A stretch of DNA of 64,000 bases from contig NZ_CP012670.1 of NCBI RefSeq assembly GCF_004135735.1, positions 558,001 through 622,000 of the forward strand, written 5' to 3'. Numbering within the stretch: the stretch's first letter is position 1; each line of letters opens with the position of its first letter. The position numbers were made by a program, and so were the translations under genes. The notes under the pieces were generated by a model, which made no database searches, was not told the DNA's origin, and saw only the letters and a list, made by a program, of their open reading frames with translations. Positions 1-64,000 of this stretch are shown here, one piece after another. The stretch comes from Sorangium cellulosum (GTDB lineage: Bacteria; Myxococcota_A; Polyangia; Polyangiales; Polyangiaceae).

Positions 1-211
1 CGCGCTCCGAGCGGACAGAGAGTTGCCGCTGGACGCGTCCAAGCGTTCCGGGGCACGAGTACGTCCCAGCGTCGCGTACGTCAAACGAACCCCGGCAGGA
101 AATTACGTCCTGTGAGACGGGCTACTGTTTGTTTTATGTCTAAGGCGTAAAGTGGGGGCGCTGCTCTCTTTCGGTGCGAGGTGCGTTGTAAGCAGGGTCA
201 CTATTTGCGCT
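1..211. other. Non-coding left edge, nothing recognised
   Basis: No convincing gene, RNA or clear terminator is seen in these first 211 bases. It lies downstream of the leftward Cys-cluster gene. It is less GC-rich than the rest (a T-rich patch near 125-140), which fits a 3' untranslated region. Confidence 0.4.
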
Positions 212-808
212 CTATGAGTGCGTTCCCGTCTTGGTGGGAAACAGCGATGGGCAGCCCGTCGATTCCGCCCTGGCGGCGAGGCGAGCGTATTCTCGACCGA
301 GCCAGTGGAGAAAATCCTGGTTCCACGGGGGGCCGTCGGGCCAGGCGGCGTGGATGCGGTCGGCGAGCTCGAGGTCCCAGTTGCCGTAGAGGTCCACGAG
401 CGCGTCGTGCGCCTCCCGGCCGGCCAGCGCGGCCGGGTCGCCACGCAGTTCGCCGCCGTGCGCGAAGGCATCGTCGCAGATGTAGTAATTGCAGGTCGCC
501 GCGCGCCGCCACGGCGGGATGGTGCAGCCCTCGGGACCATGGAAAGCGCACCTCTTTGACGGCGCTTGGCCGTCGCTCCGATGCGGCGCGACGCGGAGGA
601 TGAGCAGACCGCGCGGGCCGGCGCGCAAGGTGCCTGCCGCCATCTGCTCGAGCAGCCAGCCTGCGCCGCCCAGCGACACGATCCTTCCGATGTCCGACCA
701 CTCGACGCCCGGCGGGCTCGCGCAGCAGCCGGTCGGCCCCTGCGGGCACGCGCTGCACAACGTCGAGTGTAGCCGCGTGTGCGCGCCCGCGAGCTCCAGC
801 CGGATCAT
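212..808 (-). CDS. YkgJ-type Cys-cluster (putative metal-binding) protein
   Basis: A 198-residue protein with the Cys pattern of the YkgJ / zinc-iron-chelating cluster family: a CSAC followed by a CC pair near the N-terminus, then isolated Cys in RCAFHGPEGC, and a closing CNYYIC. Members are thought to bind a metal through these Cys, but no reaction is established. The reading frame is open upstream to 892, inside one arm of a perfect inverted repeat; I choose the ATG at 808 because homology-like sequence (MIRLELAG) begins there and the extra 28 residues are encoded by the repeat. It diverges from the DUF1003 gene. The family call rests on the Cys spacing only. Confidence 0.7.
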   Translation of the reverse strand: MIRLELAGAHTRLHSTLCSACPQGPTGCCASPPGVEWSDIGRIVSLGGAGWLLEQMAAGTLRAGPRGLLILRVAPHRSDGQAPSKRCAFHGPEGCTIPPWRRAATCNYYICDDAFAHGGELRGDPAALAGREAHDALVDLYGNWDLELADRIHAAWPDGPPWNQDFLHWLGREYARLAARAESTGCPSLFPTKTGTHS

Positions 809-864
809 CGCTCCACCGACGCTGGAGGATACCGGCGCGCCCCGCGTCGTCCAGCGCCGGCCTC

Positions 865-980
865 GGGTGGTGGTCACGTTTGGGGTGCTCACCGGAGGGG
901 CTTGCGTTCCGGCGGGCCCCTTTTATGGCCCGCCTGCACTCCAGCCCCTCCGGTGAGCACCCCAAACGTGACCACCACCC
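865..980. repeat. Perfect 38-bp inverted repeat with nested stem
   Basis: The arms at 865-902 and 943-980 are exact reverse complements over 38 bases, separated by 40 bases. Inside the spacer an 8-bp nested inverted repeat (GGCGGGCC at 911-918, GGCCCGCC at 927-934) flanks the loop CCTTTTAT. The palindrome sits almost midway between two divergent starts (808 and 1052). It has no transposase and no obvious target-site duplication. It could be a regulatory palindrome, a bidirectional terminator-like structure or a MITE-like relic. Confidence 0.9.
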
Positions 981-1051
981 GGCCTCGCGCCCGCCCCCGG
1001 GATCGCGCGGAGCGCGCCGCGGGGACGGAGCTTGCATCCAGGGAGGTCACC

Positions 1052-1603
1052 ATGGATAAGAAGCAGAGTGGCAGCCAGGCGGGATCGAGCGAGTTGAACG
1101 GCCTGGTCCGGCGCAACATCGAGACCCTCACCACCGTGCGCGGGGAGCTGGAGCGGCGGAAGAGCCGTCAAGAGCTGATCGCCGACGCGATCACCCGCTT
1201 CGCGGGGAGCATGACGTTCGTCTATATCCATGCCCTCCTGGTCGGCGGCTGGATCCTCGTGAACCTGGGCGTCGTCCCCGCGATCCGGCCGTTCGACCCC
1301 TTCCCGTTCGTGATGCTGGCGATGATCGCGTCGGTCGAGGCGATCTTCCTGTCCACCTTCGTGCTCATCAGCCAGAACCGGATGCAGGCGCTCGCGGACA
1401 AGAGGGCTGATCTGGATCTCCAGGTCAACCTCCTCGCCGAGCACGAGATCACGCGCCTGATCGGCCTCGTGGACGGCATCGCCCGCCGCCTCGGCGTCAC
1501 CAGCGGACCCGACCAGAGCCTGGAGGAGCTGAAGAAGGATGTCCGGCCGGAGGAGGTGCTCGAGGAGATCGCCCGGGCCGAGCGTGAGAGGCCCCCTACG
1601 TGA
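1052..1603 (+). CDS. DUF1003 inner-membrane protein
   Basis: A 183-residue protein matching the DUF1003 family layout: a charged N-terminal segment (about 1-50), then RFAGSMTFVYIHALLVGGWI leading into a first membrane span (about 50-72), a short loop with PFDPFPF, and a second span running through MLAMIASVEAIFLSTFVLIS, followed by NRM. The C-terminal third is a charged helix. The function of DUF1003 is unknown. The ATG at 1052 has GGGAGG about 5 bases upstream; the longer upstream frame only reads the inverted repeat. It stands alone, divergent from the YkgJ-like gene. Confidence 0.8.
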   Translation: MDKKQSGSQAGSSELNGLVRRNIETLTTVRGELERRKSRQELIADAITRFAGSMTFVYIHALLVGGWILVNLGVVPAIRPFDPFPFVMLAMIASVEAIFLSTFVLISQNRMQALADKRADLDLQVNLLAEHEITRLIGLVDGIARRLGVTSGPDQSLEELKKDVRPEEVLEEIARAERERPPT

Positions 1604-1815
1604 AGAACGTGGACCTCTCTGCCACACCCCCTCACCGCGACGCCGTCGCCCGACGCGACGATCTCCGCGCGCTCGCGCGTGATTCGAAGGGCCAAGGCAA
1701 TGCGATGTCCCAAGCTGCCTCGCCATGTCCTGCTCACTGGATGAGGCCTCCTGACCCGAGGTGCAGGTCAACCGCGCTCACGAGGCTGCCCTGCGTCGGC
1801 GCAGGCCGGCGGCCC

Positions 1816-1956
1816 GGCAGAGACAGCCGTCTTGATGGCGGCGGGGAGGGGGAGAGGCGCGTGGCAGAGACAGCCGCCCTGGTGGCGGCGGGGAGGGGGA
1901 GAGGCGCGCGGCAGAGACAGCCGCCCTGGTGGCGGCGGGGAGGGGAGGGGAGGGGA
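1816..1956. repeat. 47-bp tandem repeat, about three copies
   Basis: Units begin at 1816, 1863 and 1910, each starting GGCAGAGACAGCCG and ending in a polypurine stretch; the third copy runs into extra GGGGA steps. Copies two and three carry a small hairpin (GCCGCC, CTGGT, GGCGGC). The array fills much of the 374-base convergent gap between the DUF1003 gene and the trehalose synthase gene. No other feature is seen in that gap. Confidence 0.85.
1937..1955 (+). other. Four-tract G-quadruplex motif
   Basis: Four GGGG runs separated by single A residues lie 22 bases beyond the stop of the leftward trehalose synthase gene. Short loops of one base are the classic stable quadruplex arrangement. In the treS transcript the same stretch would be a CCCC/U polypyrimidine tract. 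Confidence 0.6.
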
Positions 1957-1977
1957 GGAGAAACGCCGGGGCTCGGC

Positions 1978-4900
1978 TCACGCCCGAGGCGTGATCAGCT
2001 GCTCCAGCCCGCGCAGCGGGATGTCCAGCCAGTCAGGCCGGTTGTTGAGCTCGTAACCGACCTCGTAAATGCACTTCTCGAGCATGTAGAAGTCGAGCAG
2101 GAGCACCGTGTCCGCGTCGCTGGCCGGCACGATCGGCGCCGTCTCGTCGGCCCGCGCCTCCGTCGCCGCCTGGGCGCGCGTGACCGTCTCCACGTACCCC
2201 GCGAGGTAGCTCGCGGAGATCCAGGCCACCCAGGCGTCGGTCCACGGCTTGAGCGCGGCGACGTCCTCGGGCCGGAGGCGCCCGTCCCGGAGCGCCGACG
2301 CGCCGGCGTAGTCGAACGAGCGCAGCATCCCCGACACGTCCCGGAGGGGGCATCGCTTGTAGCGGCGCTCGATGAGCGGCCTCGCGGGCTCCCCCTCGAA
2401 ATCGATCAGGATGAAATCATCGCCCGTCGAGAGCACCTGGCCGAGGTGGAAGTCGCCGTGCGACCGGATGCGGGTGACGTCGAACTTCTTCGACAGGATC
2501 TGCTGGAGCTTCGCGTCGATCTCGGCCTCGCGCTGGAGCATCGCCGCCGCGTGCTCGCGCACGCCGTCGGGGAGCGCGCGCTCGCGCTTCCGGAGCAGCC
2601 CGAAGGTGCGCGCCAGCATGCCGTGCGCCGACTGGAACAGCGACTGCTGGTGCAGCGTCGTGAACGGCTGCTGCCCGAACGCGGGATCCTTGCTCGGCCC
2701 CGCCAGCGTGAGGTGGAGCTGCGCCGTGCGCTCGCCGAGCAGCCGCATCCTGACGAGGTCGTTCCCCATCAGCTGGGTCACCAGCGCGGGCGGCGTCACG
2801 CGCGAGGCGTCGAGGATCGTGCCGGCCGGCATCGGCGGCGCGCTCGCCTTCACGGACTCCTCGTCGGCGAGCACCCGCTCGAAATAGCGGTTCAGCGACT
2901 CGAGCGTGCTCGTCCACGCGTCGCTCTGGCTCGGCACGTACTCCTGGAGCATCGCCACCGCGGTCGACTCGCGGCCGCGGCCCTGGTACTCCAGCGCCCC
3001 GGCCAGCCGCGGCGTGAAGGCGAACTCCTGCTCCGTCAGGAACTTGCCGATCTCGAGCTCGGGGTTGATGCCCTCCTCCACCTGCCGGAACACCTTGAGG
3101 AGCAGCTTGTCGCCGTAGATGATCGTCGTGTTGCTCTGCTCGCTCTCGGAGATGCGCGCCAGGAGCTCGCCCTCCGCGCCGAGCGTCTCGAGGTCGAGGA
3201 GCGGCAACGCGTGGAGCTCGCCGGCCCTGCCCGTCGCGACCGCGCGCGTCCGGATCGCGGTGAGGAGCAGCGCGGCGAACTCCGGGGTCGCCAGCGCGTC
3301 GTGCAGGATCCCCTCGGGGGACGCCGCCTGCTCCGGCTCCGGGTCGCGCACCGTGACCTCCGCGATCACCGCGTTGCGCCAGCGCGTCGCGAGCTCCCGC
3401 GCGCGATCGCCCGCGGCGAAGCCGACGGGGACGACGTAGGTCTCCGGCATGCCGTCCGTGTACTCGATGCGCACGAGCAGGAGGTAGTGCTCCGCCGGCG
3501 ACCGCTCGTCGCGCGCGAGCGGGATGATGTCCGCGATGGCCGTGGTGCGCCGGGTCCGCGCCTTGCCGCGGAACCACCGCCGCGCCGTGATGAACTTCGC
3601 GAGCGCCGGCTCGAGCGCCTTGCGCCCCTCGGTCGAGAGGAGCGCCCGCCACGAGCCCTTCGCCGAGAGCGAGGGCGCCGCCTGGCTGTCGCCGATGGCC
3701 ACCGGCGTCGCCGGCTCCAGCGCGAACCAGAAGAAGTCGTACCGCCCGAGCGACAGGGGGTAGCAGCGGCTCGTGATCTCCGGGAAGCGGTTCCTGCCGA
3801 ACAGCTCGACGGGCACCATGCCCGCGAAGCGCGTGAGGTCGAGCTCGACGTGCTGCGCGTACCGCGAGAGGTTCGCCACGATGAGCACCCGCTCGTCGCC
3901 GTACGCGCGGATGAACGCGAGCACCTTGCTGTTGTCCGGGTGCAGGAACTCGATGGTCCCGCGGCCAAGCACCTTGTTCTGCTTGCGCAGGGTGATGAGC
4001 CGCTTCATCCACCAGAGGAGCGAGGACGGGTTCTGCTGCTGCGCCTCGACGTTGATCGCCTCGTAGTGGTACTCGGGGTCGATGATGATCGGCAGGTAGA
4101 GCTTCTGCGGGTTGGCCCTGGAGAAGCCGGCGTTCCGGTCGGCGCTCCACTGCATCGGCGTGCGCACGCCGTCGCGATCGCCGAGGTAGATGTTGTCGCC
4201 CATCCCGATCTCGTCGCCGTAATAGAGGACGGGCGTCCCGGGCAGCGAGAAGAGCAGCGCGTTCATCAGCTCGATCCTGCGCCGCGTCTTCATGAGCGGG
4301 GCGAGCCGGCGGCGGATGCCCAGGTTGATGCGCGCCGTGTGCTCCTGCGCGTAGACGCGGTACATGTAGTCCCGGTCCTCGTCGGTCACCATCTCGAGCG
4401 TCAGCTCGTCGTGGTTCCGGAGGAACGTCGCCCACTGGCAGGTCTCGTGGACCACCGGCGTCTGCTTCAGGATGTTGACGATCGGGAAGCTGTCCTCGAG
4501 CTCGACCGCCATGAACATCCTGGGCATGAGCGGGAAATGGAAGTTCATGTGGCACTCGTCGCCCTGCCCGAAGTACGCCGCGGCGTCGGCCGGCCACTGG
4601 TTCGCCTCCGCGAGGAGCATGCGGTCGGCGAAGTTCGCGTCGATGTGGCGCCTCAGCTTCCGCAGGAACTCGTGGGTCTCCGGCAGGTTCTCGCAGTTCG
4701 TCCCGTCGCGCTCGTAGAGGTACGGCACGGCGTCGAGCCGGAGCCCGTCGACCCCCATCTCCAGCCAGAAATCGACCACCTTGAACACGGCGGCGTGCAC
4801 GTCGGGGTTCTCGAAGTTGAGATCGGGCTGGTGGGAGTAGAAGCGGTGCCAGTAATAGGCGTTGGCCACCGGGTCCCAGGCCCAGTTCGACGTCTCGAAG

Positions 4901-5367
4901 TCCTTGAAGATGATCCGGGCGTCCTTGTAGCGGTGCGGCGTGTCGCTCCACACGTAGAAGTCGCGCCAGCGCGAGCCCTTGGGCGCGGTCCGCGCCCGCT
5001 GGAACCACTCGTGCTCGTTCGAGGTGTGGTTGATGACGAGCTCGGTGATGACCCGGAGGTCGCGGCGGTGCGCCTCGCGGAGCAGGCGGGCGAACTCACG
5101 CCGGGTCCCGTAAACCGGGTTGATGTTCGTGTAGTCGGCGATGTCGTATCCGCCGTCCCGCAGCGGCGAGGGATAAAAGGGCAGGAGCCAGATCGCGGTG
5201 ACGCCGAGATCCTGGAGATAGTCGAGCTTTTCGATGAGCCCCTCGAAATCGCCGATGCCGTCGGCGTTCGAGTCGCTGAACGCGCGGACATGGACCTCGT
5301 AGATGATGGCGTCCTTGTACCAGAGGGCGCTTCCTTCGGCGGGAGGGGGCTTCTGATCCTGGCTCAT
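1978..5367 (-). CDS. treS: Trehalose synthase / maltokinase fusion (TreS-Pep2)
   Basis: An 1129-residue fusion. The first ~560 residues are a GH13 trehalose synthase that interconverts trehalose and maltose: YEVHVRAFSDSNADGIGDF, DGGYDIADY, NHTSNEH, the nucleophile Asp in GLRLDAVPYL, the acid/base Glu in LLAEANQWP and the third acid in FLRNHDE. After ~640 comes a maltokinase domain with aminoglycoside-kinase-like motifs, the catalytic IRSHGDFHLGQVL and metal-binding ILIDFEGEP, which makes maltose 1-phosphate from ATP. Together they feed the GlgE route from trehalose to alpha-glucan. The ATG at 5367 starts right where similarity to TreS begins; the upstream open frame is Arg/Pro-rich. No glgE or glgB is nearby, so the partner genes must lie elsewhere. 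Confidence 0.93.
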   Translation of the reverse strand: MSQDQKPPPAEGSALWYKDAIIYEVHVRAFSDSNADGIGDFEGLIEKLDYLQDLGVTAIWLLPFYPSPLRDGGYDIADYTNINPVYGTRREFARLLREAHRRDLRVITELVINHTSNEHEWFQRARTAPKGSRWRDFYVWSDTPHRYKDARIIFKDFETSNWAWDPVANAYYWHRFYSHQPDLNFENPDVHAAVFKVVDFWLEMGVDGLRLDAVPYLYERDGTNCENLPETHEFLRKLRRHIDANFADRMLLAEANQWPADAAAYFGQGDECHMNFHFPLMPRMFMAVELEDSFPIVNILKQTPVVHETCQWATFLRNHDELTLEMVTDEDRDYMYRVYAQEHTARINLGIRRRLAPLMKTRRRIELMNALLFSLPGTPVLYYGDEIGMGDNIYLGDRDGVRTPMQWSADRNAGFSRANPQKLYLPIIIDPEYHYEAINVEAQQQNPSSLLWWMKRLITLRKQNKVLGRGTIEFLHPDNSKVLAFIRAYGDERVLIVANLSRYAQHVELDLTRFAGMVPVELFGRNRFPEITSRCYPLSLGRYDFFWFALEPATPVAIGDSQAAPSLSAKGSWRALLSTEGRKALEPALAKFITARRWFRGKARTRRTTAIADIIPLARDERSPAEHYLLLVRIEYTDGMPETYVVPVGFAAGDRARELATRWRNAVIAEVTVRDPEPEQAASPEGILHDALATPEFAALLLTAIRTRAVATGRAGELHALPLLDLETLGAEGELLARISESEQSNTTIIYGDKLLLKVFRQVEEGINPELEIGKFLTEQEFAFTPRLAGALEYQGRGRESTAVAMLQEYVPSQSDAWTSTLESLNRYFERVLADEESVKASAPPMPAGTILDASRVTPPALVTQLMGNDLVRMRLLGERTAQLHLTLAGPSKDPAFGQQPFTTLHQQSLFQSAHGMLARTFGLLRKRERALPDGVREHAAAMLQREAEIDAKLQQILSKKFDVTRIRSHGDFHLGQVLSTGDDFILIDFEGEPARPLIERRYKRCPLRDVSGMLRSFDYAGASALRDGRLRPEDVAALKPWTDAWVAWISASYLAGYVETVTRAQAATEARADETAPIVPASDADTVLLLDFYMLEKCIYEVGYELNNRPDWLDIPLRGLEQLITPRA

Positions 5368-5776
5368 GGCTTCTCCGACGTTTGCACGCTGTCCGCGCGA
5401 TGACGCCGGGCGCAACGAACTCAGCGGTGACGGGCCCCTCGCGGCATGAGCGCGCCGCCCGGGCCGGTGGAGGCCAGGAGGCGAGACACGCTGCGGAGGT
5501 CCACCACGGGGCGCGCACCGCCGTCCCACGCAGCCGACGCGGGCCACGGATATGGCTTAACTACCTGGAAATGCAAGACCGAACGCGGCTCAACCTCGGA
5601 TAGCACGCCCGGCGCGCAGCGCAAAGCGGCGCGGCGGCCCCGGGCGACGCCGCGCCCTGTCAAGTTCGATGCGTGGCGACCTCGGCTCCCACGTCGAACC
5701 TCAGCCGGTGTAAAAGGCCCCGGCACCTCGTGACGTGATCGGGCGAGCTCATGCCCATTGTAAGGAGCGTTCTCTC
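5368..5776. other. Divergent intergenic region
   Basis: This 409-base gap separates the leftward treS start from the rightward lipoprotein start and should hold both promoters. A relatively AT-rich patch around 5545-5580 is the most promoter-like part. I cannot name a specific -35/-10 pair or any gene in it. Confidence 0.35.
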
Positions 5777-6385
5777 ATGATGCGTGTCTTCCACGTACTC
5801 TCGCTCTCCCTGGCCGTCCTCGGAGCGCTCGCGTGCTCGTCGACGCCGGAGTCGACGACGCCGGACCCGTCCAATCCGTGCCCGCCGGGCCAGTGGTGCG
5901 CCTCGGCCGTGCCGACGACGCCCGCGCCGGCTACGCCGACCGCCACCGCCGCCACCCCGGCGCCCGCGGGCACCGCCGCCACGCCGATCGCGCCCATCGC
6001 CGCGGCCGCCGTCACGCCGATCCTGCAGGGAATGGGCTCGACGGAGGCTCCGGGGATGAAGGCGGACGGCGGGCCGTTCGCGGGGCAGTTCCAGGAAGGG
6101 CAGTCGCTCGAGCAGCCGTTCAACATCTCGCCCGGCAAGTGCTACGCGGTCGTCGGCGTCGGCCTCGGGATCCAGGAGCTCGATATCCAGCTCGCCGTGC
6201 AGCCCGCGCCGGGGCTGCCGCCCATGGTCCTCGCGCAGGACAGCACCACCGGCGCCGCGGCCACGCTCGGCGGCAAGGCCTCCGGCTGCTGGAAGAACCC
6301 GACGCCGCTCGGCGGTCAGGGCAAGGTGATCCTCAAGGCGACGAAGGGCGCGGGGCTCGCGGCCGCGCAGGTCTTCTCCAAGTAA
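5777..6385 (+). CDS. Putative lipoprotein with Pro/Ala/Thr-rich linker
   Basis: A 202-residue exported protein of unknown function. The N-terminus MMRVFHVLSLSLAVLGALAC is a lipoprotein signal ending in a lipobox-like ALAC. A ~55-residue Ala/Pro/Thr linker follows, then a ~110-residue globular domain with two Cys (GKCYAVVGVG and SGCWKN) that could form a disulphide. A similar linker-plus-sensor layout is common in myxobacterial envelope lipoproteins. AAGGAG at 5762-5767 places the start at the ATG 5777 (or the adjacent ATG at 5780). It stands alone; a GC-rich hairpin follows the stop. Confidence 0.75.
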   Translation: MMRVFHVLSLSLAVLGALACSSTPESTTPDPSNPCPPGQWCASAVPTTPAPATPTATAATPAPAGTAATPIAPIAAAAVTPILQGMGSTEAPGMKADGGPFAGQFQEGQSLEQPFNISPGKCYAVVGVGLGIQELDIQLAVQPAPGLPPMVLAQDSTTGAAATLGGKASGCWKNPTPLGGQGKVILKATKGAGLAAAQVFSK

Positions 6386-6391
6386 TCCCCC

Positions 6392-6415
6392 GCGCGCCGG
6401 AGGCGCCCGGCGCGC
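6392..6415 (+). terminator. GC-rich hairpin after the lipoprotein gene
   Basis: GCGCGCCG and CGGCGCGC form a perfect 8-bp stem around an 8-base loop, starting 7 bases past the stop at 6385. There is no T-run, so an intrinsic terminator is only a possibility. It lies in a short convergent gap before gspC. Confidence 0.35.
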
Positions 6416-6527
6416 CGTCGGCGCGGGCGGCGCGGGCGGCGCGCGCGAGCCCGCCGGCGCTCGATCGGCGCGCGCGACGGTCCCTCCGGCGAGCGCCCAG
6501 CGTGCCCCGCCGCCCGGCCACGGGGCC

Positions 6528-7481
6528 TCAGCGGATGTTGAAGTCGAGGGTCATCAGCTGGCCGCCGCGCTCGATGGCGACGGACAGGTGGTTCGCGGTC
6601 CGGAGCCGCGCGTAGGCCTCCAGCGCCTTCTGCGGATCGGTGAGGTCGAAGCCGTTGATCGACCGGAGGGAGTCTCCGCTCTCGAGCCCGAGCGTCTCGA
6701 GCAGCGAGCCCCGCTTGATCTTGAGCTTCAGCCCGACGACCTGATCCCCTCGCCGCTCCGGGATCACCCGGGCCGAGCGCATCAGGAGCGCCTGCTGCTC
6801 GAGGATCTGGTCGACCGCCGCCCGGTCGACGGTGAACTCCGTGGCGCTCACCCGCCGGATGCGCGCGGCGATCTCGGGCGGCAGCGTGTTCATCGCGGCG
6901 TCGCCGCCGACCGGCTTCGCCTGCGGCCGGGGCCCGGGCTCGGGCGCCGGGGGACCCCCGGTCGTTCCGATCCGCATCTGGCAGCGCGCGCCGCCCGAGA
7001 CGAGCCAGACGCGGTCCCAGTCGATCCGCGCAAGGGTGCCCAGCGCTGTGTCGCCGCCGAGCCGCCGGAGCTGCGTCTCTCCGTCGGGCCCCTCGATCAC
7101 GGCGAACGACCACGCGGCGTCCTCCGCCGCCGCGATGAGCACCACGCGCCCGGCGTCGCAGATCGGATCGCGGTGCGGATCGCCGTGCGCCGCGGACGCG
7201 CTCTCCTCGGGGGCGTCGCCCGGCGCCGGGAGGAGCGTCCCGGTCACCGAGTCGAACGGGTTGCGCCGCAGGATCGCCTCGGCGCTCGTCGCGTGGAGGC
7301 CGTCGTGCGCCGCCGCGCCGCGCGCCGCGGGCGGCAGCGGCGCGGACCGCGTGGCGCCGTCCGGAATGATCGTCCTGCCGATCAGGTGCGATACCCCCGC
7401 CGCCTGGAAATAGGCTGCGATCGCGATCATCGTGCCCGCGATCCACCGGAATTGATGCTTGACGGCCGCATCCAGGTCCAC
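6528..7481 (-). CDS. gspC: Type II secretion protein GspC
   Basis: A 317-residue bitopic inner-membrane protein of the type II secretion system, which links the inner-membrane platform to the GspD secretin. It has a single membrane span near residues 14-36 (IAGTMIAIAAYFQAAGV), the homology region beginning RRNPFDSVTGTLL, and a C-terminal PDZ domain (GDSLRSINGFDL to the end). The GTG start at 7481 is preceded by AGGA. No other gsp gene is in the window, so gspC is unlinked from the main secretion cluster, as I recall for other myxobacteria. The identification rests on the order of anchor, HR region and PDZ. Confidence 0.85.
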   Translation of the reverse strand: MDLDAAVKHQFRWIAGTMIAIAAYFQAAGVSHLIGRTIIPDGATRSAPLPPAARGAAAHDGLHATSAEAILRRNPFDSVTGTLLPAPGDAPEESASAAHGDPHRDPICDAGRVVLIAAAEDAAWSFAVIEGPDGETQLRRLGGDTALGTLARIDWDRVWLVSGGARCQMRIGTTGGPPAPEPGPRPQAKPVGGDAAMNTLPPEIAARIRRVSATEFTVDRAAVDQILEQQALLMRSARVIPERRGDQVVGLKLKIKRGSLLETLGLESGDSLRSINGFDLTDPQKALEAYARLRTANHLSVAIERGGQLMTLDFNIR

Positions 7482-7670
7482 GGGTCCTGCTCTTTCTCGG
7501 GAGCGCGCGCGCCCCCCGTGCCCGCGGTGAGCTCCGGGCGCGCGCCGACGTGGAGGCGACCGTGCACGATGTCGCCACCGCCCCCCTTTCAGGACGCGTC
7601 AGCATCGTGCGTGCCTGCCCGCCGCGCGGGGGCGCCCGCGCGCGCGCCTCGACCGAGGCGGATCGACGCG

Positions 7671-7721
7671 CCGGCGAGCGCGGCGCGCTCGCGAGCGCGG
7701 CGCGCCGGCGAGCGCGGCGCG
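7671..7721. repeat. 17-bp tandem repeat, three copies
   Basis: Three consecutive 17-base units (GGCGAGCGCGGCGCGCT and close variants) lie in the 308-base gap between gspC and the end of the cytochrome b gene. They are almost pure GC and self-complementary in part. I see no gene in the rest of this gap. Confidence 0.8.
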
Positions 7722-7789
7722 CCTGCAGAGGGGGTGAGCTCGGTGGGGGAGGGGAGGACCTGGACTGCGTCAGCCCGCGAGCGGCGCGC

Positions 7790-9565
7790 TCAGGGCTTCT
7801 TCTCGGGGGCCTTCGCGGGCTCGCCGCGTCCGCGACGGTACACCCAGGCGGCGAGGATCTTCCGGTCGTTCGCGGAGAGCTTCTCCTCGAACGCCGGCAT
7901 GTGGCCTTCCAGGTCCTTCGACATCGCCGCCGGGGGGTAGGCCTTGCCGCTGCCGGGGTTCGTGATCTGCGCCTCGATCCACGCGACCGAGGCCCAGCCA
8001 CGGAGCTCGGGGGCGGCCGATTCGTCGTCGTCGGTCTTGCCGTCGAGGCGGTGGCAGCTCGTGCACCGCTGCCGGACGAGCTTCTCGCCCGCCGCCGAGC
8101 CCTGCTCCCCGCGCGCCTGCGCCTCCAGGAACGTGGCGATCGCGTCCAGGTCGGCCTCCTTCATCGCCGTGAACATCTCCGCCGCCTCCGGATCCGCGGG
8201 CGGCTTGACCATCGACGGCATCATCTCCTTGAACGCGGTCTTGCCGAAGAGGTGGTCGGCGTCGGGGTCCTTCATGACCTCGAGCGCCCACGCCTTGGTC
8301 CCGAACCCGGTGAGATCCGGCGCCGTCTGCTTGTCCTTGGGCGGCCCGAGGTCGCCCAGCCGATGGCAGCTCGCGCACTCCTTCTTGTAGAGGTCCTCGC
8401 CGCGCGTCTCCGGATCGTTGCGGAGCATCGCGAGCGCGCCCTCGGGCGGGACCCCCTGCTTGAACAGCGCGAGCGCGCGCTCGGTCCGCTCGGAGGCGGC
8501 CACCTGGGCGCGCTGGAAGTCCTCGTCCCGCGCGTCCACGATGAACGACTTCGCCGTCAGCCCGGCGGCGGCGAGGCCGATCACGAACAGCGGCGCGAGC
8601 GCCGGCAGCCGGGCCCGCAGCGGGCCGGGCTTCCTGTCGAGGAACGGGAGCAGGGCGAGGTAGAGCGCGCACACGCCCGGGACGCCGACCGTGGCGATGA
8701 GCTCCAGCGAGCCCGGGAAGAACTTGCGCAGCTCGAAGAGCGCGCGGAAGTACCACGCCGGGCGGGCGGAGTAGTCGCTGATCGGGTCGGCGGGCGACTC
8801 GAGCGGCGCGCCGTGCTCCACGGCCGCGAGGTCGAACAGGACGACGAGCGTGACCGCCGCCACGAGCAGGATCATCCCGAGCTGCTTCGGGTAGAAGCGA
8901 TCCGCCCTGGCGGGGTCGGCGCCGGGGGGCGGCGCGAAGCCGTGCCTGCGGAGCTGCGCGAAGCTCGCGGCGAGCAGCAAGGCCGTGATCGCCGGCAGCA
9001 CGAAGACGTGCGCGCTGTAGAGCCGCGTCACGGTCATGTGACCGAGCGCGGGGCCGCCGACGAGGAGCTGCTGCACGAACGACCCGACGACGGGGATGGT
9101 GCCCGCGATGCCGGTCTCGACGCGCGCGCCCCAGTAGCCGTCCTGGTCCCACGGGAGCGGGTTGCCGGTGAAGGCGAAGCCGAGGACCACCCCGAGCAGG
9201 CCGAGCGCGAGGAACCAGCTCACCTCGCGCGGCTTCCGGTACGCGCCGTGGATCGCCATCCGGCCCACGTGGATCGCCACCAGGACGATGAGCGCCTGCG
9301 CGCCGAAGTAGTGGAGCCCCCGGACGAGCCAGCCGGCGCTCATCGTGTAGTTGATGTGCGCGACGCTCGACCAGGCCGTGGTCGCGCTCGGGGCGTAGGC
9401 CGACATGAGCAGCACCCCGGTGACGGCCTCCACGAGCAAGAGCAGCGCGATCGCGCCCCCCCAGACGTGGGCCAGGCGCGCGCCGCCGGGGACGGGCTCG
9501 TCGAGCAGGCGGCGGAGCGGCTCGCGGTAGCCGATGCGTTCGTCCAGCCAGTCGCCGAGGCTCAC
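7790..9565 (-). CDS. Cytochrome b fused to a dihaem cytochrome c
   Basis: A 591-residue bc-type subunit. Residues 1-310 are a cytochrome b with TGNPLPWDQDGYW, a first His pair (H85, H99) and H186; the fourth canonical ligand position (201) is Ser, and the Qo-site motif reads PAWY (269-272) rather than PEWY. After further membrane spans, residues ~385-585 carry two class I cytochrome c domains with CASCH (397-401) and CTSCH (501-505) and likely Met ligands in MMPSMV and HMPAF. With the upstream Rieske protein it would form a quinol:cytochrome c oxidoreductase. The GTG start at 9565 overlaps the Rieske stop as GTGA, indicating translational coupling. The missing ligand and Glu make a standard Q cycle uncertain. 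Confidence 0.88.
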   Translation of the reverse strand: MSLGDWLDERIGYREPLRRLLDEPVPGGARLAHVWGGAIALLLLVEAVTGVLLMSAYAPSATTAWSSVAHINYTMSAGWLVRGLHYFGAQALIVLVAIHVGRMAIHGAYRKPREVSWFLALGLLGVVLGFAFTGNPLPWDQDGYWGARVETGIAGTIPVVGSFVQQLLVGGPALGHMTVTRLYSAHVFVLPAITALLLAASFAQLRRHGFAPPPGADPARADRFYPKQLGMILLVAAVTLVVLFDLAAVEHGAPLESPADPISDYSARPAWYFRALFELRKFFPGSLELIATVGVPGVCALYLALLPFLDRKPGPLRARLPALAPLFVIGLAAAGLTAKSFIVDARDEDFQRAQVAASERTERALALFKQGVPPEGALAMLRNDPETRGEDLYKKECASCHRLGDLGPPKDKQTAPDLTGFGTKAWALEVMKDPDADHLFGKTAFKEMMPSMVKPPADPEAAEMFTAMKEADLDAIATFLEAQARGEQGSAAGEKLVRQRCTSCHRLDGKTDDDESAAPELRGWASVAWIEAQITNPGSGKAYPPAAMSKDLEGHMPAFEEKLSANDRKILAAWVYRRGRGEPAKAPEKKP

Positions 9566-10197
9566 CCTGCGATCTCCTGGAGCTCGGCGATCCCGTCGCG
9601 GTAACGCCGGAAGTCGACCTCGACCCACCCGTCCACGACGCGCGTCGCGAGCGGGTCCATGGGACGCGGGGACGGCCCCGTCTCGGGCACGCCCGACAGG
9701 GCGAAGCGCGACGCGTGGCACGGGCAGTTGAAGCTCTTCTTGTCGTCGTTGAGATCGATCGCGCAGCCGAGGTGGGGGCAGGTGGCGCTCATCGCGCGGA
9801 CCTTCTCGCCCTCGCGGATGATCCAGACCGAGCCGAGCAGCTGGTCCTTCGCGACCGTGAACGCGTCGCGCTCGTCGCCGATCACCTGGAGGCGCCGCGG
9901 CTCGCCCGCCGGGAGGTCGTCGAGCCGCGCGATCCGGACCCAGCGCTCGCGCGCGCCCCCGGCGCCGGCGCCGCCGGAGGTGGAGCCGGCGAGGAAGCTC
10001 GCCGCCGGGACCGCGATCGCGCCGGCGTAGGCCAGGCCGCCGATCGCCACGAGCGCCTTGAGGGCGCCGCGCCGCTCTCCGGGGGGCGCGCCGGGAGACG
10101 GCGCGCCGGCGCTCGCCCCGTGCGCCCCGGGCTCTTGCGGCAATCCATATCCGAGGTACCCGCTGGCACCAGGTTCCTTTTGCGTCGGCTCTGCCAT
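9562..10197 (-). CDS. Rieske 2Fe-2S protein of the bc complex
   Basis: A 211-residue Rieske protein. After a Pro/Gly-rich leader there is one membrane span (about 50-70, ALKALVAIGGLAYAGAIAVP). The cluster motifs are CPHLGC (box 1) and CPCHAS (box 2), so both Cys and both His ligands and the bridging disulphide Cys are present. The ATG at 10197 is preferred over an upstream extension because MAEPTQK begins a plausible leader and GGGAGAG lies upstream. It is the first gene of a two-gene operon with the cytochrome b-c fusion; the stop overlaps the next start by four bases. Confidence 0.9.
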   Translation of the reverse strand: MAEPTQKEPGASGYLGYGLPQEPGAHGASAGAPSPGAPPGERRGALKALVAIGGLAYAGAIAVPAASFLAGSTSGGAGAGGARERWVRIARLDDLPAGEPRRLQVIGDERDAFTVAKDQLLGSVWIIREGEKVRAMSATCPHLGCAIDLNDDKKSFNCPCHASRFALSGVPETGPSPRPMDPLATRVVDGWVEVDFRRYRDGIAELQEIAG

Positions 10198-10400
10198 CTC
10201 GTAGGCTCTCCCTCGCTCGCGCCGTTGTCCTGGCGCCCCTCGGCTTCGGCCCGGCCTCTGGACGACCGAAGCGGACCCAGCATAGCGAAAAGACGGGCGT
10301 AACGTTGAATCCTCGCCATCGCGCACACCGGGGCGGTCGCGTCTTCACCGGCTCGACCGCACGCCACGCGTCAGATTCCCGGGGCCCGCTCGTTCGATCC

Positions 10401-12680
10401 ATGACGGCTGTGCTCGTCGCGCTCGGGGCCTCCGCGTGCGCTGCTTCGCGTCAGCCGCCCGCCTGCACGCGCCCGGATCTCGGCGGGTGCGCCATCGAGG
10501 ACGTCTCCTTCGACGGAACGCAGGTCATCCGCGGCGACGAGCTCGCCGAGCGGATCGCGACGGCCGAGAGCTCGCACCTGCTCGGCGGCGCGCTGGAGCC
10601 GGTGCCCATCCTGAGCATCTGGGACGCCCTCACGGTCGAGTACGAGCGGTTCGACCGGTTCGTCCTGGAGCGGGACCTGGCCCGCATCGAGCGGTACTAC
10701 CGCGCGCGCGGGTTCTACGACGCGCGCGTGCGCGCGGCGCGGGTGCGGCGCACGGGCGGCCCTGGCAAGGAGGGGCGCGTGCGGGTGCGCATCGTCGTCT
10801 CCGAGGGGGCGCCGGTGAAGATCGCGTCGGTCGACCTGGCGTGGCGGGACTGGACCCTGGAGCGGGGCAAGGACGTCACGGGGCCGGCGACGGAGGCCAG
10901 GAACGCGCTCAGGATCGGCGAGCGCCTGGACGAGGCGCGGTACGAGGAGATCAAGAAGCGGCTGCTCCGGGTGCTGACGGATCGCGGCTTCGCGTACGCG
11001 AGCGTCGAGGGGCACGTCGCCGTGGACCTGGTGAAGCACGAGGCGCGGGTCCGCTACACCATCGAGCTCGGCCCCGAGTGCACGTTCGGCGAGATCAAGC
11101 TGGAGGGGCTCGGCGAGCTGCCCGAGGGGCCCTTGCGGACGGCGATCGGCATCAAGGAGGGCGATCGCTTCTCGACCGAGGCGCTCGCCGAGGCGGAGCA
11201 GGCGCTCGCCGACTTCGGCGTGTTCGGCGCCGTCGCGGTGAAGCCCGAGCTCGCGCCGGACGGGCAGCCGAGGGCCCCGGTCGTCCCGGTGACCTTCTCC
11301 CTCGAGCCCGCCGCGCTCCGCGCCGTGAGGCTCGGCGGCGGCGCCGAGATCGGCTCGCGCGTCGAGGCGCACCTCGTGGCCGGGTGGGAGGACCGGAACT
11401 TCCTCGGCGGCCTGCGGCGCTTCTCCATCGAGGGCCGGCCGGGGCTGGTCTTCTACCCGACGGAGTTCTCGACGCTGTTCAGCGAGGCGCCGGAGCGTGT
11501 CCTGCCGGAGATCCAGCTCCGGTCCGAGCTCCGCCAGCCGGCGGCGTTCGAGCGGCGCACCACGGCGGTGCTCCGCGGCGCGTTCAACCTCTACTGTCGG
11601 CAGGCCGGCCGCTGCACCGCGGCGAACGAGGCGCCGAGCCGCCAGGGAGGCCCCGGCAGCCCAGGGCAGGCCGGCGAGGAGACCCCTCGGAGCGGCCAGG
11701 CGAGCGACGACCTCATCCTGGGCTACCGCGAGTACGTCGGGTCCATCGGCCTGGAGCGGCCGTTCCTGAAGAGCGACCTCAAGGTCGCCCTCCTCTACAA
11801 CGTCCAGCTGAACAGCCCGTTCGCCTACCGGGGCAGCCTGGCGCCGGAGGCGCGGTCCCTGTTCATCCCCTACCTCCAGGCGCTCGTCTCCTACGATCGC
11901 CGCCGGAACCGGGCGGGGAAGCCCGACAGCGTCACCCCCCACCACGGCTTCTACGTCGCGATGGACGCGCAGATGGCCGGCTACCTGCGGGCCGACACGC
12001 TGCTGGCGGGCGCGCTGACCGAGCGGCTCGTCGACGCGCGCGACATCCGCCTCCAGCCCGAGTTTCGCGGCTACCTCCCGGTCGCGCGGCGGGTGACGCT
12101 CGCCTTCCGCCTGCTGACGGGGGTCCTGCTCCCGAGCAACTACGACCCGTACTGCGGCGACGACGCGGGGGACGCGAGCGAGCGCTGCCACGACCGGCTG
12201 GACGAGGCGCTCCAGCTGATGCAGTTCCGCGGGTTCTTCAGCGGGGGCGCGACCAGCAACCGCGGGTACGGCTTCAACGAGGTCGGCCCGCACGGCCATG
12301 TCCCGAGCCTGACGGGCGAGCGAGGCGCGGAGGTCCCGATCGGCGGCCGGCTGCTCTGGGAGACGAGCCTGGAGCTCCGGCTGCGGCTCGGGGAGAGCTT
12401 CGGCACGGCGATCTTCGCCGACGCGGGGGACGTCACCCGGGAGCTCTCGCTGTTCCGCGACCCCGGCCCGCAGCGCATCCACCTCTCGGCGGGCGTCGGG
12501 CTGCGTTACGAGACGCCGGTCGGACCGCTGCGCCTCGACGTCGGCTACCGCGTCCCGTGCATGCAGGTGCTCGGGGTGTGCGACGTCGAGGACGTGGACG
12601 CGTTCCGGGACGAGAACCCGGGCAAGCTGTTCGGCGTGGCGCCCGTCGCCGTGAACCTGGCGATCGGCGAGGCGTTCTGA
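10401..12680 (+). CDS. Omp85-family outer-membrane protein with POTRA domains
   Basis: A ~759-residue protein of the BamA/TamA superfamily. A short hydrophobic N-terminus (MTAVLVALGASAC) looks like an export or lipoprotein signal. Residues ~35-320 form about three POTRA-like repeats (for example FYDARVRAARV, FAYASVEGHVAVD, FGVFGAVAVKPEL). The C-terminal half is a 16-strand-type barrel with the family-typical end GVGLRYETPVGPLRLDVGYR. It probably inserts or exports outer-membrane components. The start is uncertain: a TTG at 10305 gives 32 more Arg-rich residues; neither has a strong ribosome-binding site. It diverges from the Rieske operon. Confidence 0.83.
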   Translation: MTAVLVALGASACAASRQPPACTRPDLGGCAIEDVSFDGTQVIRGDELAERIATAESSHLLGGALEPVPILSIWDALTVEYERFDRFVLERDLARIERYYRARGFYDARVRAARVRRTGGPGKEGRVRVRIVVSEGAPVKIASVDLAWRDWTLERGKDVTGPATEARNALRIGERLDEARYEEIKKRLLRVLTDRGFAYASVEGHVAVDLVKHEARVRYTIELGPECTFGEIKLEGLGELPEGPLRTAIGIKEGDRFSTEALAEAEQALADFGVFGAVAVKPELAPDGQPRAPVVPVTFSLEPAALRAVRLGGGAEIGSRVEAHLVAGWEDRNFLGGLRRFSIEGRPGLVFYPTEFSTLFSEAPERVLPEIQLRSELRQPAAFERRTTAVLRGAFNLYCRQAGRCTAANEAPSRQGGPGSPGQAGEETPRSGQASDDLILGYREYVGSIGLERPFLKSDLKVALLYNVQLNSPFAYRGSLAPEARSLFIPYLQALVSYDRRRNRAGKPDSVTPHHGFYVAMDAQMAGYLRADTLLAGALTERLVDARDIRLQPEFRGYLPVARRVTLAFRLLTGVLLPSNYDPYCGDDAGDASERCHDRLDEALQLMQFRGFFSGGATSNRGYGFNEVGPHGHVPSLTGERGAEVPIGGRLLWETSLELRLRLGESFGTAIFADAGDVTRELSLFRDPGPQRIHLSAGVGLRYETPVGPLRLDVGYRVPCMQVLGVCDVEDVDAFRDENPGKLFGVAPVAVNLAIGEAF

Positions 12681-12752
12681 GGTGGGCTCGGGGTGGCGTC
12701 GGCGACCCGGCGGCCGCGGGCGGGAGCGCGGCCCGCGCCGCGCGGAGGGGGC

Positions 12753-13106
12753 TCAGCCCTCTTCTTCTTCGGCGTTCCAGGCGGAGAGCGCGGTCATGCC
12801 GATGGCGACGGCGCACCCGCCGCACAGGGCGGGCTCCTCGAACCGGAGCTCGTCGCCGCGCGACCACATGTAGAGGCCGCGCCCCGCGGGCTCTCCGTCG
12901 ATGGCGGAGTCGCACACGTCGCAGCGGAGCTCCGTTGAACCTGAGGCCGCCTGGCGTGCGCGCAGGGCGCTGTCGGCGACAGCATCGGCCGAGATCGAGA
13001 TCGGGTGAGCCAGCATCCGCGTGAGCCGGTGAACCGCATCCGCGGTCCCCTCCGGCGTAGGGCGGGGATCCAGGTTCGCGGTCCCCTTCAGAGCGCCTTC
13101 AAACAC
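12753..13106 (-). CDS. Small CxxC protein, unknown function
   Basis: A 117-residue protein with two Cys pairs, CDVC and CGGC, about 35 residues apart, that could bind zinc as a split ribbon, and an acidic Glu-rich tail. GGAGG lies 5 bases before the GTG at 13106; a GTG two codons upstream (13112) would sit directly against that site. No family is recognised. It is convergent with the Omp85 gene, and the region to 13297 upstream holds no gene. Confidence 0.6.
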   Translation of the reverse strand: MFEGALKGTANLDPRPTPEGTADAVHRLTRMLAHPISISADAVADSALRARQAASGSTELRCDVCDSAIDGEPAGRGLYMWSRGDELRFEEPALCGGCAVAIGMTALSAWNAEEEEG

Positions 13107-13297
13107 ATCCACCTCCGGCGGCTGGGCCGAATCTAGCTCAGGCCGAGACGGGACGCACGAGAAGGCTGCGCCTGATCTGCGTCAGGCTTATTCCAAGGCG
13201 AAGATGTGGGCGAGCGCGCAGGGCCGCGCGCCACGGAGGCCCGTGGCGCGGCGGCGATCCGCGCATTCGCGGCGGGGCGGGACAGGCTGGAAGGGGG

Positions 13298-15691
13298 CTA
13301 GCTCGCGTCGGCGCTGGCGCCGCTTTCGGACGCGGCCGCGGCGGTGCGGGCGGCCTCGGGCGACGCGGCCGTCCGGCCGGCGGCCGGGCGGTCGAGGCCG
13401 CAGCTCTCCTCGAGCAGCTCGACCACGTCGAGCTGACGGATCGACTCTTCCTTGGACTGATCCTTCAGGCCGTCGGTGATCATCGTCTGGCAGAACGGGC
13501 AGGCGGTCGCGATGGTCTTCGCCTCGGTCTGGAGGAGCTGCAGCGTCCGCTTGACGTTCACGCGGTCCTTGTTCTGCTCCTCCATCCACATCTGCGCGCC
13601 GCCGGCGCCGCAGCAGAGTCCCTTCTGCCGGTTCCACCCCTCGGCCTCGACGAGCTCCACGCCGGGGATGCGCTTCAGGATGTCGCGCGGCTGCTCGTAC
13701 ACATCGTTGTAGCGGCCGAGGTAGCAGGAGTCGTGGAAGACCACCTTGCCCTCGACCCGCTCCCGGGGGACGAGCTTCTTCTCGGCGACCAGGCCGAGCA
13801 GGAAGTCGGTGTGGTGCACGACCTCGAACTTCGCGCCGAAGTCGGGGTACTCGTTGGCGAGCGTGTTGAAGCAGTGGGGGCAGGTCGTGACGATCTTCCG
13901 GATGCCCCCCTGCTCCTTGTAGCCGTTCAGGGTCGCGGCGTTCTGCTCGGCGAGCATCGCGAAGAGGTACTCGTTCCCTGCGCGGCGCGCCGGGTCGCCG
14001 GTGCAGGTCTCCTCCTGGCCCAGGATCGCGAAGTCCACGCCGGCGGCCTTCAGGAGCCTGGCGGTCGAGCGGGCGATCTTCTTCGCGCGATCGTCGTAGC
14101 TCGCCGCGCAGCCGACCCAGTAGAGCACGGGCGCCTGCGGGTTCTCGGCCATGGTCGGGACGCCGAGCCCCTCGGCCCAGTTGCCGCGGTCGATGCGCGC
14201 GAGGTTCCAGGGGTTGCCGTTGACCTCCATCGCCTGGAACGGGTTCCCGAGCTCGGCGGGGAACTCGCCCTTCACGAGCACCAGGTTGCGGCGCATCGAG
14301 ACGATCTTGTCGACGTAGCTGATCATCACCGGGCACTGCTCCTCGCACGCGCGGCACGTCGTGCAGGCCCAGAGCACGTCCGGGTGGATGACGTTCGGCA
14401 CGAGATCGACCGGCTTGTACGCGGCCTCGGCGGCCGGCGCCGGGTTCTCCGCGGACGCCTCCGCGTGCCCGGACCCGTCCTGCGCCGCGGCGCCCTGCCC
14501 CGGATCCCCGTCGTGCCCGTTCGCCTGCGCCTGGCCGCCGTCGGCGACGCCCCTCGGCCCGCCGGGGCGGTTGAGGAACTCGCCCTCCCGGCCGTACAGG
14601 TGGTCGCGCAGATCGAGCGTGAGCTGCTTGGGGCTCAGGATCTTGCCGGTCTTGTGGGCCGGGCAGTTGTCGGAGCAGCGCCCGCACTCGGTGCACGTGT
14701 AGAAGTCGAGGATCGCCTTCCAGGTGACGTCCTCGATGCGGGCGATGCCGACGGGCTCGGCCTTGTCGGGCTCCTCGGCGGCCTTCATCACCATCTCGCC
14801 GATCGCCTCGGCGCTCGGCGCGACGAGCGGCAGCCGGCCGCGCGGGTCGATGTTGCGCGCGAAGACGTTCGGGATCGCCGTGATGATGTGGAAGTGCTTC
14901 GAGTGCGGCAGCAGGTTCAGGAACACGAGCACCAGCGTGACGTGCGTCCAGAACCCGACGTGCGCGAGGACGACGAGGGCCCCCGGGCTCACGCCGGCCA
15001 GGAGGACGCCGAACAGCGAGCCCGCCGGGGAGGGGAACAGGTGCCAGCGCAGCGCCGCGGGGTCCGCGGGGACGCCCGCGAACGGGGCGGTGACGGTGGC
15101 GATGCGCTCGCAGAGCTTCGCGTCGTCGGGGCCGCACGACATCGTGGACCACTCGTGGTGCAGCGCCAGCGCGGCGCCGTCATAGAGCATGTCGGCCACC
15201 ATCATCGTGAGGATGATGCCGAGGATGATCAGCCCCTCGACGGACAGCGTCATGCGCCGCTCGCGCCGGATCGCCCGGTAATAGATGAACACGAGCGCGC
15301 CGAGGACGACCAGCGTGGCCATGACGTCCTTCAGGAACTCGTAGATGCCGCCGAGCGGCACCGCGCCGAGGCCCGGCAGGCGCACGGGCTCATGCCCGAG
15401 GATCCAGAGGTCGAACGACGGGTCGAACCCGCGCCCCCACAGGATCAGCGTCCGGAGCAGGAGAACCAGGAAGCCGAGGAAGATGAGCTTGTGAGCGAGC
15501 CCGGCCAGCGGGTAGTACTTCATCTTCCGCTGCCGGAAGGCGTACTCCCAGGTGCCTTTGAGCCGTTCGCCGATCCGGTCGAGCCGGTTCTCCCCGCGCC
15601 CGACCTTGAGGAGCTGCCAACGCCGGTTGGCGCTCCACGCAAAGGCGGCGAAGAGGCCGACGAGCAATGTGAGCATCCAAGTGGGATTCAT
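13298..15691 (-). CDS. Membrane-bound Fe-S oxidoreductase, HdrD/EMO-like
   Basis: A 797-residue protein joining a NarI-like membrane part to a heterodisulphide-reductase-like catalytic part. About five or six membrane spans occupy residues 1-290. Two 4Fe-4S motifs follow: CTECGRCSDNCP and CTTCRACEEQCP, separated by an Ala/Gly-rich insert. The C-terminus carries two CCG-type cysteine-rich domains (TTCPHCFNTL, FHDSCYLGRYND, GLCCGAGGAQMW, ATACPFCQTM). In related bacteria such proteins pass electrons between electron-transfer flavoprotein and the quinone pool during fatty-acid oxidation; that role here is inference, as no etfAB is nearby. It appears to be a single-gene unit. The 197-base upstream gap holds no other gene. 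Confidence 0.85.
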   Translation of the reverse strand: MNPTWMLTLLVGLFAAFAWSANRRWQLLKVGRGENRLDRIGERLKGTWEYAFRQRKMKYYPLAGLAHKLIFLGFLVLLLRTLILWGRGFDPSFDLWILGHEPVRLPGLGAVPLGGIYEFLKDVMATLVVLGALVFIYYRAIRRERRMTLSVEGLIILGIILTMMVADMLYDGAALALHHEWSTMSCGPDDAKLCERIATVTAPFAGVPADPAALRWHLFPSPAGSLFGVLLAGVSPGALVVLAHVGFWTHVTLVLVFLNLLPHSKHFHIITAIPNVFARNIDPRGRLPLVAPSAEAIGEMVMKAAEEPDKAEPVGIARIEDVTWKAILDFYTCTECGRCSDNCPAHKTGKILSPKQLTLDLRDHLYGREGEFLNRPGGPRGVADGGQAQANGHDGDPGQGAAAQDGSGHAEASAENPAPAAEAAYKPVDLVPNVIHPDVLWACTTCRACEEQCPVMISYVDKIVSMRRNLVLVKGEFPAELGNPFQAMEVNGNPWNLARIDRGNWAEGLGVPTMAENPQAPVLYWVGCAASYDDRAKKIARSTARLLKAAGVDFAILGQEETCTGDPARRAGNEYLFAMLAEQNAATLNGYKEQGGIRKIVTTCPHCFNTLANEYPDFGAKFEVVHHTDFLLGLVAEKKLVPRERVEGKVVFHDSCYLGRYNDVYEQPRDILKRIPGVELVEAEGWNRQKGLCCGAGGAQMWMEEQNKDRVNVKRTLQLLQTEAKTIATACPFCQTMITDGLKDQSKEESIRQLDVVELLEESCGLDRPAAGRTAASPEAARTAAAASESGASADAS

Positions 15692-15888
15692 TCGCGGGAG
15701 GTCTCCGGGTGTAAAATGGCCATGTCTTTTAAGGTGGGGGACTGGCGGACGTCAACCGCGCGGCGACGCCCGCGTGCGCGGCGCACGACGGTCGGGGCGC
15801 GCTCGCCGGAGCCCATTCTTGCAAGGGCGGATGCATTGGTGTGCGGGAGGTGTGATCGCCGGCTGCCGAGCGCTCGCCCTGGCCGACG

Positions 15889-16605
15889 CTAGAGCGTGAA
15901 CTCGAAGCTCTTCTCCTCGGCCGCGGCCGAAGGGGACAGGTCGAGCGCCATACCGTACGAGCGGTGGCCGACCCGCGCGCTCAGGTTGACGCGGATGGGG
16001 GCGGCCTCGCCGTTCAGCTTGTCGAGCCGCACGACGACGCGGTACCGGCCCCGGGCGGGCTCGCCCTCGGTGAGGTAGACATTTTCCACGTTCTGGTCCT
16101 GGCATTCGCCGCTCGCGCGCGGGCAATCGCGATCCTTCATGAGGCCGCTCGCCGTCGGCTCCCCGACGCGGGCGAGCTCTCCCGCCGGATCATAGACGTT
16201 GAGGTCGACGTCGGCGTCGGGCTCCTCCCAGGCGATCGTGAACTGCAGGATGCCGGTGTGCAGCCCGCAGCCCTCGTCGATCACGCCATTGCAGTTGTTA
16301 TCGCGGGCGTCGAAGCAGAGCTCGACCCCGGTCGGCGTGCAGGCGATCTCGAGCCCCACGCCCTCCGAGACCTTGAGGTCCTTCGGCTCGAGCGGCGGCG
16401 TGGGCGGGGGCGGCGGCACCTCGATGCAGCCCGCGAGGAGCAGGGCGAGCGGGGTCGCGATCCGCGCCGCGCCGAGCGCCGCGCGGGCGGCGAGGGGAGG
16501 CGCGCCGGGGCGGCGAGGGGCTTTCGTGGGCGGGACGGCGCCGCGGGCGCGGCGCGCGCGCCGCGGGGGACCGGGGCTTCGCATGAGGCGGCGCATGTTA
16601 CCCAT
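15889..16605 (-). CDS. Putative lipoprotein with DUF2135/YfaP-like domain
   Basis: A ~238-residue protein of unknown function. After an Arg-rich N-terminus, LALLLAGC forms a lipobox near residue 60. A Pro-rich linker leads to DNNCNGVIDEGCG, a calcium-type acidic loop with paired Cys, then IAWEEPDADVDLNVYDPAGE and GRYRVVVRL, which resemble DUF2135/YfaP domains. The unusually long segment before the signal suggests the true start may be internal (ATG at 16596 or 16584). The ATG at 16605 overlaps the end of trmH by eight bases, so the two are probably co-transcribed. Confidence 0.65.
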   Translation of the reverse strand: MGNMRRLMRSPGPPRRARRARGAVPPTKAPRRPGAPPLAARAALGAARIATPLALLLAGCIEVPPPPPTPPLEPKDLKVSEGVGLEIACTPTGVELCFDARDNNCNGVIDEGCGLHTGILQFTIAWEEPDADVDLNVYDPAGELARVGEPTASGLMKDRDCPRASGECQDQNVENVYLTEGEPARGRYRVVVRLDKLNGEAAPIRVNLSARVGHRSYGMALDLSPSAAAEEKSFEFTL

Positions 16606-17377
16606 CTTCGGGCCGGCGATGGGCGCTAGCGCGCGCGGCCCCGGGCGGGGGCGGCGGCACGCCGAGGGGCAAGTCCATGCCCCGCGCGGCCAGGATCTCC
16701 GGGGCGTGGGGGACGGTGAGCACCAGCGCGCGGGCGTAGAGCCGGGTCTGGTAGGGCTCGGGGAGGTCGCCCGGCCGGCCGTTCGTCGCGTGCTCGAGCA
16801 GGATCGCCGCGGTGACGCTGACGTTGAGGCTCTCCACGAAGCCGCGCATCGGGACGCGCACGGCGCGGGCGCAGGCGTCCGCCAGGTCGGCGCGGATGCC
16901 GTGGCGCTCGTTGCCGAGCACCAGGGCGAGGCGCGGGATGCTCGCCAGGTCGCGCGGGGTCAGCTCGCCGTCCGGATGGGTCGCCACGAGCTCGTGCCCC
17001 GACGCGCGGAGCGCGGCGACGGCGGCCTCGGTCGTCGCGTGCGTGCGCACCTCGACCCAGCGCTCGGAGCCGCGCGAGACGGTGTTCGAGACGAGGAACG
17101 GCTCGGCGCGCTCGATGATGTGCAGCCGCTGCAGGCCGAACGCGTCGCACGAGCGCAGCACGGCGGCCCCGTTGTGCGGATCGTGCGGCGCGTCCATGGC
17201 CACCGTGACGGCGTCGAGCCGCGACGCGATGACGCCGCGGAGCCGGGCCCTGCGCTCCGGCGTGACGAACTCCTCGAGGATGCGGGCGACGGCCGCGGCA
17301 TCGAGCGCGTCGAGCGCGGCGAGCAGCCTTCGCTGCTCCTGCGCGACGAACGAACAGTTGGGGGTCGAGCGGCGCAT
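16598..17377 (-). CDS. trmH: tRNA (Gm18) 2'-O-methyltransferase TrmH
   Basis: A 259-residue SpoU/TrmH-family enzyme that methylates the ribose of G18 in tRNA using S-adenosylmethionine. Diagnostic segments are MDAPHDPHNGAAVLRSCDA (motif 1), LALVLGNERHGI (motif 2) and VPMRGFVESLNVSVTAAILL (motif 3, part of the trefoil knot). The first two closely follow E. coli TrmH rather than rRNA methylases. The ATG at 17377 removes an Arg-rich upstream extension. The downstream lipoprotein gene overlaps its end. It shares direction with allA, 114 bases upstream. Confidence 0.85.
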   Translation of the reverse strand: MRRSTPNCSFVAQEQRRLLAALDALDAAAVARILEEFVTPERRARLRGVIASRLDAVTVAMDAPHDPHNGAAVLRSCDAFGLQRLHIIERAEPFLVSNTVSRGSERWVEVRTHATTEAAVAALRASGHELVATHPDGELTPRDLASIPRLALVLGNERHGIRADLADACARAVRVPMRGFVESLNVSVTAAILLEHATNGRPGDLPEPYQTRLYARALVLTVPHAPEILAARGMDLPLGVPPPPPGAARASAHRRPEDG

Positions 17378-17491
17378 GGCGGATCGGGGCGCCTCTATAG
17401 CGCGGCGCGGAGCGCGGTGGGGCGCCGTGGCGCCGTGGCGCCGCGCTCCCCGCCGCATCGAGCGGGCAGCGGCGAGCGAGGCGGCCGGCGA

Positions 17492-18019
17492 TCAGGGGGC
17501 GATCTCGACCGCGATCCGCTCCCTCTCCTCGTACTCGACCACGACGCAGTCGCCAGCGGAGCCGTCTTCCCAGGCAAGGCAGACGAAGTCGGTCTCGGCG
17601 TCGAGCGCGATCATCGGGTGGTGCCACACCCCGGGGCGATAGGTGACGCCCTGGGCGCCGCGGGCGATGAAGGCGGCGAGCGTCGTGAGGTCGGGCCGCG
17701 CTCCGCCCAGGGCCACGATGACGAGGTAGCGGCGCGCGTTCATCGGCACGAACGCCTGCGTCGAGCCGGGGTGCTTCTCGAGCAGGGCGATCGGGAACGG
17801 AGAGGTCGACCTCGGGGCGCAGCGGAACACGGAGAGGTTCAGCGCGGCCCGGCCAGGGCGGAGGTCCTCGAGCCCCGCGAGATGATCGAAGCGGCGCGCC
17901 GTCCCCTGATTGGCGGGCCTGCCGGGCTGGCCGTGCGGCGAGGCCATGAGAACGTCGCCGTACGGGGCATACGCGGCAGGGCTGAGCGCGTGGGCGACGA
18001 TGCGCTGGCGGTGGCTCAT
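17492..18019 (-). CDS. allA: Ureidoglycolate lyase AllA
   Basis: A 175-residue protein of the ureidoglycolate lyase family (E. coli AllA is ~160), which splits ureidoglycolate into glyoxylate and urea at the end of purine/allantoin breakdown. Family features are LSPAAYAPYGDVL at the N-terminus, the central FVPMNARRYLVIVAL and YRPGVWHHPMIAL, and VEYEERERIAVEI at the end. The ATG at 18019 begins exactly where the family does; the longer frame runs into a tandem repeat. No other purine catabolic gene is present, so it may salvage ureidoglycolate or have a shifted role. Confidence 0.82.
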   Translation of the reverse strand: MSHRQRIVAHALSPAAYAPYGDVLMASPHGQPGRPANQGTARRFDHLAGLEDLRPGRAALNLSVFRCAPRSTSPFPIALLEKHPGSTQAFVPMNARRYLVIVALGGARPDLTTLAAFIARGAQGVTYRPGVWHHPMIALDAETDFVCLAWEDGSAGDCVVVEYEERERIAVEIAP

Positions 18020-18150
18020 CGGACGGAAAGAGGTGGCGGCGCAGCGCCACGGGCGGAGACCCCCTCTCGGGGCGAGGCGCCCGGCTGCGATCACGCTGCG
18101 CCAGCCTATCACGCGCCGAGGCGCCGCGGCGGGACCCGCCCGCGATCCGA

Positions 18151-18280
18151 GCGACCTGGGGCGGGGCAACTCGACCCGGGGTGGGGCAACTCGACCCGGG
18201 CGACTCGACCCGGGCGACTCGACCCGGGCGACTCGACCCGGGCGACTCGATCCTGGCGACTCGATCCTGGCGACCTGACC
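18151..18280. repeat. 14-bp tandem repeat array (GGGCGACTCGACCC)
   Basis: About nine copies or near copies of a 14-base unit lie between the divergent allA and lemA starts, four of them identical. The unit is rich in palindromic pieces (CCCGGG at each junction and TCGA inside). The edge copies are degenerate, ending GCGACTCGATCCTG. The surrounding gap (18020-18407) holds no gene. Confidence 0.9.
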
Positions 18281-18407
18281 GGCGCGGTGCGACCGGGCGC
18301 GACGCGCTCGGGGCACGGCGCGAGCGGGGCGCGATGGGGCCGAGGTCTTGCATGACGCGCGTCCGCGCCTTAACCGGGCGGTAATGCAAGCGACCGTGGA
18401 GTCAGTC

Positions 18408-19034
18408 ATGCGGATTGTTCACAAGTCGACATTTCGGGGCCGCCACGTGGTGGTCTCCCTTTTCCTAGCCGTGCTCGCCCTCATGGTGTCCGTGGCGGGC
18501 TGCCAGCGGTATGACGAGCTGGTCGAGAAGGACCAGATCGCGGCCCAGAAGTGGTCGGATCTCGAGGCGAACCTCCAGCGGCGCTACGATCTCGTCCCGA
18601 ACCTCGTGGCCGTCGTGAAGGCGTCGGCCAAGCACGAGGAGCAGACGCTCGCCAGCGTCGCCGACGCGCGCTCCCGCGCCACGAGCATCCAGCTCAAGGC
18701 CGAGGACCTGACCGATCCCGAGAAGGTGGCCGCGTTCCAGAAGGCCCAGGAGCAGCTCTCGAGCTCGCTCTCGCGGCTGCTCGTCGTGCAGGAGCAGTAC
18801 CCCAACCTCAAGGCGAACCAGGCGTTCCACAGCCTCCAGGTCCAGCTGGAGGGCGTCGAGAACCGGATCCTCCGCGCGCGCGAGGAGTACAACCAGGCGG
18901 CGCGCGAGTACAACGCGGAGCTCCTCAAGATCCGCGGCCAGGTGGTGAACAAGGCCACGGGCCAGCCGTTCAAGCCGCGCGTGTACTTCACCGCCTCCCC
19001 GGAGGTGCAGTCCGCGCCGAAGGTCTCGTTCTGA
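18408..19034 (+). CDS. lemA: LemA-family lipoprotein
   Basis: A 208-residue LemA protein. The N-terminus has a signal ending in SVAGC, so it is probably a lipoprotein rather than the usual anchored form. The body is helical with the LemA hallmarks NLQRRYDLVPNLVAVVKA, KANQAFHSLQVQLEGVENRI and AREEYNQAAREYNAELL. GTGGAG six bases upstream supports the ATG at 18408. The stop overlaps the next start (TGATG), and LemA next to a TPM-domain protein is a widely conserved pair of unknown envelope function. Confidence 0.9.
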   Translation: MRIVHKSTFRGRHVVVSLFLAVLALMVSVAGCQRYDELVEKDQIAAQKWSDLEANLQRRYDLVPNLVAVVKASAKHEEQTLASVADARSRATSIQLKAEDLTDPEKVAAFQKAQEQLSSSLSRLLVVQEQYPNLKANQAFHSLQVQLEGVENRILRAREEYNQAAREYNAELLKIRGQVVNKATGQPFKPRVYFTASPEVQSAPKVSF

Positions 19035-19834
19035 TGCTGGCCGGCGTGGCGCTGCGGCAGGGGGTCTCGGGCGGCGCGCGGCTGCGCGCCGTGGCCAGGG
19101 CCGTCGCGGCCGCGATCGCGCTGGTGTGCGCGCTCGTCGCCCGCCCCGCCCTCGCCGCGTTCACGCCGCCGCCGCTCACCGGGCACGTCGTCGACACCGC
19201 GGGCCGGCTCGGCCCGACCGACATCCGGAAGCTCGACGCGAAGCTCGACCGCATCCGTCGCCAGACCGGGTTCGAGATCGTCGCCTTCGTGGTGGGGTCG
19301 CTCGAGGGCGAGACGATCGAGGACGTCGCGTACACGACCTTCAACACGTGGCAGCTCGGCCAGCGCGGGGCCGACAACGGCGTCCTCCTCGTGATCGCGC
19401 CGGCCGAGCGGCGCGTCCGGATCGAGACGGGCAAGGGCGTCGGCGGCGCGCTCACGGATCTCCAGTCGAACGACATCATCCGGGAGAAGATCACCCCGCT
19501 GCTCCGGCAGGACCGGTTCGCCGAGGCGGTCGACCGGGGGACGGAGGCGATCGCCCGGGCGCTCGTCACCGGCACGCCCGAGGAGGAGCGGCGGCCCGCC
19601 CCCAAGGCGCAGCCGGCGCCGCTCTCCCCGGTCAAGATCGTCGTCACGATCGTCGCCGTGGTGGCGGCGCTCCTGCTCGCGATCATCTCGCCGTCGTTCC
19701 GCTGGTTCCTCTGGTTCGCCCTGCAGGCGCTCCTCTTCCGGGGCGGCGGCCGCGGCGACGGCGGCGGCGGCTCCGGCTTCGGCGGGGGCGGCGGAGGCCG
19801 CTCCGGCGGCGGCGGGTCCAGCGACAGTTACTGA
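19034..19834 (+). CDS. TPM-domain (YgcG-type) membrane protein
   Basis: A 266-residue protein with a cleavable signal ending near ARPALAAF, a TPM domain (about 45-175: GHVVDTAGRLGP, ADNGVLLVIAPAERRVRIE, DIIREKITPLLRQDRFAEAV), one or two membrane spans (about 195-235) and a Gly/Ser-rich tail ending in GGGSSDSY. TPM domains occur in photosystem II repair proteins and bacterial envelope proteins; a phosphatase activity has been reported for a plant member. Translation is coupled to lemA by TGATG. The Gly-rich tail is typical of this partner. Confidence 0.88.
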   Translation: MLAGVALRQGVSGGARLRAVARAVAAAIALVCALVARPALAAFTPPPLTGHVVDTAGRLGPTDIRKLDAKLDRIRRQTGFEIVAFVVGSLEGETIEDVAYTTFNTWQLGQRGADNGVLLVIAPAERRVRIETGKGVGGALTDLQSNDIIREKITPLLRQDRFAEAVDRGTEAIARALVTGTPEEERRPAPKAQPAPLSPVKIVVTIVAVVAALLLAIISPSFRWFLWFALQALLFRGGGRGDGGGGSGFGGGGGGRSGGGGSSDSY

Positions 19835-20064
19835 GCCGCTTTACCCGGCGCGCAGCCCCACCGCGCGCGGCCGGCGCGGGCCCTTCGCGGTGGCCCCGAC
19901 GACGTGCGGAACGTACGGGATCGCGTCGGCGAGGCCGGGCCCGGTCCCCTGACGAAACGACCGCGCTCGCGGCGCGCGGCCGGCCCCCGCCTCGGGCGGC
20001 GGCGGTGCTCGAGCGCACGCGATCTCCGGGCGGCGTCCGGACCAGGCGAAGCTACGCTCTCCGC

Positions 20065-21276
20065 ATGGCCGCCGCCCTCCGCCCTGTCTTCGTCGTCGAC
20101 GCCGTCCGCACCCCGATCGCCCGCTACGCGGGCACCCTGGCCACCGTCCGCCCCGACGATCTCGCGGCGCACGTCATCGACGCGCTCGTGCGTCGGAAGC
20201 CGTCGCTCGCGCCGCGCCTCGACCAGGTCGTCCTCGGCGCCACGAACCAGGCCGGAGAGGACAACCGCAACGTCGCGCGCATGGCCGCGTTGCTCGCCGG
20301 CCTGCCGTACGAGGTCCCGGGCGTCACGGTGAACCGCCTCTGCGGCTCGGGGCTCGAGGCGGTGGCCGACGCCGCGCGCATGATCGCGACCGGCGAGTCC
20401 GACTGCGCGATCGCCGGCGGCGTCGAGAGCATGACGCGCGCGCCATTCACGATGCCCAAGCAGGCCGAGCGCTTCGACCGGAGCGCGCCGACCGTCTACG
20501 ACACGACGCTCGGCTGGCGCTACCCGAACCCGAGGATGGCCGCGCGGTTCGAGCTCCAGTCGATGGGGGAGACGGCCGAGAACGTGGCCAAGAAGCACGG
20601 CGTCAGCCGCGAGGACCAGGACCGGTTCGCGCTCCTGTCCCACGAGCGCGCCACGCTCGCCTGGGAGTCGGGCGGGTTCGCCGCCGAGGTGGTCCCCGTC
20701 CAGGTCCCCCAGAAGAAGGGCGAGCCCGTCCTGTTCGAGCGCGACGAGGCCGTGCGCGTCGACGCCTCGCTCGAGGCGCTGGCGAAGCTCAAGCCGGCCT
20801 TCCGCGAGGGCGGGACCGTCACGGCGGGCAACGCGTCCCCGCTCAACGACGGCGCCGCCGCCCTCCTGCTCGCGTCGAGCGACGCCGTGCAGTCCGCGGG
20901 GGTGACCCCGCTCGCGCGCGTCGTCGGCACCGCGACCGCGGGGGTCGACCCCAACCTCATGGGCGAGGGGCCGATCCCCGCGGTGAAGAGGCTCCTCCAG
21001 CGGACCGGGCTGCGCGTGCCCAACGTCGATCTCTTCGAGCTCAACGAGGCGTTCGCCGCGCAGGCGCTCGCGTGCTCGCGGGCGCTCGAGCTCGACCCGG
21101 CGCGCGTCAACGTGCGCGGCGGAGCGATCGCGCTCGGCCACCCGATCGGCTGCTCGGGCGCGCGCATCGCGTGCACCCTCGTCCATGCGATGCGCGCGCG
21201 GGGGGCCAAGGTCGGGGTCGCCTCGCTGTGCGTCGGCGTGGGCCAGGGCATCGCGACGCTGTTCGAGCGTGCTTGA
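20065..21276 (+). CDS. Thiolase, 3-oxoadipyl-CoA thiolase-like
   Basis: A 403-residue thiolase II. The nucleophilic Cys lies in NRLCGSGLEA, the second catalytic block in LNEAFAAQALACSR and GGAIALGHPIGCSG, and the last Cys in SLCVGVGQG. The length and the block YDTTLGWRYPNP are closest to PcaF/PaaJ enzymes that cleave 3-oxoadipyl-CoA to succinyl-CoA and acetyl-CoA. The substrate is still inferred: the flanking genes show no aromatic pathway, so general fatty acyl-CoA thiolysis is possible. The 230-base GC-rich gap upstream shows no other feature. Confidence 0.85.
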   Translation: MAAALRPVFVVDAVRTPIARYAGTLATVRPDDLAAHVIDALVRRKPSLAPRLDQVVLGATNQAGEDNRNVARMAALLAGLPYEVPGVTVNRLCGSGLEAVADAARMIATGESDCAIAGGVESMTRAPFTMPKQAERFDRSAPTVYDTTLGWRYPNPRMAARFELQSMGETAENVAKKHGVSREDQDRFALLSHERATLAWESGGFAAEVVPVQVPQKKGEPVLFERDEAVRVDASLEALAKLKPAFREGGTVTAGNASPLNDGAAALLLASSDAVQSAGVTPLARVVGTATAGVDPNLMGEGPIPAVKRLLQRTGLRVPNVDLFELNEAFAAQALACSRALELDPARVNVRGGAIALGHPIGCSGARIACTLVHAMRARGAKVGVASLCVGVGQGIATLFERA

Positions 21277-21410
21277 CGTAAATTCGCCCCTCTTTCGCGG
21301 CGGCAGATGAGATAAGACCGCCGCACCAGACCGCAGCGAGGGGGGTCCTGCGGCTCTCCTCGCCCTGGCTGACGGCGCCGCCCCGGCGGCAAGGAACAGG
21401 AGAAGGCCCG

Positions 21411-21980
21411 ATGGATTTCCCCGCGATCAATGTGCCCGGCACCGGCCAGCTGCACGCCCGGATCAAGACCTCGCTCGGCGACATCACCGTCCGGCTCGAG
21501 GAGCAGCGCGCCCCCAACACCGTCAAGAACTTCGTCGGCCTCGCCACGGGGGCCATCAACTGGACCGATCCGACGACCGGCAAGGGGATGCAGGGGACGC
21601 CTTGCTACGACGGCGTCCGCTTTCACCGCGTCATCTCGGGCTTCATGATCCAGTGCGGCGATCCGCTCTCGCGCTACCCGGAGAAGGCCCCGCTCTGGGG
21701 TACGGGCGGCCCGGGCTACAAGTTCGCCGACGAGTTCCACCCCGAGCTGCGGCACGACACCGAGGGCGTGCTCTCCATGGCGAACGCCGGCAAGAACACC
21801 AACGGCGCGCAGTGGTTCATCACCGAGGGGCCGACGCCGCACCTCGACAACCGCCACGCGGTGTTCGGCAAGGTCGTGAGCGGAATGGACGTCGTCCACC
21901 GCATCGCCAGCGTGCCGACCACGCGCGACCGGCCGAACCAGGACGTCGTCCTCGAGCGCGTGGAGCTCTTCCGGCAGTAG
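21411..21980 (+). CDS. Cyclophilin-type peptidyl-prolyl isomerase
   Basis: A 189-residue cytoplasmic cyclophilin that catalyses cis-trans isomerisation of prolyl bonds. It shows VRFHRVISGFMIQCGDP (catalytic Arg and Phe), NTNGAQWFITEGPTPHLD (Gln, Trp/Phe substrate pocket) and RHAVFGKVVSGMDVV. No signal peptide is present. AGGAGAAGG precedes the ATG at 21411. It may be co-transcribed with the thiolase 134 bases upstream. Confidence 0.92.
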   Translation: MDFPAINVPGTGQLHARIKTSLGDITVRLEEQRAPNTVKNFVGLATGAINWTDPTTGKGMQGTPCYDGVRFHRVISGFMIQCGDPLSRYPEKAPLWGTGGPGYKFADEFHPELRHDTEGVLSMANAGKNTNGAQWFITEGPTPHLDNRHAVFGKVVSGMDVVHRIASVPTTRDRPNQDVVLERVELFRQ

Positions 21981-22143
21981 CCGCGTCGCGCGACGCGGAT
22001 CGAGGCCGCGCGGCGCGCGTGGCCCCGGCCGCGTGCGGATCGAGAGGGAGGCGGCAGGGCAGGAGGATCCGCGATCGCCCTCCCGCCTCCCCGGCGCCCT
22101 GTCCGGTCGAGGCGTCGCCGAGGAGGCGCCGCGCCCCGACCGC

Positions 22144-23226
22144 TCAGCGGGCGCAGCAGACGGTGATCTTGCCGTCGCCCTCCACGACCTCCCCCGTGGG
22201 CATGCCGCCGCGCGGCTGACAGCTGCCCGTGCCGGCCACGTCGACCCGCAGCGCGGCGACGGAAGGCGCGACCATGCAGCGCTCATCGTGGGGCACGGTC
22301 GCGGCCGACCTCCGGCAATCGTCGTCGTCGAAGAGCGTCGTCGTCGCGGTGCAGCTCACGCCGGACACGTCGCACGTGCAGCGCGTGCATCCGCGGCGAT
22401 CGTCCATGTCGCGCGCGAACACGCGCCGCTCGTCGAACCCCTGCGGGCAGCGCCGATCCCCCTCGCGATAGACGCAGACGCCGCGCTCGAACGGCCCGTC
22501 GATCTCCCGCGGCGCGCAGGCTTCCCCTGCGTCGCAGCCGTCTTCGCCCGGCGGCCGGGTACACACGAGCCCCTCCGCGCGGAAGCGCGGCGCGAGCCCC
22601 GTCGGCTCGCCGCCCGACGCCGGGCACGACGCCGCGGCCACCTCCGGCGGCGCGGCGCGGTAACTGTCGAACGGAAGAGATGCCGGGAGCGGGATGCACT
22701 GGTCGGGCTGGATCGCATAGGGGTCCGGCCGCCGCGCGTCGCACGCATCATCTGAGTACCCGAGTAGCGTGGGCTCCTCGCACTCGACCTCGGGCGCGCC
22801 GCACGAGCACGGGCTGCAGGTCGCCGTCGCCTCGACGCCGCGGCCGCCCACGTCCACCCGCTCGGAGAAGCCCGCGGGGCAGGCGATCTCCGCGGACGCG
22901 GGGCCGTCGTAGAGGAGGCCTGGCCCGCGCCAGCCGTCGGGGACCGCGACGCAGGAGAACCCGCTGCAGCTCTCGTCGGCGCAGTCGACGGCCCCGTCGC
23001 TGTCGTCATCGTCGCCGTTCGCGCAGTCCTCGGCGCCGCCTGCGCCGGCGCTCGCGGTCGTCGTCGCCGTGCCCCCGCTGCCAGCCCCGCCCGCGCCCGA
23101 CGACCCCGAGAGGAGGAGCGGCTCGAACTGATCGAAGTCCTGCGTGCAGGCGCCGGTCGCGAGGAGAGCGACGATCGCGACGACGCTTGAGAAGGCAGGG
23201 CGGCGCAAGAAGGCAGAGCGGCGCAA
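22144..23226 (-). CDS. Cys-rich lipoprotein, unknown function
   Basis: A 360-residue secreted protein. The signal VAIVALLATGAC ends in a lipobox; a Gly/Ser/Ala linker follows, then an acidic Cys-containing repeat (CANGDDDDSDGAVDCADESC) of the calcium-binding type seen in myxobacterial surface proteins, and about 20 further Cys suggesting multiple disulphides. No enzymatic motif is seen. The start is TTG at 23226 with GGGAGG six bases upstream, which decides it. It is convergent with the cyclophilin gene. Confidence 0.72.
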   Translation of the reverse strand: MRRSAFLRRPAFSSVVAIVALLATGACTQDFDQFEPLLLSGSSGAGGAGSGGTATTTASAGAGGAEDCANGDDDDSDGAVDCADESCSGFSCVAVPDGWRGPGLLYDGPASAEIACPAGFSERVDVGGRGVEATATCSPCSCGAPEVECEEPTLLGYSDDACDARRPDPYAIQPDQCIPLPASLPFDSYRAAPPEVAAASCPASGGEPTGLAPRFRAEGLVCTRPPGEDGCDAGEACAPREIDGPFERGVCVYREGDRRCPQGFDERRVFARDMDDRRGCTRCTCDVSGVSCTATTTLFDDDDCRRSAATVPHDERCMVAPSVAALRVDVAGTGSCQPRGGMPTGEVVEGDGKITVCCAR

Positions 23227-23382
23227 GACGACCTCCCGGATCAGCGAGCCTCGCTCGGGCGTGGATCCGCTGCGACCGTACCACGACCGGCTGTCCGGAT
23301 GGCGAGCGCCGCCGCCTTCAGGCCTGCGACGGCCCGCGCGCGGCCTCTTGCCGCGGCGCTCCAGCCCGCGCCGTGCGCCGCG

Positions 23383-24366
23383 TCACGCGCGCCGCGCGCC
23401 GCGAGGCCCGTCCGGCCAGAGCGCGGCGAGCGCCTCGATCTCGCGCGCGAGCTCCTCGGCCGCCTTCGCGGCGAGCCGCGCCCGCGCAGCGCCGAGCGCC
23501 TCGACGACGGCCCCGCGCTGCTCGGGCGACAGCCCCTCCGCGCCCCTCATCTGCGCGAGCGCCTCGTCGACGTCGTGCAGATCGCCGAGGCGGCGCTGCA
23601 TCCGCTGCGCGGAGCGGGCGGCGCGCCCGGCGCGCTCGCCGAGGAGCGGCGAGAACGTCTCCGCGGAGTAGCGCAGCCGCTTGAAGCGGATCCGGAGCGC
23701 GTGCATCGCCGCGCCGTCGCCCGGATCGCTCGCCGCGAGCGCGCGCACGTCCTCCAGCGCGCGCTCGATCGCGCGCCGCGCGAGCGCCTCCGCGCGGCGG
23801 CGCTTCGCCTCCTTGCGCGCGACGCGCCGCTCCAGGCGCGCGAGGTGCGGCTCCAGCCGGGGCGGCCCCTGGCGCGCCTCCCCGCTCGCCCGCGGCGCGC
23901 CCGCGCCGCCCGGCTCCTCTCCCCGGAGCAGCTCGACGATGCGCGCCCTCGCCTCGCGCTCCGCCCGCGAGCGCTCCGCGAGCCACGCGTCGACGGCGGC
24001 CCGCGGCTCGCCGTCCAGCTCGAGCGCGGTGAGCATCTCGCGCAGCACCTCCTCGTCGCGCAGCGCCCCGGTCGCCCGCGCGAGCTCCCGGAGCCCGTCG
24101 GCGACGGGGCGGAGCCGCTTCTTCCCGTAGACGCGCCGCGCCGGCTTGAGCAGCGTCCGCAGCCGGCGGAGCGCGACGCGGAAGTCGTGCACCGCCTCGA
24201 CATCGGGCTCGACGCCCTCGCCCTGCGCGCTCGTGGCGACGACGCGCCGCGCCTCGGCGCGGACGCGCTGGATGTGGGAGCGCAGCACCGGCCCCAGGAA
24301 GTCCGCGGCGGTGAGCTTCTTGCCGCCGCCGTCCGGCGGCGGGCCGCTCCCGTCGCGCGGCGTCAC
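23383..24366 (-). CDS. CHAD-domain protein
   Basis: A 327-residue helical protein of the CHAD family, whose conserved His and basic residues bind polyphosphate. Visible markers are VEAVHDFRVALRRLRTLLKPAR near the N-terminus and the repeated half MHALRIRFKRLRYSAETF later. Lys/Arg content is very high. The GTG at 24366 overlaps the stop of the RNase J gene as GTGA, so the CHAD protein is translated by coupling. No CYTH triphosphatase is present. The pairing with an RNase is unusual and its purpose unknown. Confidence 0.85.
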   Translation of the reverse strand: MTPRDGSGPPPDGGGKKLTAADFLGPVLRSHIQRVRAEARRVVATSAQGEGVEPDVEAVHDFRVALRRLRTLLKPARRVYGKKRLRPVADGLRELARATGALRDEEVLREMLTALELDGEPRAAVDAWLAERSRAEREARARIVELLRGEEPGGAGAPRASGEARQGPPRLEPHLARLERRVARKEAKRRRAEALARRAIERALEDVRALAASDPGDGAAMHALRIRFKRLRYSAETFSPLLGERAGRAARSAQRMQRRLGDLHDVDEALAQMRGAEGLSPEQRGAVVEALGAARARLAAKAAEELAREIEALAALWPDGPRGARRA

Positions 24367-26075
24367 AGCCGCGTGAGCGCCACCGTCACCAGCGGGCGCC
24401 TCCCGAGCTTCCCCTCGATGGCGCGGCGCGCCGCGAGCCGGGCGATCTCGATGAGATCGGTGTCGCGGCGCCGGGCGCGCGGATCGCAGTCGTTCACCGC
24501 CTGCGCGACCGCGCGCGCGGCGGCCCGCAGCGCGCCCCCCTCGAGCTCCCCCGTCACGCCGCGGGCGAGGACCTGCGGCGGCGCCGCGAGGGCGCCGTGC
24601 ACGTCGACGACCAGCGACACGAAGGCCACCCCGGAGCGGCCGAGGTTCCCGCGTTCCCGGAGGACCTCGTCGCCGAGCGCCTCGCCGCCCGCCGTCGCCA
24701 CGCGGCCCGTGATCGCCCGGCCGCTCCGCCGGAGCGGCTGCGTCTTGCCGATCTCGACCACGTGGCCGTTCTCGGCGACGAGCACCTCGGACACGCCGCG
24801 CTCGCGCGCGAGCGCCGCGTGCCGGGTCAGGTGGTGCAGCGCCCCGTGCACGGGCAGGAAGCTGCGCGGCTGGGTGAGATCGATCATGCGCGCCTGCTCT
24901 GTCCGGTGCGCGTGCCCGCTCGCGTGCACGCGCCGATCCGTGGACCACGTCACGAGCTCGACGCCGAGGCGGAGCAGCCCGCCCATCATATCGACCACCG
25001 GGCGATCGTTGCCAGGGATGACGCGGCTCGACAGGATGACCCGATCCCCCTCCTCGAGGCGCAGGTGCGGGTGCGTCCCGGAGGCGAACCGCATGAGCGT
25101 GGAGGCCCGCTCGGCCTGGGTGCCGCTCGCGATCACGAGCAGCCGCTCGCGCGGCATCGCGGCGGCCATCTCGGGCGGGACGAGCAGGTCGCTCGGCCAC
25201 GGGAGCCGGCCCACGGCCTGCGCGGCGCGCGCGTGCGTCTGCACGCTGCGGCCGAGCAGGCAGATCTTGCGGCGCGCGCGGACCGCGGCCTGGCCGAGGG
25301 CGAGCAGGCGCTGGACGTTGGAGGCGAAGATGCCGACCACGACGCGCGCCGGCGCGGTCTCGACGAGCTCGGCCAGCGCGTGGGCCACGTCGCGCTCGCT
25401 CCCTGCCTCGCCGGGCGAGTCCACGTTGGTGCTGTCGGACAGGAGCAGCCGGACCCCGGCGTCGCCGAGCGCGCGGAAGCGGGCTTCGTCGGTCGGCTCC
25501 CCGTCGAGCGGCGTCGGGTCCAGCTTGAAGTCCCCGGTGTGGATGATGAGCCCTGCGTCCGTGTGGATCGCGAGCGCCGTCGCGTCGACGATCGAGTGCG
25601 TCACCCGGAGCGGCTCCACGACGAACCCGCCGATCGTCACCTCGCGCCCGACCTGCGTCGGCACGAGCCGGGCCCTCTCCTCGAGCCCGTGCTCCGCGAG
25701 CCGATGACGCACGAGCTCCAGCGCGTGCGGCGGGCCCCAGATGGGGACGTCGAGGTGGCGCAGGAGGTACGGCAGGCCGCCGATGTGGTCCTCGTGCCCG
25801 TGCGTCAGCACGACGCCGCACACCCGATCGCGGAGCGCGAGCAGGTGATCGAAGCGCGGGTGGTAGACGTCGACGCCGAGGTCCGAGGTCGGGAACGTGA
25901 CGCCGCAGTCGATGAGCAGCACGGAGCTCGCCTGCTCGAGCGCGAGGCAGTTCATTCCGACCTCGCCGAGGCCGCCGAGCGGCACGAGCCGCAGGGTGGA
26001 CGGGGCCGGAGGGGGGAGCTGGCTTGGAACGGGGGCGCTCTGCTCGGGGTGCACGGGTCGGTGAGGGGCTGCCAC
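24363..26075 (-). CDS. rnj: Ribonuclease J
   Basis: A 570-residue metallo-beta-lactamase/beta-CASP nuclease that degrades and matures RNA with 5'-exonuclease and endonuclease activity. Zinc ligands are in LTHGHEDHIGG and HTGDFKLD; beta-CASP motifs are SDSTNVDSPG, VIASGTQAE and ASGHAHRTEQARM, and a C-terminal domain completes the protein. The start is a GTG at 26075 with a weak ribosome-binding site, following a Pro-rich leader. It diverges from sppA and is coupled to the CHAD gene. Confidence 0.92.
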   Translation of the reverse strand: MAAPHRPVHPEQSAPVPSQLPPPAPSTLRLVPLGGLGEVGMNCLALEQASSVLLIDCGVTFPTSDLGVDVYHPRFDHLLALRDRVCGVVLTHGHEDHIGGLPYLLRHLDVPIWGPPHALELVRHRLAEHGLEERARLVPTQVGREVTIGGFVVEPLRVTHSIVDATALAIHTDAGLIIHTGDFKLDPTPLDGEPTDEARFRALGDAGVRLLLSDSTNVDSPGEAGSERDVAHALAELVETAPARVVVGIFASNVQRLLALGQAAVRARRKICLLGRSVQTHARAAQAVGRLPWPSDLLVPPEMAAAMPRERLLVIASGTQAERASTLMRFASGTHPHLRLEEGDRVILSSRVIPGNDRPVVDMMGGLLRLGVELVTWSTDRRVHASGHAHRTEQARMIDLTQPRSFLPVHGALHHLTRHAALARERGVSEVLVAENGHVVEIGKTQPLRRSGRAITGRVATAGGEALGDEVLRERGNLGRSGVAFVSLVVDVHGALAAPPQVLARGVTGELEGGALRAAARAVAQAVNDCDPRARRRDTDLIEIARLAARRAIEGKLGRRPLVTVALTRL

Positions 26076-26379
26076 CCAGGGCGCCGGGAGCGTACGGCCC
26101 GCGGCTTGCTGAGCTGGTCTGTAAGAGAGAGGGCGACTTCTTCAAGAGGCAGAACGAGATCGACTCGCCGTCCCCTTCGAAACTTAGCGCAACAGTGTAG
26201 CCACAGGGTGGGCCCTTGCGTCACGCTCTCTCTTCCAGCGCCGGCGCGGATCCCGCGTCGACCCCGCCTTCGGGCGCGCGCCGCCTCGCGCGGCGCGGTC
26301 CGGCTCCAGCGTCCCTTGCCTTCAGCGCCGCGTCCTCAGCGCCGCCGACGCTGAGCCGCTTTCCACCCGAACGTCCTGG
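26076..26379. other. Divergent rnj/sppA promoter region
   Basis: A 304-base gap between the rnj and sppA starts. The middle (about 26125-26215) is notably less GC-rich than the surroundings and is the likely promoter zone for both genes. I see no gene or clear repeat. Confidence 0.4.
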
Positions 26380-28170
26380 ATGGAGCCACCGGTGATCGCT
26401 GCCCTGCTCGTCAACCTCCTCCGCCTGCTGCTGCTCCCGGTGAGCGCGCTCCGGTGGGCGTTTGCTGCACCACGGGGCGGGTATGTCGTCCTCGAAATCG
26501 ACGGCCGGGTGGTCGATCTTCAGCCTCCCCGGGTCCGGGTCTCCCTCTCGGTGCGTCCGAGGAAGAGGGCGCCGCTCTCGGTGGAGCGCGTCCGGGAGCT
26601 CGGAAAGCACCTGATGAAGGACGGCCGCCCCCGGGGGTTGCTGCTCCGGATGCGGTCGGTCCACGCGGGGCCCGCGGTGGTCGCCTCGCTCAGGGACGCG
26701 CTCCTCGAGATCCGGGCGGGCGGCAAGGACGTGGTGGCGTACCTGCCGATGGGCGCCGACAACACGATGCTCCAGCTCGCGTCGGCCGCGCGGGCGATCG
26801 TGGTCGGGCCGGAGACCCTGGTGTCGCCGCTCGGGTTCGCGGTGGAGGGCCGCTACGTGCGCCGCGCGCTGGAGCAGGCCGGCGTCGAGCCCGAGGTGTT
26901 CGCGAAGGGCATGTACAAGAACGCGGGCGAGGTGCTCGTGCGCGACACGATGAGCGCGCCGCAGCGCGAGCAGGTCGGCGCCCTGCTCGACGCCCGGCTC
27001 GGCGACCTGACCGCGGCGCTCGCCCAGGGGCGCCGGGTCGATCGCGAGACGGCCGCGCGCTGGATCGACGAGGCGCCGTACGGCGCGGAGCAGGCGGTGG
27101 CGCAGGGCATCGTGGATGCGGTCGCCTACGAGGACGAGCTCGAGCACCTGCTCGCGGCGGGGCTGCTCTCCGGCCCGACCCCCTCGCGGGGCGTCGGCGC
27201 GGCCGATCCGGCGGGCGGGGGCGCCGCGGCCGCCCGACCCGCGCGGGCGCGCCTCGTGACGGCGGGCCGCTACCTCGGCGCGCGGCGGGCGCTCTCGCTG
27301 CGGCCGGTCTTGCCGCGGCCCATCATCGGCGTCGTCGAGGTGCACGGCGCGATCGTCAGCCGCGCCCACTTCCGGGGCGCCTCGCTCGCCAGCGAGGAGC
27401 GGCTCGTCGCGAGCCTGCGCTCGGCCCGCCAGAACCCGCGGATCCGGGGGGTGATCCTCCACATCGACTCGCCGGGCGGCTCCGCGCTCGCGTCGGACAG
27501 GATCCACCACGAGGTCACCCGCCTGGCCGAGGTGAAGCCGGTCGTGGCGTGCCTCTCGAACGTGGCGGCGAGCGGCGGCTACTACGTGGCGGCGGCCGCG
27601 CACGCGATCGTCGCGCAGCCGCAGACCATCACGGGGAGCATCGGCGTGGTCTCGGCGCGCTTCACGCTCGGGCCGCTGCTCGATCGCCTCGGCGTGTCGA
27701 CGGACGTCGTGAAGCGCGGCGCCCGGGCCGATCTGTTCTCCCCGTCGCGCCGGCTCGATCCTGGGGAGCGGGCGGTGGTGGAGCGCGAGCTCGACGCGTT
27801 CTACGCGACGTTCCTCCGCGTCGTCGCGCGCGGCCGGCGGCGCCCGATCGAGGAGATCGAGCCGCTGGCGCAGGGGCGGGTCTACAGCGGCGCGGACGCG
27901 CAGGCGCGCGGCCTCGTCGACATGCTCGGCGGCTTCGAGCGGGCGCTCCACGAGCTGCGCCAGATGATCGGGCCGAGGGCGGCGGCCATCGAGCCGGTCA
28001 TCGTGCGCGCGTCGCGGTACATCCCGCCGCCGCCGCTGCTCCCGGCGCCGGTGCCGGCGCTGCTCGAGATCGTCGGGTTGCGACGGGTGGCGGACCCGAT
28101 CGCGCTCGCGATCCACTGCGAGGGGGAGCGCGTGCTGGCGTACTGCGCGGAGGCGGACGGGCTCGAATGA
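26380..28170 (+). CDS. sppA: Signal peptide peptidase SppA (67K type)
   Basis: A 596-residue membrane-anchored serine protease with a tandem ClpP-like fold that degrades released signal peptides. An N-terminal hydrophobic anchor (about 4-30) is followed by two domains. The catalytic Lys is in FAKGMYKNAGE in the first domain and the catalytic Ser in NVAASGGYYVAAAA in the second, with HIDSPGGS shaping the oxyanion hole. The two-domain length matches the E. coli type rather than the short Gram-positive type. The ATG at 26380 begins the anchor. Confidence 0.92.
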   Translation: MEPPVIAALLVNLLRLLLLPVSALRWAFAAPRGGYVVLEIDGRVVDLQPPRVRVSLSVRPRKRAPLSVERVRELGKHLMKDGRPRGLLLRMRSVHAGPAVVASLRDALLEIRAGGKDVVAYLPMGADNTMLQLASAARAIVVGPETLVSPLGFAVEGRYVRRALEQAGVEPEVFAKGMYKNAGEVLVRDTMSAPQREQVGALLDARLGDLTAALAQGRRVDRETAARWIDEAPYGAEQAVAQGIVDAVAYEDELEHLLAAGLLSGPTPSRGVGAADPAGGGAAAARPARARLVTAGRYLGARRALSLRPVLPRPIIGVVEVHGAIVSRAHFRGASLASEERLVASLRSARQNPRIRGVILHIDSPGGSALASDRIHHEVTRLAEVKPVVACLSNVAASGGYYVAAAAHAIVAQPQTITGSIGVVSARFTLGPLLDRLGVSTDVVKRGARADLFSPSRRLDPGERAVVERELDAFYATFLRVVARGRRRPIEEIEPLAQGRVYSGADAQARGLVDMLGGFERALHELRQMIGPRAAAIEPVIVRASRYIPPPPLLPAPVPALLEIVGLRRVADPIALAIHCEGERVLAYCAEADGLE

Positions 28171-28405
28171 GGCGTGCGCGCGCCGGGGACAGCGGACCCG
28201 GGGCAGCGCTCCGGGTGGACTCTGGGAAGCCAGGAAGGGTGGAGGTGGGCGAGGGGGCGCCTTCGTCGGCCGTTTCGGGCGGCTTTCCAGGCGGCGGGTC
28301 GTTATTTTGTCGCGGGAGAAGCTGTGAGTAATCTGTGCGCCTGGTGGGTAGCACCTGTTCAGAACTGAGCAGGGAGCTCGGGGATGACCGCAGCGGACGA
28401 GCGAG

Positions 28406-28452
28406 ACCCCATATGTGGGCCCTGTTTGACCCGAGATCCCAAGATGTAGCGG
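28406..28452 (+). promoter_or_regulatory. Candidate pair of NrdR boxes upstream of nrdJ
   Basis: Two 16-base sites, ACCCCATATGTGGGCC (28406) and TCCCAAGATGTAGCGG (28437), match the core of the NrdR box at 9 and 10 positions and start exactly 31 bases apart. Paired boxes spaced by about three helical turns are the family hallmark for ribonucleotide reductase promoters. A TTGACC at 28426 lies between them. The nrdR gene itself is not in the window. Confidence 0.45.
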
Positions 28453-28537
28453 TTCTCCTTGACGCCCACCGCGTTCGCGGGTTTGCTAGCGAGCGCGTGG
28501 CCGCCGCGTCTGACGCATCCGCATGTCGGCGCACGCC

Positions 28538-28558
28538 TTTCAGGCAGGGTGCCTGAAA
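28538..28558 (+). ncRNA. Perfect 9-bp hairpin in the nrdJ leader
   Basis: TTTCAGGCA, a GGG loop and TGCCTGAAA form an uninterrupted stem. No T-run follows, so it is more likely a leader element than a terminator. It lies between the candidate NrdR boxes and the nrdJ start. Confidence 0.5.
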
Positions 28559-28595
28559 CTATGCTCACTGCTCGGAATACGGATAGTTTGAGCAG
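28556..28595 (+). ncRNA. Interleaved pairings in the nrdJ leader
   Basis: AAACTAT (28556) can pair with ATAGTTT (28583) and CTGCTC (28568) with GAGCAG (28590), in A-B-A'-B' order. The first pairing shares three bases with the preceding hairpin. This could be a pseudoknot or a pair of competing stems. It matches no riboswitch I can recognise. Confidence 0.35.
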
Positions 28596-28688
28596 GTAGT
28601 CGGGGAAAAGCGTCGGAGACCGTGGAGAGCGAGGCGAAAGGGCCTTGGCGTTCTCCAGGGAACTCTTTGTGCTTTCGATCGGACCCGG

Positions 28689-28720
28689 GCCACCGACCGG
28701 TGCGGTGGCTCACAGGAGGA
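28689..28720 (+). promoter_or_regulatory. Hairpin beside the nrdJ ribosome-binding site
   Basis: GCCACCG (28689-28695) and CGGTGGC (28703-28709) form a perfect 7-bp stem around a 7-base loop, ending four bases before the ribosome-binding site AGGAGGA (28714-28720). The site is seven bases from the ATG at 28728. The stem could modulate access of the ribosome. Confidence 0.45.
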
Positions 28721-28727
28721 CTTGGAA

Positions 28728-32147
<3,420 letters not shown>

Positions 32148-32156
32148 GAGGCGACG

Positions 32157-32345
32157 GGCGGGGGTGGGGGTGGTGGGGGGAGGGGCCGGTGGGGGGGCAC
32201 CCACGAACTCGCGCCTTGTGATGGCTATGGCCATGAGAACGGACGGAGACGGGTCCGGACGGTGACGCTGCGATGAGGGCCGGCGCTCGGATTCGTGGGG
32301 CCCGCCCCCCCACCGGCCCCTCCCCCCACCACCCCCACCCCCGCC
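32157..32345. repeat. Perfect 42-bp inverted repeat after nrdJ
   Basis: Arms at 32157-32198 and 32304-32345 are exact reverse complements over 42 bases, with a 105-base spacer; a further CCCACGAA match continues inward with a two-base offset. One strand of the arm is almost pure G with single T, A and CC interruptions, so it can also form G-quadruplexes. It begins nine bases after the nrdJ stop in a convergent gap and could end transcription from either side. Confidence 0.92.
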
Positions 32346-32402
32346 AGATGATGGGGAGGAAGGGGGACAGGATGCGATCGCCTGGAAAATCGCGACGGCG
32401 TA

Positions 32403-32826
32403 GGCCGACCGATCGAGGTTGAGGCAGCGGAGGTTGGCCGACCGAGGTTGACCGACCGAGGTTGGGAGGTTGACCGACCGAGGTTGAGGTTGGCCGACCG
32501 AGGTTGAGGTTGACCGCCGAGGTTGAGGTTGGCCGGGCCGAGGTTGACCGACCGAGGTTGACCGACTGAGGTTGACCGACCGGAGGTTGGCCGACCGAGG
32601 TTGACCGACCGAGGTCGACCGGACCGAGGTTGAGGTTGGCCAGGTTGAGGTTGGCCGACCGAGGTTGACCGACCGGGGTTGAGGTTGACCGGGTTGAGGT
32701 TGACCGGACCGAGGTTGGGGTTGGCCAAGGTTGGGGTTGGCCAGGTTGGGGTTGGCCGAGGTTGAGGTTGGCCGACCGAGGTTTCCACCCGTCGAGGTTT
32801 CCACCCGTCGAGGTTTCCACCCGTCG
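32403..32826. repeat. Degenerate GAGGTTGACCGACC repeat array
   Basis: About 25 copies of a 14-base unit and a 6-base sub-unit (GAGGTT or GGGGTT) are intermixed over ~380 bases; the array ends in three exact 16-base units CGAGGTTTCCACCCGT starting at 32777. It fills most of the nrdJ-thiL convergent gap. The remaining 32827-33056 shows no gene. No reading frame is maintained, since neither 14, 6 nor 16 is a multiple keeping one phase. Confidence 0.85.
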
Positions 32827-33056
32827 ACCCGGGGAGCGCCGCGCCGGCGGAGCCCGCCGCCCCCGAGCCAGTGGGTGAGGGGGGCCCGTAACGCGCTCGC
32901 GGGGCCACCGCCGCTCGCGTTCGCCGCTGTCGTGGCGCGAGGCGAGCTGGCGGTTCGCGCGGGGGCGAACGACGCGCCTTCGAGCGCCGCGACGGCGACG
33001 CGGGAACCCGTAGGCGCCACCCCGAGCAGGCGCGTCGCCTGCAGCCGGCAAGCGCG

Positions 33057-34100
33057 TCACGCGAAGTGGTCGTACCCCCGCGCCACGAGGCTCGTGAGCT
33101 GCCCGTCCGGCTCGAGCAGCGCCACCTCGCTCGCGCCCTCCTCGCGCGGCGCGCAGCGGCCGATCGTCACGAAGCCGGGGAGCGCCCCGACGCCGGGACC
33201 CGCGACCGCGACCGCATAGTCCTCGCCGCCGTGGAGCGCGAGCTCCAGCGCGTCCGCGCCGAGCAGCGCCGCGGCCTCGCGGAGGTCCGGGCCCACGAGC
33301 GCCGAGGGATCGAGCAGCACGCGCACGCCGCTCGCGCGCGCCAGGTGCGCCAGATCCGCGGCGAGGCCGTCGGAGATGTCGATCGCCGCGCGCGCCCCCA
33401 CGGCCGCCCGGAGGCCCGCCTCGATGCGCGCCAGCGGCCTGCGAAAGGCCTCGATCGCCCGCTCGGCCGCCGCGCTGGCCGGCGCGATGCCCCGGTCGAG
33501 CAGCGCGAACCCCGCCGCGGCCAGGCCGACCGGGCCCGCCAGGGCGAGCGCGTCGCCCGGCCGCGCGCCGTCGCGCCGGAGCGGCGCGGGCGCGGCGCCG
33601 AGCGCCGTCGTGGTGATCGAGATCTCCCCGCCCCGGGAGAGGTTCCCGCCGACGATCGCCGCGCCGAGCGCGTCGCACGCCGCGCGCTGACCCCGCGCGA
33701 GGGCAAGGAGCTCGTCGTCGCCGACATCCCGGGGCAGCACCAGCGCGGCGAGCAGGCCGACCGGGCGCGCCCCCATCGCCGCCAGATCGCTCGCCGCGGC
33801 CATCGTCGCCCGGTAGCCGAGATCCTCGAAGCTCAGGAGATCGCGCCGGAAATGCACGCCCTCTACGGCGCTGTCCACCGTCCAGACCAAGAGCTCCTGC
33901 GCCCCGGCGCTCGCCCCGCCCCGCGGCCCCCCGGGCGCGCTCTCCGCGGGGACCGCGTCCGCGGGGGCGGCGGGCGGGAGCGCCGCGGGCGCGAGGATCG
34001 CGGCGTCGTCGCCGATGCCATAGAGCACGCGCTCCCCGGCCGCGCCGCCGAGCACGGCGCGCAGCATCTCGATGCGCGTCCACTCGGAGCGCGCGGTCAT
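33057..34100 (-). CDS. thiL: Thiamine-monophosphate kinase ThiL
   Basis: A 347-residue enzyme that phosphorylates thiamine monophosphate to the active pyrophosphate. It has the PurM-like ATP-binding fold with GIGDDAAIL, TVDSAVEGVHFRRDLLSFED, AASDLAAMGARP, IVGGNLSRG, AIDISDGLAADL and ALHGGEDYAVAVA. An Ala/Gly/Pro-rich insertion (about 38-68) is atypical. The ATG overlaps the stop of the histidine kinase gene as ATGA, so it is the last gene of a three-gene coupled operon. A housekeeping vitamin gene at the end of a signalling operon is odd. Confidence 0.92.
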   Translation of the reverse strand: MTARSEWTRIEMLRAVLGGAAGERVLYGIGDDAAILAPAALPPAAPADAVPAESAPGGPRGGASAGAQELLVWTVDSAVEGVHFRRDLLSFEDLGYRATMAAASDLAAMGARPVGLLAALVLPRDVGDDELLALARGQRAACDALGAAIVGGNLSRGGEISITTTALGAAPAPLRRDGARPGDALALAGPVGLAAAGFALLDRGIAPASAAAERAIEAFRRPLARIEAGLRAAVGARAAIDISDGLAADLAHLARASGVRVLLDPSALVGPDLREAAALLGADALELALHGGEDYAVAVAGPGVGALPGFVTIGRCAPREEGASEVALLEPDGQLTSLVARGYDHFA

Positions 34101-35698
34101 TGGAAGACCGGCGGCGCCCCGACGCTGTTCGCCGGCGCGCCCGCGGCCGTGGGCAGCTTGACCACGAACACGGTGCCGCGCGGCTCGTTCGTCTCGATGC
34201 GGACCGTGCCCCCGTGCGCCTCGACCAGGCGCTTCACGATCGACAGGCCGAGCCCGGTGCCGCCGTGCTCCCGGGTCGAGCTCTGATCGACCTGATAGAA
34301 CGGGTCGAACACCTTCGAGCGCTCGCCCGGCGCGATGCCGATCCCCGTGTCCACGACGCGGATCTCGACCGCCTGCTGGAGCGGCGCGACGAGCACCAGG
34401 CCGGGGAGATCGTCGCCCTCGTCGCTCACCGCGCGCGCGACGAGCTGCACCTCGCCGCCCGCCTCCGTGAACTTCACCGCGTTCTCGACGAGGTTGATGA
34501 ACACCTGCCGCAGCCGGTCGCCGTCCCCGAGCACCGGCGGGAGGTCGCCCTCGGCGTCGATGCGGAGATCCACCCCCTTCTTCGTCGCGGCCGGCGCGAT
34601 GGTCGACGCCGCATCGTGGAGCATCGGGGCGACCGCCACCTCGGCGCGGCGCACGATGAGCGTGCCGCTCTCGAGCTTCGAGAGATCGAGCAGGCTCATG
34701 ATGAGCCCGAGCAGCTGCTCGCTCTTCGACCGGATCGTCTCGATGAACTCGCGCTGCTCATCGTTCAGGGGGCCGCCGATGCCCTCGGCGAGCATCTCGC
34801 TGTAGCCCATGATCGACGTGAGCGGCGTCCGGAGCTCGTGCGAGACCGTGGCCAGGAAGTTCGACTTGAGCCGGTCGAGCTCCTTCAGCCGCTCGTACGC
34901 CTGCTCCAGCTCGGCGTTCTTCTGCGAGAGCTCGCGGAAGCTCTCGCGGATCGACGCGACGTGCATCGTCGAGGTGAGGAGCGATTTGTGCCCGCTGAAC
35001 AGGATCAGATCGAGGACGGCGCGGAGGTGATCCGCGATCTCGCCGAGCCGCTCCGGCCGGAGCCTCGCGAGCCGCGGCGCAGGCTCCGCCGCGCTGGCAG
35101 GATCGGGCGGCGCCGCCGCCTCGACCGGCGCCGCGGGCGCCCCCTCACTGTCCTCGGGCAGGTACGGGCCGAGGATCGATCGGCCGATCGTGCGCCCGTC
35201 GTACTCGATCGGGAACACCTGGTAGAGCGCGCCGCTGAAGCGGGGATCCGTGAGCTCGTCGCCGACCGGCGCGCCGCGCCGGGCCGCCCGATCGGCCGGG
35301 GCAGCGCCGGGCCGCCGGACGTGCTGCTCCTCGCCGACCGGGCCGCCCGGAGGCTCGAGCGCGCCGGACTCCGCGAGCGTCACGCCGCTGGTCGACTGGA
35401 TCCGGATCGGCAGGCCGAACAGCCTGTGGAACGACGCCGCCATCTCCCCGAGCGCCCCGCGATCGACGAGATCCTCGAGCGAGAGCGGGCCGATGCCGAC
35501 CAGGTCCACGATCGGCGCGGCCGCGGGCGGCGGCAGCGTCGCGGGCTCGGGCGCGCCCTGCGGCCCGTCGCGCTTCGAGGCGCCGGACGCGTCCGCCGTG
35601 CGGGCAGACGGCACCGGCGCGGAGCCCGGCACGCCGAGGAGGTCCTCGTCGTCGAGGCCGCAGCCCGCCGGCGTCTCCTTGTGGGCGTCGGGCCTCAC
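34097..35698 (-). CDS. PocR-type sensor histidine kinase
   Basis: A 533-residue soluble histidine kinase with no membrane span. After a disordered leader, residues ~70-190 resemble a PocR-type ligand-binding domain ([41 protein letters not shown]). A coiled coil (about 240-268) leads to the HisKA box [18 protein letters not shown], then the ATPase boxes [21 protein letters not shown] and [10 protein letters not shown]. No receiver domain or cognate regulator is adjacent. The GTG at 35698 overlaps the GTPase stop as GTGA; a start at 35827 would overlap that gene by 130 bases and is less likely. Confidence 0.88.
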
Positions 35699-36387
35699 AT
35701 ACGCCTCGCCAGGAGATCGCCCACCGAGCTCGTCACCCCGAGCTGACGGGCCGCGCTGTTCAGGAGCTCCTCCCCGCTGATCGACAGCCGCTTCGAGAGT
35801 TGGTGCGTCTGGTCGAGCGTCTCCCACGTGAGGTGGAGCAGGCCCATGAACGTCTCCACCGTGCCCATGCCGCGCGTCGCGATCGCCCGGTACACCGGCT
35901 CCTTGCCCCGCGCCGCGAGCCGCGCCAGCTCCTCGTCGCTCCGGATGTCGGGGAGGTCGCGCTTGTTGAACTGGATGACGAGCGGCATCCTCGCGAGATC
36001 GAGGCCGTTCTCGCGCAGGTTGTGGCGGAGGTCGAAGAACGCCTCGGCGTTGCGCTGCGTCTCGGAGACCTGCGAGTCGGCGATCAGCGCGACCCCGTCG
36101 GCGCCCTGGAGGACGAGCCGCCGCGTGGCCGCGTGCATCGGCTGCCCGGGCACGGTGAAGAGCTTGATGCGGAGCGAGACGTCGCCGTCCTTCGCGCGGA
36201 AGGTGAGCGGCAGGAGATCGAAGAACAGCGTGCGATCGTCCTGCGTCTCCAGGGTCATCAGCCGTCCGCGAGCGTCCGACCCGGCGAGCCCGTGCAACGA
36301 GACGAGGTTCGTCGTCTTGCCGCTGAGCGCCGGGCCGTAATAGACGAGCTTGATCGTCACTTCACGGGCTGCGAAGTCGAGCTGCAC
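35695..36387 (-). CDS. MglA-like small Ras-superfamily GTPase
   Basis: A 230-residue GTPase like myxobacterial MglA, which controls cell polarity and motility. It has a P-loop GPALSGKTTNL (18-28), the MglA-type switch II FTVPGQPMHAATRRLVLQG, ADGVALIADSQ, and the guanine-specificity motif QFNKRDLP. It is longer than MglA (195 residues) at the C-terminus, and no mglB is adjacent, so it is a paralogue rather than MglA itself. The GTG start has a weak ribosome-binding site. It heads the operon with the histidine kinase and thiL. Confidence 0.88.
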   Translation of the reverse strand: MQLDFAAREVTIKLVYYGPALSGKTTNLVSLHGLAGSDARGRLMTLETQDDRTLFFDLLPLTFRAKDGDVSLRIKLFTVPGQPMHAATRRLVLQGADGVALIADSQVSETQRNAEAFFDLRHNLRENGLDLARMPLVIQFNKRDLPDIRSDEELARLAARGKEPVYRAIATRGMGTVETFMGLLHLTWETLDQTHQLSKRLSISGEELLNSAARQLGVTSSVGDLLARRM

Positions 36388-36531
36388 AGCCGCATTCTCG
36401 CATGAGCGCCGGACGGTTGGATACCGCCACCGCGCCCGGCCGGGGGCTCCTCCGCCTGGCCCGCGACCCGGCTCACCTCGCCCTCGCCGGGAGGACGGAG
36501 GTCCCGATCGCGGGGCCGAGCGGACCGAGCG

Positions 36532-38349
36532 TCAGGCCGAGCCGCCGGGGGCGTTGGGCACGCTGGAGAGGGGGGGCGGGATCGGCTTGCTCTCGCCGTT
36601 CTCGGGGGTCCAGAGCGCGCTCCGGAGCCCCTCCAGGCGCGAGGTCAGCGCGCGGAGCGCCTCGGCCTGGGCGTCGCAGGCCTTGAGCTGGGTCTCGTCG
36701 CTCGGCTCGGCGCGGGCCCGCTCCTCGCGCGCGGCCTTCAGCACCTCGATCACCTCGCGGTGCAGCTCCTCGCCGGCCGTGACCACCCAGGCGTCGAGCC
36801 GGCTCGCGAACTCCTGGATCATCTCGTCGAGCTTCGGCCCGATCCGCGCGGCGGCCTCGCGCAGCGCCACCGGCGCCATCTCCTTCGCCTTCTTGCGGGT
36901 CTCGGCCTCGACCTTCTCCTTGACGTAGACGGCCAGGACCGGCGCCGCGAGCGCCAGGATGCCGCCGAGCAGGGCGTTCGTGAACATCACGCCGAGCCCG
37001 ATCGTGAAGAGCGCGAAGACGCCGACGTCGTAGCCGAACGTGTCGACCTCGACGTTCGGCGCCTTCACGTCGCCCCCGAGCGCCTCGCCGACCCGCCTGG
37101 CCACGTCGTGCGCGTCCTCCCGGACGAGCGCGATCGTCTTCTCGGCGAGCGCCTCGAGCGCCGTGGCGATCTCCTTCGTCTCGGCCTGCGCCCACTCGGC
37201 GAAGGTGCGCTCCAGGAACGCCCCGAGGTAGACCTTGATCTCGTCGGTGTTGGCCTCGTCGATGATCGCCGGCAGCTGCCGGAGCACGTCGTCGACGAAG
37301 CGGTCGAGGTCGCGGCCCACCCACGCCCGGATGGCGCTCACCTCCTCGCGGATTCCGGCGCGCCGCTCCTCGATCGTGCGCGACTGGCCGGCCAGGTCCT
37401 TCTCGATCATCTCGATGCGGCGGGTGAGCTCGTCCCGCGACATCGCCGTCGCCCGCCGCCGCGCGTCCACGCCCTTGCCGAGCAGGCGCGCGGCCTCGAG
37501 CCCCTCGCCGAGCGCGTTGTCGAGGAGGATGCGCCCGCGCTCCTCCGCGAGGAACCGGGTCAGGTGGTCGAGCAGCTCCGGCATCCCGCTCCCGGCCACG
37601 TCGCCCTCCAGCGCCCGCTCGCTCGAGATGGGGAAGACGACCGGCGACTTCACGAGCCGCGCGAGCTCGCCCCGGATGTAGGCGAGCGCCTCGACCTCCT
37701 CGTCCTGGCTCCAGATGTCGCGCTTGGTCACGACGAAGAGGATCTTGTCGCGCGACTGCCCGAGCAGCTTCTCCTGGAGGAAGACCCGCTCGCTCTCCTT
37801 GAGCGGCTGGCCCGCGTCGATGAGGAACAGGACGGCGTCCGACCGCGGGATGTAGCTGTACGTGATGTCCGCCCGCTGGAGCGAGAGATCGTTCACCCCG
37901 GGGGTGTCGACGAGCACGACGCGCTCGCGCAGGAGCTCGGCCGGGTAGCCGACCTCGAGGTACTGGACCTCGCCCGCGCTCGACGAGCGCGCGCCGCCGA
38001 CGGTGAACGCCCGCACCTCCTCGAACGGCAGGGCCGTGCGCTCGCCCGACGCATAGACCACCTCGGCGCGCGGATCGGCCGCGTACTCGAGGTGATGGAT
38101 GACCGCCGTCGTGGGCGTCACGCCGACGGGGAGGATCGGGGAGCCGAGCAGGGCGTTCACGAACGTCGTCTTGCCGTGGTTGAACTCGCCGACGACGACG
38201 AGGTGGAACCTGTCGGCCTCGAGCTTCTTCACGAGATCGTTCGTGACGCGCGCCGCGACGCTCCTGGCGCCGAGGGCCTCGGCGAACTCCACGAGATCCC
38301 TGAGCGCCCCGGTCACGTCGTCTTTGCGGCTGTGGAAGGATTCGAGCAT
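36532..38349 (-). CDS. Bacterial dynamin-like GTPase
   Basis: A 605-residue large GTPase of the bacterial dynamin-like group, proteins that remodel or protect membranes. The G domain has GEFNHGKTTFVNALLG (P-loop, 54-69), GVTPTTAVIHH (G2), VVLVDTPGVNDLS (G3) and VVTKRDIWS (G4). Long helical stalk segments follow, with a hydrophobic pair near residues 440-485 (FALFTIGLGVMFTNALLGG) that may be a membrane paddle, and a further helical bundle. The ATG at 38349 fits the family start. An M48 protease gene lies 44 bases upstream in the same direction, suggesting an operon. Confidence 0.88.
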   Translation of the reverse strand: MLESFHSRKDDVTGALRDLVEFAEALGARSVAARVTNDLVKKLEADRFHLVVVGEFNHGKTTFVNALLGSPILPVGVTPTTAVIHHLEYAADPRAEVVYASGERTALPFEEVRAFTVGGARSSSAGEVQYLEVGYPAELLRERVVLVDTPGVNDLSLQRADITYSYIPRSDAVLFLIDAGQPLKESERVFLQEKLLGQSRDKILFVVTKRDIWSQDEEVEALAYIRGELARLVKSPVVFPISSERALEGDVAGSGMPELLDHLTRFLAEERGRILLDNALGEGLEAARLLGKGVDARRRATAMSRDELTRRIEMIEKDLAGQSRTIEERRAGIREEVSAIRAWVGRDLDRFVDDVLRQLPAIIDEANTDEIKVYLGAFLERTFAEWAQAETKEIATALEALAEKTIALVREDAHDVARRVGEALGGDVKAPNVEVDTFGYDVGVFALFTIGLGVMFTNALLGGILALAAPVLAVYVKEKVEAETRKKAKEMAPVALREAAARIGPKLDEMIQEFASRLDAWVVTAGEELHREVIEVLKAAREERARAEPSDETQLKACDAQAEALRALTSRLEGLRSALWTPENGESKPIPPPLSSVPNAPGGSA

Positions 38350-38393
38350 GTGCGTTGGACCTCGGCCTTGGGTCGGCGCTGGAAGAGGGGCCC

Positions 38394-39287
38394 CTAGCCC
38401 CAGATCTTGATGACTTCGTGCACCTTCTCGTCGACCTCCTCCATCGAGAGGCCGCTCGCCCCGAGCCCGGCGTGGCGCCGGTAGAGCTCGCTCTCCGCGA
38501 ACGCCCGGAGCGCCAGGACGCGCTTCGGCAGCCACGGGTGGTTGGCCGTGAACTCGGCGAACCGGCCGATCCCGCCCTTGCCCTCCTCGTGCTGCGCGAT
38601 GAACGCCTCGAGGTTCAGCTCCTCGTACAGCTTGGTCGACCCGAGCGCGAGCTTGGTGAGCGCGCGCGTGGACACGTCGAGGTCCTTCACGCAGAGCAGC
38701 CCGGCGCGGTCGCAGGTGACCTCGGCCCGGCGCGACCAGCCGGAGAGCGCGAGCATCGCCGGGCCGACGATCCACTTCACGAACACCGACGCCATCCGCG
38801 TCAGGTAGTGCATGGCGGTCAGGTACACCACGTGGCTGTTGTGGATGTGCCCGCACTCGTGGCCGATGACGCTGAGCAGCTCGTCGTCGGTGAAATGGTC
38901 GACGAGCGCGGAGTGCACCATGATGAACGAGTCGTCGTTCGTCCCGTAGGTGGCGGCGTTGAGGTGGGGGCTGTTGACGATGTAAATCGTCGGCGTCGCG
39001 ATCCCGAGCGTCTCGGCGCAGCGGAGCGCGAGGTGGTGGACGCGCGGGAACTGCGTCGGTCCGACCTTGACGGCGTGGCCGAGCAGCTCGGTCTTCCCGA
39101 CCGTCTTGAACAGCCGGACCGCGGCGGTCACCGCGAGCTCCACGGGGCGCATCTTCTCGAAGGCGAGCCGCGTGTTCTTGTCGGACACATAGGCATACGC
39201 GTTGCCAGCTCCGTCGCTGCCGCCCGCGCGCTGCCCTTTCCGTCTCTCGATGAAGCCCTTGAAATCGAGCGTTCCGACCTGTGCCAT
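38394..39287 (-). CDS. M48-family zinc metalloprotease
   Basis: A 297-residue M48/HtpX-type peptidase. The zinc motif is VIGHECGHIHNSH (HExxH), with the third ligand probably in SRRAEVTCDRAGLL. PTIYIVNSPHLNAATYG precedes it as in the family. One hydrophobic stretch follows the active site (about 170-195), so it may be membrane-associated with the active site in the cytoplasm. It is upstream of, and probably co-expressed with, the dynamin-like gene; the substrate is unknown. Confidence 0.87.
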   Translation of the reverse strand: MAQVGTLDFKGFIERRKGQRAGGSDGAGNAYAYVSDKNTRLAFEKMRPVELAVTAAVRLFKTVGKTELLGHAVKVGPTQFPRVHHLALRCAETLGIATPTIYIVNSPHLNAATYGTNDDSFIMVHSALVDHFTDDELLSVIGHECGHIHNSHVVYLTAMHYLTRMASVFVKWIVGPAMLALSGWSRRAEVTCDRAGLLCVKDLDVSTRALTKLALGSTKLYEELNLEAFIAQHEEGKGGIGRFAEFTANHPWLPKRVLALRAFAESELYRRHAGLGASGLSMEEVDEKVHEVIKIWG

Positions 39288-39376
39288 CCGGCGAAGGTAA
39301 CGGTCGGGCCGCGGCCGCGCAACGCCGCCCTGGGTGCGCGCCGCGAACTTGACGCAAATTCACGGACGACCTTCGC

Positions 39377-40405
39377 TCACAGGCGGAGCAGGGCGCGGAG
39401 CCCTCCGGGGCCGAGGCGCTCGAGCGTCCGCTGCCGCGCGAGGAAGCGCCGGAAATCCTTGTAGACGCCGCTGCCCTTCGGGCGCAGCTCGAAGTCGGTG
39501 ATCCGGGTGATCGAGAACCTGAGCGCGGCGACCACGCTCTCGTGAAAGAGCCGGTCACGCTCCTCGGGGGAGAGGGGCCGCACCGACGTGTAGCCGGCGG
39601 CGAGCGCGGCCGCGAGCGCGGGATCGAGGTCGTCTCCGAAGCACCACGCCAGCATCGTGACCGCGAGATCGAAGGCGGCGCTGCCGCGCGAGGCGCTCTC
39701 GAAATCGAGCAGCGCCGAGATCTCGCCATCCTGCCAGAGCACGTTGTCGCGGAAGAGATCGCCGTGGATCAACGTCTGTGGCCCGGGCGCGCGGGGCGCC
39801 GCGGCGCGGATCCGCTCGAGCCGGAGGGCGAGCTCGTCGACGGCGGCCGCCACCTCGGGCGTGAAGGCCGCGGCGGGCGACGCGGCGTCCGCGCCGGCGT
39901 GGCGGAGGGCGCGGAGCCCCCGGAGCCGCTGGTCGAGGTTGTCGAGATCGAACCGGCTCGCGTTCGCCCCCTCGAACGAGGCGCCGACGAGGTGCACGCG
40001 CGCGAGGGCCGAGCCGACGCGGCGGGCGGCGTCCGGCGTGACGCGCGCCTGGCAGAGCGAGTCGCCCGCGACCCACGGGAACAGCGCGACCGGCTTCCCC
40101 GCGTGCTCCGCGATGAACGCGGCGCCGTCCGCCTCGGAGGCCCCGTCCCGGCGCCGGAGCGGCTGCGGCGTGGCGACGCCCCCGGCCGCGAGGTGCTCCA
40201 GCATGCGCGCCTCGCGGGCGGCCGCCTCGTGCCGCTGCTCCTCGTACACGCGCAGGAACACCCGACCGCGGCCGTCCGCGAGGGTGAGCGCGTAGTTGGA
40301 GTTCACGCTTCCGGCGAGGAGGCCGCGCACGTCCGCGATCTCGAGGCCGTAAAGTGCGCCGACGCGGCGAGCATCCGCGAGCGAGAGGGGGGTCAGGATC
40401 GCCAT
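39377..40405 (-). CDS. thrB: Homoserine kinase, choline-kinase-like type
   Basis: A 342-residue kinase of the APH/ChoK fold matching the type II homoserine kinase of many proteobacteria: LLAGSVNSNYALTLADGRG (nucleotide loop), VFLRVYEEQ (Lys-to-Arg in the usual position), the catalytic LIHGDLFRDNVLW and metal site ALLDFESASRG. It would make O-phosphohomoserine for threonine synthesis. A related sugar or aminoglycoside kinase cannot be fully excluded. The ATG at 40405 begins at MAILTPLSL. It diverges from hflX across 177 bases. Confidence 0.8.
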   Translation of the reverse strand: MAILTPLSLADARRVGALYGLEIADVRGLLAGSVNSNYALTLADGRGRVFLRVYEEQRHEAAAREARMLEHLAAGGVATPQPLRRRDGASEADGAAFIAEHAGKPVALFPWVAGDSLCQARVTPDAARRVGSALARVHLVGASFEGANASRFDLDNLDQRLRGLRALRHAGADAASPAAAFTPEVAAAVDELALRLERIRAAAPRAPGPQTLIHGDLFRDNVLWQDGEISALLDFESASRGSAAFDLAVTMLAWCFGDDLDPALAAALAAGYTSVRPLSPEERDRLFHESVVAALRFSITRITDFELRPKGSGVYKDFRRFLARQRTLERLGPGGLRALLRL

Positions 40406-40582
40406 GGGCCGGCAAGGTAGCCTCGAAGCAGGGCAGGCTCCTACAGGAACATGGAAGCGCACCCGGCGCGGCGAGCGCCGGGAAAGTACGGGCTTCGCGT
40501 GAAGAACTTTGGTGCTCCTGCTCGCCGATCGATCGTGGGTGCATTATGAAGGGATGGGAGCAAGATTCCCTTCCATCTTCGA

Positions 40583-42463
40583 ATGCCGACCCTCTACGGA
40601 AACACCACCGGACTCAGCCCTCTCGCCACCAGAACCCTCGAGCGCATCTACCGCCGCAAGGTCCCGCTCGTCAGCCTCGCAACGCCCGAGCTCATCAAGG
40701 CGCTGGCCGAGGCGTCCCATGAGGCCGGGCGCCAGGTCGGTGCGCTGGTCCACCGCTCGGGCGAGATCGATTCCGTGGTCGTCGGCGACGCGACGCGGCT
40801 GATGCTGCCGGACATCGGGCGCCTCCGCGCCGCAGAGGGGCGCTTCAGGGCGCTCCGGCTCGTCCACACGCACCTCTTCAACGAGCCGCTCACCCGGGAC
40901 GACCTGGTCGACCTCGTCCGCCTCCGGCTGGACCTCGTCGCGGCCGTGCAGCTCACCCCGCAGGGCGAGCCGCGCACGATCCAGTACGCGTACAACGTGC
41001 CGGTCTACGGCAAGGAAGCGGCCACGGTCACCGTCAACGGCGCCGCGGGCGGCGATCAGGGCGACGGCCGGGGCGAGGCGGAGCTGCCGTACCGGATCGT
41101 AGGGCCCGTCGCGATCGGCCGGGTGGACGTCAACTTCGGCGCGCTCATCCAGGCGCTCGAGGACGAGTTCGCGAAGCGCTCGCGCACGCGATCGGTCGCG
41201 GCCAAGGACGGCCGGGCGATCCTCGTCCACGTGGCCGAGAAGTCCAAGGCGGGCGCGCTCGCTCGGGCCGAGGAGAGCCTGCGCGAGCTGACCGAGCTCG
41301 CCGGCACGGCCGGCGTCGACGTCGCGGACAGGGTCCTCCAGCTGCGCGATCGGATCGACCCGAGGCTCGTGCTCGGCAAGGGCAAGCTGGACGAGGTCGT
41401 GCTGCGCGCCTCGGAGCTCGACGCGGAGACGCTGGTCTTCGACCGGGACCTGACCCCCTCGCAGGCCTCGGCGATCGCCAGGCACACGGATCTCAAGATC
41501 CTCGACAGGACGCAGCTCATCCTCGACATCTTCGCCCAGCGGGCGGAGTCGTCCGACGGCAAGCTGCAGGTGGAGCTGGCCCAGCTCAAGTACGCGCTGC
41601 CGCGCCTCGGGCAGAAGGACGACTCCCTCTCCCGCCTGACAGGCGGCATCGGCGGGCGCGGCCCCGGCGAGACGAAGCTCGAGATCGGGCGCCGCCGCGC
41701 GAAGGAGCGCGTCAGCTTCCTGGAGGCGCAGCTCAAGCGGCTCTCCCGGCAGCGCGAGCAGCGGCGCCGCCGCCGCGCCCGGCTCGGCGTGCCGGTGGTC
41801 TCCATCGTGGGCTACACGAACGCCGGCAAGAGCACGCTGCTCAACACCCTCACCGGCGCCGACGTGGTCGCCGAGAACAAGCTCTTCGCGACGCTCGACA
41901 CCCGCTCGCGGCGCCTGCGGTTCCCCGAGGAGCGCGAGGTGGTGATCACCGATACCGTCGGCTTCATCCGGGAGCTCCCCAAGGATCTGTTCGCCGCGTT
42001 CCGGGCGACGTTCGAGGAGGCGGCCGACGCCGACCTCCTGCTCCACGTCATCGACGTGAGCGATCCCGCGCGCGACCAGCACATCGAGACGACCGAGGCG
42101 CTGCTGACCGAGCTCGATCTGATCGGCATCCCCCGCATCCTGGTGTTCAACAAGGCGGACCTCGTCGATCCGGCGGAGGGGAGGCGGCTGCTCCTCGGGC
42201 ACCCCGACGCGGTGCTCGTGTCCGCCACGGACAGGGAGACGACGCGGGGGCTGCTCACCCGGATCGCGGAGCGGCTCAAGACCCGCTGGGAGGAGGCCGC
42301 GCTGGTGCCCGCCTACGAGGCCGGGGCGGAGGGCGGCGAGCTGGAGCTGGAGGACGGCGACCTGTTCGCCGGAGAAGCCGGGTCGCTGACCGTGATCGCC
42401 CCGTCGCCGGTCACCGGCGTCGAGGAGGTCAGCTCGCGCGTGAGGGAGACGTTCGAGGCGTGA
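40583..42463 (+). CDS. hflX: Ribosome-associated GTPase HflX
   Basis: A 626-residue HflX, a GTPase that splits stalled 70S ribosomes under stress. The conserved core begins near residue 205 (AILVHVAEKSKAGALARAEE), includes the glycine-rich GGIGGRGPGETKLEIGRRR, a long basic coiled coil, and the G domain SIVGYTNAGKSTLLNTLTG, DTVGFIRELP and VFNKADLVD. An additional ~200-residue N-terminal domain (1-200, with LVHTHLFNEPLTRDDLVDL) makes it much longer than the ~430-residue E. coli protein. The extension may bind ribosome or tRNA; this is unknown. Confidence 0.93.
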   Translation: MPTLYGNTTGLSPLATRTLERIYRRKVPLVSLATPELIKALAEASHEAGRQVGALVHRSGEIDSVVVGDATRLMLPDIGRLRAAEGRFRALRLVHTHLFNEPLTRDDLVDLVRLRLDLVAAVQLTPQGEPRTIQYAYNVPVYGKEAATVTVNGAAGGDQGDGRGEAELPYRIVGPVAIGRVDVNFGALIQALEDEFAKRSRTRSVAAKDGRAILVHVAEKSKAGALARAEESLRELTELAGTAGVDVADRVLQLRDRIDPRLVLGKGKLDEVVLRASELDAETLVFDRDLTPSQASAIARHTDLKILDRTQLILDIFAQRAESSDGKLQVELAQLKYALPRLGQKDDSLSRLTGGIGGRGPGETKLEIGRRRAKERVSFLEAQLKRLSRQREQRRRRRARLGVPVVSIVGYTNAGKSTLLNTLTGADVVAENKLFATLDTRSRRLRFPEEREVVITDTVGFIRELPKDLFAAFRATFEEAADADLLLHVIDVSDPARDQHIETTEALLTELDLIGIPRILVFNKADLVDPAEGRRLLLGHPDAVLVSATDRETTRGLLTRIAERLKTRWEEAALVPAYEAGAEGGELELEDGDLFAGEAGSLTVIAPSPVTGVEEVSSRVRETFEA

Positions 42464-42508
42464 GCCCGGCCGGGCTCCGTGAGAGCCCGGCCGGTGCTCG
42501 AGGGGAGC

Positions 42509-43504
42509 TCAGGGCTCCGGCGCCGGGGTCGTCGGGATCGGGCCGCAGACGTCGCCGGTATCGAGGCAGTTGTTGCTCGCGCACTCGGCGTCGTCCGTGC
42601 ATGCCTCGCGGGGCTTGAGCTTGCAGGCGCCCTCGCCGTCGCAGACCTGGGTGGCCTCGCAGTTGTCCGCATCCTCCCCACCGAGCGCGATGGGCGAGCA
42701 CGTCCCGGCCGACTCCGCGACGTTGCAGGCCATGCAGGTCCCGTCGCAGGCGGTGTCGCAGCAGACGCCGTCGACGCAGTTCCCGCTCCCGCAATCCTCC
42801 GGGGCCGTGCACTCCTGACCGTTCGCGGCCTTGCACTCGCCGGTCGCGTTGCACGCCTGGTCTTCCTCGCAGCCCAGGCCCGTCGCGCCGGCCTCGGCCA
42901 GCTCGCACTCCCCGTCGTCGGTGCACGTATGGCAGGTCGCGCAGTTCGCGTCCTCCGCGCACGTCGTGAAGCACGCGTTGGCGTCCGGATCGCAGGCGAA
43001 CGTCTCGCACTCCGTCGTGGCGCCGGGCACGCACTCCGTGCTCTCCCCGTCGCAGGTGCCGGGCTCCGTCTGGACGCCGTCGGCGCACGTCAGCTCACCG
43101 CACTCGGTCTCGGCCTTGGAGGGGCCGCACGTGCCGTCGTCCTCCCCCGACTCCTTGAGCGCGGCGGTGCAGGCGTCGCAGTCCGAGTCGCAGGCGGCGT
43201 CGCAGCAGACGCCGTCGGCGCAGAAGCCGCTCTCGCAGTCGTCCGCCTCGTCGCACGCCTTCGCGATCTCGCACTTCGGGCAGTCGCCGCCGCCGCAGTC
43301 GACGTCGGTCTCGTCCCCGTTCTTCGTCTCGTCGGAGCAGCTCACGTCCTCGCCGCCGCCGCCGCCGCCCCCGCCGACACCGCCGCCGCCGGCCCCCTGG
43401 ATGCGCGAGCGGTCGACCGTGGCGATGAGCTCGCAGCCCATGGCGGAGGTCGTGAGCGCCCCGGCGCAGATCGCCATCGCGAGAAGGTACTGGTTCTTCC
43501 ACAT
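42509..43504 (-). CDS. Cys-rich lipoprotein with repeated CxxC-type modules
   Basis: A 331-residue surface lipoprotein. The signal ends in LTTSAMGC, followed by a Gly-rich linker (IQGAGGGGVGGGG) and about 40 Cys in repeated modules of the form CxSGxCxDGVCCDxACDxxCxACN, a pattern common in Sorangium surface proteins, probably fully disulphide-bonded. No catalytic motif is seen. AGGGGAC seven bases upstream fixes the ATG at 43504. It lies 10 bases downstream of the PEGA-protein gene, suggesting an operon. Confidence 0.8.
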   Translation of the reverse strand: MWKNQYLLAMAICAGALTTSAMGCELIATVDRSRIQGAGGGGVGGGGGGGGEDVSCSDETKNGDETDVDCGGGDCPKCEIAKACDEADDCESGFCADGVCCDAACDSDCDACTAALKESGEDDGTCGPSKAETECGELTCADGVQTEPGTCDGESTECVPGATTECETFACDPDANACFTTCAEDANCATCHTCTDDGECELAEAGATGLGCEEDQACNATGECKAANGQECTAPEDCGSGNCVDGVCCDTACDGTCMACNVAESAGTCSPIALGGEDADNCEATQVCDGEGACKLKPREACTDDAECASNNCLDTGDVCGPIPTTPAPEP

Positions 43505-43514
43505 AGTAGTCCCC

Positions 43515-44714
43515 TTAGAAGGTAAACCGCGCGGCAGCGCCGCCGCCTGTCGGGCTGACGAACGGAGCGAAGAACGCCTTCTTCGTCGTGCTGGAAGCAG
43601 CGGCCTTCGCCTCGGCCGATGTGTCGTTGCTGAGCAGCAGGACAGCGCCGGTGACGCCGAACGTGAGCGCAACGGCGAAGGACATGTCCGCGATGAGCGC
43701 GTTGCGGTCGACGCTGTCCGCGTTCTTGGTCGTCGGGTTGTCGTCGAAGTCGCCCTTCGCGCTGAGCGCCTGGATGCCGAAGATCGTCCCGACCACGGCG
43801 CCGGCGCCGGCGAGGCCGAGGGTGACGTAGGCGGGCACGGGAGAGCGCGGCTCGATCGGCGCAGCGGGCGGCGGCGGGGCCGCGGGCGGCTCGGCGGCCG
43901 GCGGCGGCGGCGCGGGGGGCGGCGGCGCCGCGGCGACCGGCGCCTGCTGCGGCGTCAGCGCCACGCTGACGTCGCGCGTCTCGCCGAAGCTGACCTCGAG
44001 CTCCTGGCTCGAGTCGACGAACCCCTCCGCCGAGACGGTGAGCGTGTGCTTGCCGGGCGGGATCGAGAGCTCGGTCCCGGCCTGGGCCACGCCGTCGACG
44101 GCGATCTTCAGGTTCGGCGGGGCCTCGGGCACGGTCGCGACCTTCACCTTCGCCGGCGTCTTCTTGAGCGCCTCGATGCGCTCCTGCGCCTCGGCGATCT
44201 TGTCCTTGAACTTCTCGGCGTCGGGCTTCGAGTCGAGGAACACCTGCCATGCGGCGACCGCCTCGACCGTGAGCCCCTGCTTGTCGAGCGAGAGGGCGAG
44301 CTTGTACTTCGGCGCGGCGCCGGGCACGTGCTCGTCCGCCTGGCGGTACAGGTCGGCCGCGACGGCGTACTCGCCCTTGTCGAACCTGGACTCGGCCTCC
44401 TTGTAGAGCTTCTTCGCCGCGTCCTTCTTCTGCTTCTCGGTGAGCGGCTTCGCCGGAGGCTTCGCGGCGGTCACCGTCACGGCGGCGTCGCCGCCCGTGC
44501 CGGGCGCAGCCGCCGCGGGGGCGCCGGCCGCAGGCGGCGCAGCAGGGGACGGGGCCGGCGTCGGCGCGGCTCCAGGGGCCGCCTGCGCGGCCGGCTTGGC
44601 CGCCGGGGTGGCGGCGCCCTGTGCAGATGCCGGGCTGACGTTCGTCAGCGTCAGGAGCCCAGTGACCATCGCCGCCGAGGTCAAGTTCGTCAGCCGGCCC
44701 GATCGTGAACGCAT
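43515..44714 (-). CDS. TPR/PEGA-domain envelope protein
   Basis: A 399-residue exported protein. After a signal ending near PASAQG comes an Ala/Pro linker, then a TPR-like helical region (about 90-180: ESRFDKGEYAVAADLYRQAD), a PEGA domain (about 195-270: VAQAGTELSIPPGKHTLTVS), a Pro-rich linker and two hydrophobic helices (about 315-375). Proteins of this layout are frequent in myxobacteria next to kinases and lipoproteins; none is biochemically defined. GGAGG upstream supports the ATG at 44714. It is likely co-transcribed with the Cys-rich lipoprotein. Confidence 0.82.
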   Translation of the reverse strand: MRSRSGRLTNLTSAAMVTGLLTLTNVSPASAQGAATPAAKPAAQAAPGAAPTPAPSPAAPPAAGAPAAAAPGTGGDAAVTVTAAKPPAKPLTEKQKKDAAKKLYKEAESRFDKGEYAVAADLYRQADEHVPGAAPKYKLALSLDKQGLTVEAVAAWQVFLDSKPDAEKFKDKIAEAQERIEALKKTPAKVKVATVPEAPPNLKIAVDGVAQAGTELSIPPGKHTLTVSAEGFVDSSQELEVSFGETRDVSVALTPQQAPVAAAPPPPAPPPPAAEPPAAPPPPAAPIEPRSPVPAYVTLGLAGAGAVVGTIFGIQALSAKGDFDDNPTTKNADSVDRNALIADMSFAVALTFGVTGAVLLLSNDTSAEAKAAASSTTKKAFFAPFVSPTGGGAAARFTF

Positions 44715-44869
44715 ACCGTAAGCCCTCCTCCGCGGATAGTGTCGCGTGGGCGCCCACTTAAGCCTTGAAGGCTGCTCTACACAAGGGTTTTCGCGTTCGT
44801 TCTCGCGGTGCGCGCCCCCGCCTCGCCGGCCTCGGCGCGGCCAGACCTCGCCTGCGGCGTCACCGGACA

Positions 44870-45478
44870 CTAGGGCTCATCGCCTCGGTCCAGCCATGCA
44901 GGGAACCGGAGCCTCGCCTCCAGGCCGAAGCCCAGGGTCGCCCGCCGCATGCGCGCGGACCGCTCGGCCCCCCGAGGGAGGCTCTCGCGGAGCCGGCGCA
45001 GCGCCGCGATGTAGCGTGCGAAGCGGGGATCGGAGAAGAGCGCGCTGAGGTCCTCCCGGATGCGCCGTATCGTCCCCGGGCTGACGCCGTGGCTGCTGAA
45101 GCTCATGGTCAGTCCGGAGGCCGTCACCACCGAGGGGTTGACGAAGTTCGACAGCTCCGGGCGATCCAGCGTGCAGACGAGGCGCCCCGCGTCCGCGAGC
45201 TCTCGGTGGAGGCGCCGCGACAGCGCTTCGTCGCCCGGCACGAGGAAGACGAGCGCCGCGCCCGCGAGGTCGTCGTCCACGAACGCCCGCCGGTGCAGCT
45301 CGAGCAGGCCCTCGTGGGCGGCGCGCTCGATCGACTCGTGCACCGGCCCCGGCGCGACGACGGAGACGCGCGCGCCCGCCGCGAGCAGGCGCTCGACGGC
45401 GGGCGGCGCCTCGCCATCGGCGCCGATGACGAGGGCCCGCCGGCCGGTGAGATCGAGCGCGATGGGGAAGAGGCGCAT
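44870..45478 (-). CDS. Precorrin-2 dehydrogenase (sirohaem synthase N-domain)
   Basis: A 202-residue Met8p/CysG-N-type protein that oxidises precorrin-2 to sirohydrochlorin and may insert iron. It has a Rossmann start ALVIGADGEAPPAVERLLAAGARVSVV (the usual GGGxVA reads GADGEA), then LVFLVPGDEA, CTLDRPELSNFVNPSVV and MSFSSHGVSPGTIRRIREDL, where the Ser/Gly segment matches the active region. The altered glycine motif may affect NAD binding. The C-terminal methylase half of CysG is absent, so it is a single-function version. The ATG at 45478 begins the domain. Confidence 0.82.
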   Translation of the reverse strand: MRLFPIALDLTGRRALVIGADGEAPPAVERLLAAGARVSVVAPGPVHESIERAAHEGLLELHRRAFVDDDLAGAALVFLVPGDEALSRRLHRELADAGRLVCTLDRPELSNFVNPSVVTASGLTMSFSSHGVSPGTIRRIREDLSALFSDPRFARYIAALRRLRESLPRGAERSARMRRATLGFGLEARLRFPAWLDRGDEP

Positions 45479-45579
45479 GGGGTGCGGCGGACGCGGACCG
45501 GAGCGCCCGCGCCCCGATTGTAGATCGGCGCGCCGCTCCGGGGCGAGGTCGCGCGACGGCAGCGCCCGCGGCGCCGCGC

Positions 45580-46389
45580 TCAGCGGCCGGGGCGGCTCTG
45601 GGGCGGCGGGCTCGGCGGCGGGCTCGGCGGCGGGGCGGGGGGGAGGAAGCCTTGCGTGCGAAAGAGGAGCTTCCTGTCCGCGCTGCCGATGCGCGTCACG
45701 AACAGCCCGACGAAGGAGCCGAACAGCGAGTCGCCCGGCCCGATGGCGGTGGAGCCGGGCGGGCGGGTGACCCACCGCTTGATGCGGTCGAGCATCTCGG
45801 CGCTCATGGGGTTCACCTCGACCAGCACCGCGACCAGGTAACGGCTGCCGTCGCGCAGGAGGGACCGCTCGACGAGCGGGAGCCTCCGCGCCTCGGCGCA
45901 GTTGCGGAGCACGCCCTCGACGTTGACCGCGACCGTGCTCGACGGACCCCCCGCCTGGAGGAGCTGGATCCGGAACACCTCGTCCCAGAGATCGTAGACG
46001 ATCCGGCAGCTCTTGGCGGCGAGCGCGACAGGGGCGCCCCCGCTCTCGTGGAAGAGGTAGCCGCGCAGGGTGATGACGGTCGGGAGCCCGCTGAGCAGCT
46101 TCTTCGAGATCTCGCCGTCGACCACGTCGCGGAAGCTCACGGTGAGCTGCACGATCGCCTTGTCGAGCGTCAGGCTGGCGACCCGGGTGGGGAGCGCGGC
46201 GGGCGCGCGGAGCGCCTGCTGCGTCTCCGCGTCCTCCTTCGGCGCGCCGCGGTCCTCCGCGCCGCCGGGCCCCAGCTGGGCCTCCGACAGGCGCGGGCCG
46301 AGGCAGATCCCGGCGAGCAGCGCGACGCCGCACCAGCGCGCGGCGCGCGCTGCGGGCGCTCGCCCGCGGCCCGCGTCCGAGCAGGTCAT
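45580..46389 (-). CDS. Exported protein, DUF4390-like
   Basis: A 269-residue protein with an N-terminal signal (ARWCGVALLAGICLGPRLSEA). The body alternates strands and resembles DUF4390: DVVDGEISKKLLSGLPTVIT followed by LRGYLFHESGG. A Pro/Ser-rich tail closes it. DUF4390 has no known function. The ATG at 46389 overlaps the stop of the Omp85 gene as ATGA, and DUF4390 next to an outer-membrane or kinase gene is common, so an envelope role is likely. Confidence 0.65.
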   Translation of the reverse strand: MTCSDAGRGRAPAARAARWCGVALLAGICLGPRLSEAQLGPGGAEDRGAPKEDAETQQALRAPAALPTRVASLTLDKAIVQLTVSFRDVVDGEISKKLLSGLPTVITLRGYLFHESGGAPVALAAKSCRIVYDLWDEVFRIQLLQAGGPSSTVAVNVEGVLRNCAEARRLPLVERSLLRDGSRYLVAVLVEVNPMSAEMLDRIKRWVTRPPGSTAIGPGDSLFGSFVGLFVTRIGSADRKLLFRTQGFLPPAPPPSPPPSPPPQSRPGR

Positions 46390-47945
46390 TTCCGCTCACC
46401 GCGCCGCGCTGGTATCAGCCCGAGCAGGTTCGAGAAGGCGAGCGTCACGCCGCCGACCGACGTGTCGACCCGCAGTCCGAGGTTGTAGGTGATGTCCACG
46501 GGCACGCGGGCGAAGCCCTCGTACCCGGCGGGCGCGTCGGTGAGCTCGCGACGGGTCGCGACCCCGTAGAGGCCCACCGCGCCGAAGAGATCGACGCCGT
46601 AGATGGAGCCGCGCCCCGTGTAGACGGGGATCCGGTACTCGGCCTCGAGCTTCGCGGCGTAGTCGCCGTAGCGGACCTCGATGATGTCCGTGCCGAGGAA
46701 GTTCGGCGGCTGCCTGCGATCGGGGGCGAGATCGAGCAGCCGGTCGGGCAGGAGGTCGGTGAAATCGCCGACATAGTACTTCTCGAAGAAGGGGGCGTCG
46801 CCGGCGACCGCGCCGGCGAACGCCTTGAGGCGGAGCACGTGCCGCAGCGGCAGGCGGAACCACCGCTGCGCGCCGAACTCGAACTTCTGGTAGCCGTAAT
46901 CGCTGCCGAACGGCGGCACGCCCACCGTGACCGAGAGGGAGGCGAACGCGCCGTGCGTGGTCAGGAAGGGCGCGTCGCGCGTGTCGAGATCGATCGCGGC
47001 GCGCAGCGACGAGAGCACCGTCTTGCCGCCCAGGATGTCGAAATCGATGGGCTCGCGGCGCTGGCCGCGCATGTGCGAGGCGACCGTGGGCACGGTCGCG
47101 TCGATCTGCTCCAGGCGGTAGTCGAGCGAGAGCCGCGAGGAGGAGGAGACGTCGTGGCCCGTGCCGAGGGTCGCGCCGAACCGCTTGTAGGCGACGACCG
47201 CGTACTCGGTGACCTCCCGCTGCTCGAGCAAGGGGGACTCGAACGAGACGTCCCGGTTGCCGAAGAAGTCGCGGGCGTCGTTGTAGAGCAGGGTCACCGC
47301 GGCGGACCAGCGGCTCCCCATGAACGCGGGATCGACGAAGCGGGTCCGCAGGGCGAGCTGATCCGCCGCGAGCCCGACGCCCGCGCCGAGGGTGATCCCT
47401 GTCCCGGCGAGGTTGGTCTCGGCGATCTGCACGCCGGTGAACGCGGAGAGCGGCCTGGCGTTGCCCGCGGTGTCCTCGTCGGCGGCGACGCCCAGCCAGA
47501 GGTCCTGGAGCACGAACGTGTTGCGCTCGACCACGTCGATGACGAGGGTCGCGCTGCCGCGCTGGGCCCCTTTCCGGAGCGACAGCCCGACCGAGGCGAA
47601 GAACCCGGTCCCGAGGAGACGGTAGCGCGTGAGCTCGATCTCCGGGTCCTCGACGTCGAGCACGTCCCCCGCGCGGAACCTGACGTAACGGAGGATCACG
47701 CGCGCGGCGGTCCGCACGGCGCCCCGGACCTCGACGCCATCGAGGAGGTACCGGACGCGATGGCGCTCCGGCAGCGCGGCGTTCACGCCCGCGGACACGC
47801 CTGCCGAGGCGGCGGCGGTGCGGGCGGGTCGCTCCGGCGGGGTCGCCGGGCCGGAGGCTCCCTCGGCGCCCTGCCCGAGCGCGCGCCCCGGGAGCGATCC
47901 TGCGAGCAGCGCGCTACAGAGCGCGAGGAAGGCGCGGCCGAGCAC
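46386..47945 (-). CDS. Omp85-family protein with one POTRA domain
   Basis: A 519-residue outer-membrane protein with a signal ending at GRALGQ. Residues ~65-135 hold one POTRA-type domain (DGVEVRGAVRTAARVILRYV, RYRLLGTGFFASVGLSLRKG), followed by a barrel with many aromatic strands and a surface-antigen style end (GRGSIYGVDLFGAVGLYGV). It is shorter than BamA and resembles the BamA/TamA-like paralogues. The start is a GTG at 47945 without a clear ribosome-binding site. It is coupled to the DUF4390-like gene. Confidence 0.82.
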   Translation of the reverse strand: MLGRAFLALCSALLAGSLPGRALGQGAEGASGPATPPERPARTAAASAGVSAGVNAALPERHRVRYLLDGVEVRGAVRTAARVILRYVRFRAGDVLDVEDPEIELTRYRLLGTGFFASVGLSLRKGAQRGSATLVIDVVERNTFVLQDLWLGVAADEDTAGNARPLSAFTGVQIAETNLAGTGITLGAGVGLAADQLALRTRFVDPAFMGSRWSAAVTLLYNDARDFFGNRDVSFESPLLEQREVTEYAVVAYKRFGATLGTGHDVSSSSRLSLDYRLEQIDATVPTVASHMRGQRREPIDFDILGGKTVLSSLRAAIDLDTRDAPFLTTHGAFASLSVTVGVPPFGSDYGYQKFEFGAQRWFRLPLRHVLRLKAFAGAVAGDAPFFEKYYVGDFTDLLPDRLLDLAPDRRQPPNFLGTDIIEVRYGDYAAKLEAEYRIPVYTGRGSIYGVDLFGAVGLYGVATRRELTDAPAGYEGFARVPVDITYNLGLRVDTSVGGVTLAFSNLLGLIPARRGERK

Positions 47946-48040
47946 GAGGGGCAGGGGGCTGGTCGGGGAGCGGGGGAGATGCCGGAGTCACGAGCAGGAT
48001 CCGCCGGATACCGACAGCACGGCCAGAGCCTCCGGAGAGC

Positions 48041-48937
48041 TCAGCGGCGCACCGTAGCACGATCGGTGTGCTCGCCGCAGGGACCGGGCGCGTCGAGCTC
48101 GGCGCCCGGGGCGGCGTCGCTGGCGACGCGGGGCGGCGCGGGGAGCGGCGGGAACCGCGCGCGGAGGTGCGCGGCCCGCTCGTCGTGCTGCCGGCGTGGC
48201 GCGCGCTCGGGCGGGGCGGCGCGGGTGTGCTCGGCCAGCACGAGCAGATCCATGCGGGCGGGCGTCGGCTCGGCCAGGTGGTCGACCGCGGCGAGCAGCA
48301 GCGCCCGGACCTCGGTCAGCACGCGGGCATCGCGCGTCCAGCGCGCGCCGGCGCTCGTCGTGATGGCGCGGGCGAGGAGCAGCTCCGCGCGGCCGCGCAC
48401 GTCCGCGGGGATCCAGTCGGCGATGAGCGGATCGGCGAGCATGGCCAGCGTCTTGCGCAGCGCGGCGACGCGGCGCGGGCCGAATCGCTCCGGCGCGCGC
48501 GCCGCGCGGCGCGCGAGGCGCAATGTCCTGCGGAGCGCGCGCCTCGCCGCCCTGCCGACCACGGCGCCGCGCAAGGTGAGCCGCTCGCGCGGCGCGTCGA
48601 GGGCGTGCAGCACCGCGGCCAGCGAGGCGCCTCCGGCGATCACGAGCGCCACCGCCGCGACGGTGGCTCCGGCGCCGTGCAGCTCGAGGTCGCCGGTCGC
48701 GGCGATGAAGGCAACGGCGACGACCGCCAGGAGCCCGAGGGAGCCGAGCGCGCCTGCCGCGTGCGATGGTCCGTGCCAGGGGCCGCCTTCGCCCTGGGCG
48801 AGCCGGGTGTACCCGTCGGGGGCGATGAGCCGTCCGCCGCTCGGGATGAGGCCCACCCTGGCTCGTCGCGCTGCGCGCGCCAGGCCGACCTCGAGCGGAC
48901 CGAGCTGGACGCCGGGCGGCTCGCGGAATGGGCTCAT
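48041..48937 (-). CDS. Hypothetical membrane protein
   Basis: A ~298-residue protein not matched to a family. Two membrane spans lie near residues 65-87 and 95-120 (LGLLAVVAVAFIAATG, VAAVALVIAGGASLAAVL); the rest is Arg/Ala-rich helix facing one side, with a Pro-rich tail. The frame has strong codon bias and follows hisIE by 65 bases. An alternative ATG at 48955 adds six residues. Confidence 0.6.
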   Translation of the reverse strand: MSPFREPPGVQLGPLEVGLARAARRARVGLIPSGGRLIAPDGYTRLAQGEGGPWHGPSHAAGALGSLGLLAVVAVAFIAATGDLELHGAGATVAAVALVIAGGASLAAVLHALDAPRERLTLRGAVVGRAARRALRRTLRLARRAARAPERFGPRRVAALRKTLAMLADPLIADWIPADVRGRAELLLARAITTSAGARWTRDARVLTEVRALLLAAVDHLAEPTPARMDLLVLAEHTRAAPPERAPRRQHDERAAHLRARFPPLPAPPRVASDAAPGAELDAPGPCGEHTDRATVRR

Positions 48938-49002
48938 CCATCCAGGGTAGCCCATCCCCGGCCGAGCGGCTCTCGCCCGCCGAGGCGGCGGGGCGCGGGG
49001 GC

Positions 49003-49692
49003 TCAGGGAGCCTTCGCCTTGTCTCCCTGGCCCCGCCGCGCCTTCTCGACGAGGCCGCTCGTACCCATGCGGGACGCGAGCGCGGCGAGGACCGCGCGCA
49101 GCGGGACGCCGCGCGACGCGACGCCGACCAGCAGGTGGTAGATGACGTCCGCCGCCTCGGCCGCGACGCGGTCGTCGCTCTCCGCGGCGATCGCCTGAGC
49201 GAGCTCGCCGGCCTCCTCGCGTAGCTTTCCGCCGATCATCGGCGCGCCACCGTCGAGCAGCTTCCTCGTGTAGCTCTTCGTCGGCGACGAGGTCTTGCGC
49301 TCCTCGATCTCCCGCTCGAGGGCCTCGAGCACCGCGGTCGCGTCCTGTCCCTCGTCGGCGGCCTCGGGCTCGGCGTCGCCGCGGGCGTCGACGCGCCGGA
49401 AGAAGCAGCTCGCGGCCCCCGTGTGGCAGGTCGGACCGCTCGGGTCCGCGAGGATCAAGAGCGCGTCCGCGTCGCAGTCGGCGTGGATGCTCGTCACCGC
49501 GAGCGTGTTGCCGCTCGTGGCGCCCTTCTCCCAGAGCTCGCCGCGCGATCGGCTGAAGAAGGTGGCTCGGCCCGTCTCCAGCGTCCGGGTGAGCGACTCC
49601 CGCGTCATGTACGCGAGCATCCGGACCTGCCCGGTCAGCCGATCCTGCACGACGGCCGGTATGAGCTTGCCGTCTCCAAAAGCGATCTTCAC
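49003..49692 (-). CDS. hisI: Bifunctional HisIE (PR-AMP cyclohydrolase / PR-ATP pyrophosphatase)
   Basis: A 229-residue fusion for steps two and three of histidine synthesis. HisI (1-105): AYMTRESLTRTLETG, FFSRSRGELWEKGATSGN, ADCDADALLIL and GPTCHTGAASCFF with the metal Cys. HisE (about 118-225): VLEALEREIEERK, SYTRKLLDGG, GGKLREEAGELAQAI, EAADVIYHLLVGV. The GTG start is three bases after the lgt stop, so it is co-translated with lgt. Other his genes are not nearby. Confidence 0.94.
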   Translation of the reverse strand: MKIAFGDGKLIPAVVQDRLTGQVRMLAYMTRESLTRTLETGRATFFSRSRGELWEKGATSGNTLAVTSIHADCDADALLILADPSGPTCHTGAASCFFRRVDARGDAEPEAADEGQDATAVLEALEREIEERKTSSPTKSYTRKLLDGGAPMIGGKLREEAGELAQAIAAESDDRVAAEAADVIYHLLVGVASRGVPLRAVLAALASRMGTSGLVEKARRGQGDKAKAP

Positions 49693-49695
49693 AGC

Positions 49696-51147
49696 CTATT
49701 CCTCTCCGGTGGTATCGGGCGCCTCGGCAGCGGCGCCGCGCTCGCGGGCCGCCGCCCGGCCCTCGCCCTTCGCGCTGCCGCGCCTCTCTCGCGTCGACTT
49801 GTCGTCGGCCGCCGCCCTCGACCCTCGCTGGTCGCCTGGCCCGTCGTCCTCGTCCTCGTCCTCGTCGTCCTCGTCCGCGGTGGCGGCGGCGGTTTGACCT
49901 CCCGGCAGGTCGAGCGCCATCGCCTGCGCGGGGTGAGCCAGGGCAGCCTTGTAGTAGACCGAGAACGCGATGGCCGCGGCGAGCCCGGTGACGAGGGCGA
50001 CCGCCTGGGACGTCGAGTACTGGAGCAACGTGGACGCGCCGAACGTCTCGGGCTTGAGGGCGAGGTACAGGACGACGGCGGGGATGAACGCGAGCGCCTG
50101 CGTCGCCTTGCGTACCGCGTTGTTGTGGATGATGTGGGAGAACCCGATGGAGTAGGCCACGGCGAACACGACGAGGCCCGCGGGGAGGAGCACGTGCTCC
50201 GGGAGCGAGGGCGGGACGGAGCCGCGCTCCGCGTCGTCGCGCAGGAGCTCGAGCAGGTAGCGGCAAACCCCGTAAGCGAACGTGAAGAGGAGGAAGATCT
50301 CTCCGCGGAACTTCTGCCGCCGGCGCGCGAGGAGCAGGAGCGCGAGCAGCCCAGCGCCGACGAGCGCCTCGTAGAGCTGCGTCGGATGCACGGGGAGGGA
50401 CGCCTCGGAGGCCGGGTCGAGCCCGCGCTCCCTGACGTGCTGCACCCATGCGGGGGACCCGCTGCCGCCGTCCAGCGTGCCCTCGGGCCAGCGCGGGAAC
50501 GTGCCGAGGCCCTTCAGCCAGCCCGGAGCTGTCTCGCCGAGCGGCCGGCCGAAATCGCAGCCGAAGAGGTAGCAGCCGATGCGCGTGATCATGAGGCCGG
50601 AGGCGAGGCTCGGGACGGCCACGTCGGCCCACGGGAGCAGCGGGATGCGGTGGGATCGCAGGAACAGGTAGGAGCCGAGGAAGCCGCCGAGGAAGCCGCC
50701 GTACGCGACGAGGCCGCCGCGGCGGATGTCGAACATCGAGCCGAGGGAGTCGAACTCGTCGAGGTTCGTGAGGATGTAGAGCACGCGTGCGCCGACGACC
50801 GCGGCGAGCGCGGTCACGACGTAGCAGTTGGCCATCGTCTCTCTCGGCAGGCCGTCGCGCTCCGCGAGCCCCAGGGTCAGGTACCAGCCGACGACGAGCG
50901 AGAGGCCGAGCATGACCCCGTAGCTGTAAATGGGCAGCGGGCTCAGGGTGTACGTCTGGTCCTTGAACAGGGAGGCGAGCGCGGCGAGCACGACGCCCAC
51001 GATTCCTGCCGCGGCGGCCCCGGGCTTGTTCTTGGCGATGAACAGCCCGACCGCGCCCACGAACGCGATCCCCGCAGCGATCAGGAAGACCCAGAGCAGG
51101 GGCACGGTCCAGGCGGGGAGCGGGACGCGGAACAGGATGGGATGCAT
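49696..51147 (-). CDS. lgt: Prolipoprotein diacylglyceryl transferase Lgt
   Basis: A 483-residue inner-membrane enzyme that adds diacylglyceryl to the lipobox Cys, the first step of lipoprotein maturation. Hallmarks are IRRGGLVAYGGFLGG, GCYLFGCDFGRP and LPVHPTQLYEALVG. About nine membrane spans are visible. It is longer than usual (~290) through an extra N-terminal membrane region (1-70) and an acidic, then basic, hydrophilic tail (from ~425, DEDDEDEDEDDG). AAGGAG seven bases upstream confirms the ATG. The many lipoproteins in this window would be its substrates. Confidence 0.9.
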   Translation of the reverse strand: MHPILFRVPLPAWTVPLLWVFLIAAGIAFVGAVGLFIAKNKPGAAAAGIVGVVLAALASLFKDQTYTLSPLPIYSYGVMLGLSLVVGWYLTLGLAERDGLPRETMANCYVVTALAAVVGARVLYILTNLDEFDSLGSMFDIRRGGLVAYGGFLGGFLGSYLFLRSHRIPLLPWADVAVPSLASGLMITRIGCYLFGCDFGRPLGETAPGWLKGLGTFPRWPEGTLDGGSGSPAWVQHVRERGLDPASEASLPVHPTQLYEALVGAGLLALLLLARRRQKFRGEIFLLFTFAYGVCRYLLELLRDDAERGSVPPSLPEHVLLPAGLVVFAVAYSIGFSHIIHNNAVRKATQALAFIPAVVLYLALKPETFGASTLLQYSTSQAVALVTGLAAAIAFSVYYKAALAHPAQAMALDLPGGQTAAATADEDDEDEDEDDGPGDQRGSRAAADDKSTRERRGSAKGEGRAAARERGAAAEAPDTTGEE

Positions 51148-51361
51148 GGCGCCTCTCCTTACGCCCGGGATTGGGGGCCATCAAGCGTCGTCTCTCGGGC
51201 ATGACGCAGCGGGCCAACGCCCTGGCGGGCTCGTGTCCAGCCGCATCGGGCGATCGAGATGCGCCCGGGCTGGCAGCGACGCGTCGCTCCCACCGGGTCG
51301 TCGGCGATGGCGCCCGCGAGGGATCTCGAAGTCCGTGCGCGCCGCTGCTAGCATCGATTCC

Positions 51362-52114
51362 GTGCTCTGCGGCCGAGCCACCGTCAGCGTCATCGCGGTC
51401 CCCGGTTTGTTGGTGAGCGCATCGTGTGTCCCCGAGGGGCCGGCCACAGGCGATGCGAGCACGCGATCGGTCGGGGCGGCCGCGTCAGCCGTGTCCACCT
51501 CGAAGGCGGGCGCTGTCCGAGGCGCGCTGGTGGCGGGCGCCTTCGAGGACGATTTCAACCGGTCAGCGCTTGGCCCCGACTGGAACGCCCTCAGCCCCCG
51601 CTGGAAGATCGAGGACGGACGGCTATGCGCCCGCGCCGCGAGGAACCGCGGCGTGTGGCTGAACCGGCCGCTGCCGGAGAACGCGCGGATCGAGTTCGAC
51701 GCCATCGCCGAGGCCCCCGACGGCGATCTCAAGGCGGAGCTCTGGGGGGATGGCCGGAGCGGGGCGACCGCGGCGAGTTACACGAACGCGACGAGCTACC
51801 TCGTGATCCTCGGAGGGTGGAAGAACACGAGGCACGTGCTCGCCCGCCTCGACGAGCACGGCGAGGATCGGCTGGAGATCGAGGTGGATCCGGACAGCGA
51901 CGACGAGCGGGCGCGCCCCGTCGCGCCGGGGCAGCCGTACCGCTTCCAGATCGAGCGCCGCGACGGCAAGACGCTCTCCTGGTCGGTCAACGGTGTCGAT
52001 TACCTCGAGCTCAGCGATCCCGCTCCGCTCGCCGGCTCAGGGCACGAGCACCTGGGTTTCAACGACTGGGATGCGCCGGTATGCTTCGACAACCTGCGCA
52101 TCACGCCCCTCTAG
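51362..52114 (+). CDS. Putative exported lectin-fold protein
   Basis: A ~250-residue protein of unknown function. A hydrophobic N-terminus (VSVIAVPGLLVSASC) with a Cys suggests a lipoprotein. The body looks like a concanavalin-type beta sandwich of the DUF1961/DUF1080 kind: FEDDFNRSALGPDWNALSP at the start, SYLVILGGWKNTRHVLARLD in the middle and LGFNDWDAPVCFDNLRI at the end. Such domains often bind glycans. The GTG at 51362 is chosen to retain the signal; it has no strong ribosome-binding site. The next gene begins five bases after the stop. Confidence 0.65.
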   Translation: MLCGRATVSVIAVPGLLVSASCVPEGPATGDASTRSVGAAASAVSTSKAGAVRGALVAGAFEDDFNRSALGPDWNALSPRWKIEDGRLCARAARNRGVWLNRPLPENARIEFDAIAEAPDGDLKAELWGDGRSGATAASYTNATSYLVILGGWKNTRHVLARLDEHGEDRLEIEVDPDSDDERARPVAPGQPYRFQIERRDGKTLSWSVNGVDYLELSDPAPLAGSGHEHLGFNDWDAPVCFDNLRITPL

Positions 52115-52119
52115 CCGCG

Positions 52120-53745
52120 ATGGAATCAAGCGAGGTCGAACGGGAGCTCGAGGAGCTGGAGACGCGCATCGAGAGGCTGCGCGCGCTTTACGAGCAGTAC
52201 TTCATGGGCATCGAGCGGCTGGAGCCGCTCATCCCGCGCAAGGAGGTCGATCGTCGCGTCTGGGTGCTGCGCCGCGAGCAGATCAGGAACACCGGGCTCC
52301 GGTTCAAGTTCCAGATGCTGATCCAGCGCTACAACACGTTCCAGCAGTACTGGGGCCGCATCGCGCGCGAGATCGAGAACGGGACGTACCGGCGCGACGT
52401 CCTCCGCGCAGCGAAGCGGGTCGGGGCGCAGGAAGCGCTCACGATCGTCGGCCGGAAGCGGGCGGAGCGCTATACGGAGCTCGCCGAGCGGCAGGCGGCG
52501 GATCGTGACGCGGCCGGTCGCGACGACGTGGATGAAGAGCTCGACGCCGACGCCGATATCGTCACGCTGGCGCCGCCGCCGTTGCCCGCCGCTTCTCCGG
52601 CGCGGCAGCGCGCGCCGGCGGCCGACGAGGCCGGCGGCAGCAGCGCCGGCGGGTCCCCGCGCGTCCCGGCGGCGCCCAGCGTCGCGACCGGGGCGGCGCA
52701 GGTCGGTCCGCAGGTACGTTCTCCGGTGGCGCTCGCGCCGCCTGCCACGCCTCAGGCCACGGTGGCCGTGAAGCCTGCCCCGCTTGGCGGATTGCCGCGG
52801 GGGCTCGGCCTGACGAGGCCTCAGCAGAAGCCGGCGGACGCAGCGCCGACGGAGGCACCTTCGGCGGGCGCGAAGGCGCCCCCGCGCGCTTCCCCTGACC
52901 GGACGCAGCCGGCTGCGACGGGCGGAGCGAGCCGCCAGCGGCTCGCCCAGCTCGCGGCGGAGATGCGCGCTCAGCGCATGCAAAACGCCCACGTCGGCGA
53001 CGCGGCGAAAGGCGCGGCCGGAGCGCCCGTCCCTGCCGGCGACGCGGCGGGAGGCGCAGCCGGAGCGCCCGTCCATGCCGGCGATGCGGCGAAGGGGGCA
53101 GCCGGGGCGCATCGGGCTCTGGCGGACGTCGCGCCGGAGCCGCCGGCGCCTGCCAGGCGAGCGCCGCCTCCGCTCCCGATTCGGCCGCCGCCGAAGGCCC
53201 CCACCACGGCAGCGTCGGCGGGGGCCTCGGCGGCTGCCGACACGAAGATCGCCGCAGCGAAGCGGCAGGAGCGCGCGCTCTCGGAGCGGCCGCTTCCGTC
53301 GCGGCGCCGTCGATCCACCATGCCACCTGCCGCGGACAAGGGGACGGCGAGCGGCTCTCGGCATCCAGCGTCACGCGCGTCCTCGCGCCCTCCAGAGGCC
53401 GCGAGGGCCGGGCTCGACACCGGAACCCGCGCGCGATCCGCGCCGCCCGCGCGACCCGCGCCGCCTGCGCGACCCGCGCCGCCTGCGCGACCCGCGCCGC
53501 CCGCGCAGCGCCCCGCCGCGCGCGATGACGAGCTCCCGGAGCAGCGGCTGCGCCAGATCTACGCGAAGTACGTCGAGACCAAGCGCGCTGCGCACGAGTC
53601 GACGGCCGGCGTCACCTACGAACGCCTGGCCGAGAGCCTCCGCGCGCAAGCCGCGAAGCTACGAGCAACGAATCCGGCCAAGTCCGTCGACTACGATGTC
53701 GTCGTCAAGAACGGAAAGACGCTGCTGAAGCCGATCCTCAAGTAA
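52120..53745 (+). CDS. Coiled-coil protein with Pro/Ala-rich centre (MXAN_5187-like)
   Basis: A 541-residue cytoplasmic protein. Residues 1-130 are a charged helical domain beginning in a coiled coil (VERELEELETRIERLRALYE). Residues ~140-465 are low complexity with a 14-residue repeat (GDAAKGAAGAPVPA) and a 6-residue PPARPA repeat. The last ~70 residues (LRQIYAKYVETKRAAHEST to VVKNGKTLLKPILK) form a compact domain that I recall from myxobacterial proteins of the MXAN_5187 type; function unknown. It is probably co-transcribed with the preceding gene. Confidence 0.7.
   Translation: MESSEVERELEELETRIERLRALYEQYFMGIERLEPLIPRKEVDRRVWVLRREQIRNTGLRFKFQMLIQRYNTFQQYWGRIAREIENGTYRRDVLRAAKRVGAQEALTIVGRKRAERYTELAERQAADRDAAGRDDVDEELDADADIVTLAPPPLPAASPARQRAPAADEAGGSSAGGSPRVPAAPSVATGAAQVGPQVRSPVALAPPATPQATVAVKPAPLGGLPRGLGLTRPQQKPADAAPTEAPSAGAKAPPRASPDRTQPAATGGASRQRLAQLAAEMRAQRMQNAHVGDAAKGAAGAPVPAGDAAGGAAGAPVHAGDAAKGAAGAHRALADVAPEPPAPARRAPPPLPIRPPPKAPTTAASAGASAAADTKIAAAKRQERALSERPLPSRRRRSTMPPAADKGTASGSRHPASRASSRPPEAARAGLDTGTRARSAPPARPAPPARPAPPARPAPPAQRPAARDDELPEQRLRQIYAKYVETKRAAHESTAGVTYERLAESLRAQAAKLRATNPAKSVDYDVVVKNGKTLLKPILK
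52996..53115 (+). repeat. 42-bp in-frame repeat, about 2.8 copies
   Basis: Units starting at 52996, 53038 and 53080 encode the 14-residue GDAAKGAAGAPVPA and variants within the coiled-coil gene. The repeat keeps the reading frame. Confidence 0.85.
53443..53508 (+). repeat. 18-bp in-frame repeat (PPARPA)
   Basis: Three full and one partial 18-base units encode PPARPA in the Pro-rich linker of the same gene. Length variation here would not break the frame. Confidence 0.85.
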
Positions 53746-53898
53746 CCGGGGCGGCCTGTCGCCCGCATGGACATGCGGGCGAACCTGGCGAGGCGAGCGC
53801 ACGAGCGCCTCAGCTCGCCGGGCAATGCTCGGCGAGCCCTGCCGCTTCACGCTCGCGGTATCGGTCTGTCGAGCTGATGGATGCGTTGATCGAGCTGA

Positions 53899-54192
53899 TC
53901 AGTGATGCGCCACGCGCCGCCAGAGCTGAGGCAGGCGGTGGACTTTCGCAGGCGCCCCGGAGTCGTCCTCGACGAAGAGGATCGCGCAGGCCGTGCGGTC
54001 GGCCTCACGCATTCTCGCGCATAAGTCGGCCAGATCGTCATCGGCGTCCACGATGTCCGCCTCGGCCGGCTGCGAACCGCCCTGAACGTACTTTACATTG
54101 TCAAGGGCGACCCATCGCCCAGCGAACTCTTCCGAACGACATATGTCGCGCCATGTCATGCGGGGCGCGGCCAAACGAATCTTACTGCCCAT
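53899..54192 (-). CDS. Small hypothetical protein
   Basis: A ~97-residue protein. The body WRDICRSEEFAGRWVALDNV followed by ADDDLADLCARMREADRT and CAILFVEDD resembles short DUF5678-type proteins (Trp-rich start, acidic helix, closing strand), but the match is weak. Base composition is lower in GC than its neighbours. The ATG at 54192 gives the most plausible length; 54159 is an alternative and the longer frame to 54309 looks unlike protein. It lies between two low-complexity regions. Confidence 0.5.
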   Translation of the reverse strand: MGSKIRLAAPRMTWRDICRSEEFAGRWVALDNVKYVQGGSQPAEADIVDADDDLADLCARMREADRTACAILFVEDDSGAPAKVHRLPQLWRRVAHH

Positions 54193-54405
54193 TTCCCGTG
54201 AGCGACCTTCTCCCCCATGTTCCAAAGTCAAGCGCCGACCTACTACAAGCAAAGGCGCGGCGTTCGGCGAACTTTCAGAACCGTCGGAGCAAGATCTAGC
54301 ACCCGTCAAAATCCGGCGTCAAGGCAGGGCTGGAACAGCCCAGGCCCCTCGGGCGTTGAGGTCGGTCCGCCGTCCCCCCTCTCTTTCCGTCGTCCCCCCC
54401 CTCTT

Positions 54406-56199
54406 CTAAGGACAGCGCGCCTGCAGCTGGGACAGCGCTTCGCCCATCCCGATCCGCGCGGCGGCCATGGCGTGGGACCTGGCCGCGCACCCCTTGGACG
54501 CGACCGCGCGCTTGGCGCTCGCGCTGATCGCGGCCTTCGCCTCGGCCTTTCTGGGGCCATCGCAGCCCGCGAAGCGCTTCACCGCGAGCTCCGTGTTGCC
54601 TCCGTGCGCCAGGTTGATCGCGGCCTTGCACTCCTGCTCGGCCTTCGCATTGACGGCCGGCGAGGCCGGCTTCGCGGCGCCCGTCGAGGCCGGCGGGCTC
54701 TTCGGAACCTCCGGCGAGGCCTTGCTCGGGGGCGCGGTCGGCTCGGGGAGCTGGGGCGTGGAGGGCTCGCTCGAGGGCACGGGCGCCGGGGGATCCGACG
54801 CGACGGTGACGGGTGACGCGCTCGCCGAGGATGTCGGGATCGTGATCGTGGTCGCGGCGCTCTCATCGGTCGCGGTCCCGCTGTCCCTCCGGAGCAGCAG
54901 GAAGCCGCCGCCCATGAGGCCGAGCACCGCGACGGCCGCGATCGCCGCGAGGACGGGGGCTCCCTTGTTCTTCTTCGCGCTCGGCGGCGGCGCGGGGAAC
55001 ACCTGGCCGCTGCCGGTCGGCACGGGCGGGTGTGCCGGCACGGCGCTGCCCGGCATGGCTGCCTGATCGAAGACCGTGGCCGCGTGGTTCACGGCCATAC
55101 CGGGTCCGGTGGGAGGCCCCGCGACGAACAGCGGCTCGCCGATCTGCGTCTGGCCCGAGCGCGACGGCATCAGCGCCGTTCCGCTGGCCGGGGCCTCGAG
55201 CCCGACGTGAGTGCGCGGCGCCGAGGCGAGCACCGAGAGCCGGGGCCCTGCGCCGAGCGTGAGCTCCTCGTAGAACTCACGCGCCGACTGCTGGCGGTCC
55301 TCGCGGTTCTTGCTGAGGGCCCTCATGACCGCCGCCTTCATCTTCGCCGGGGCCGCGGCGCCCATGGGCACGGCCTCGAACGGGAACGGCTGCTGTGTCA
55401 TGTGCTGCGTCGCCCACTCCCACGGCGTGTCGGCCTCGAACGGCAGGCGGCCGGTGAGCATCTCGTAGGTCAGCACGCCGAGCGAGTAGATGTCGCTCCT
55501 CGCGTCGAGCTCCTTCCCCGTGAACTGCTCGGGGCTCATGTACGGCGGCGTGCCGAGCACCGTCCCCTGCTGCGTCAGCTTCTGCTCGGCCCTGGCGCTG
55601 CGCTCGTCGCGCTTCGCGATGCCGAAGTCGAGGACCTTCACGTAGTCCTCCTCGCCCGCGCGCCTGGTCAGGAAGATGTTCGCGGGCTTCAGATCGCGGT
55701 GAACGATCCCCTTCTCGTGGGCTTCCTGCAGCGATCCGCACACCTGCGCGATGATGCGGTCGACCCGCTCGGGCAGCAGGGCGCCGCCCTTCTCGAGCGC
55801 CGCCTCCAGCGAGAGCCCGTTCAGGAGCTCCATCGCGATGTAGAGCTCCCCGGTGTTCGTCTGCCCGAAGTCGTAGACCTTGATCGTGTTCGGGTGCTCG
55901 AGCTCGCTGACGGTGCCGCACTCCCGCATGAAGCGCGCGACCACCTGCGGATCGCGCGCGTGCTGCGAGAGGAGCGTCTTGATGGCGACCTTCCGCACCG
56001 ACGTCCCCATCGGCTGCTCGCCGTTGTAGACGCGCCCCATCCCGCCCTCGCCGAGCACCCCGACGATCCGGAACCGGCCGCCCACGATCGTGCCGATGAG
56101 CGGGTCTGCTTCCACTGGCGCGACAGGGAGGAGCGCGCCGCACGTGGCGCAGAAGCGCGCCCCATCGATGTTTGGCTGATGGCAAGCGGGACAGTCCAT
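54406..56199 (-). CDS. Zinc-ribbon serine/threonine protein kinase
   Basis: A 597-residue membrane kinase. It opens with a zinc ribbon (CPACHQPN and CATCG), then a PknB-type kinase domain (about 40-300): GEGGMGRVYNGEQ, VAIKTL, catalytic VHRDLKPANIFLT, DFGIAKRDE, APE-type SPEQF. A Pro/Ala linker, one membrane span (about 415-437) and an external Pro/Ser-rich region lead to a small Cys-containing helical domain at the C-terminus (CKAAINLAHGGNTELAVKRF). Eukaryotic-like kinases of this type are abundant in Sorangium. The ATG at 56199 starts the ribbon. Confidence 0.93.
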   Translation of the reverse strand: MDCPACHQPNIDGARFCATCGALLPVAPVEADPLIGTIVGGRFRIVGVLGEGGMGRVYNGEQPMGTSVRKVAIKTLLSQHARDPQVVARFMRECGTVSELEHPNTIKVYDFGQTNTGELYIAMELLNGLSLEAALEKGGALLPERVDRIIAQVCGSLQEAHEKGIVHRDLKPANIFLTRRAGEEDYVKVLDFGIAKRDERSARAEQKLTQQGTVLGTPPYMSPEQFTGKELDARSDIYSLGVLTYEMLTGRLPFEADTPWEWATQHMTQQPFPFEAVPMGAAAPAKMKAAVMRALSKNREDRQQSAREFYEELTLGAGPRLSVLASAPRTHVGLEAPASGTALMPSRSGQTQIGEPLFVAGPPTGPGMAVNHAATVFDQAAMPGSAVPAHPPVPTGSGQVFPAPPPSAKKNKGAPVLAAIAAVAVLGLMGGGFLLLRRDSGTATDESAATTITIPTSSASASPVTVASDPPAPVPSSEPSTPQLPEPTAPPSKASPEVPKSPPASTGAAKPASPAVNAKAEQECKAAINLAHGGNTELAVKRFAGCDGPRKAEAKAAISASAKRAVASKGCAARSHAMAAARIGMGEALSQLQARCP

Positions 56200-56554
56200 G
56201 CGATCGAACCTCTACCCCCGAAGCATGACGAACGCGGCGTCGCCTCGGACGGCTTAGCGCGCCCGAGCGAACGTGCGCTGGCAGGATCGCAGCAGCCGCG
56301 CTCCGAGCGCAAGGGAGCTCTCGCCCGCCCTCGCTGCCGCATCGCCGCCACGCGCGCTCCCTGGAGGGGGCGCACGCCATGGAGAGCGCATGCAGCACAC
56401 CCTCGCGCGCGCTCGCCGTGGCGAGCGTCGGCGAGCGTTCGTCTGGGCGAGCGTTCGCCTGCGCGAGCTCGGGTGGTCGCGGGGGCGCTGCTACAGCGGC
56501 GGCCGGCAGCGCTGCGCGCGGCGACCACGCCCGGCGAGCTGCCGCGGCGATCCA

Positions 56555-56622
56555 GCGCTCCGCCCGCGCGATCGTCGGCGCATGCCCGGCGCTCCGCCCG
56601 CGCCATCGTCGGCGCATGCGGA
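56555..56622. repeat. 34-bp direct duplication
   Basis: Two adjacent 34-base copies beginning GCGCTCCGCCCGCGC differ at one internal base and the last few bases. They include GCGATCGTC or GCCATCGTC followed by GGCGCATG. Confidence 0.85.
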
Positions 56623-56777
56623 TTCCGCTCGACACGGGCGCCGAAAGCGCGCATCCATCGCGCCAGATCCGCGCTGCCGGGCGAGGTCGAGCTCCGACGT
56701 CGCCGGGCCTCGGCACCCCGACGGACCGCGTTCACGCGGGCGATCCCAGCGAAACGGACGAAATTGATACACACCGC

Positions 56778-56806
56778 TTGACACGTCTCTTGCAGGGGGC
56801 TAAGAG
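56778..56806 (+). promoter_or_regulatory. Candidate sigma-70 promoter for the tRNA-tuf operon
   Basis: TTGACA (56778-56783) is a perfect -35 box and TAAGAG (56801-56806) a weak -10, with the ideal 17-base spacing. It faces the tRNA-tuf block with ~225 bases of leader. Confidence 0.45.
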
Positions 56807-57031
56807 CCTCCTCCCTTCGCGGGACACGTCTACCTTCGGAGCGACGTGAGCGGCACCCGCCGCCTCACATCGCTGCGGACGAGCCCGGTCGGCGGGCTCC
56901 GACCAGCGCGGGAAGACGGTCCAGCAGGGCCGGGAGTTGATTGTTCGCACAGGCGTGATCTGTTCTGGGACGTTTCGCTAGGTCAGCACGCCCGTCACCC
57001 GACCATCGGGAGCGGGCAGCGGGTCGAGGTC

Positions 57032-57104
57032 GCTGGCGTAGCTCAATCGGTAGAGCACCTGCCTTGTAAGCAGGGGGTTAGGGGTTCAAGTCCCCTCGCC
57101 AGCT
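57032..57104 (+). tRNA. tRNA-Thr (anticodon UGU)
   Basis: The cloverleaf is complete: acceptor GCTGGCG/CGCCAGC, D stem GCTC/GAGC, anticodon stem CCTGC/GCAGG with loop CTTGTAA (anticodon TGT, reads ACA), T arm AGGGG/CCCCT with TTCAAGT. The 3' CCA is not encoded. It is the first of four tRNAs in front of tuf. Confidence 0.96.
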
Positions 57105-57182
57105 CCGATGCAAGGCAGCAGGTCGACGCTTCGGGAGGTCACGACGGAAACTGGGTGCGCTAAGCTATAAGAAGAAATTCCT

Positions 57183-57264
57183 GGAGGGTTGCCCGAGCGG
57201 CCAAAGGGAGCAGACTGTAAATCTGCCGGCATAGCCTACGATGGTTCGAATCCATCACCCTCCA
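57183..57264 (+). tRNA. tRNA-Tyr (anticodon GUA)
   Basis: A class II tRNA with acceptor GGAGGGT/ACCCTCC, anticodon stem GCAGA/TCTGC with loop CTGTAAA (anticodon GTA), a long variable arm CCGGCATAGCCTACG and T loop TTCGAAT. The 3' CCA is not encoded (ACCG follows). Confidence 0.96.
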
Positions 57265-57338
57265 CCGGAGCGAATTTCGCTCCGACAACGGTCCGACCAG
57301 TATACAAAGCCGCCGGGGTCGCACCCTGCGGACGCCCT

Positions 57339-57414
57339 GCGGGCGTAGCTCAGTTGGTAGAGCGTCAGCCTTCCAAGCTGAACGTCGCCGGTTCGAACCC
57401 GGTCGCCCGCTCCA
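57339..57414 (+). tRNA. tRNA-Gly (anticodon UCC)
   Basis: Acceptor GCGGGCG/CGCCCGC, anticodon stem TCAGC/GCTGA with loop CTTCCAA (anticodon TCC), T arm with TTCGAAC. The 3' CCA is encoded at 57412-57414. Confidence 0.96.
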
Positions 57415-57427
57415 TGGTCGGTCGTTT

Positions 57428-57503
57428 GCCCACCTAGCTCAGTTGGCAGAGCACGTCCTTGGTAAGGACGAGGTCGTCGGTTCAATCCCGATGGTGGGCT
57501 CCA
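57428..57503 (+). tRNA. tRNA-Thr (anticodon GGU)
   Basis: Acceptor GCCCACC/GGTGGGC, anticodon stem CGTCC/GGACG with loop TTGGTAA (anticodon GGT, reads ACC/ACU), T loop TTCAATC. The 3' CCA is encoded. It lies 54 bases before the tuf ATG. Confidence 0.96.
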
Positions 57504-57557
57504 GCGAGGACAGCGAAACGCGCAGCCGCGAACTTCATTTCGGCAGGAGACATCTCG

Positions 57558-58748
<1,191 letters not shown>

Positions 58749-58757
58749 GAGGCGGTC

Positions 58758-58928
58758 GTGGGCGAGCAGGCCGGTGGATGGCGTGCGGCACGCATTGCCG
58801 TCTCACTGGCCTGCAGCGAATGCAAATCGCGGAATTACAAGACCACGAAGACGCCCGAGCAGGTAGTTTCCATCAGGAAATTTTGCAAGCAGTGCAAGAA
58901 GCACACGGTTCACAACGAGACGAAGTGA
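58758..58928 (+). CDS. rpmG: Ribosomal protein L33
   Basis: A 56-residue zinc-binding L33. The body [14 protein letters not shown] followed by a basic strand and [15 protein letters not shown] contains both Cys pairs (CSEC, CKQC). The GTG at 58758 has GGAGG five bases upstream, which sets the start; the first ~15 residues ([16 protein letters not shown]) are unusual. It sits 9 bases after tuf. Confidence 0.9.
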
Positions 58929-58956
58929 GCTGTATGCGAGAAATCGCAGCGATTCT

Positions 58957-59032
58957 AGGGGTATAGCTCAGTTGGTAGAGCAGCGGATTCCAAATCCGCA
59001 GGTCGGGAGTTCGAGCCTCTCTGCCCCTGCCA
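58957..59032 (+). tRNA. tRNA-Trp (anticodon CCA)
   Basis: Acceptor AGGGGTA/TGCCCCT, anticodon stem GCGGA/TCCGC with loop TTCCAAA (anticodon CCA), T loop TTCGAGC, encoded 3' CCA. tRNA-Trp between rpmG and secE is a widespread arrangement. Confidence 0.96.
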
Positions 59033-59116
59033 GGGACTGTGGGCGCCGCTGGGTTGCCCGCAAAGTCTCATCCAGCAGGCTCCTGCCTGCCGCGAGCCGG
59101 CGCGTTTGGTGTGGTT

Positions 59117-59743
59117 ATGGCGAAGGGTCAAAAAGACAAGCAAACGCCGAAGGTCGCGGAAGAAGGGGAGCCGGAGGAATCTGGACCGGCCGCGGCCTCC
59201 GACACGTCGTCGCTCGAGCCCCGGGACGAGGAGCCGGAGACTGGCGGGGCTGGTGCGCGCGAGGAGGCCGAGGCGTCGCGCGCTGGTGATGCCGACGAGG
59301 CCGAAGGCGAGGTCGCTGCCACCCAGCTCGGGACCGAGCGTTATGTGATCGCCGGATTCTTCGCCTCCGGGATGTTGCTTGCCTACGTGCTGGGCAAGAT
59401 CGTGGAAGGCGTGTGGTCGACCCTCGCCAACAAGGACTGGTTCAGCCGAACGCTGCCAGCCTTGGCCGCGTTCGGTGACGACGAGCGAGCGACCTATGGC
59501 ACGGTCATCGGGGGCATCATCGCGCTCGTGATCGTGCTGCGCGCGTTCCGCAATGCGGAGATCCGCACCTGGAGCGACGAGGTCGCGACCGAGCTGTCGA
59601 AAGTGAAGTGGCCGACCAAGAAGGAGGTGACGAACGCGACGTTCGTCGTCATCGCGACGACCACCGTGGCGACCCTCTACCTGGCGCTGCTCGACCGCTT
59701 CTGGGCGTTCGTGACCAACATCGTTTACGGCGATGGAAGCTGA
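59117..59743 (+). CDS. secE: Preprotein translocase subunit SecE
   Basis: A 208-residue SecE, part of the SecYEG channel. The conserved C-terminal part is EVATELSKVKWPTKKEVTNA followed by a membrane span (FVVIATTTVATLYLALLDRF). Two more spans precede it (about 77-100 and 135-153), and the first ~70 residues are an acidic, low-complexity extension (EEGEPEESGP). It is therefore much longer than the ~65-residue minimal SecE and resembles the three-span E. coli form with an extra tail. It precedes nusG by 31 bases. Confidence 0.92.
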   Translation: MAKGQKDKQTPKVAEEGEPEESGPAAASDTSSLEPRDEEPETGGAGAREEAEASRAGDADEAEGEVAATQLGTERYVIAGFFASGMLLAYVLGKIVEGVWSTLANKDWFSRTLPALAAFGDDERATYGTVIGGIIALVIVLRAFRNAEIRTWSDEVATELSKVKWPTKKEVTNATFVVIATTTVATLYLALLDRFWAFVTNIVYGDGS

Positions 59744-59774
59744 AGCAGGGGAGATCCTGAGGGAACCAAGCGCC

Positions 59775-60305
59775 ATGGCCAAGAAGTGGTACGTCATCCA
59801 TACCTACTCGGGATACGAGGCGAAGGTGCGCGACGCGCTCCAGCAGCGCGTAAAGCAGTACGGCCTGGAAGATCGGTTCGGCGAGATCCTCATTCCGAGC
59901 GAGACGGTCACGGAGAACCGTCCCGGTGGTAAGACCCGCGTTCGTCAGAAGCTGAGCCTGCCCGGGTACATCTTCGTCGAGATGGAGATGAACGAGCAGG
60001 TCTGGCACCTGGTCAAGGACACGCCCAAGGTGACCGGCTTCATCGGCAATCAGACGCCGCAGGAGGTCCCGCTGGTGCAGATCGACAACCTTCGGCGGGG
60101 CATCGTCGAGGGAGCGGTCAAGCCGAAGCCGAGGCTCACGTTCGAGGTGGGCGAGGAGGTGCGCGTCCTCGACGGGGCCTTCGCGAATTTCACCGGCACG
60201 GTCGACGACGTGAAGATGGACAAGCAGAAGCTCAAGGTGAAGGTCAGCATCTTCGGCCGGCCCACCAGCGTCGAGCTCGACTTCTCAGCTGTGGAGAAGC
60301 GCTAG
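59775..60305 (+). CDS. nusG: Transcription antitermination factor NusG
   Basis: A 176-residue NusG that binds RNA polymerase and couples it to Rho or the ribosome. The NGN domain begins KKWYVIHTYSGYEAKVRDAL and contains LPGYIFVEMEM; the KOW domain has EEVRVLDGAFANFTGTVDDV and VSIFGRPTSVELDF. The ATG at 59775 is chosen over an upstream start that overlaps secE. Confidence 0.96.
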   Translation: MAKKWYVIHTYSGYEAKVRDALQQRVKQYGLEDRFGEILIPSETVTENRPGGKTRVRQKLSLPGYIFVEMEMNEQVWHLVKDTPKVTGFIGNQTPQEVPLVQIDNLRRGIVEGAVKPKPRLTFEVGEEVRVLDGAFANFTGTVDDVKMDKQKLKVKVSIFGRPTSVELDFSAVEKR

Positions 60306-60381
60306 CCGGGAACGAGCGGCTGCAATCCTCTGGGTGAGGTCCGCGCCTCCGTGGTCCTCCACTGGTTTCTCTGAAAGTAGA

Positions 60382-60396
60382 CCGCCCGTCGGGCGG
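60382..60396 (+). promoter_or_regulatory. Leader hairpin before rplK
   Basis: CCGCCC, a GTC loop and GGGCGG form a compact stem 26 bases before the rplK start. It may be part of the L1-type control of the L11 operon, but I cannot match a known L1 site. Confidence 0.3.
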
Positions 60397-60422
60397 CGGT
60401 TCGATAGGGTGCGAGATTCATC

Positions 60423-60866
60423 ATGGCGAAGAAAGTCACTGGGTACGTGAAGCTGCAGCTTCCGGCGGGCAAGGCCAACCCGTCGCCCCCCGTCGGTCCG
60501 GCGCTCGGCCAGCACGGCGTCAATATCATGGCGTTCTGCAAGGACTTCAACTCGAGGACCGCTGCGCAGGGCGACATGATCATCCCGGTGGTGATCACGG
60601 TCTACTCGGACCGCTCGTTCACGTTCATCCTCAAGACGCCGCCCGCGTCCGTGCTGCTCAAGAGGGCGGCTGGGCTCGACACGAAGAAGAAGCCGGGCGC
60701 GGGCTCGAAGGAGCCCAACAAGGTCAAGGTGGGCAAGGTGAGCCAGAAGCAGCTCCAGGAGCTCGCCCAGCTCAAGATGCAGGACATGAACACGACCAGC
60801 CTCGAGGCCGCCATGCGCAGCATGGCTGGCACCGCCCGCTCGATGGGCATCGACATCGTCGACTGA
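60423..60866 (+). CDS. rplK: Ribosomal protein L11
   Basis: A 147-residue L11, which forms the GTPase-associated centre with 23S r[43 protein letters not shown] and the C-terminal [17 protein letters not shown] are the family blocks. The length is standard. The ribosome-binding site is weak. Confidence 0.97.
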
Positions 60867-60956
60867 GGTGGGTCGCAGCGCGCCCCGGGGTCGGGGCCGC
60901 ACGTCGCCTGGAGGCGCTCGGCGCGGGCGCCCCGGCGGCCGGGGAACAGAGACTTA

Positions 60957-60982
60957 CCACGGTAGTTTAAGGCGCACCGTGG
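60957..60982 (+). promoter_or_regulatory. Hairpin in the rplK-rplA gap
   Basis: CCACGGT and ACCGTGG form a perfect 7-bp stem around AGTTTAAGGCGC, about 20 bases before the rplA ribosome-binding site AAGGAGG. It could serve in L1 autoregulation or transcript processing. Confidence 0.35.
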
Positions 60983-61011
60983 GAGGCGAGAGCCGTTAAG
61001 AAGGAGGGCAT

Positions 61012-61722
61012 GTGCCGAAAGTCGCCAAGAAGAAACTCGCAGCGCGAGCATTCGTCGACCGCGCTCGAAAGTACACATTGCAGGAGGCGTGCGAGCTCGT
61101 GAAGAAGGCCGCGCCTGCCAAGTTCGACGAGACGGTGGACCTCGCGGTCCGCCTCGGGGTCAACCCCAGGCATGCGGATCAGATGGTCCGTGGCGCCGTG
61201 GTGCTCCCGCACGGCACGGGGCAGTCGCTCCGTGTCCTGGTGTTCGCCAAGGGCGAGAAGGCCAAGGAGGCCGAGGCAGCCGGGGCCGATTTCGTCGGCG
61301 AGGCCGATCTCGTGAACAAGGTCCAGGAGGGCTTCATGGACTTCGATCGCGTGATCGCCACGCCGGACATGATGGGGTTGGTCGGCAAGCTCGGCCGCAT
61401 CCTCGGCCCGCGCGGTCTGATGCCGAACCCCAAGGTCGGGACCGTGACGTTCGACGTCAAGACGGCGGTCTCGGAGGCCAAGGCTGGCAAGGTCGAGTAC
61501 CGCGTCGAGAAGGCGGGCATCGTGCACGCGCGGATCGGCAAGGTCTCCTTCGCGGAGAACGCGCTGCACGGCAACGCGGACGCGCTCATCCAGGCGCTCG
61601 TCCGTGCCAAGCCGGCGACGGCGAAGGGCGTCTACCTCCGGAGCATCACGATGTCTTCGACGATGGGCCCCGGGGTTCGCATCGACCCGGTCCACTTCAG
61701 CGGCAAGGCAGAGGAGGCGTAG
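61012..61722 (+). CDS. rplA: Ribosomal protein L1
   Basis: A 236-residue L1 of the ribosomal E-site stalk and a translational repressor of its own operon in other bacteria. [53 protein letters not shown] and [16 protein letters not shown] are diagnostic. The GTG at 61012 follows AAGGAGG. The rplJ start is three bases downstream of the stop. Confidence 0.97.
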
Positions 61723-61725
61723 CCC

Positions 61726-62253
61726 ATGGAGAGATCCCAGAAGGAGGCGGTTGTCGGCTCGGTCCGGCAGAAGTTCGAGCGTATGTCCTCCGCGGTCTTC
61801 CTGGACTTCAAGGGGCTCAACGTCGAGGCGGTCACCAAGCTTCGCGATGAGTTCCGGAAGTCGGGCGTGGAGTACCGGGTCGTGAAGAACACGCTCGTTC
61901 GCCACGCCATCAAGGAGCACCCCTGGGCGAACAACCTCGCCAAGAGCCTCACCGGCATGACCGGGGTCGCCTGGAGCTACGAGGATCCGAGCGCAGCCGC
62001 CAAGGTCGTCAAGGCGTTCCGCAAGGACAACCAGAAGCTCCAGATCAAGGCAGGGCTCATCGAGGGCCAGATCCTCTCCGGGGACGCCGTCGAGACGCAG
62101 CTCGCGACGATGCCCGGCAAGGACGAGCTCCGCGCCATGCTGCTCGCGACGCTCCAGGCGCCGCTCCAGCAGTTCGTGCAGCAGCTCAACGCGCCTCTCC
62201 AGAATTTCGCCTATCTCTTGAAGGCGAAGGAAGACGCTGGCACCTCGGGTTGA
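61726..62253 (+). CDS. rplJ: Ribosomal protein L10
   Basis: A 175-residue L10 that anchors L7/L12 dimers in the stalk. VFLDFKGLNVEAVTKLRDEF, VEYRVVKNTLVRHAI and a C-terminal helix (APLQQFVQQLNAPLQNFAYL) for L7/L12 binding are present. The ribosome-binding site GGAGG lies inside the end of rplA, indicating coupling; the separate L10 leader seen in E. coli is therefore absent. Confidence 0.96.
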   Translation: MERSQKEAVVGSVRQKFERMSSAVFLDFKGLNVEAVTKLRDEFRKSGVEYRVVKNTLVRHAIKEHPWANNLAKSLTGMTGVAWSYEDPSAAAKVVKAFRKDNQKLQIKAGLIEGQILSGDAVETQLATMPGKDELRAMLLATLQAPLQQFVQQLNAPLQNFAYLLKAKEDAGTSG

Positions 62254-62352
62254 GAGCGCGCATTCGTGTCAATTGGGCCTTGCGCCCGTCGGATTTTGGT
62301 TTACATGGCCCCCTCCCCCGGGGCGCGCAGAAGAGTTTGAAGGAGTCTTGCA

Positions 62353-62742
62353 ATGGCTGAGATCACGCGCGAGCAGGTCGTCGATTACCTCTCCAACCTC
62401 CCTGTCATCCAGATCGCCGAGCTCATCAAGGACCTCGAGAACAAGTGGGGCGTCAAGGCTGCGCCCGCGGCCGTTGCGGTCGCGGCGGGCCCTGCTGGCG
62501 GCGCCGCTCCGGCCGAGAAGGCCCCGGAGCAGACCGAGTTCGACGTCGTCCTCGCGAACGCTGGTAGCAACAAGATCGGCGTCATCAAGGCGATCCGCGA
62601 GATCACCGGTCTGGGCCTGAAGGAGGCGAAGGACCTGGTCGAGGCCGCGCCGAAGACCGTCAAGGAGCAGGTTTCCAAGGCGGACGCGGAGGAGATGAAG
62701 AAGAAGCTCGTCGAGGCAGGTGCTACCGTCGAGCTCAAGTAA
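62353..62742 (+). CDS. rplL: Ribosomal protein L7/L12
   Basis: A 129-residue stalk protein that recruits translation GTPases. The N-terminal dimer domain (about 1-35), an Ala/Gly/Pro hinge (36-58, [15 protein letters not shown]) and the C-terminal domain [40 protein letters not shown] are intact. GAAGGAG precedes the ATG. The hinge is slightly longer than usual. Confidence 0.97.
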
Positions 62743-62782
62743 CGATCACCGCTTCCTGTCAGGGAAATCGGGATCCGCTGGA

Positions 62783-62826
62783 GGACGGCGGCAGGGGCGA
62801 TTGTACCTGCCGCGCGTCCCGCTTTT
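62783..62826 (+). terminator. Attenuator-like hairpin after rplL
   Basis: GGACG-GCGGCAGG pairs with CCTGCCGC-G-CGTCC, a 13-bp stem with one bulged base and a 10-base loop, followed by CGCTTTTG. It lies 40 bases after the rplL stop, where many bacteria reduce transcription before rpoBC. Confidence 0.55.
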
Positions 62827-62833
62827 GTCTGAT

Positions 62834-63085
62834 GAGGACCGCGGATGCGGATCCTCGGCCAACGCTGAAGGGGACCGCGAAGGCGGATCCCCGGCCAACG
62901 CTGAAGGGGACCGCGAAGGCGGATCCCCGGCCAACGCTGAAGGGGACCGCGAAGGCGGATCCCCGGCCAACGCTGAAGGGGACCGCGAAGGCGGATCCCC
63001 GGCCAACGCTGAAGGGGACCGCGAAGGCGGATCCCCGGCCAATGCAGAAGAGGACCGCGGGTGCGGGTCCTCGACCAACGCCGGA
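62834..63085 (+). repeat. Seven tandem 36-bp hairpin units between rplL and rpoB
   Basis: Seven head-to-tail 36-base units fill most of the 507-base rplL-rpoB gap. Each contains a hairpin of 5 + 4 pairs with one bulged base (for example GGGGACCGC, loop GAAG, GCGGATCCCC) followed by a 13-base linker near GGCCAACGCTGAA. The first and last units use GAGGA/TCCTC where the five middle ones use GGGGA/TCCCC, so pairing is kept. There are no spacers, so it is not a CRISPR array. Frames open across it are a by-product of the 36-base (12-codon) period. Confidence 0.93.
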
Positions 63086-63249
63086 GCTCAATGGGTCGCT
63101 GCGCGGTCCGCTCTGCCCTCACATCCAGAATATCTCAGGTCCCCACACCCTGGGGACGCTCGCGCGCCTTTGGCGCGTAGCTTCGTGTTCGTTGCTCGGT
63201 TCGAGCCGTGCGCCCGCCCCGCACTGCTCGTGTGAGCCGGAGGAAATCG

Positions 63250-64000
63250 ATGCCGTCGGTCGTCCAATCCAACTTCCGCGTCCGTAAGAACCTGGGTCGC
63301 GTTCGTCGCATCATCGACGTCCCCAACCTGATCGACATCCAGAAGTCAAGCTACGACAAATTCCTCCAGATGAGCGTTCCGCCGAACGAGCGGGAGGAGG
63401 TCGGGCTTCAGGCGGTGTTCCGCTCGGTTTTCCCCATCAAGGACTTCAACGGCACGAGCGAGCTCGTCTTCGTCTCGTACAACCTCGAGCCGCCGAAGTA
63501 CGACGTCGATGAGTGCCGCCAGCGCGGTATGACCTACTCGGCGCCGATCAAGGTCACGAACCAGCTGATGATCTACGACACCCGCGACGGCGGGGAGCGG
63601 ATCGTCCGCGACATCAAGGAGCAGGAGGTCTACTTCGGCGAGCTGCCCCTGATGACCGAGACGGGCACGTTCATCATCAACGGGACCGAGCGCGTCGTCG
63701 TCAGCCAGCTGCACCGTAGCCCCGGCGTGTTCTTCGATCACGACAAGGGCAAGACGCACTCCAGCGGCAAGCTGCTCTACTCCGCCCGGGTCATCCCGTA
63801 CCGTGGCTCGTGGCTCGACTTCGAGTTCGACCCGAAGGACATTATCTACGTTCGCATCGACCGCCGGCGGAAGATGCACGCGACCGTGCTGCTGCGCGCG
63901 CTCGGGTACTCGACGCAGGACCTGCTCAACTACTTCTATTCGACCGAGACCGTGTACCTCGAGAAGGGGGGCAAGTACGCGAAGAGCATCGAGTACGACC
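63250..64000 (+). CDS. rpoB: RNA polymerase beta subunit, N-terminal part (cut by window end)
   Basis: The first 250 residues of Rpo[83 protein letters not shown] are the start of the beta protrusion and lobe. GGAGGA lies seven bases before the ATG at 63250. The gene continues beyond the window; the rifampicin region is not included. Confidence 0.97.

What the first reader, a model, noticed from the sequence alone, without database searches (positions are those of the whole stretch)
62834..63085. Tandem 36-bp units in the rplL-rpoB gap fold into hairpins with compensatory changes
Seven exact-length units each can form the same bulged hairpin. The outer units (first and seventh) have GAGGA/TCCTC while units two to six have GGGGA/TCCCC: both sides of the pair changed together, while loop (GGAT, GAAG, GGGT) and bulge (A or G) vary freely. 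That is the pattern expected if the RNA fold is under selection. The site between ribosomal stalk genes and rpoBC is where other bacteria use attenuation or RNase III processing, so a multi-hairpin RNA there could tune polymerase synthesis, bind a protein or act as a copy-number-variable rheostat. I know of no described element like it.
Basis: partly seen in the sequence, partly recalled or inferred. Interest (0 to 1): 0.78.

Follow-up and report, generated by a model that had tools for sequence, protein, structure and literature searches.

The report
Sorangium 36-bp palindromic dispersed element
The seven little hairpins before the RNA polymerase gene belong to a family of tiny palindromic DNA elements, seen here in the soil bacterium genus Sorangium, that also sit in frame inside a number of ordinary genes, so they look more like resident passengers than a dedicated polymerase switch.

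Summary
In detail: seven 36-bp units (62834-63085) lie in the 507-bp rplL-rpoB gap, each a 23-nt bulged hairpin plus a 13-nt spacer. The interpretation changes once relatives are read. All 6 genomes of the genus (Sorangium) carry 3-7 units here; 0 of 10 gaps read from other genera do. The unit is dispersed in each genus genome (16-30 matches at E<=0.01, lower bounds) and was found in 0 of 57 other-genus genomes of the family (E<=0.001). It lies in intergenic DNA and, in four frames and both orientations, inside ileS, etfA, a mutS-like gene, yceD, acpS, an RND pump and others. At seven positions a relative has the uninterrupted gene; net difference 33, 36 or 39 bp. Compensation is strong across the family (51 of 55 against 25.9 expected) but not above shuffling within the rpoB site (20 units, limited power). 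Best reading: a small mobile palindromic element, REP/RPE/SDR-like in kind, without a Y1 transposase (0 of 6) or conserved GTAG/CGTC tag, tandemly expanded at rplL-rpoB. Co-option for rpoB control is possible but unproven.

The parts
62353..62742 (+). rplL (ribosomal protein L7/L12), upstream gene; stop TAA 62740-62742
   Evidence: sequence read directly; rplL C-terminal pattern matched
62783..62829 (+). GC-rich hairpin (62783-62819) soon after rplL, followed by CGCTTTTGTC; attenuator- or processing-like; not part of the repeat family; a similar hairpin follows rplL in several other genera
   Evidence: fold (-41.8 kcal/mol for 91 nt, 4 of 200 shuffles as good); alignments; the consensus terminator scan did not score it (0 found)
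62834..62869 (+). unit 1 (GAGGA/TCCTC stem, loop GGAT, bulge A) plus 13-nt spacer
62870..63049 (+). units 2-6, five units with identical hairpins (GGGGA/TCCCC stem, loop GAAG, bulge A); spacer of unit 6 differs by two bases
63050..63085 (+). unit 7 (GAGGA/TCCTC, loop GGGT, bulge G); hairpin identical in 5 of 6 genus genomes, one change in the sixth
63250..64000 (+). rpoB, downstream gene (ATG at 63250), cut by the window end
   Evidence: sequence; start pattern
13015..13086 (-). two decayed units of the same family elsewhere in the window
   Evidence: E 6.4e-07 and 9.7e-05; homologous site in G004 (L121)

Best explanation
The array is one resident of a Sorangium family of very small palindromic dispersed elements. 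One unit is 36 bp: a 23-nt hairpin (5-bp and 4-bp stems, 4-nt loop, one unpaired base on the 3' arm) and a 13-nt spacer. Shown: copies lie at many unrelated loci, and at seven positions a relative carries the uninterrupted gene, so pieces of about 36 bp are gained or lost cleanly. Shown: unit number at one site differs between species (1 to 10 at the site upstream of a thiS-family gene). From the consensus: 36 is 12 codons and five of its six frames are free of stops, so insertions inside genes can be tolerated. Inferred: single units insert by an unknown activity (not a detected Y1/RAYT transposase), then expand by slippage, unequal recombination or repeated insertion next to an existing unit; the arms stay complementary because the hairpin is needed for copying or because template switching repairs it. 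At rplL-rpoB the array most likely entered before the six species split and is a tolerated passenger in the rpoB leader, downstream of the older hairpin that follows rplL.
For: Dispersal: model R1 matches in 6 of 6 genus genomes (19, 30, 27, 17, 16, 26 units at E<=0.01; at most 150 candidates scored per genome) and in 0 of 57 other-genus genomes of the family at E<=0.001 (stricter filters). An exact degenerate pattern over the named genome collection gave 21 stretches, 19 in four Sorangium genomes and 2 lone matches elsewhere (the window's own genome may be left out there). Loci: 56 unit clusters in 50 of 51 fetched non-rpoB loci form 30 groups by flank homology (units to E 0.1, so some weak). 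Empty alleles: ileS filled in 1, empty in 5 of 5 others; L130 gene filled in 1, empty in 4 of 4 found; HEAT/WD40 gene position a filled in 2, empty in 4; position b filled in 2, empty in 4; RND pump filled in 1, empty in 3 of 3 found; etfA has two positions, each empty in the other of two genomes; net 33, 36 or 39 bp. Frames: 17 host ORFs use four frames (7, 5, 4, 1), none the same-strand frame that holds TGA in the consensus. Pairing: one best unit per group, pair 7 is C-G in 15 and G-C in 15, 30 of 30 paired against 14.8 shuffled; pair 5 27 of 30 against 20.5; pair 2 27 of 30 against 23.3. Hits were chosen by a structure model, but a pattern blind to pair 7 gives 25 C-G, 26 G-C and 4 unpaired of 55 (25.9 paired expected) with 0 matches for the reversed control. 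Spacing is 36 in 65 of 78 neighbouring pairs. In G005 two units share 40 identical nt, inverted about 390 bp apart, one in etfA and one upstream.
Against: No enzyme is identified and no movement was observed. 5 of the 10 sites put to the composite test gave no clean empty allele: yceD filled in 6 of 6; acpS filled in 5 of 5 found; mutS-like gene filled in 2 of 2 found; L120 met a shorter stretch in one genome that may be a deletion product; the PKS gene gave no clean comparison. Without a species tree each empty allele could in principle be a precise loss. A target-site duplication is only suggestive: two clean sites fit TG[34 bp]TG, the others do not show it. The rpoB array is kept in 6 of 6 species and its last hairpin (98.6% mean identity, 23 nt) is slightly more conserved than its flanks (93.4 and 94.1%), which leaves room for function. 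Four of 55 pattern matches have a broken pair 7.
Confidence: 0.77

Rival explanations
1. Co-opted leader RNA: the array began as an inserted element but its hairpins now tune rpoBC expression (processing, stability, protein binding or spacing), with unit number as a rheostat.
For: Present in 6 of 6 species with 3-7 units; last hairpin has one change in six genomes; the gap folds strongly.
Against: Arrays or units at other sites are equally fixed in quite different settings (yceD coding sequence 6 of 6; upstream of a thiS-family gene 6 of 6); pairing at this site is not above shuffles and mismatches persist (limited power); unit number and sequence differ between species; the ten other-genus gaps read have no units.
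Confidence: 0.2
2. The arm-to-arm changes are made by mutation, not selection: quasipalindrome template switching during replication copies one arm onto the other. (Compatible with the best explanation; it competes only over what keeps the hairpin.)
For: The mechanism is described for E. coli and yeast (PMC7202029, PMC8604942, PMC3820800; only titles and abstract starts seen in the listing); arms match in coding, non-coding, sense and antisense copies alike.
Against: Template switching should also remove the single unpaired base, yet the fitted units have one with its identity free (A 95, G 25, C 19, T 3 of 142; these hits were fitted to a model that has the bulge).
Confidence: 0.35
3. It is a classical REP/REPIN family moved by a RAYT (Y1) transposase.
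For: Same size class (20-40 bp), bulged hairpin, intergenic and intragenic copies, with repair genes and a tRNA synthetase among the hosts as reported for REPs (PMC3733652, section 15 read).
Against: PF01797 found in 0 of 6 genus genomes while 5 of 14 control genomes ring; GTAG/CTAC beside the stem in 0 of 116 units and CGTC-type tags or their complements in 2; head-to-tail tandem arrays, which that paper calls absent or under-represented for GTAG REPs in most genomes.
Confidence: 0.08
4. An array of attenuators or terminators for the rplL-rpoB junction.
For: Position and stable hairpins.
Against: No T-run follows any unit; 0 terminator-like matches in 62000-63400; copies inside ORFs in antisense orientation.
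Confidence: 0.04

Closest known systems
REP / GTAG- and CGTC-tagged palindromic repeats (PMC3733652; passages, first of four parts of section 4, section 15)
   Same: Small, sometimes bulged palindromes, dispersed, subfamilies with complementary stem changes, often intergenic, some inside repair and tRNA-synthetase genes
   Different: No conserved GTAG/CGTC tag, no Y1 gene found in the genus, mainly direct tandem arrays with a 36-bp period
Rickettsia palindromic elements, RPE (Ogata 2000, 2002; known from citing passages in PMC10969869 and PMC2996958; the 2002 paper was not held; the 2000 one was not asked for)
   Same: Palindromes inserted in frame inside unrelated conserved genes
   Different: RPEs are given as about 150 bp; here 36 bp, tandem, four frames used
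Small dispersed repeats (SDR) of cyanobacteria (Elhai 2008; only its citation seen in PMC3116915, paper not held; content recalled)
   Same: Very small dispersed hairpin units (recalled)
   Different: Unrelated lineage; sizes recalled as 21-27 bp; membership not testable here
PARCEL palindromic amphipathic repeat coding sequences (PMC2996958, passages)
   Same: Tandem palindromic repeats that are translated
   Different: 75-nt, 25-residue units carried in whole mobilised ORFs; not insertions into existing genes

Membership tests
REP/REPIN (RAYT-associated) | GTAG or CGTC-type tetranucleotide next to the stem | tested here: not met
   of 116 full-length units, 0 GTAG/CTAC and 2 CGTC-type (or complement) in the four bases beside either end of the stem
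REP/REPIN (RAYT-associated) | Y1 transposase (PF01797) in the genome | tested here: not met
   0 of 6 genus genomes, 5 of 14 controls positive
REP/REPIN (RAYT-associated) | 20-40 bp imperfect palindrome dispersed in the genome | tested here: met
RPE-like coding palindromes | In-frame insertion in conserved genes, shown by uninterrupted relatives | tested here: met
   ileS, etfA, RND pump, L130 gene, HEAT/WD40 gene
RPE-like coding palindromes | Sequence relation to Rickettsia RPE families | not tested
   no RPE sequence was fetched
Described RNA family (Rfam 15) | Covariance match | tested here: not met
   0 matches at E<=1 in 62200-63400
CRISPR array | Repeats separated by unique spacers | tested here: not met
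   the 13-nt spacers are similar between units
Mobile element | Observed transposition or an identified mobilising enzyme | not testable with these tools
   only comparative presence/absence available

The most novel reading that the evidence does not exclude
A 36-bp, codon-sized palindromic element that spreads through Sorangium genomes without any Y1 transposase, by an unknown activity (replication template switching, a reverse transcriptase, or another enzyme in trans), inserts 12-residue peptides into conserved proteins in several frames and then grows tandem arrays, one of which has become part of the rpoB leader.
Probability: 0.4. Interest if true: 0.75.

Novelty: new variant of a known kind. 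Interest (0 to 1): 0.52.

Why it matters
Very small palindromic elements that enter coding genes are known from few lineages (recalled, and as cited in the papers above), and what moves those without a transposase is, to my knowledge, open. Here the element is short, shows empty sites, is exactly 12 codons long, and was found in one genus of large-genome soil bacteria, so insertion, frame tolerance and tandem growth can be studied directly. It also warns against reading covarying hairpins at one locus as a regulatory RNA before asking whether the same hairpin is dispersed.

Tried and rejected
RAYT/IS200-type mobilisation: rejected on PF01797 absence in 6 of 6. IS91-type Y2_Tnp and reverse transcriptases occur in 6 of 6 genus genomes, so they neither support nor exclude a role. 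Rfam: nothing. Promoter/terminator scan: nothing. A 2-bp target duplication TG[34 bp]TG fits two clean sites (L088, L130) but not the others, so it is not claimed. Two lone pattern matches outside Sorangium (L138, L140) read as chance: single, no tandem context. My ad hoc ORF picking probably chose a wrong strand or frame at some loci (for example L090, L091, L094, L097, L131, L132); only 17 ORFs were counted (L087 and L112 are one gene, L088 and L099 are one gene, and the start of L110 was set by me); N-terminal cases (L102, L104, L110, L123) could be untranslated leaders. The site keys were not all independent (L133 repeats etfA, L134 repeats yceD); one search regrouped them and its numbers are used here.

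Full report
Check of the observation. The seven units are in the sequence exactly as described. The gap runs from the rplL stop (62740-62742) to the rpoB start (63250), 507 bp between them. A unit is 23 nt of hairpin (5+4 pairs, 4-nt loop, one unpaired base on the 3' arm) plus 13 nt of spacer. The gap folds more stably than 100 of 100 dinucleotide shuffles. Within the window the compensated change may be a single event, since units 2-6 have identical hairpins.

The same gap in relatives. The window's genome and five others form one genus. All 6 have units in this gap: 7, 5, 4, 3, 3, 3. Ten gaps from other genera (L007-L016, nine of the same family and one of another family of the order; rpoB starts of L011, L012, L015 and L016 had several candidates) have no tandem units; the scan gave one chance-like hairpin in a gap, in L008 (14 of 23 identical to the consensus). 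What several other genera share is a hairpin soon after rplL. In an alignment of 9 genomes (4 of the genus, 5 others) it is predicted as a common fold, with 7 of 16 predicted pairs showing a change on both sides in at least one sequence but a small covariation term (-1.11 kcal/mol); a short T-run follows in Sorangium, G008 and G019. That set is selective: I had aligned 13 sequences first, then left out five that aligned poorly and added L004.

Dispersal. A DNA search with the gap already hit other places in the genus. A covariance model of 28 units (R1) finds units in 6 of 6 genus genomes and in 3 of 60 genomes drawn from the family, the three being of the genus. The window itself holds two decayed units at 13015-13086. 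An exact pattern over the named genome collection hit 21 stretches, 19 of them in four Sorangium genomes. I fetched 51 loci around hits outside rplL-rpoB and ran the model over 57 loci (those 51 and the six rplL-rpoB ones): 142 unit matches at E<=0.1. Fifty of the 51 had a match; their 56 clusters form 30 groups by flank homology (a first grouping of 47 loci gave 27).

Units inside genes. Pfam names hosts as isoleucyl-tRNA-synthetase-like (tRNA-synt_1 and Anticodon_1; called ileS from the sequence), EtfA, an RND pump, a holo-ACP-synthase-family protein, a MutS-like protein, a ferredoxin-like protein, an Asp/Glu racemase, YceD, a sigma-70-family factor and a FAD/halogenase-like protein, a 3,241-residue HEAT/WD40 protein, acetyl-CoA synthetase, glucose-6-phosphate isomerase and MutL; a ThiS-family gene lies just downstream of one intergenic array. 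In 17 host ORFs the unit is read in four frames, in both orientations, and never in the same-strand frame that contains TGA in the consensus. In So0157-2 the acpS C-terminus carries ten 12-residue repeats and a degenerate eleventh, where four other genomes have three or four including the degenerate last one.

Empty sites. I tested ten sites with one composite query (its list of matches was cut) and read the alleles. Clean empty alleles were found at five of ten: ileS (5 of 5 other genomes), the L130 gene (4 of 4 found; in G002 only a piece at a contig end matched), HEAT/WD40 position a (4 empty, 2 filled), position b (4 empty, 2 filled), RND pump (3 of 3 found). Two further positions in etfA are each empty in the other of two genomes. 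Net lengths: L130 and HEAT/WD40 position a 36; position b 39; ileS 36 in four and 39 in one; RND 36 in two and 39 in one; etfA 36 and 33. The other five: yceD is filled in 6 of 6, acpS in 5 of 5 found, the mutS-like gene in 2 of 2 found (two units and one), L120 meets in G003 a shorter palindromic stretch that may be a deletion product, and the PKS gene had no clean comparison (a contig end of G002 also holds a unit).

Hairpin conservation. On the 20 distinct rpoB-site units 92.8% of cells pair, but the variable pairs do not exceed shuffles (pair 1 p 0.10, pair 2 p 0.08, pair 5 p 0.49) and pair 9 is unpaired in 6 of 20. On one best unit per group (30 groups), pair 7 is 15 C-G to 15 G-C with no exception (14.8 expected), pairs 2, 4 and 5 also exceed shuffles (p 0.0025, 0.003, 0 of 2000), and pairs 3, 6, 8 and 9 do not vary enough to tell. 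These units were picked by a structure model, which leans that way; the pattern, blind to pair 7, gives 51 of 55 complementary (25.9 expected) and none for the reversed pattern. The count on the mixed alignment A1 (rpoB and other units) had a covariation score above 500 of 500 shuffles and 4 of 9 pairs with changes on both sides. One search suggests that this signal comes mainly from the other sites, though the rpoB set alone is small. So the hairpin is kept at the level of the family; what keeps it (a copying mechanism, or template-switch repair) is not resolved.

Mechanism. Shown: dispersal, presence/absence, varying tandem number. Inferred: insertion followed by expansion. Against a Y1 transposase: no PF01797 match in 6 of 6 genomes. 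Spread may be partly short-range: etfA has units at three positions in or next to it across three genomes, with an inverted pair sharing 40 identical nt about 390 bp apart in G005, and the HEAT/WD40 gene region has two well-supported positions and a weaker third (L088:7797 with L099:10432). That would fit template switching at forks, but the sample is small and was seen after the fact.

Function at rplL-rpoB. Flanks of the array are 93.4 and 94.1% identical between the six genomes and the last hairpin 98.6%, over only 23 nt, so no claim is made. The array is old at this site, but so are others. I put co-option at 0.2.

Literature. Ten searches of the open-access library listed no paper whose title or abstract start describes such an element in Sorangium; lists were cut where many papers matched, and the single paper holding all three terms (PMC10544341, on a Myxococcus strain) was not read. 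Beyond listings I saw passages and one and a quarter sections of PMC3733652 and passages of PMC2996958, PMC10969869 and PMC3116915. Most subscription papers are not held, so prior description cannot be excluded.

Noticed in passing
window 62783-62829: A strong hairpin soon after rplL followed by CGCTTTTGTC; a similar hairpin follows rplL in several other genera. It is the better candidate for the true rplL-rpoB attenuation or processing element.
   Followed up: partly
L220:2762-4243 (-) and L220:6527-16252 (-): A reverse transcriptase gene (PF00078) lies near a giant HEAT/WD40 gene that carries two unit positions with empty alleles in other species; RT matches lie near the same gene also in G001, G003 and G004.
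   Followed up: partly
L096:4732-4853 (G000:C1:6784731-6784852): A variant array with a 33-bp period and four identical hairpins (stem CGGC/GCCG) between ORFs.
   Followed up: no
L133:5260-5295 (+) and 5685-5720 (-): Two units sharing 40 identical nt, inverted and about 390 bp apart, one inside etfA and one just upstream.
   Followed up: partly
L186 (G004:C1:691000-691900): acpS C-terminus extended by ten 12-residue repeats and a degenerate eleventh encoded by the element.
   Followed up: partly
window 32407-32783: Complex degenerate tandem array of GAGGTTGACCGACC-like units (several periods, 14 to 101), reported by TRF.
   Followed up: no
window 1815-1945: 47-bp tandem repeat, 2.8 copies, 94% matches.
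   Followed up: no
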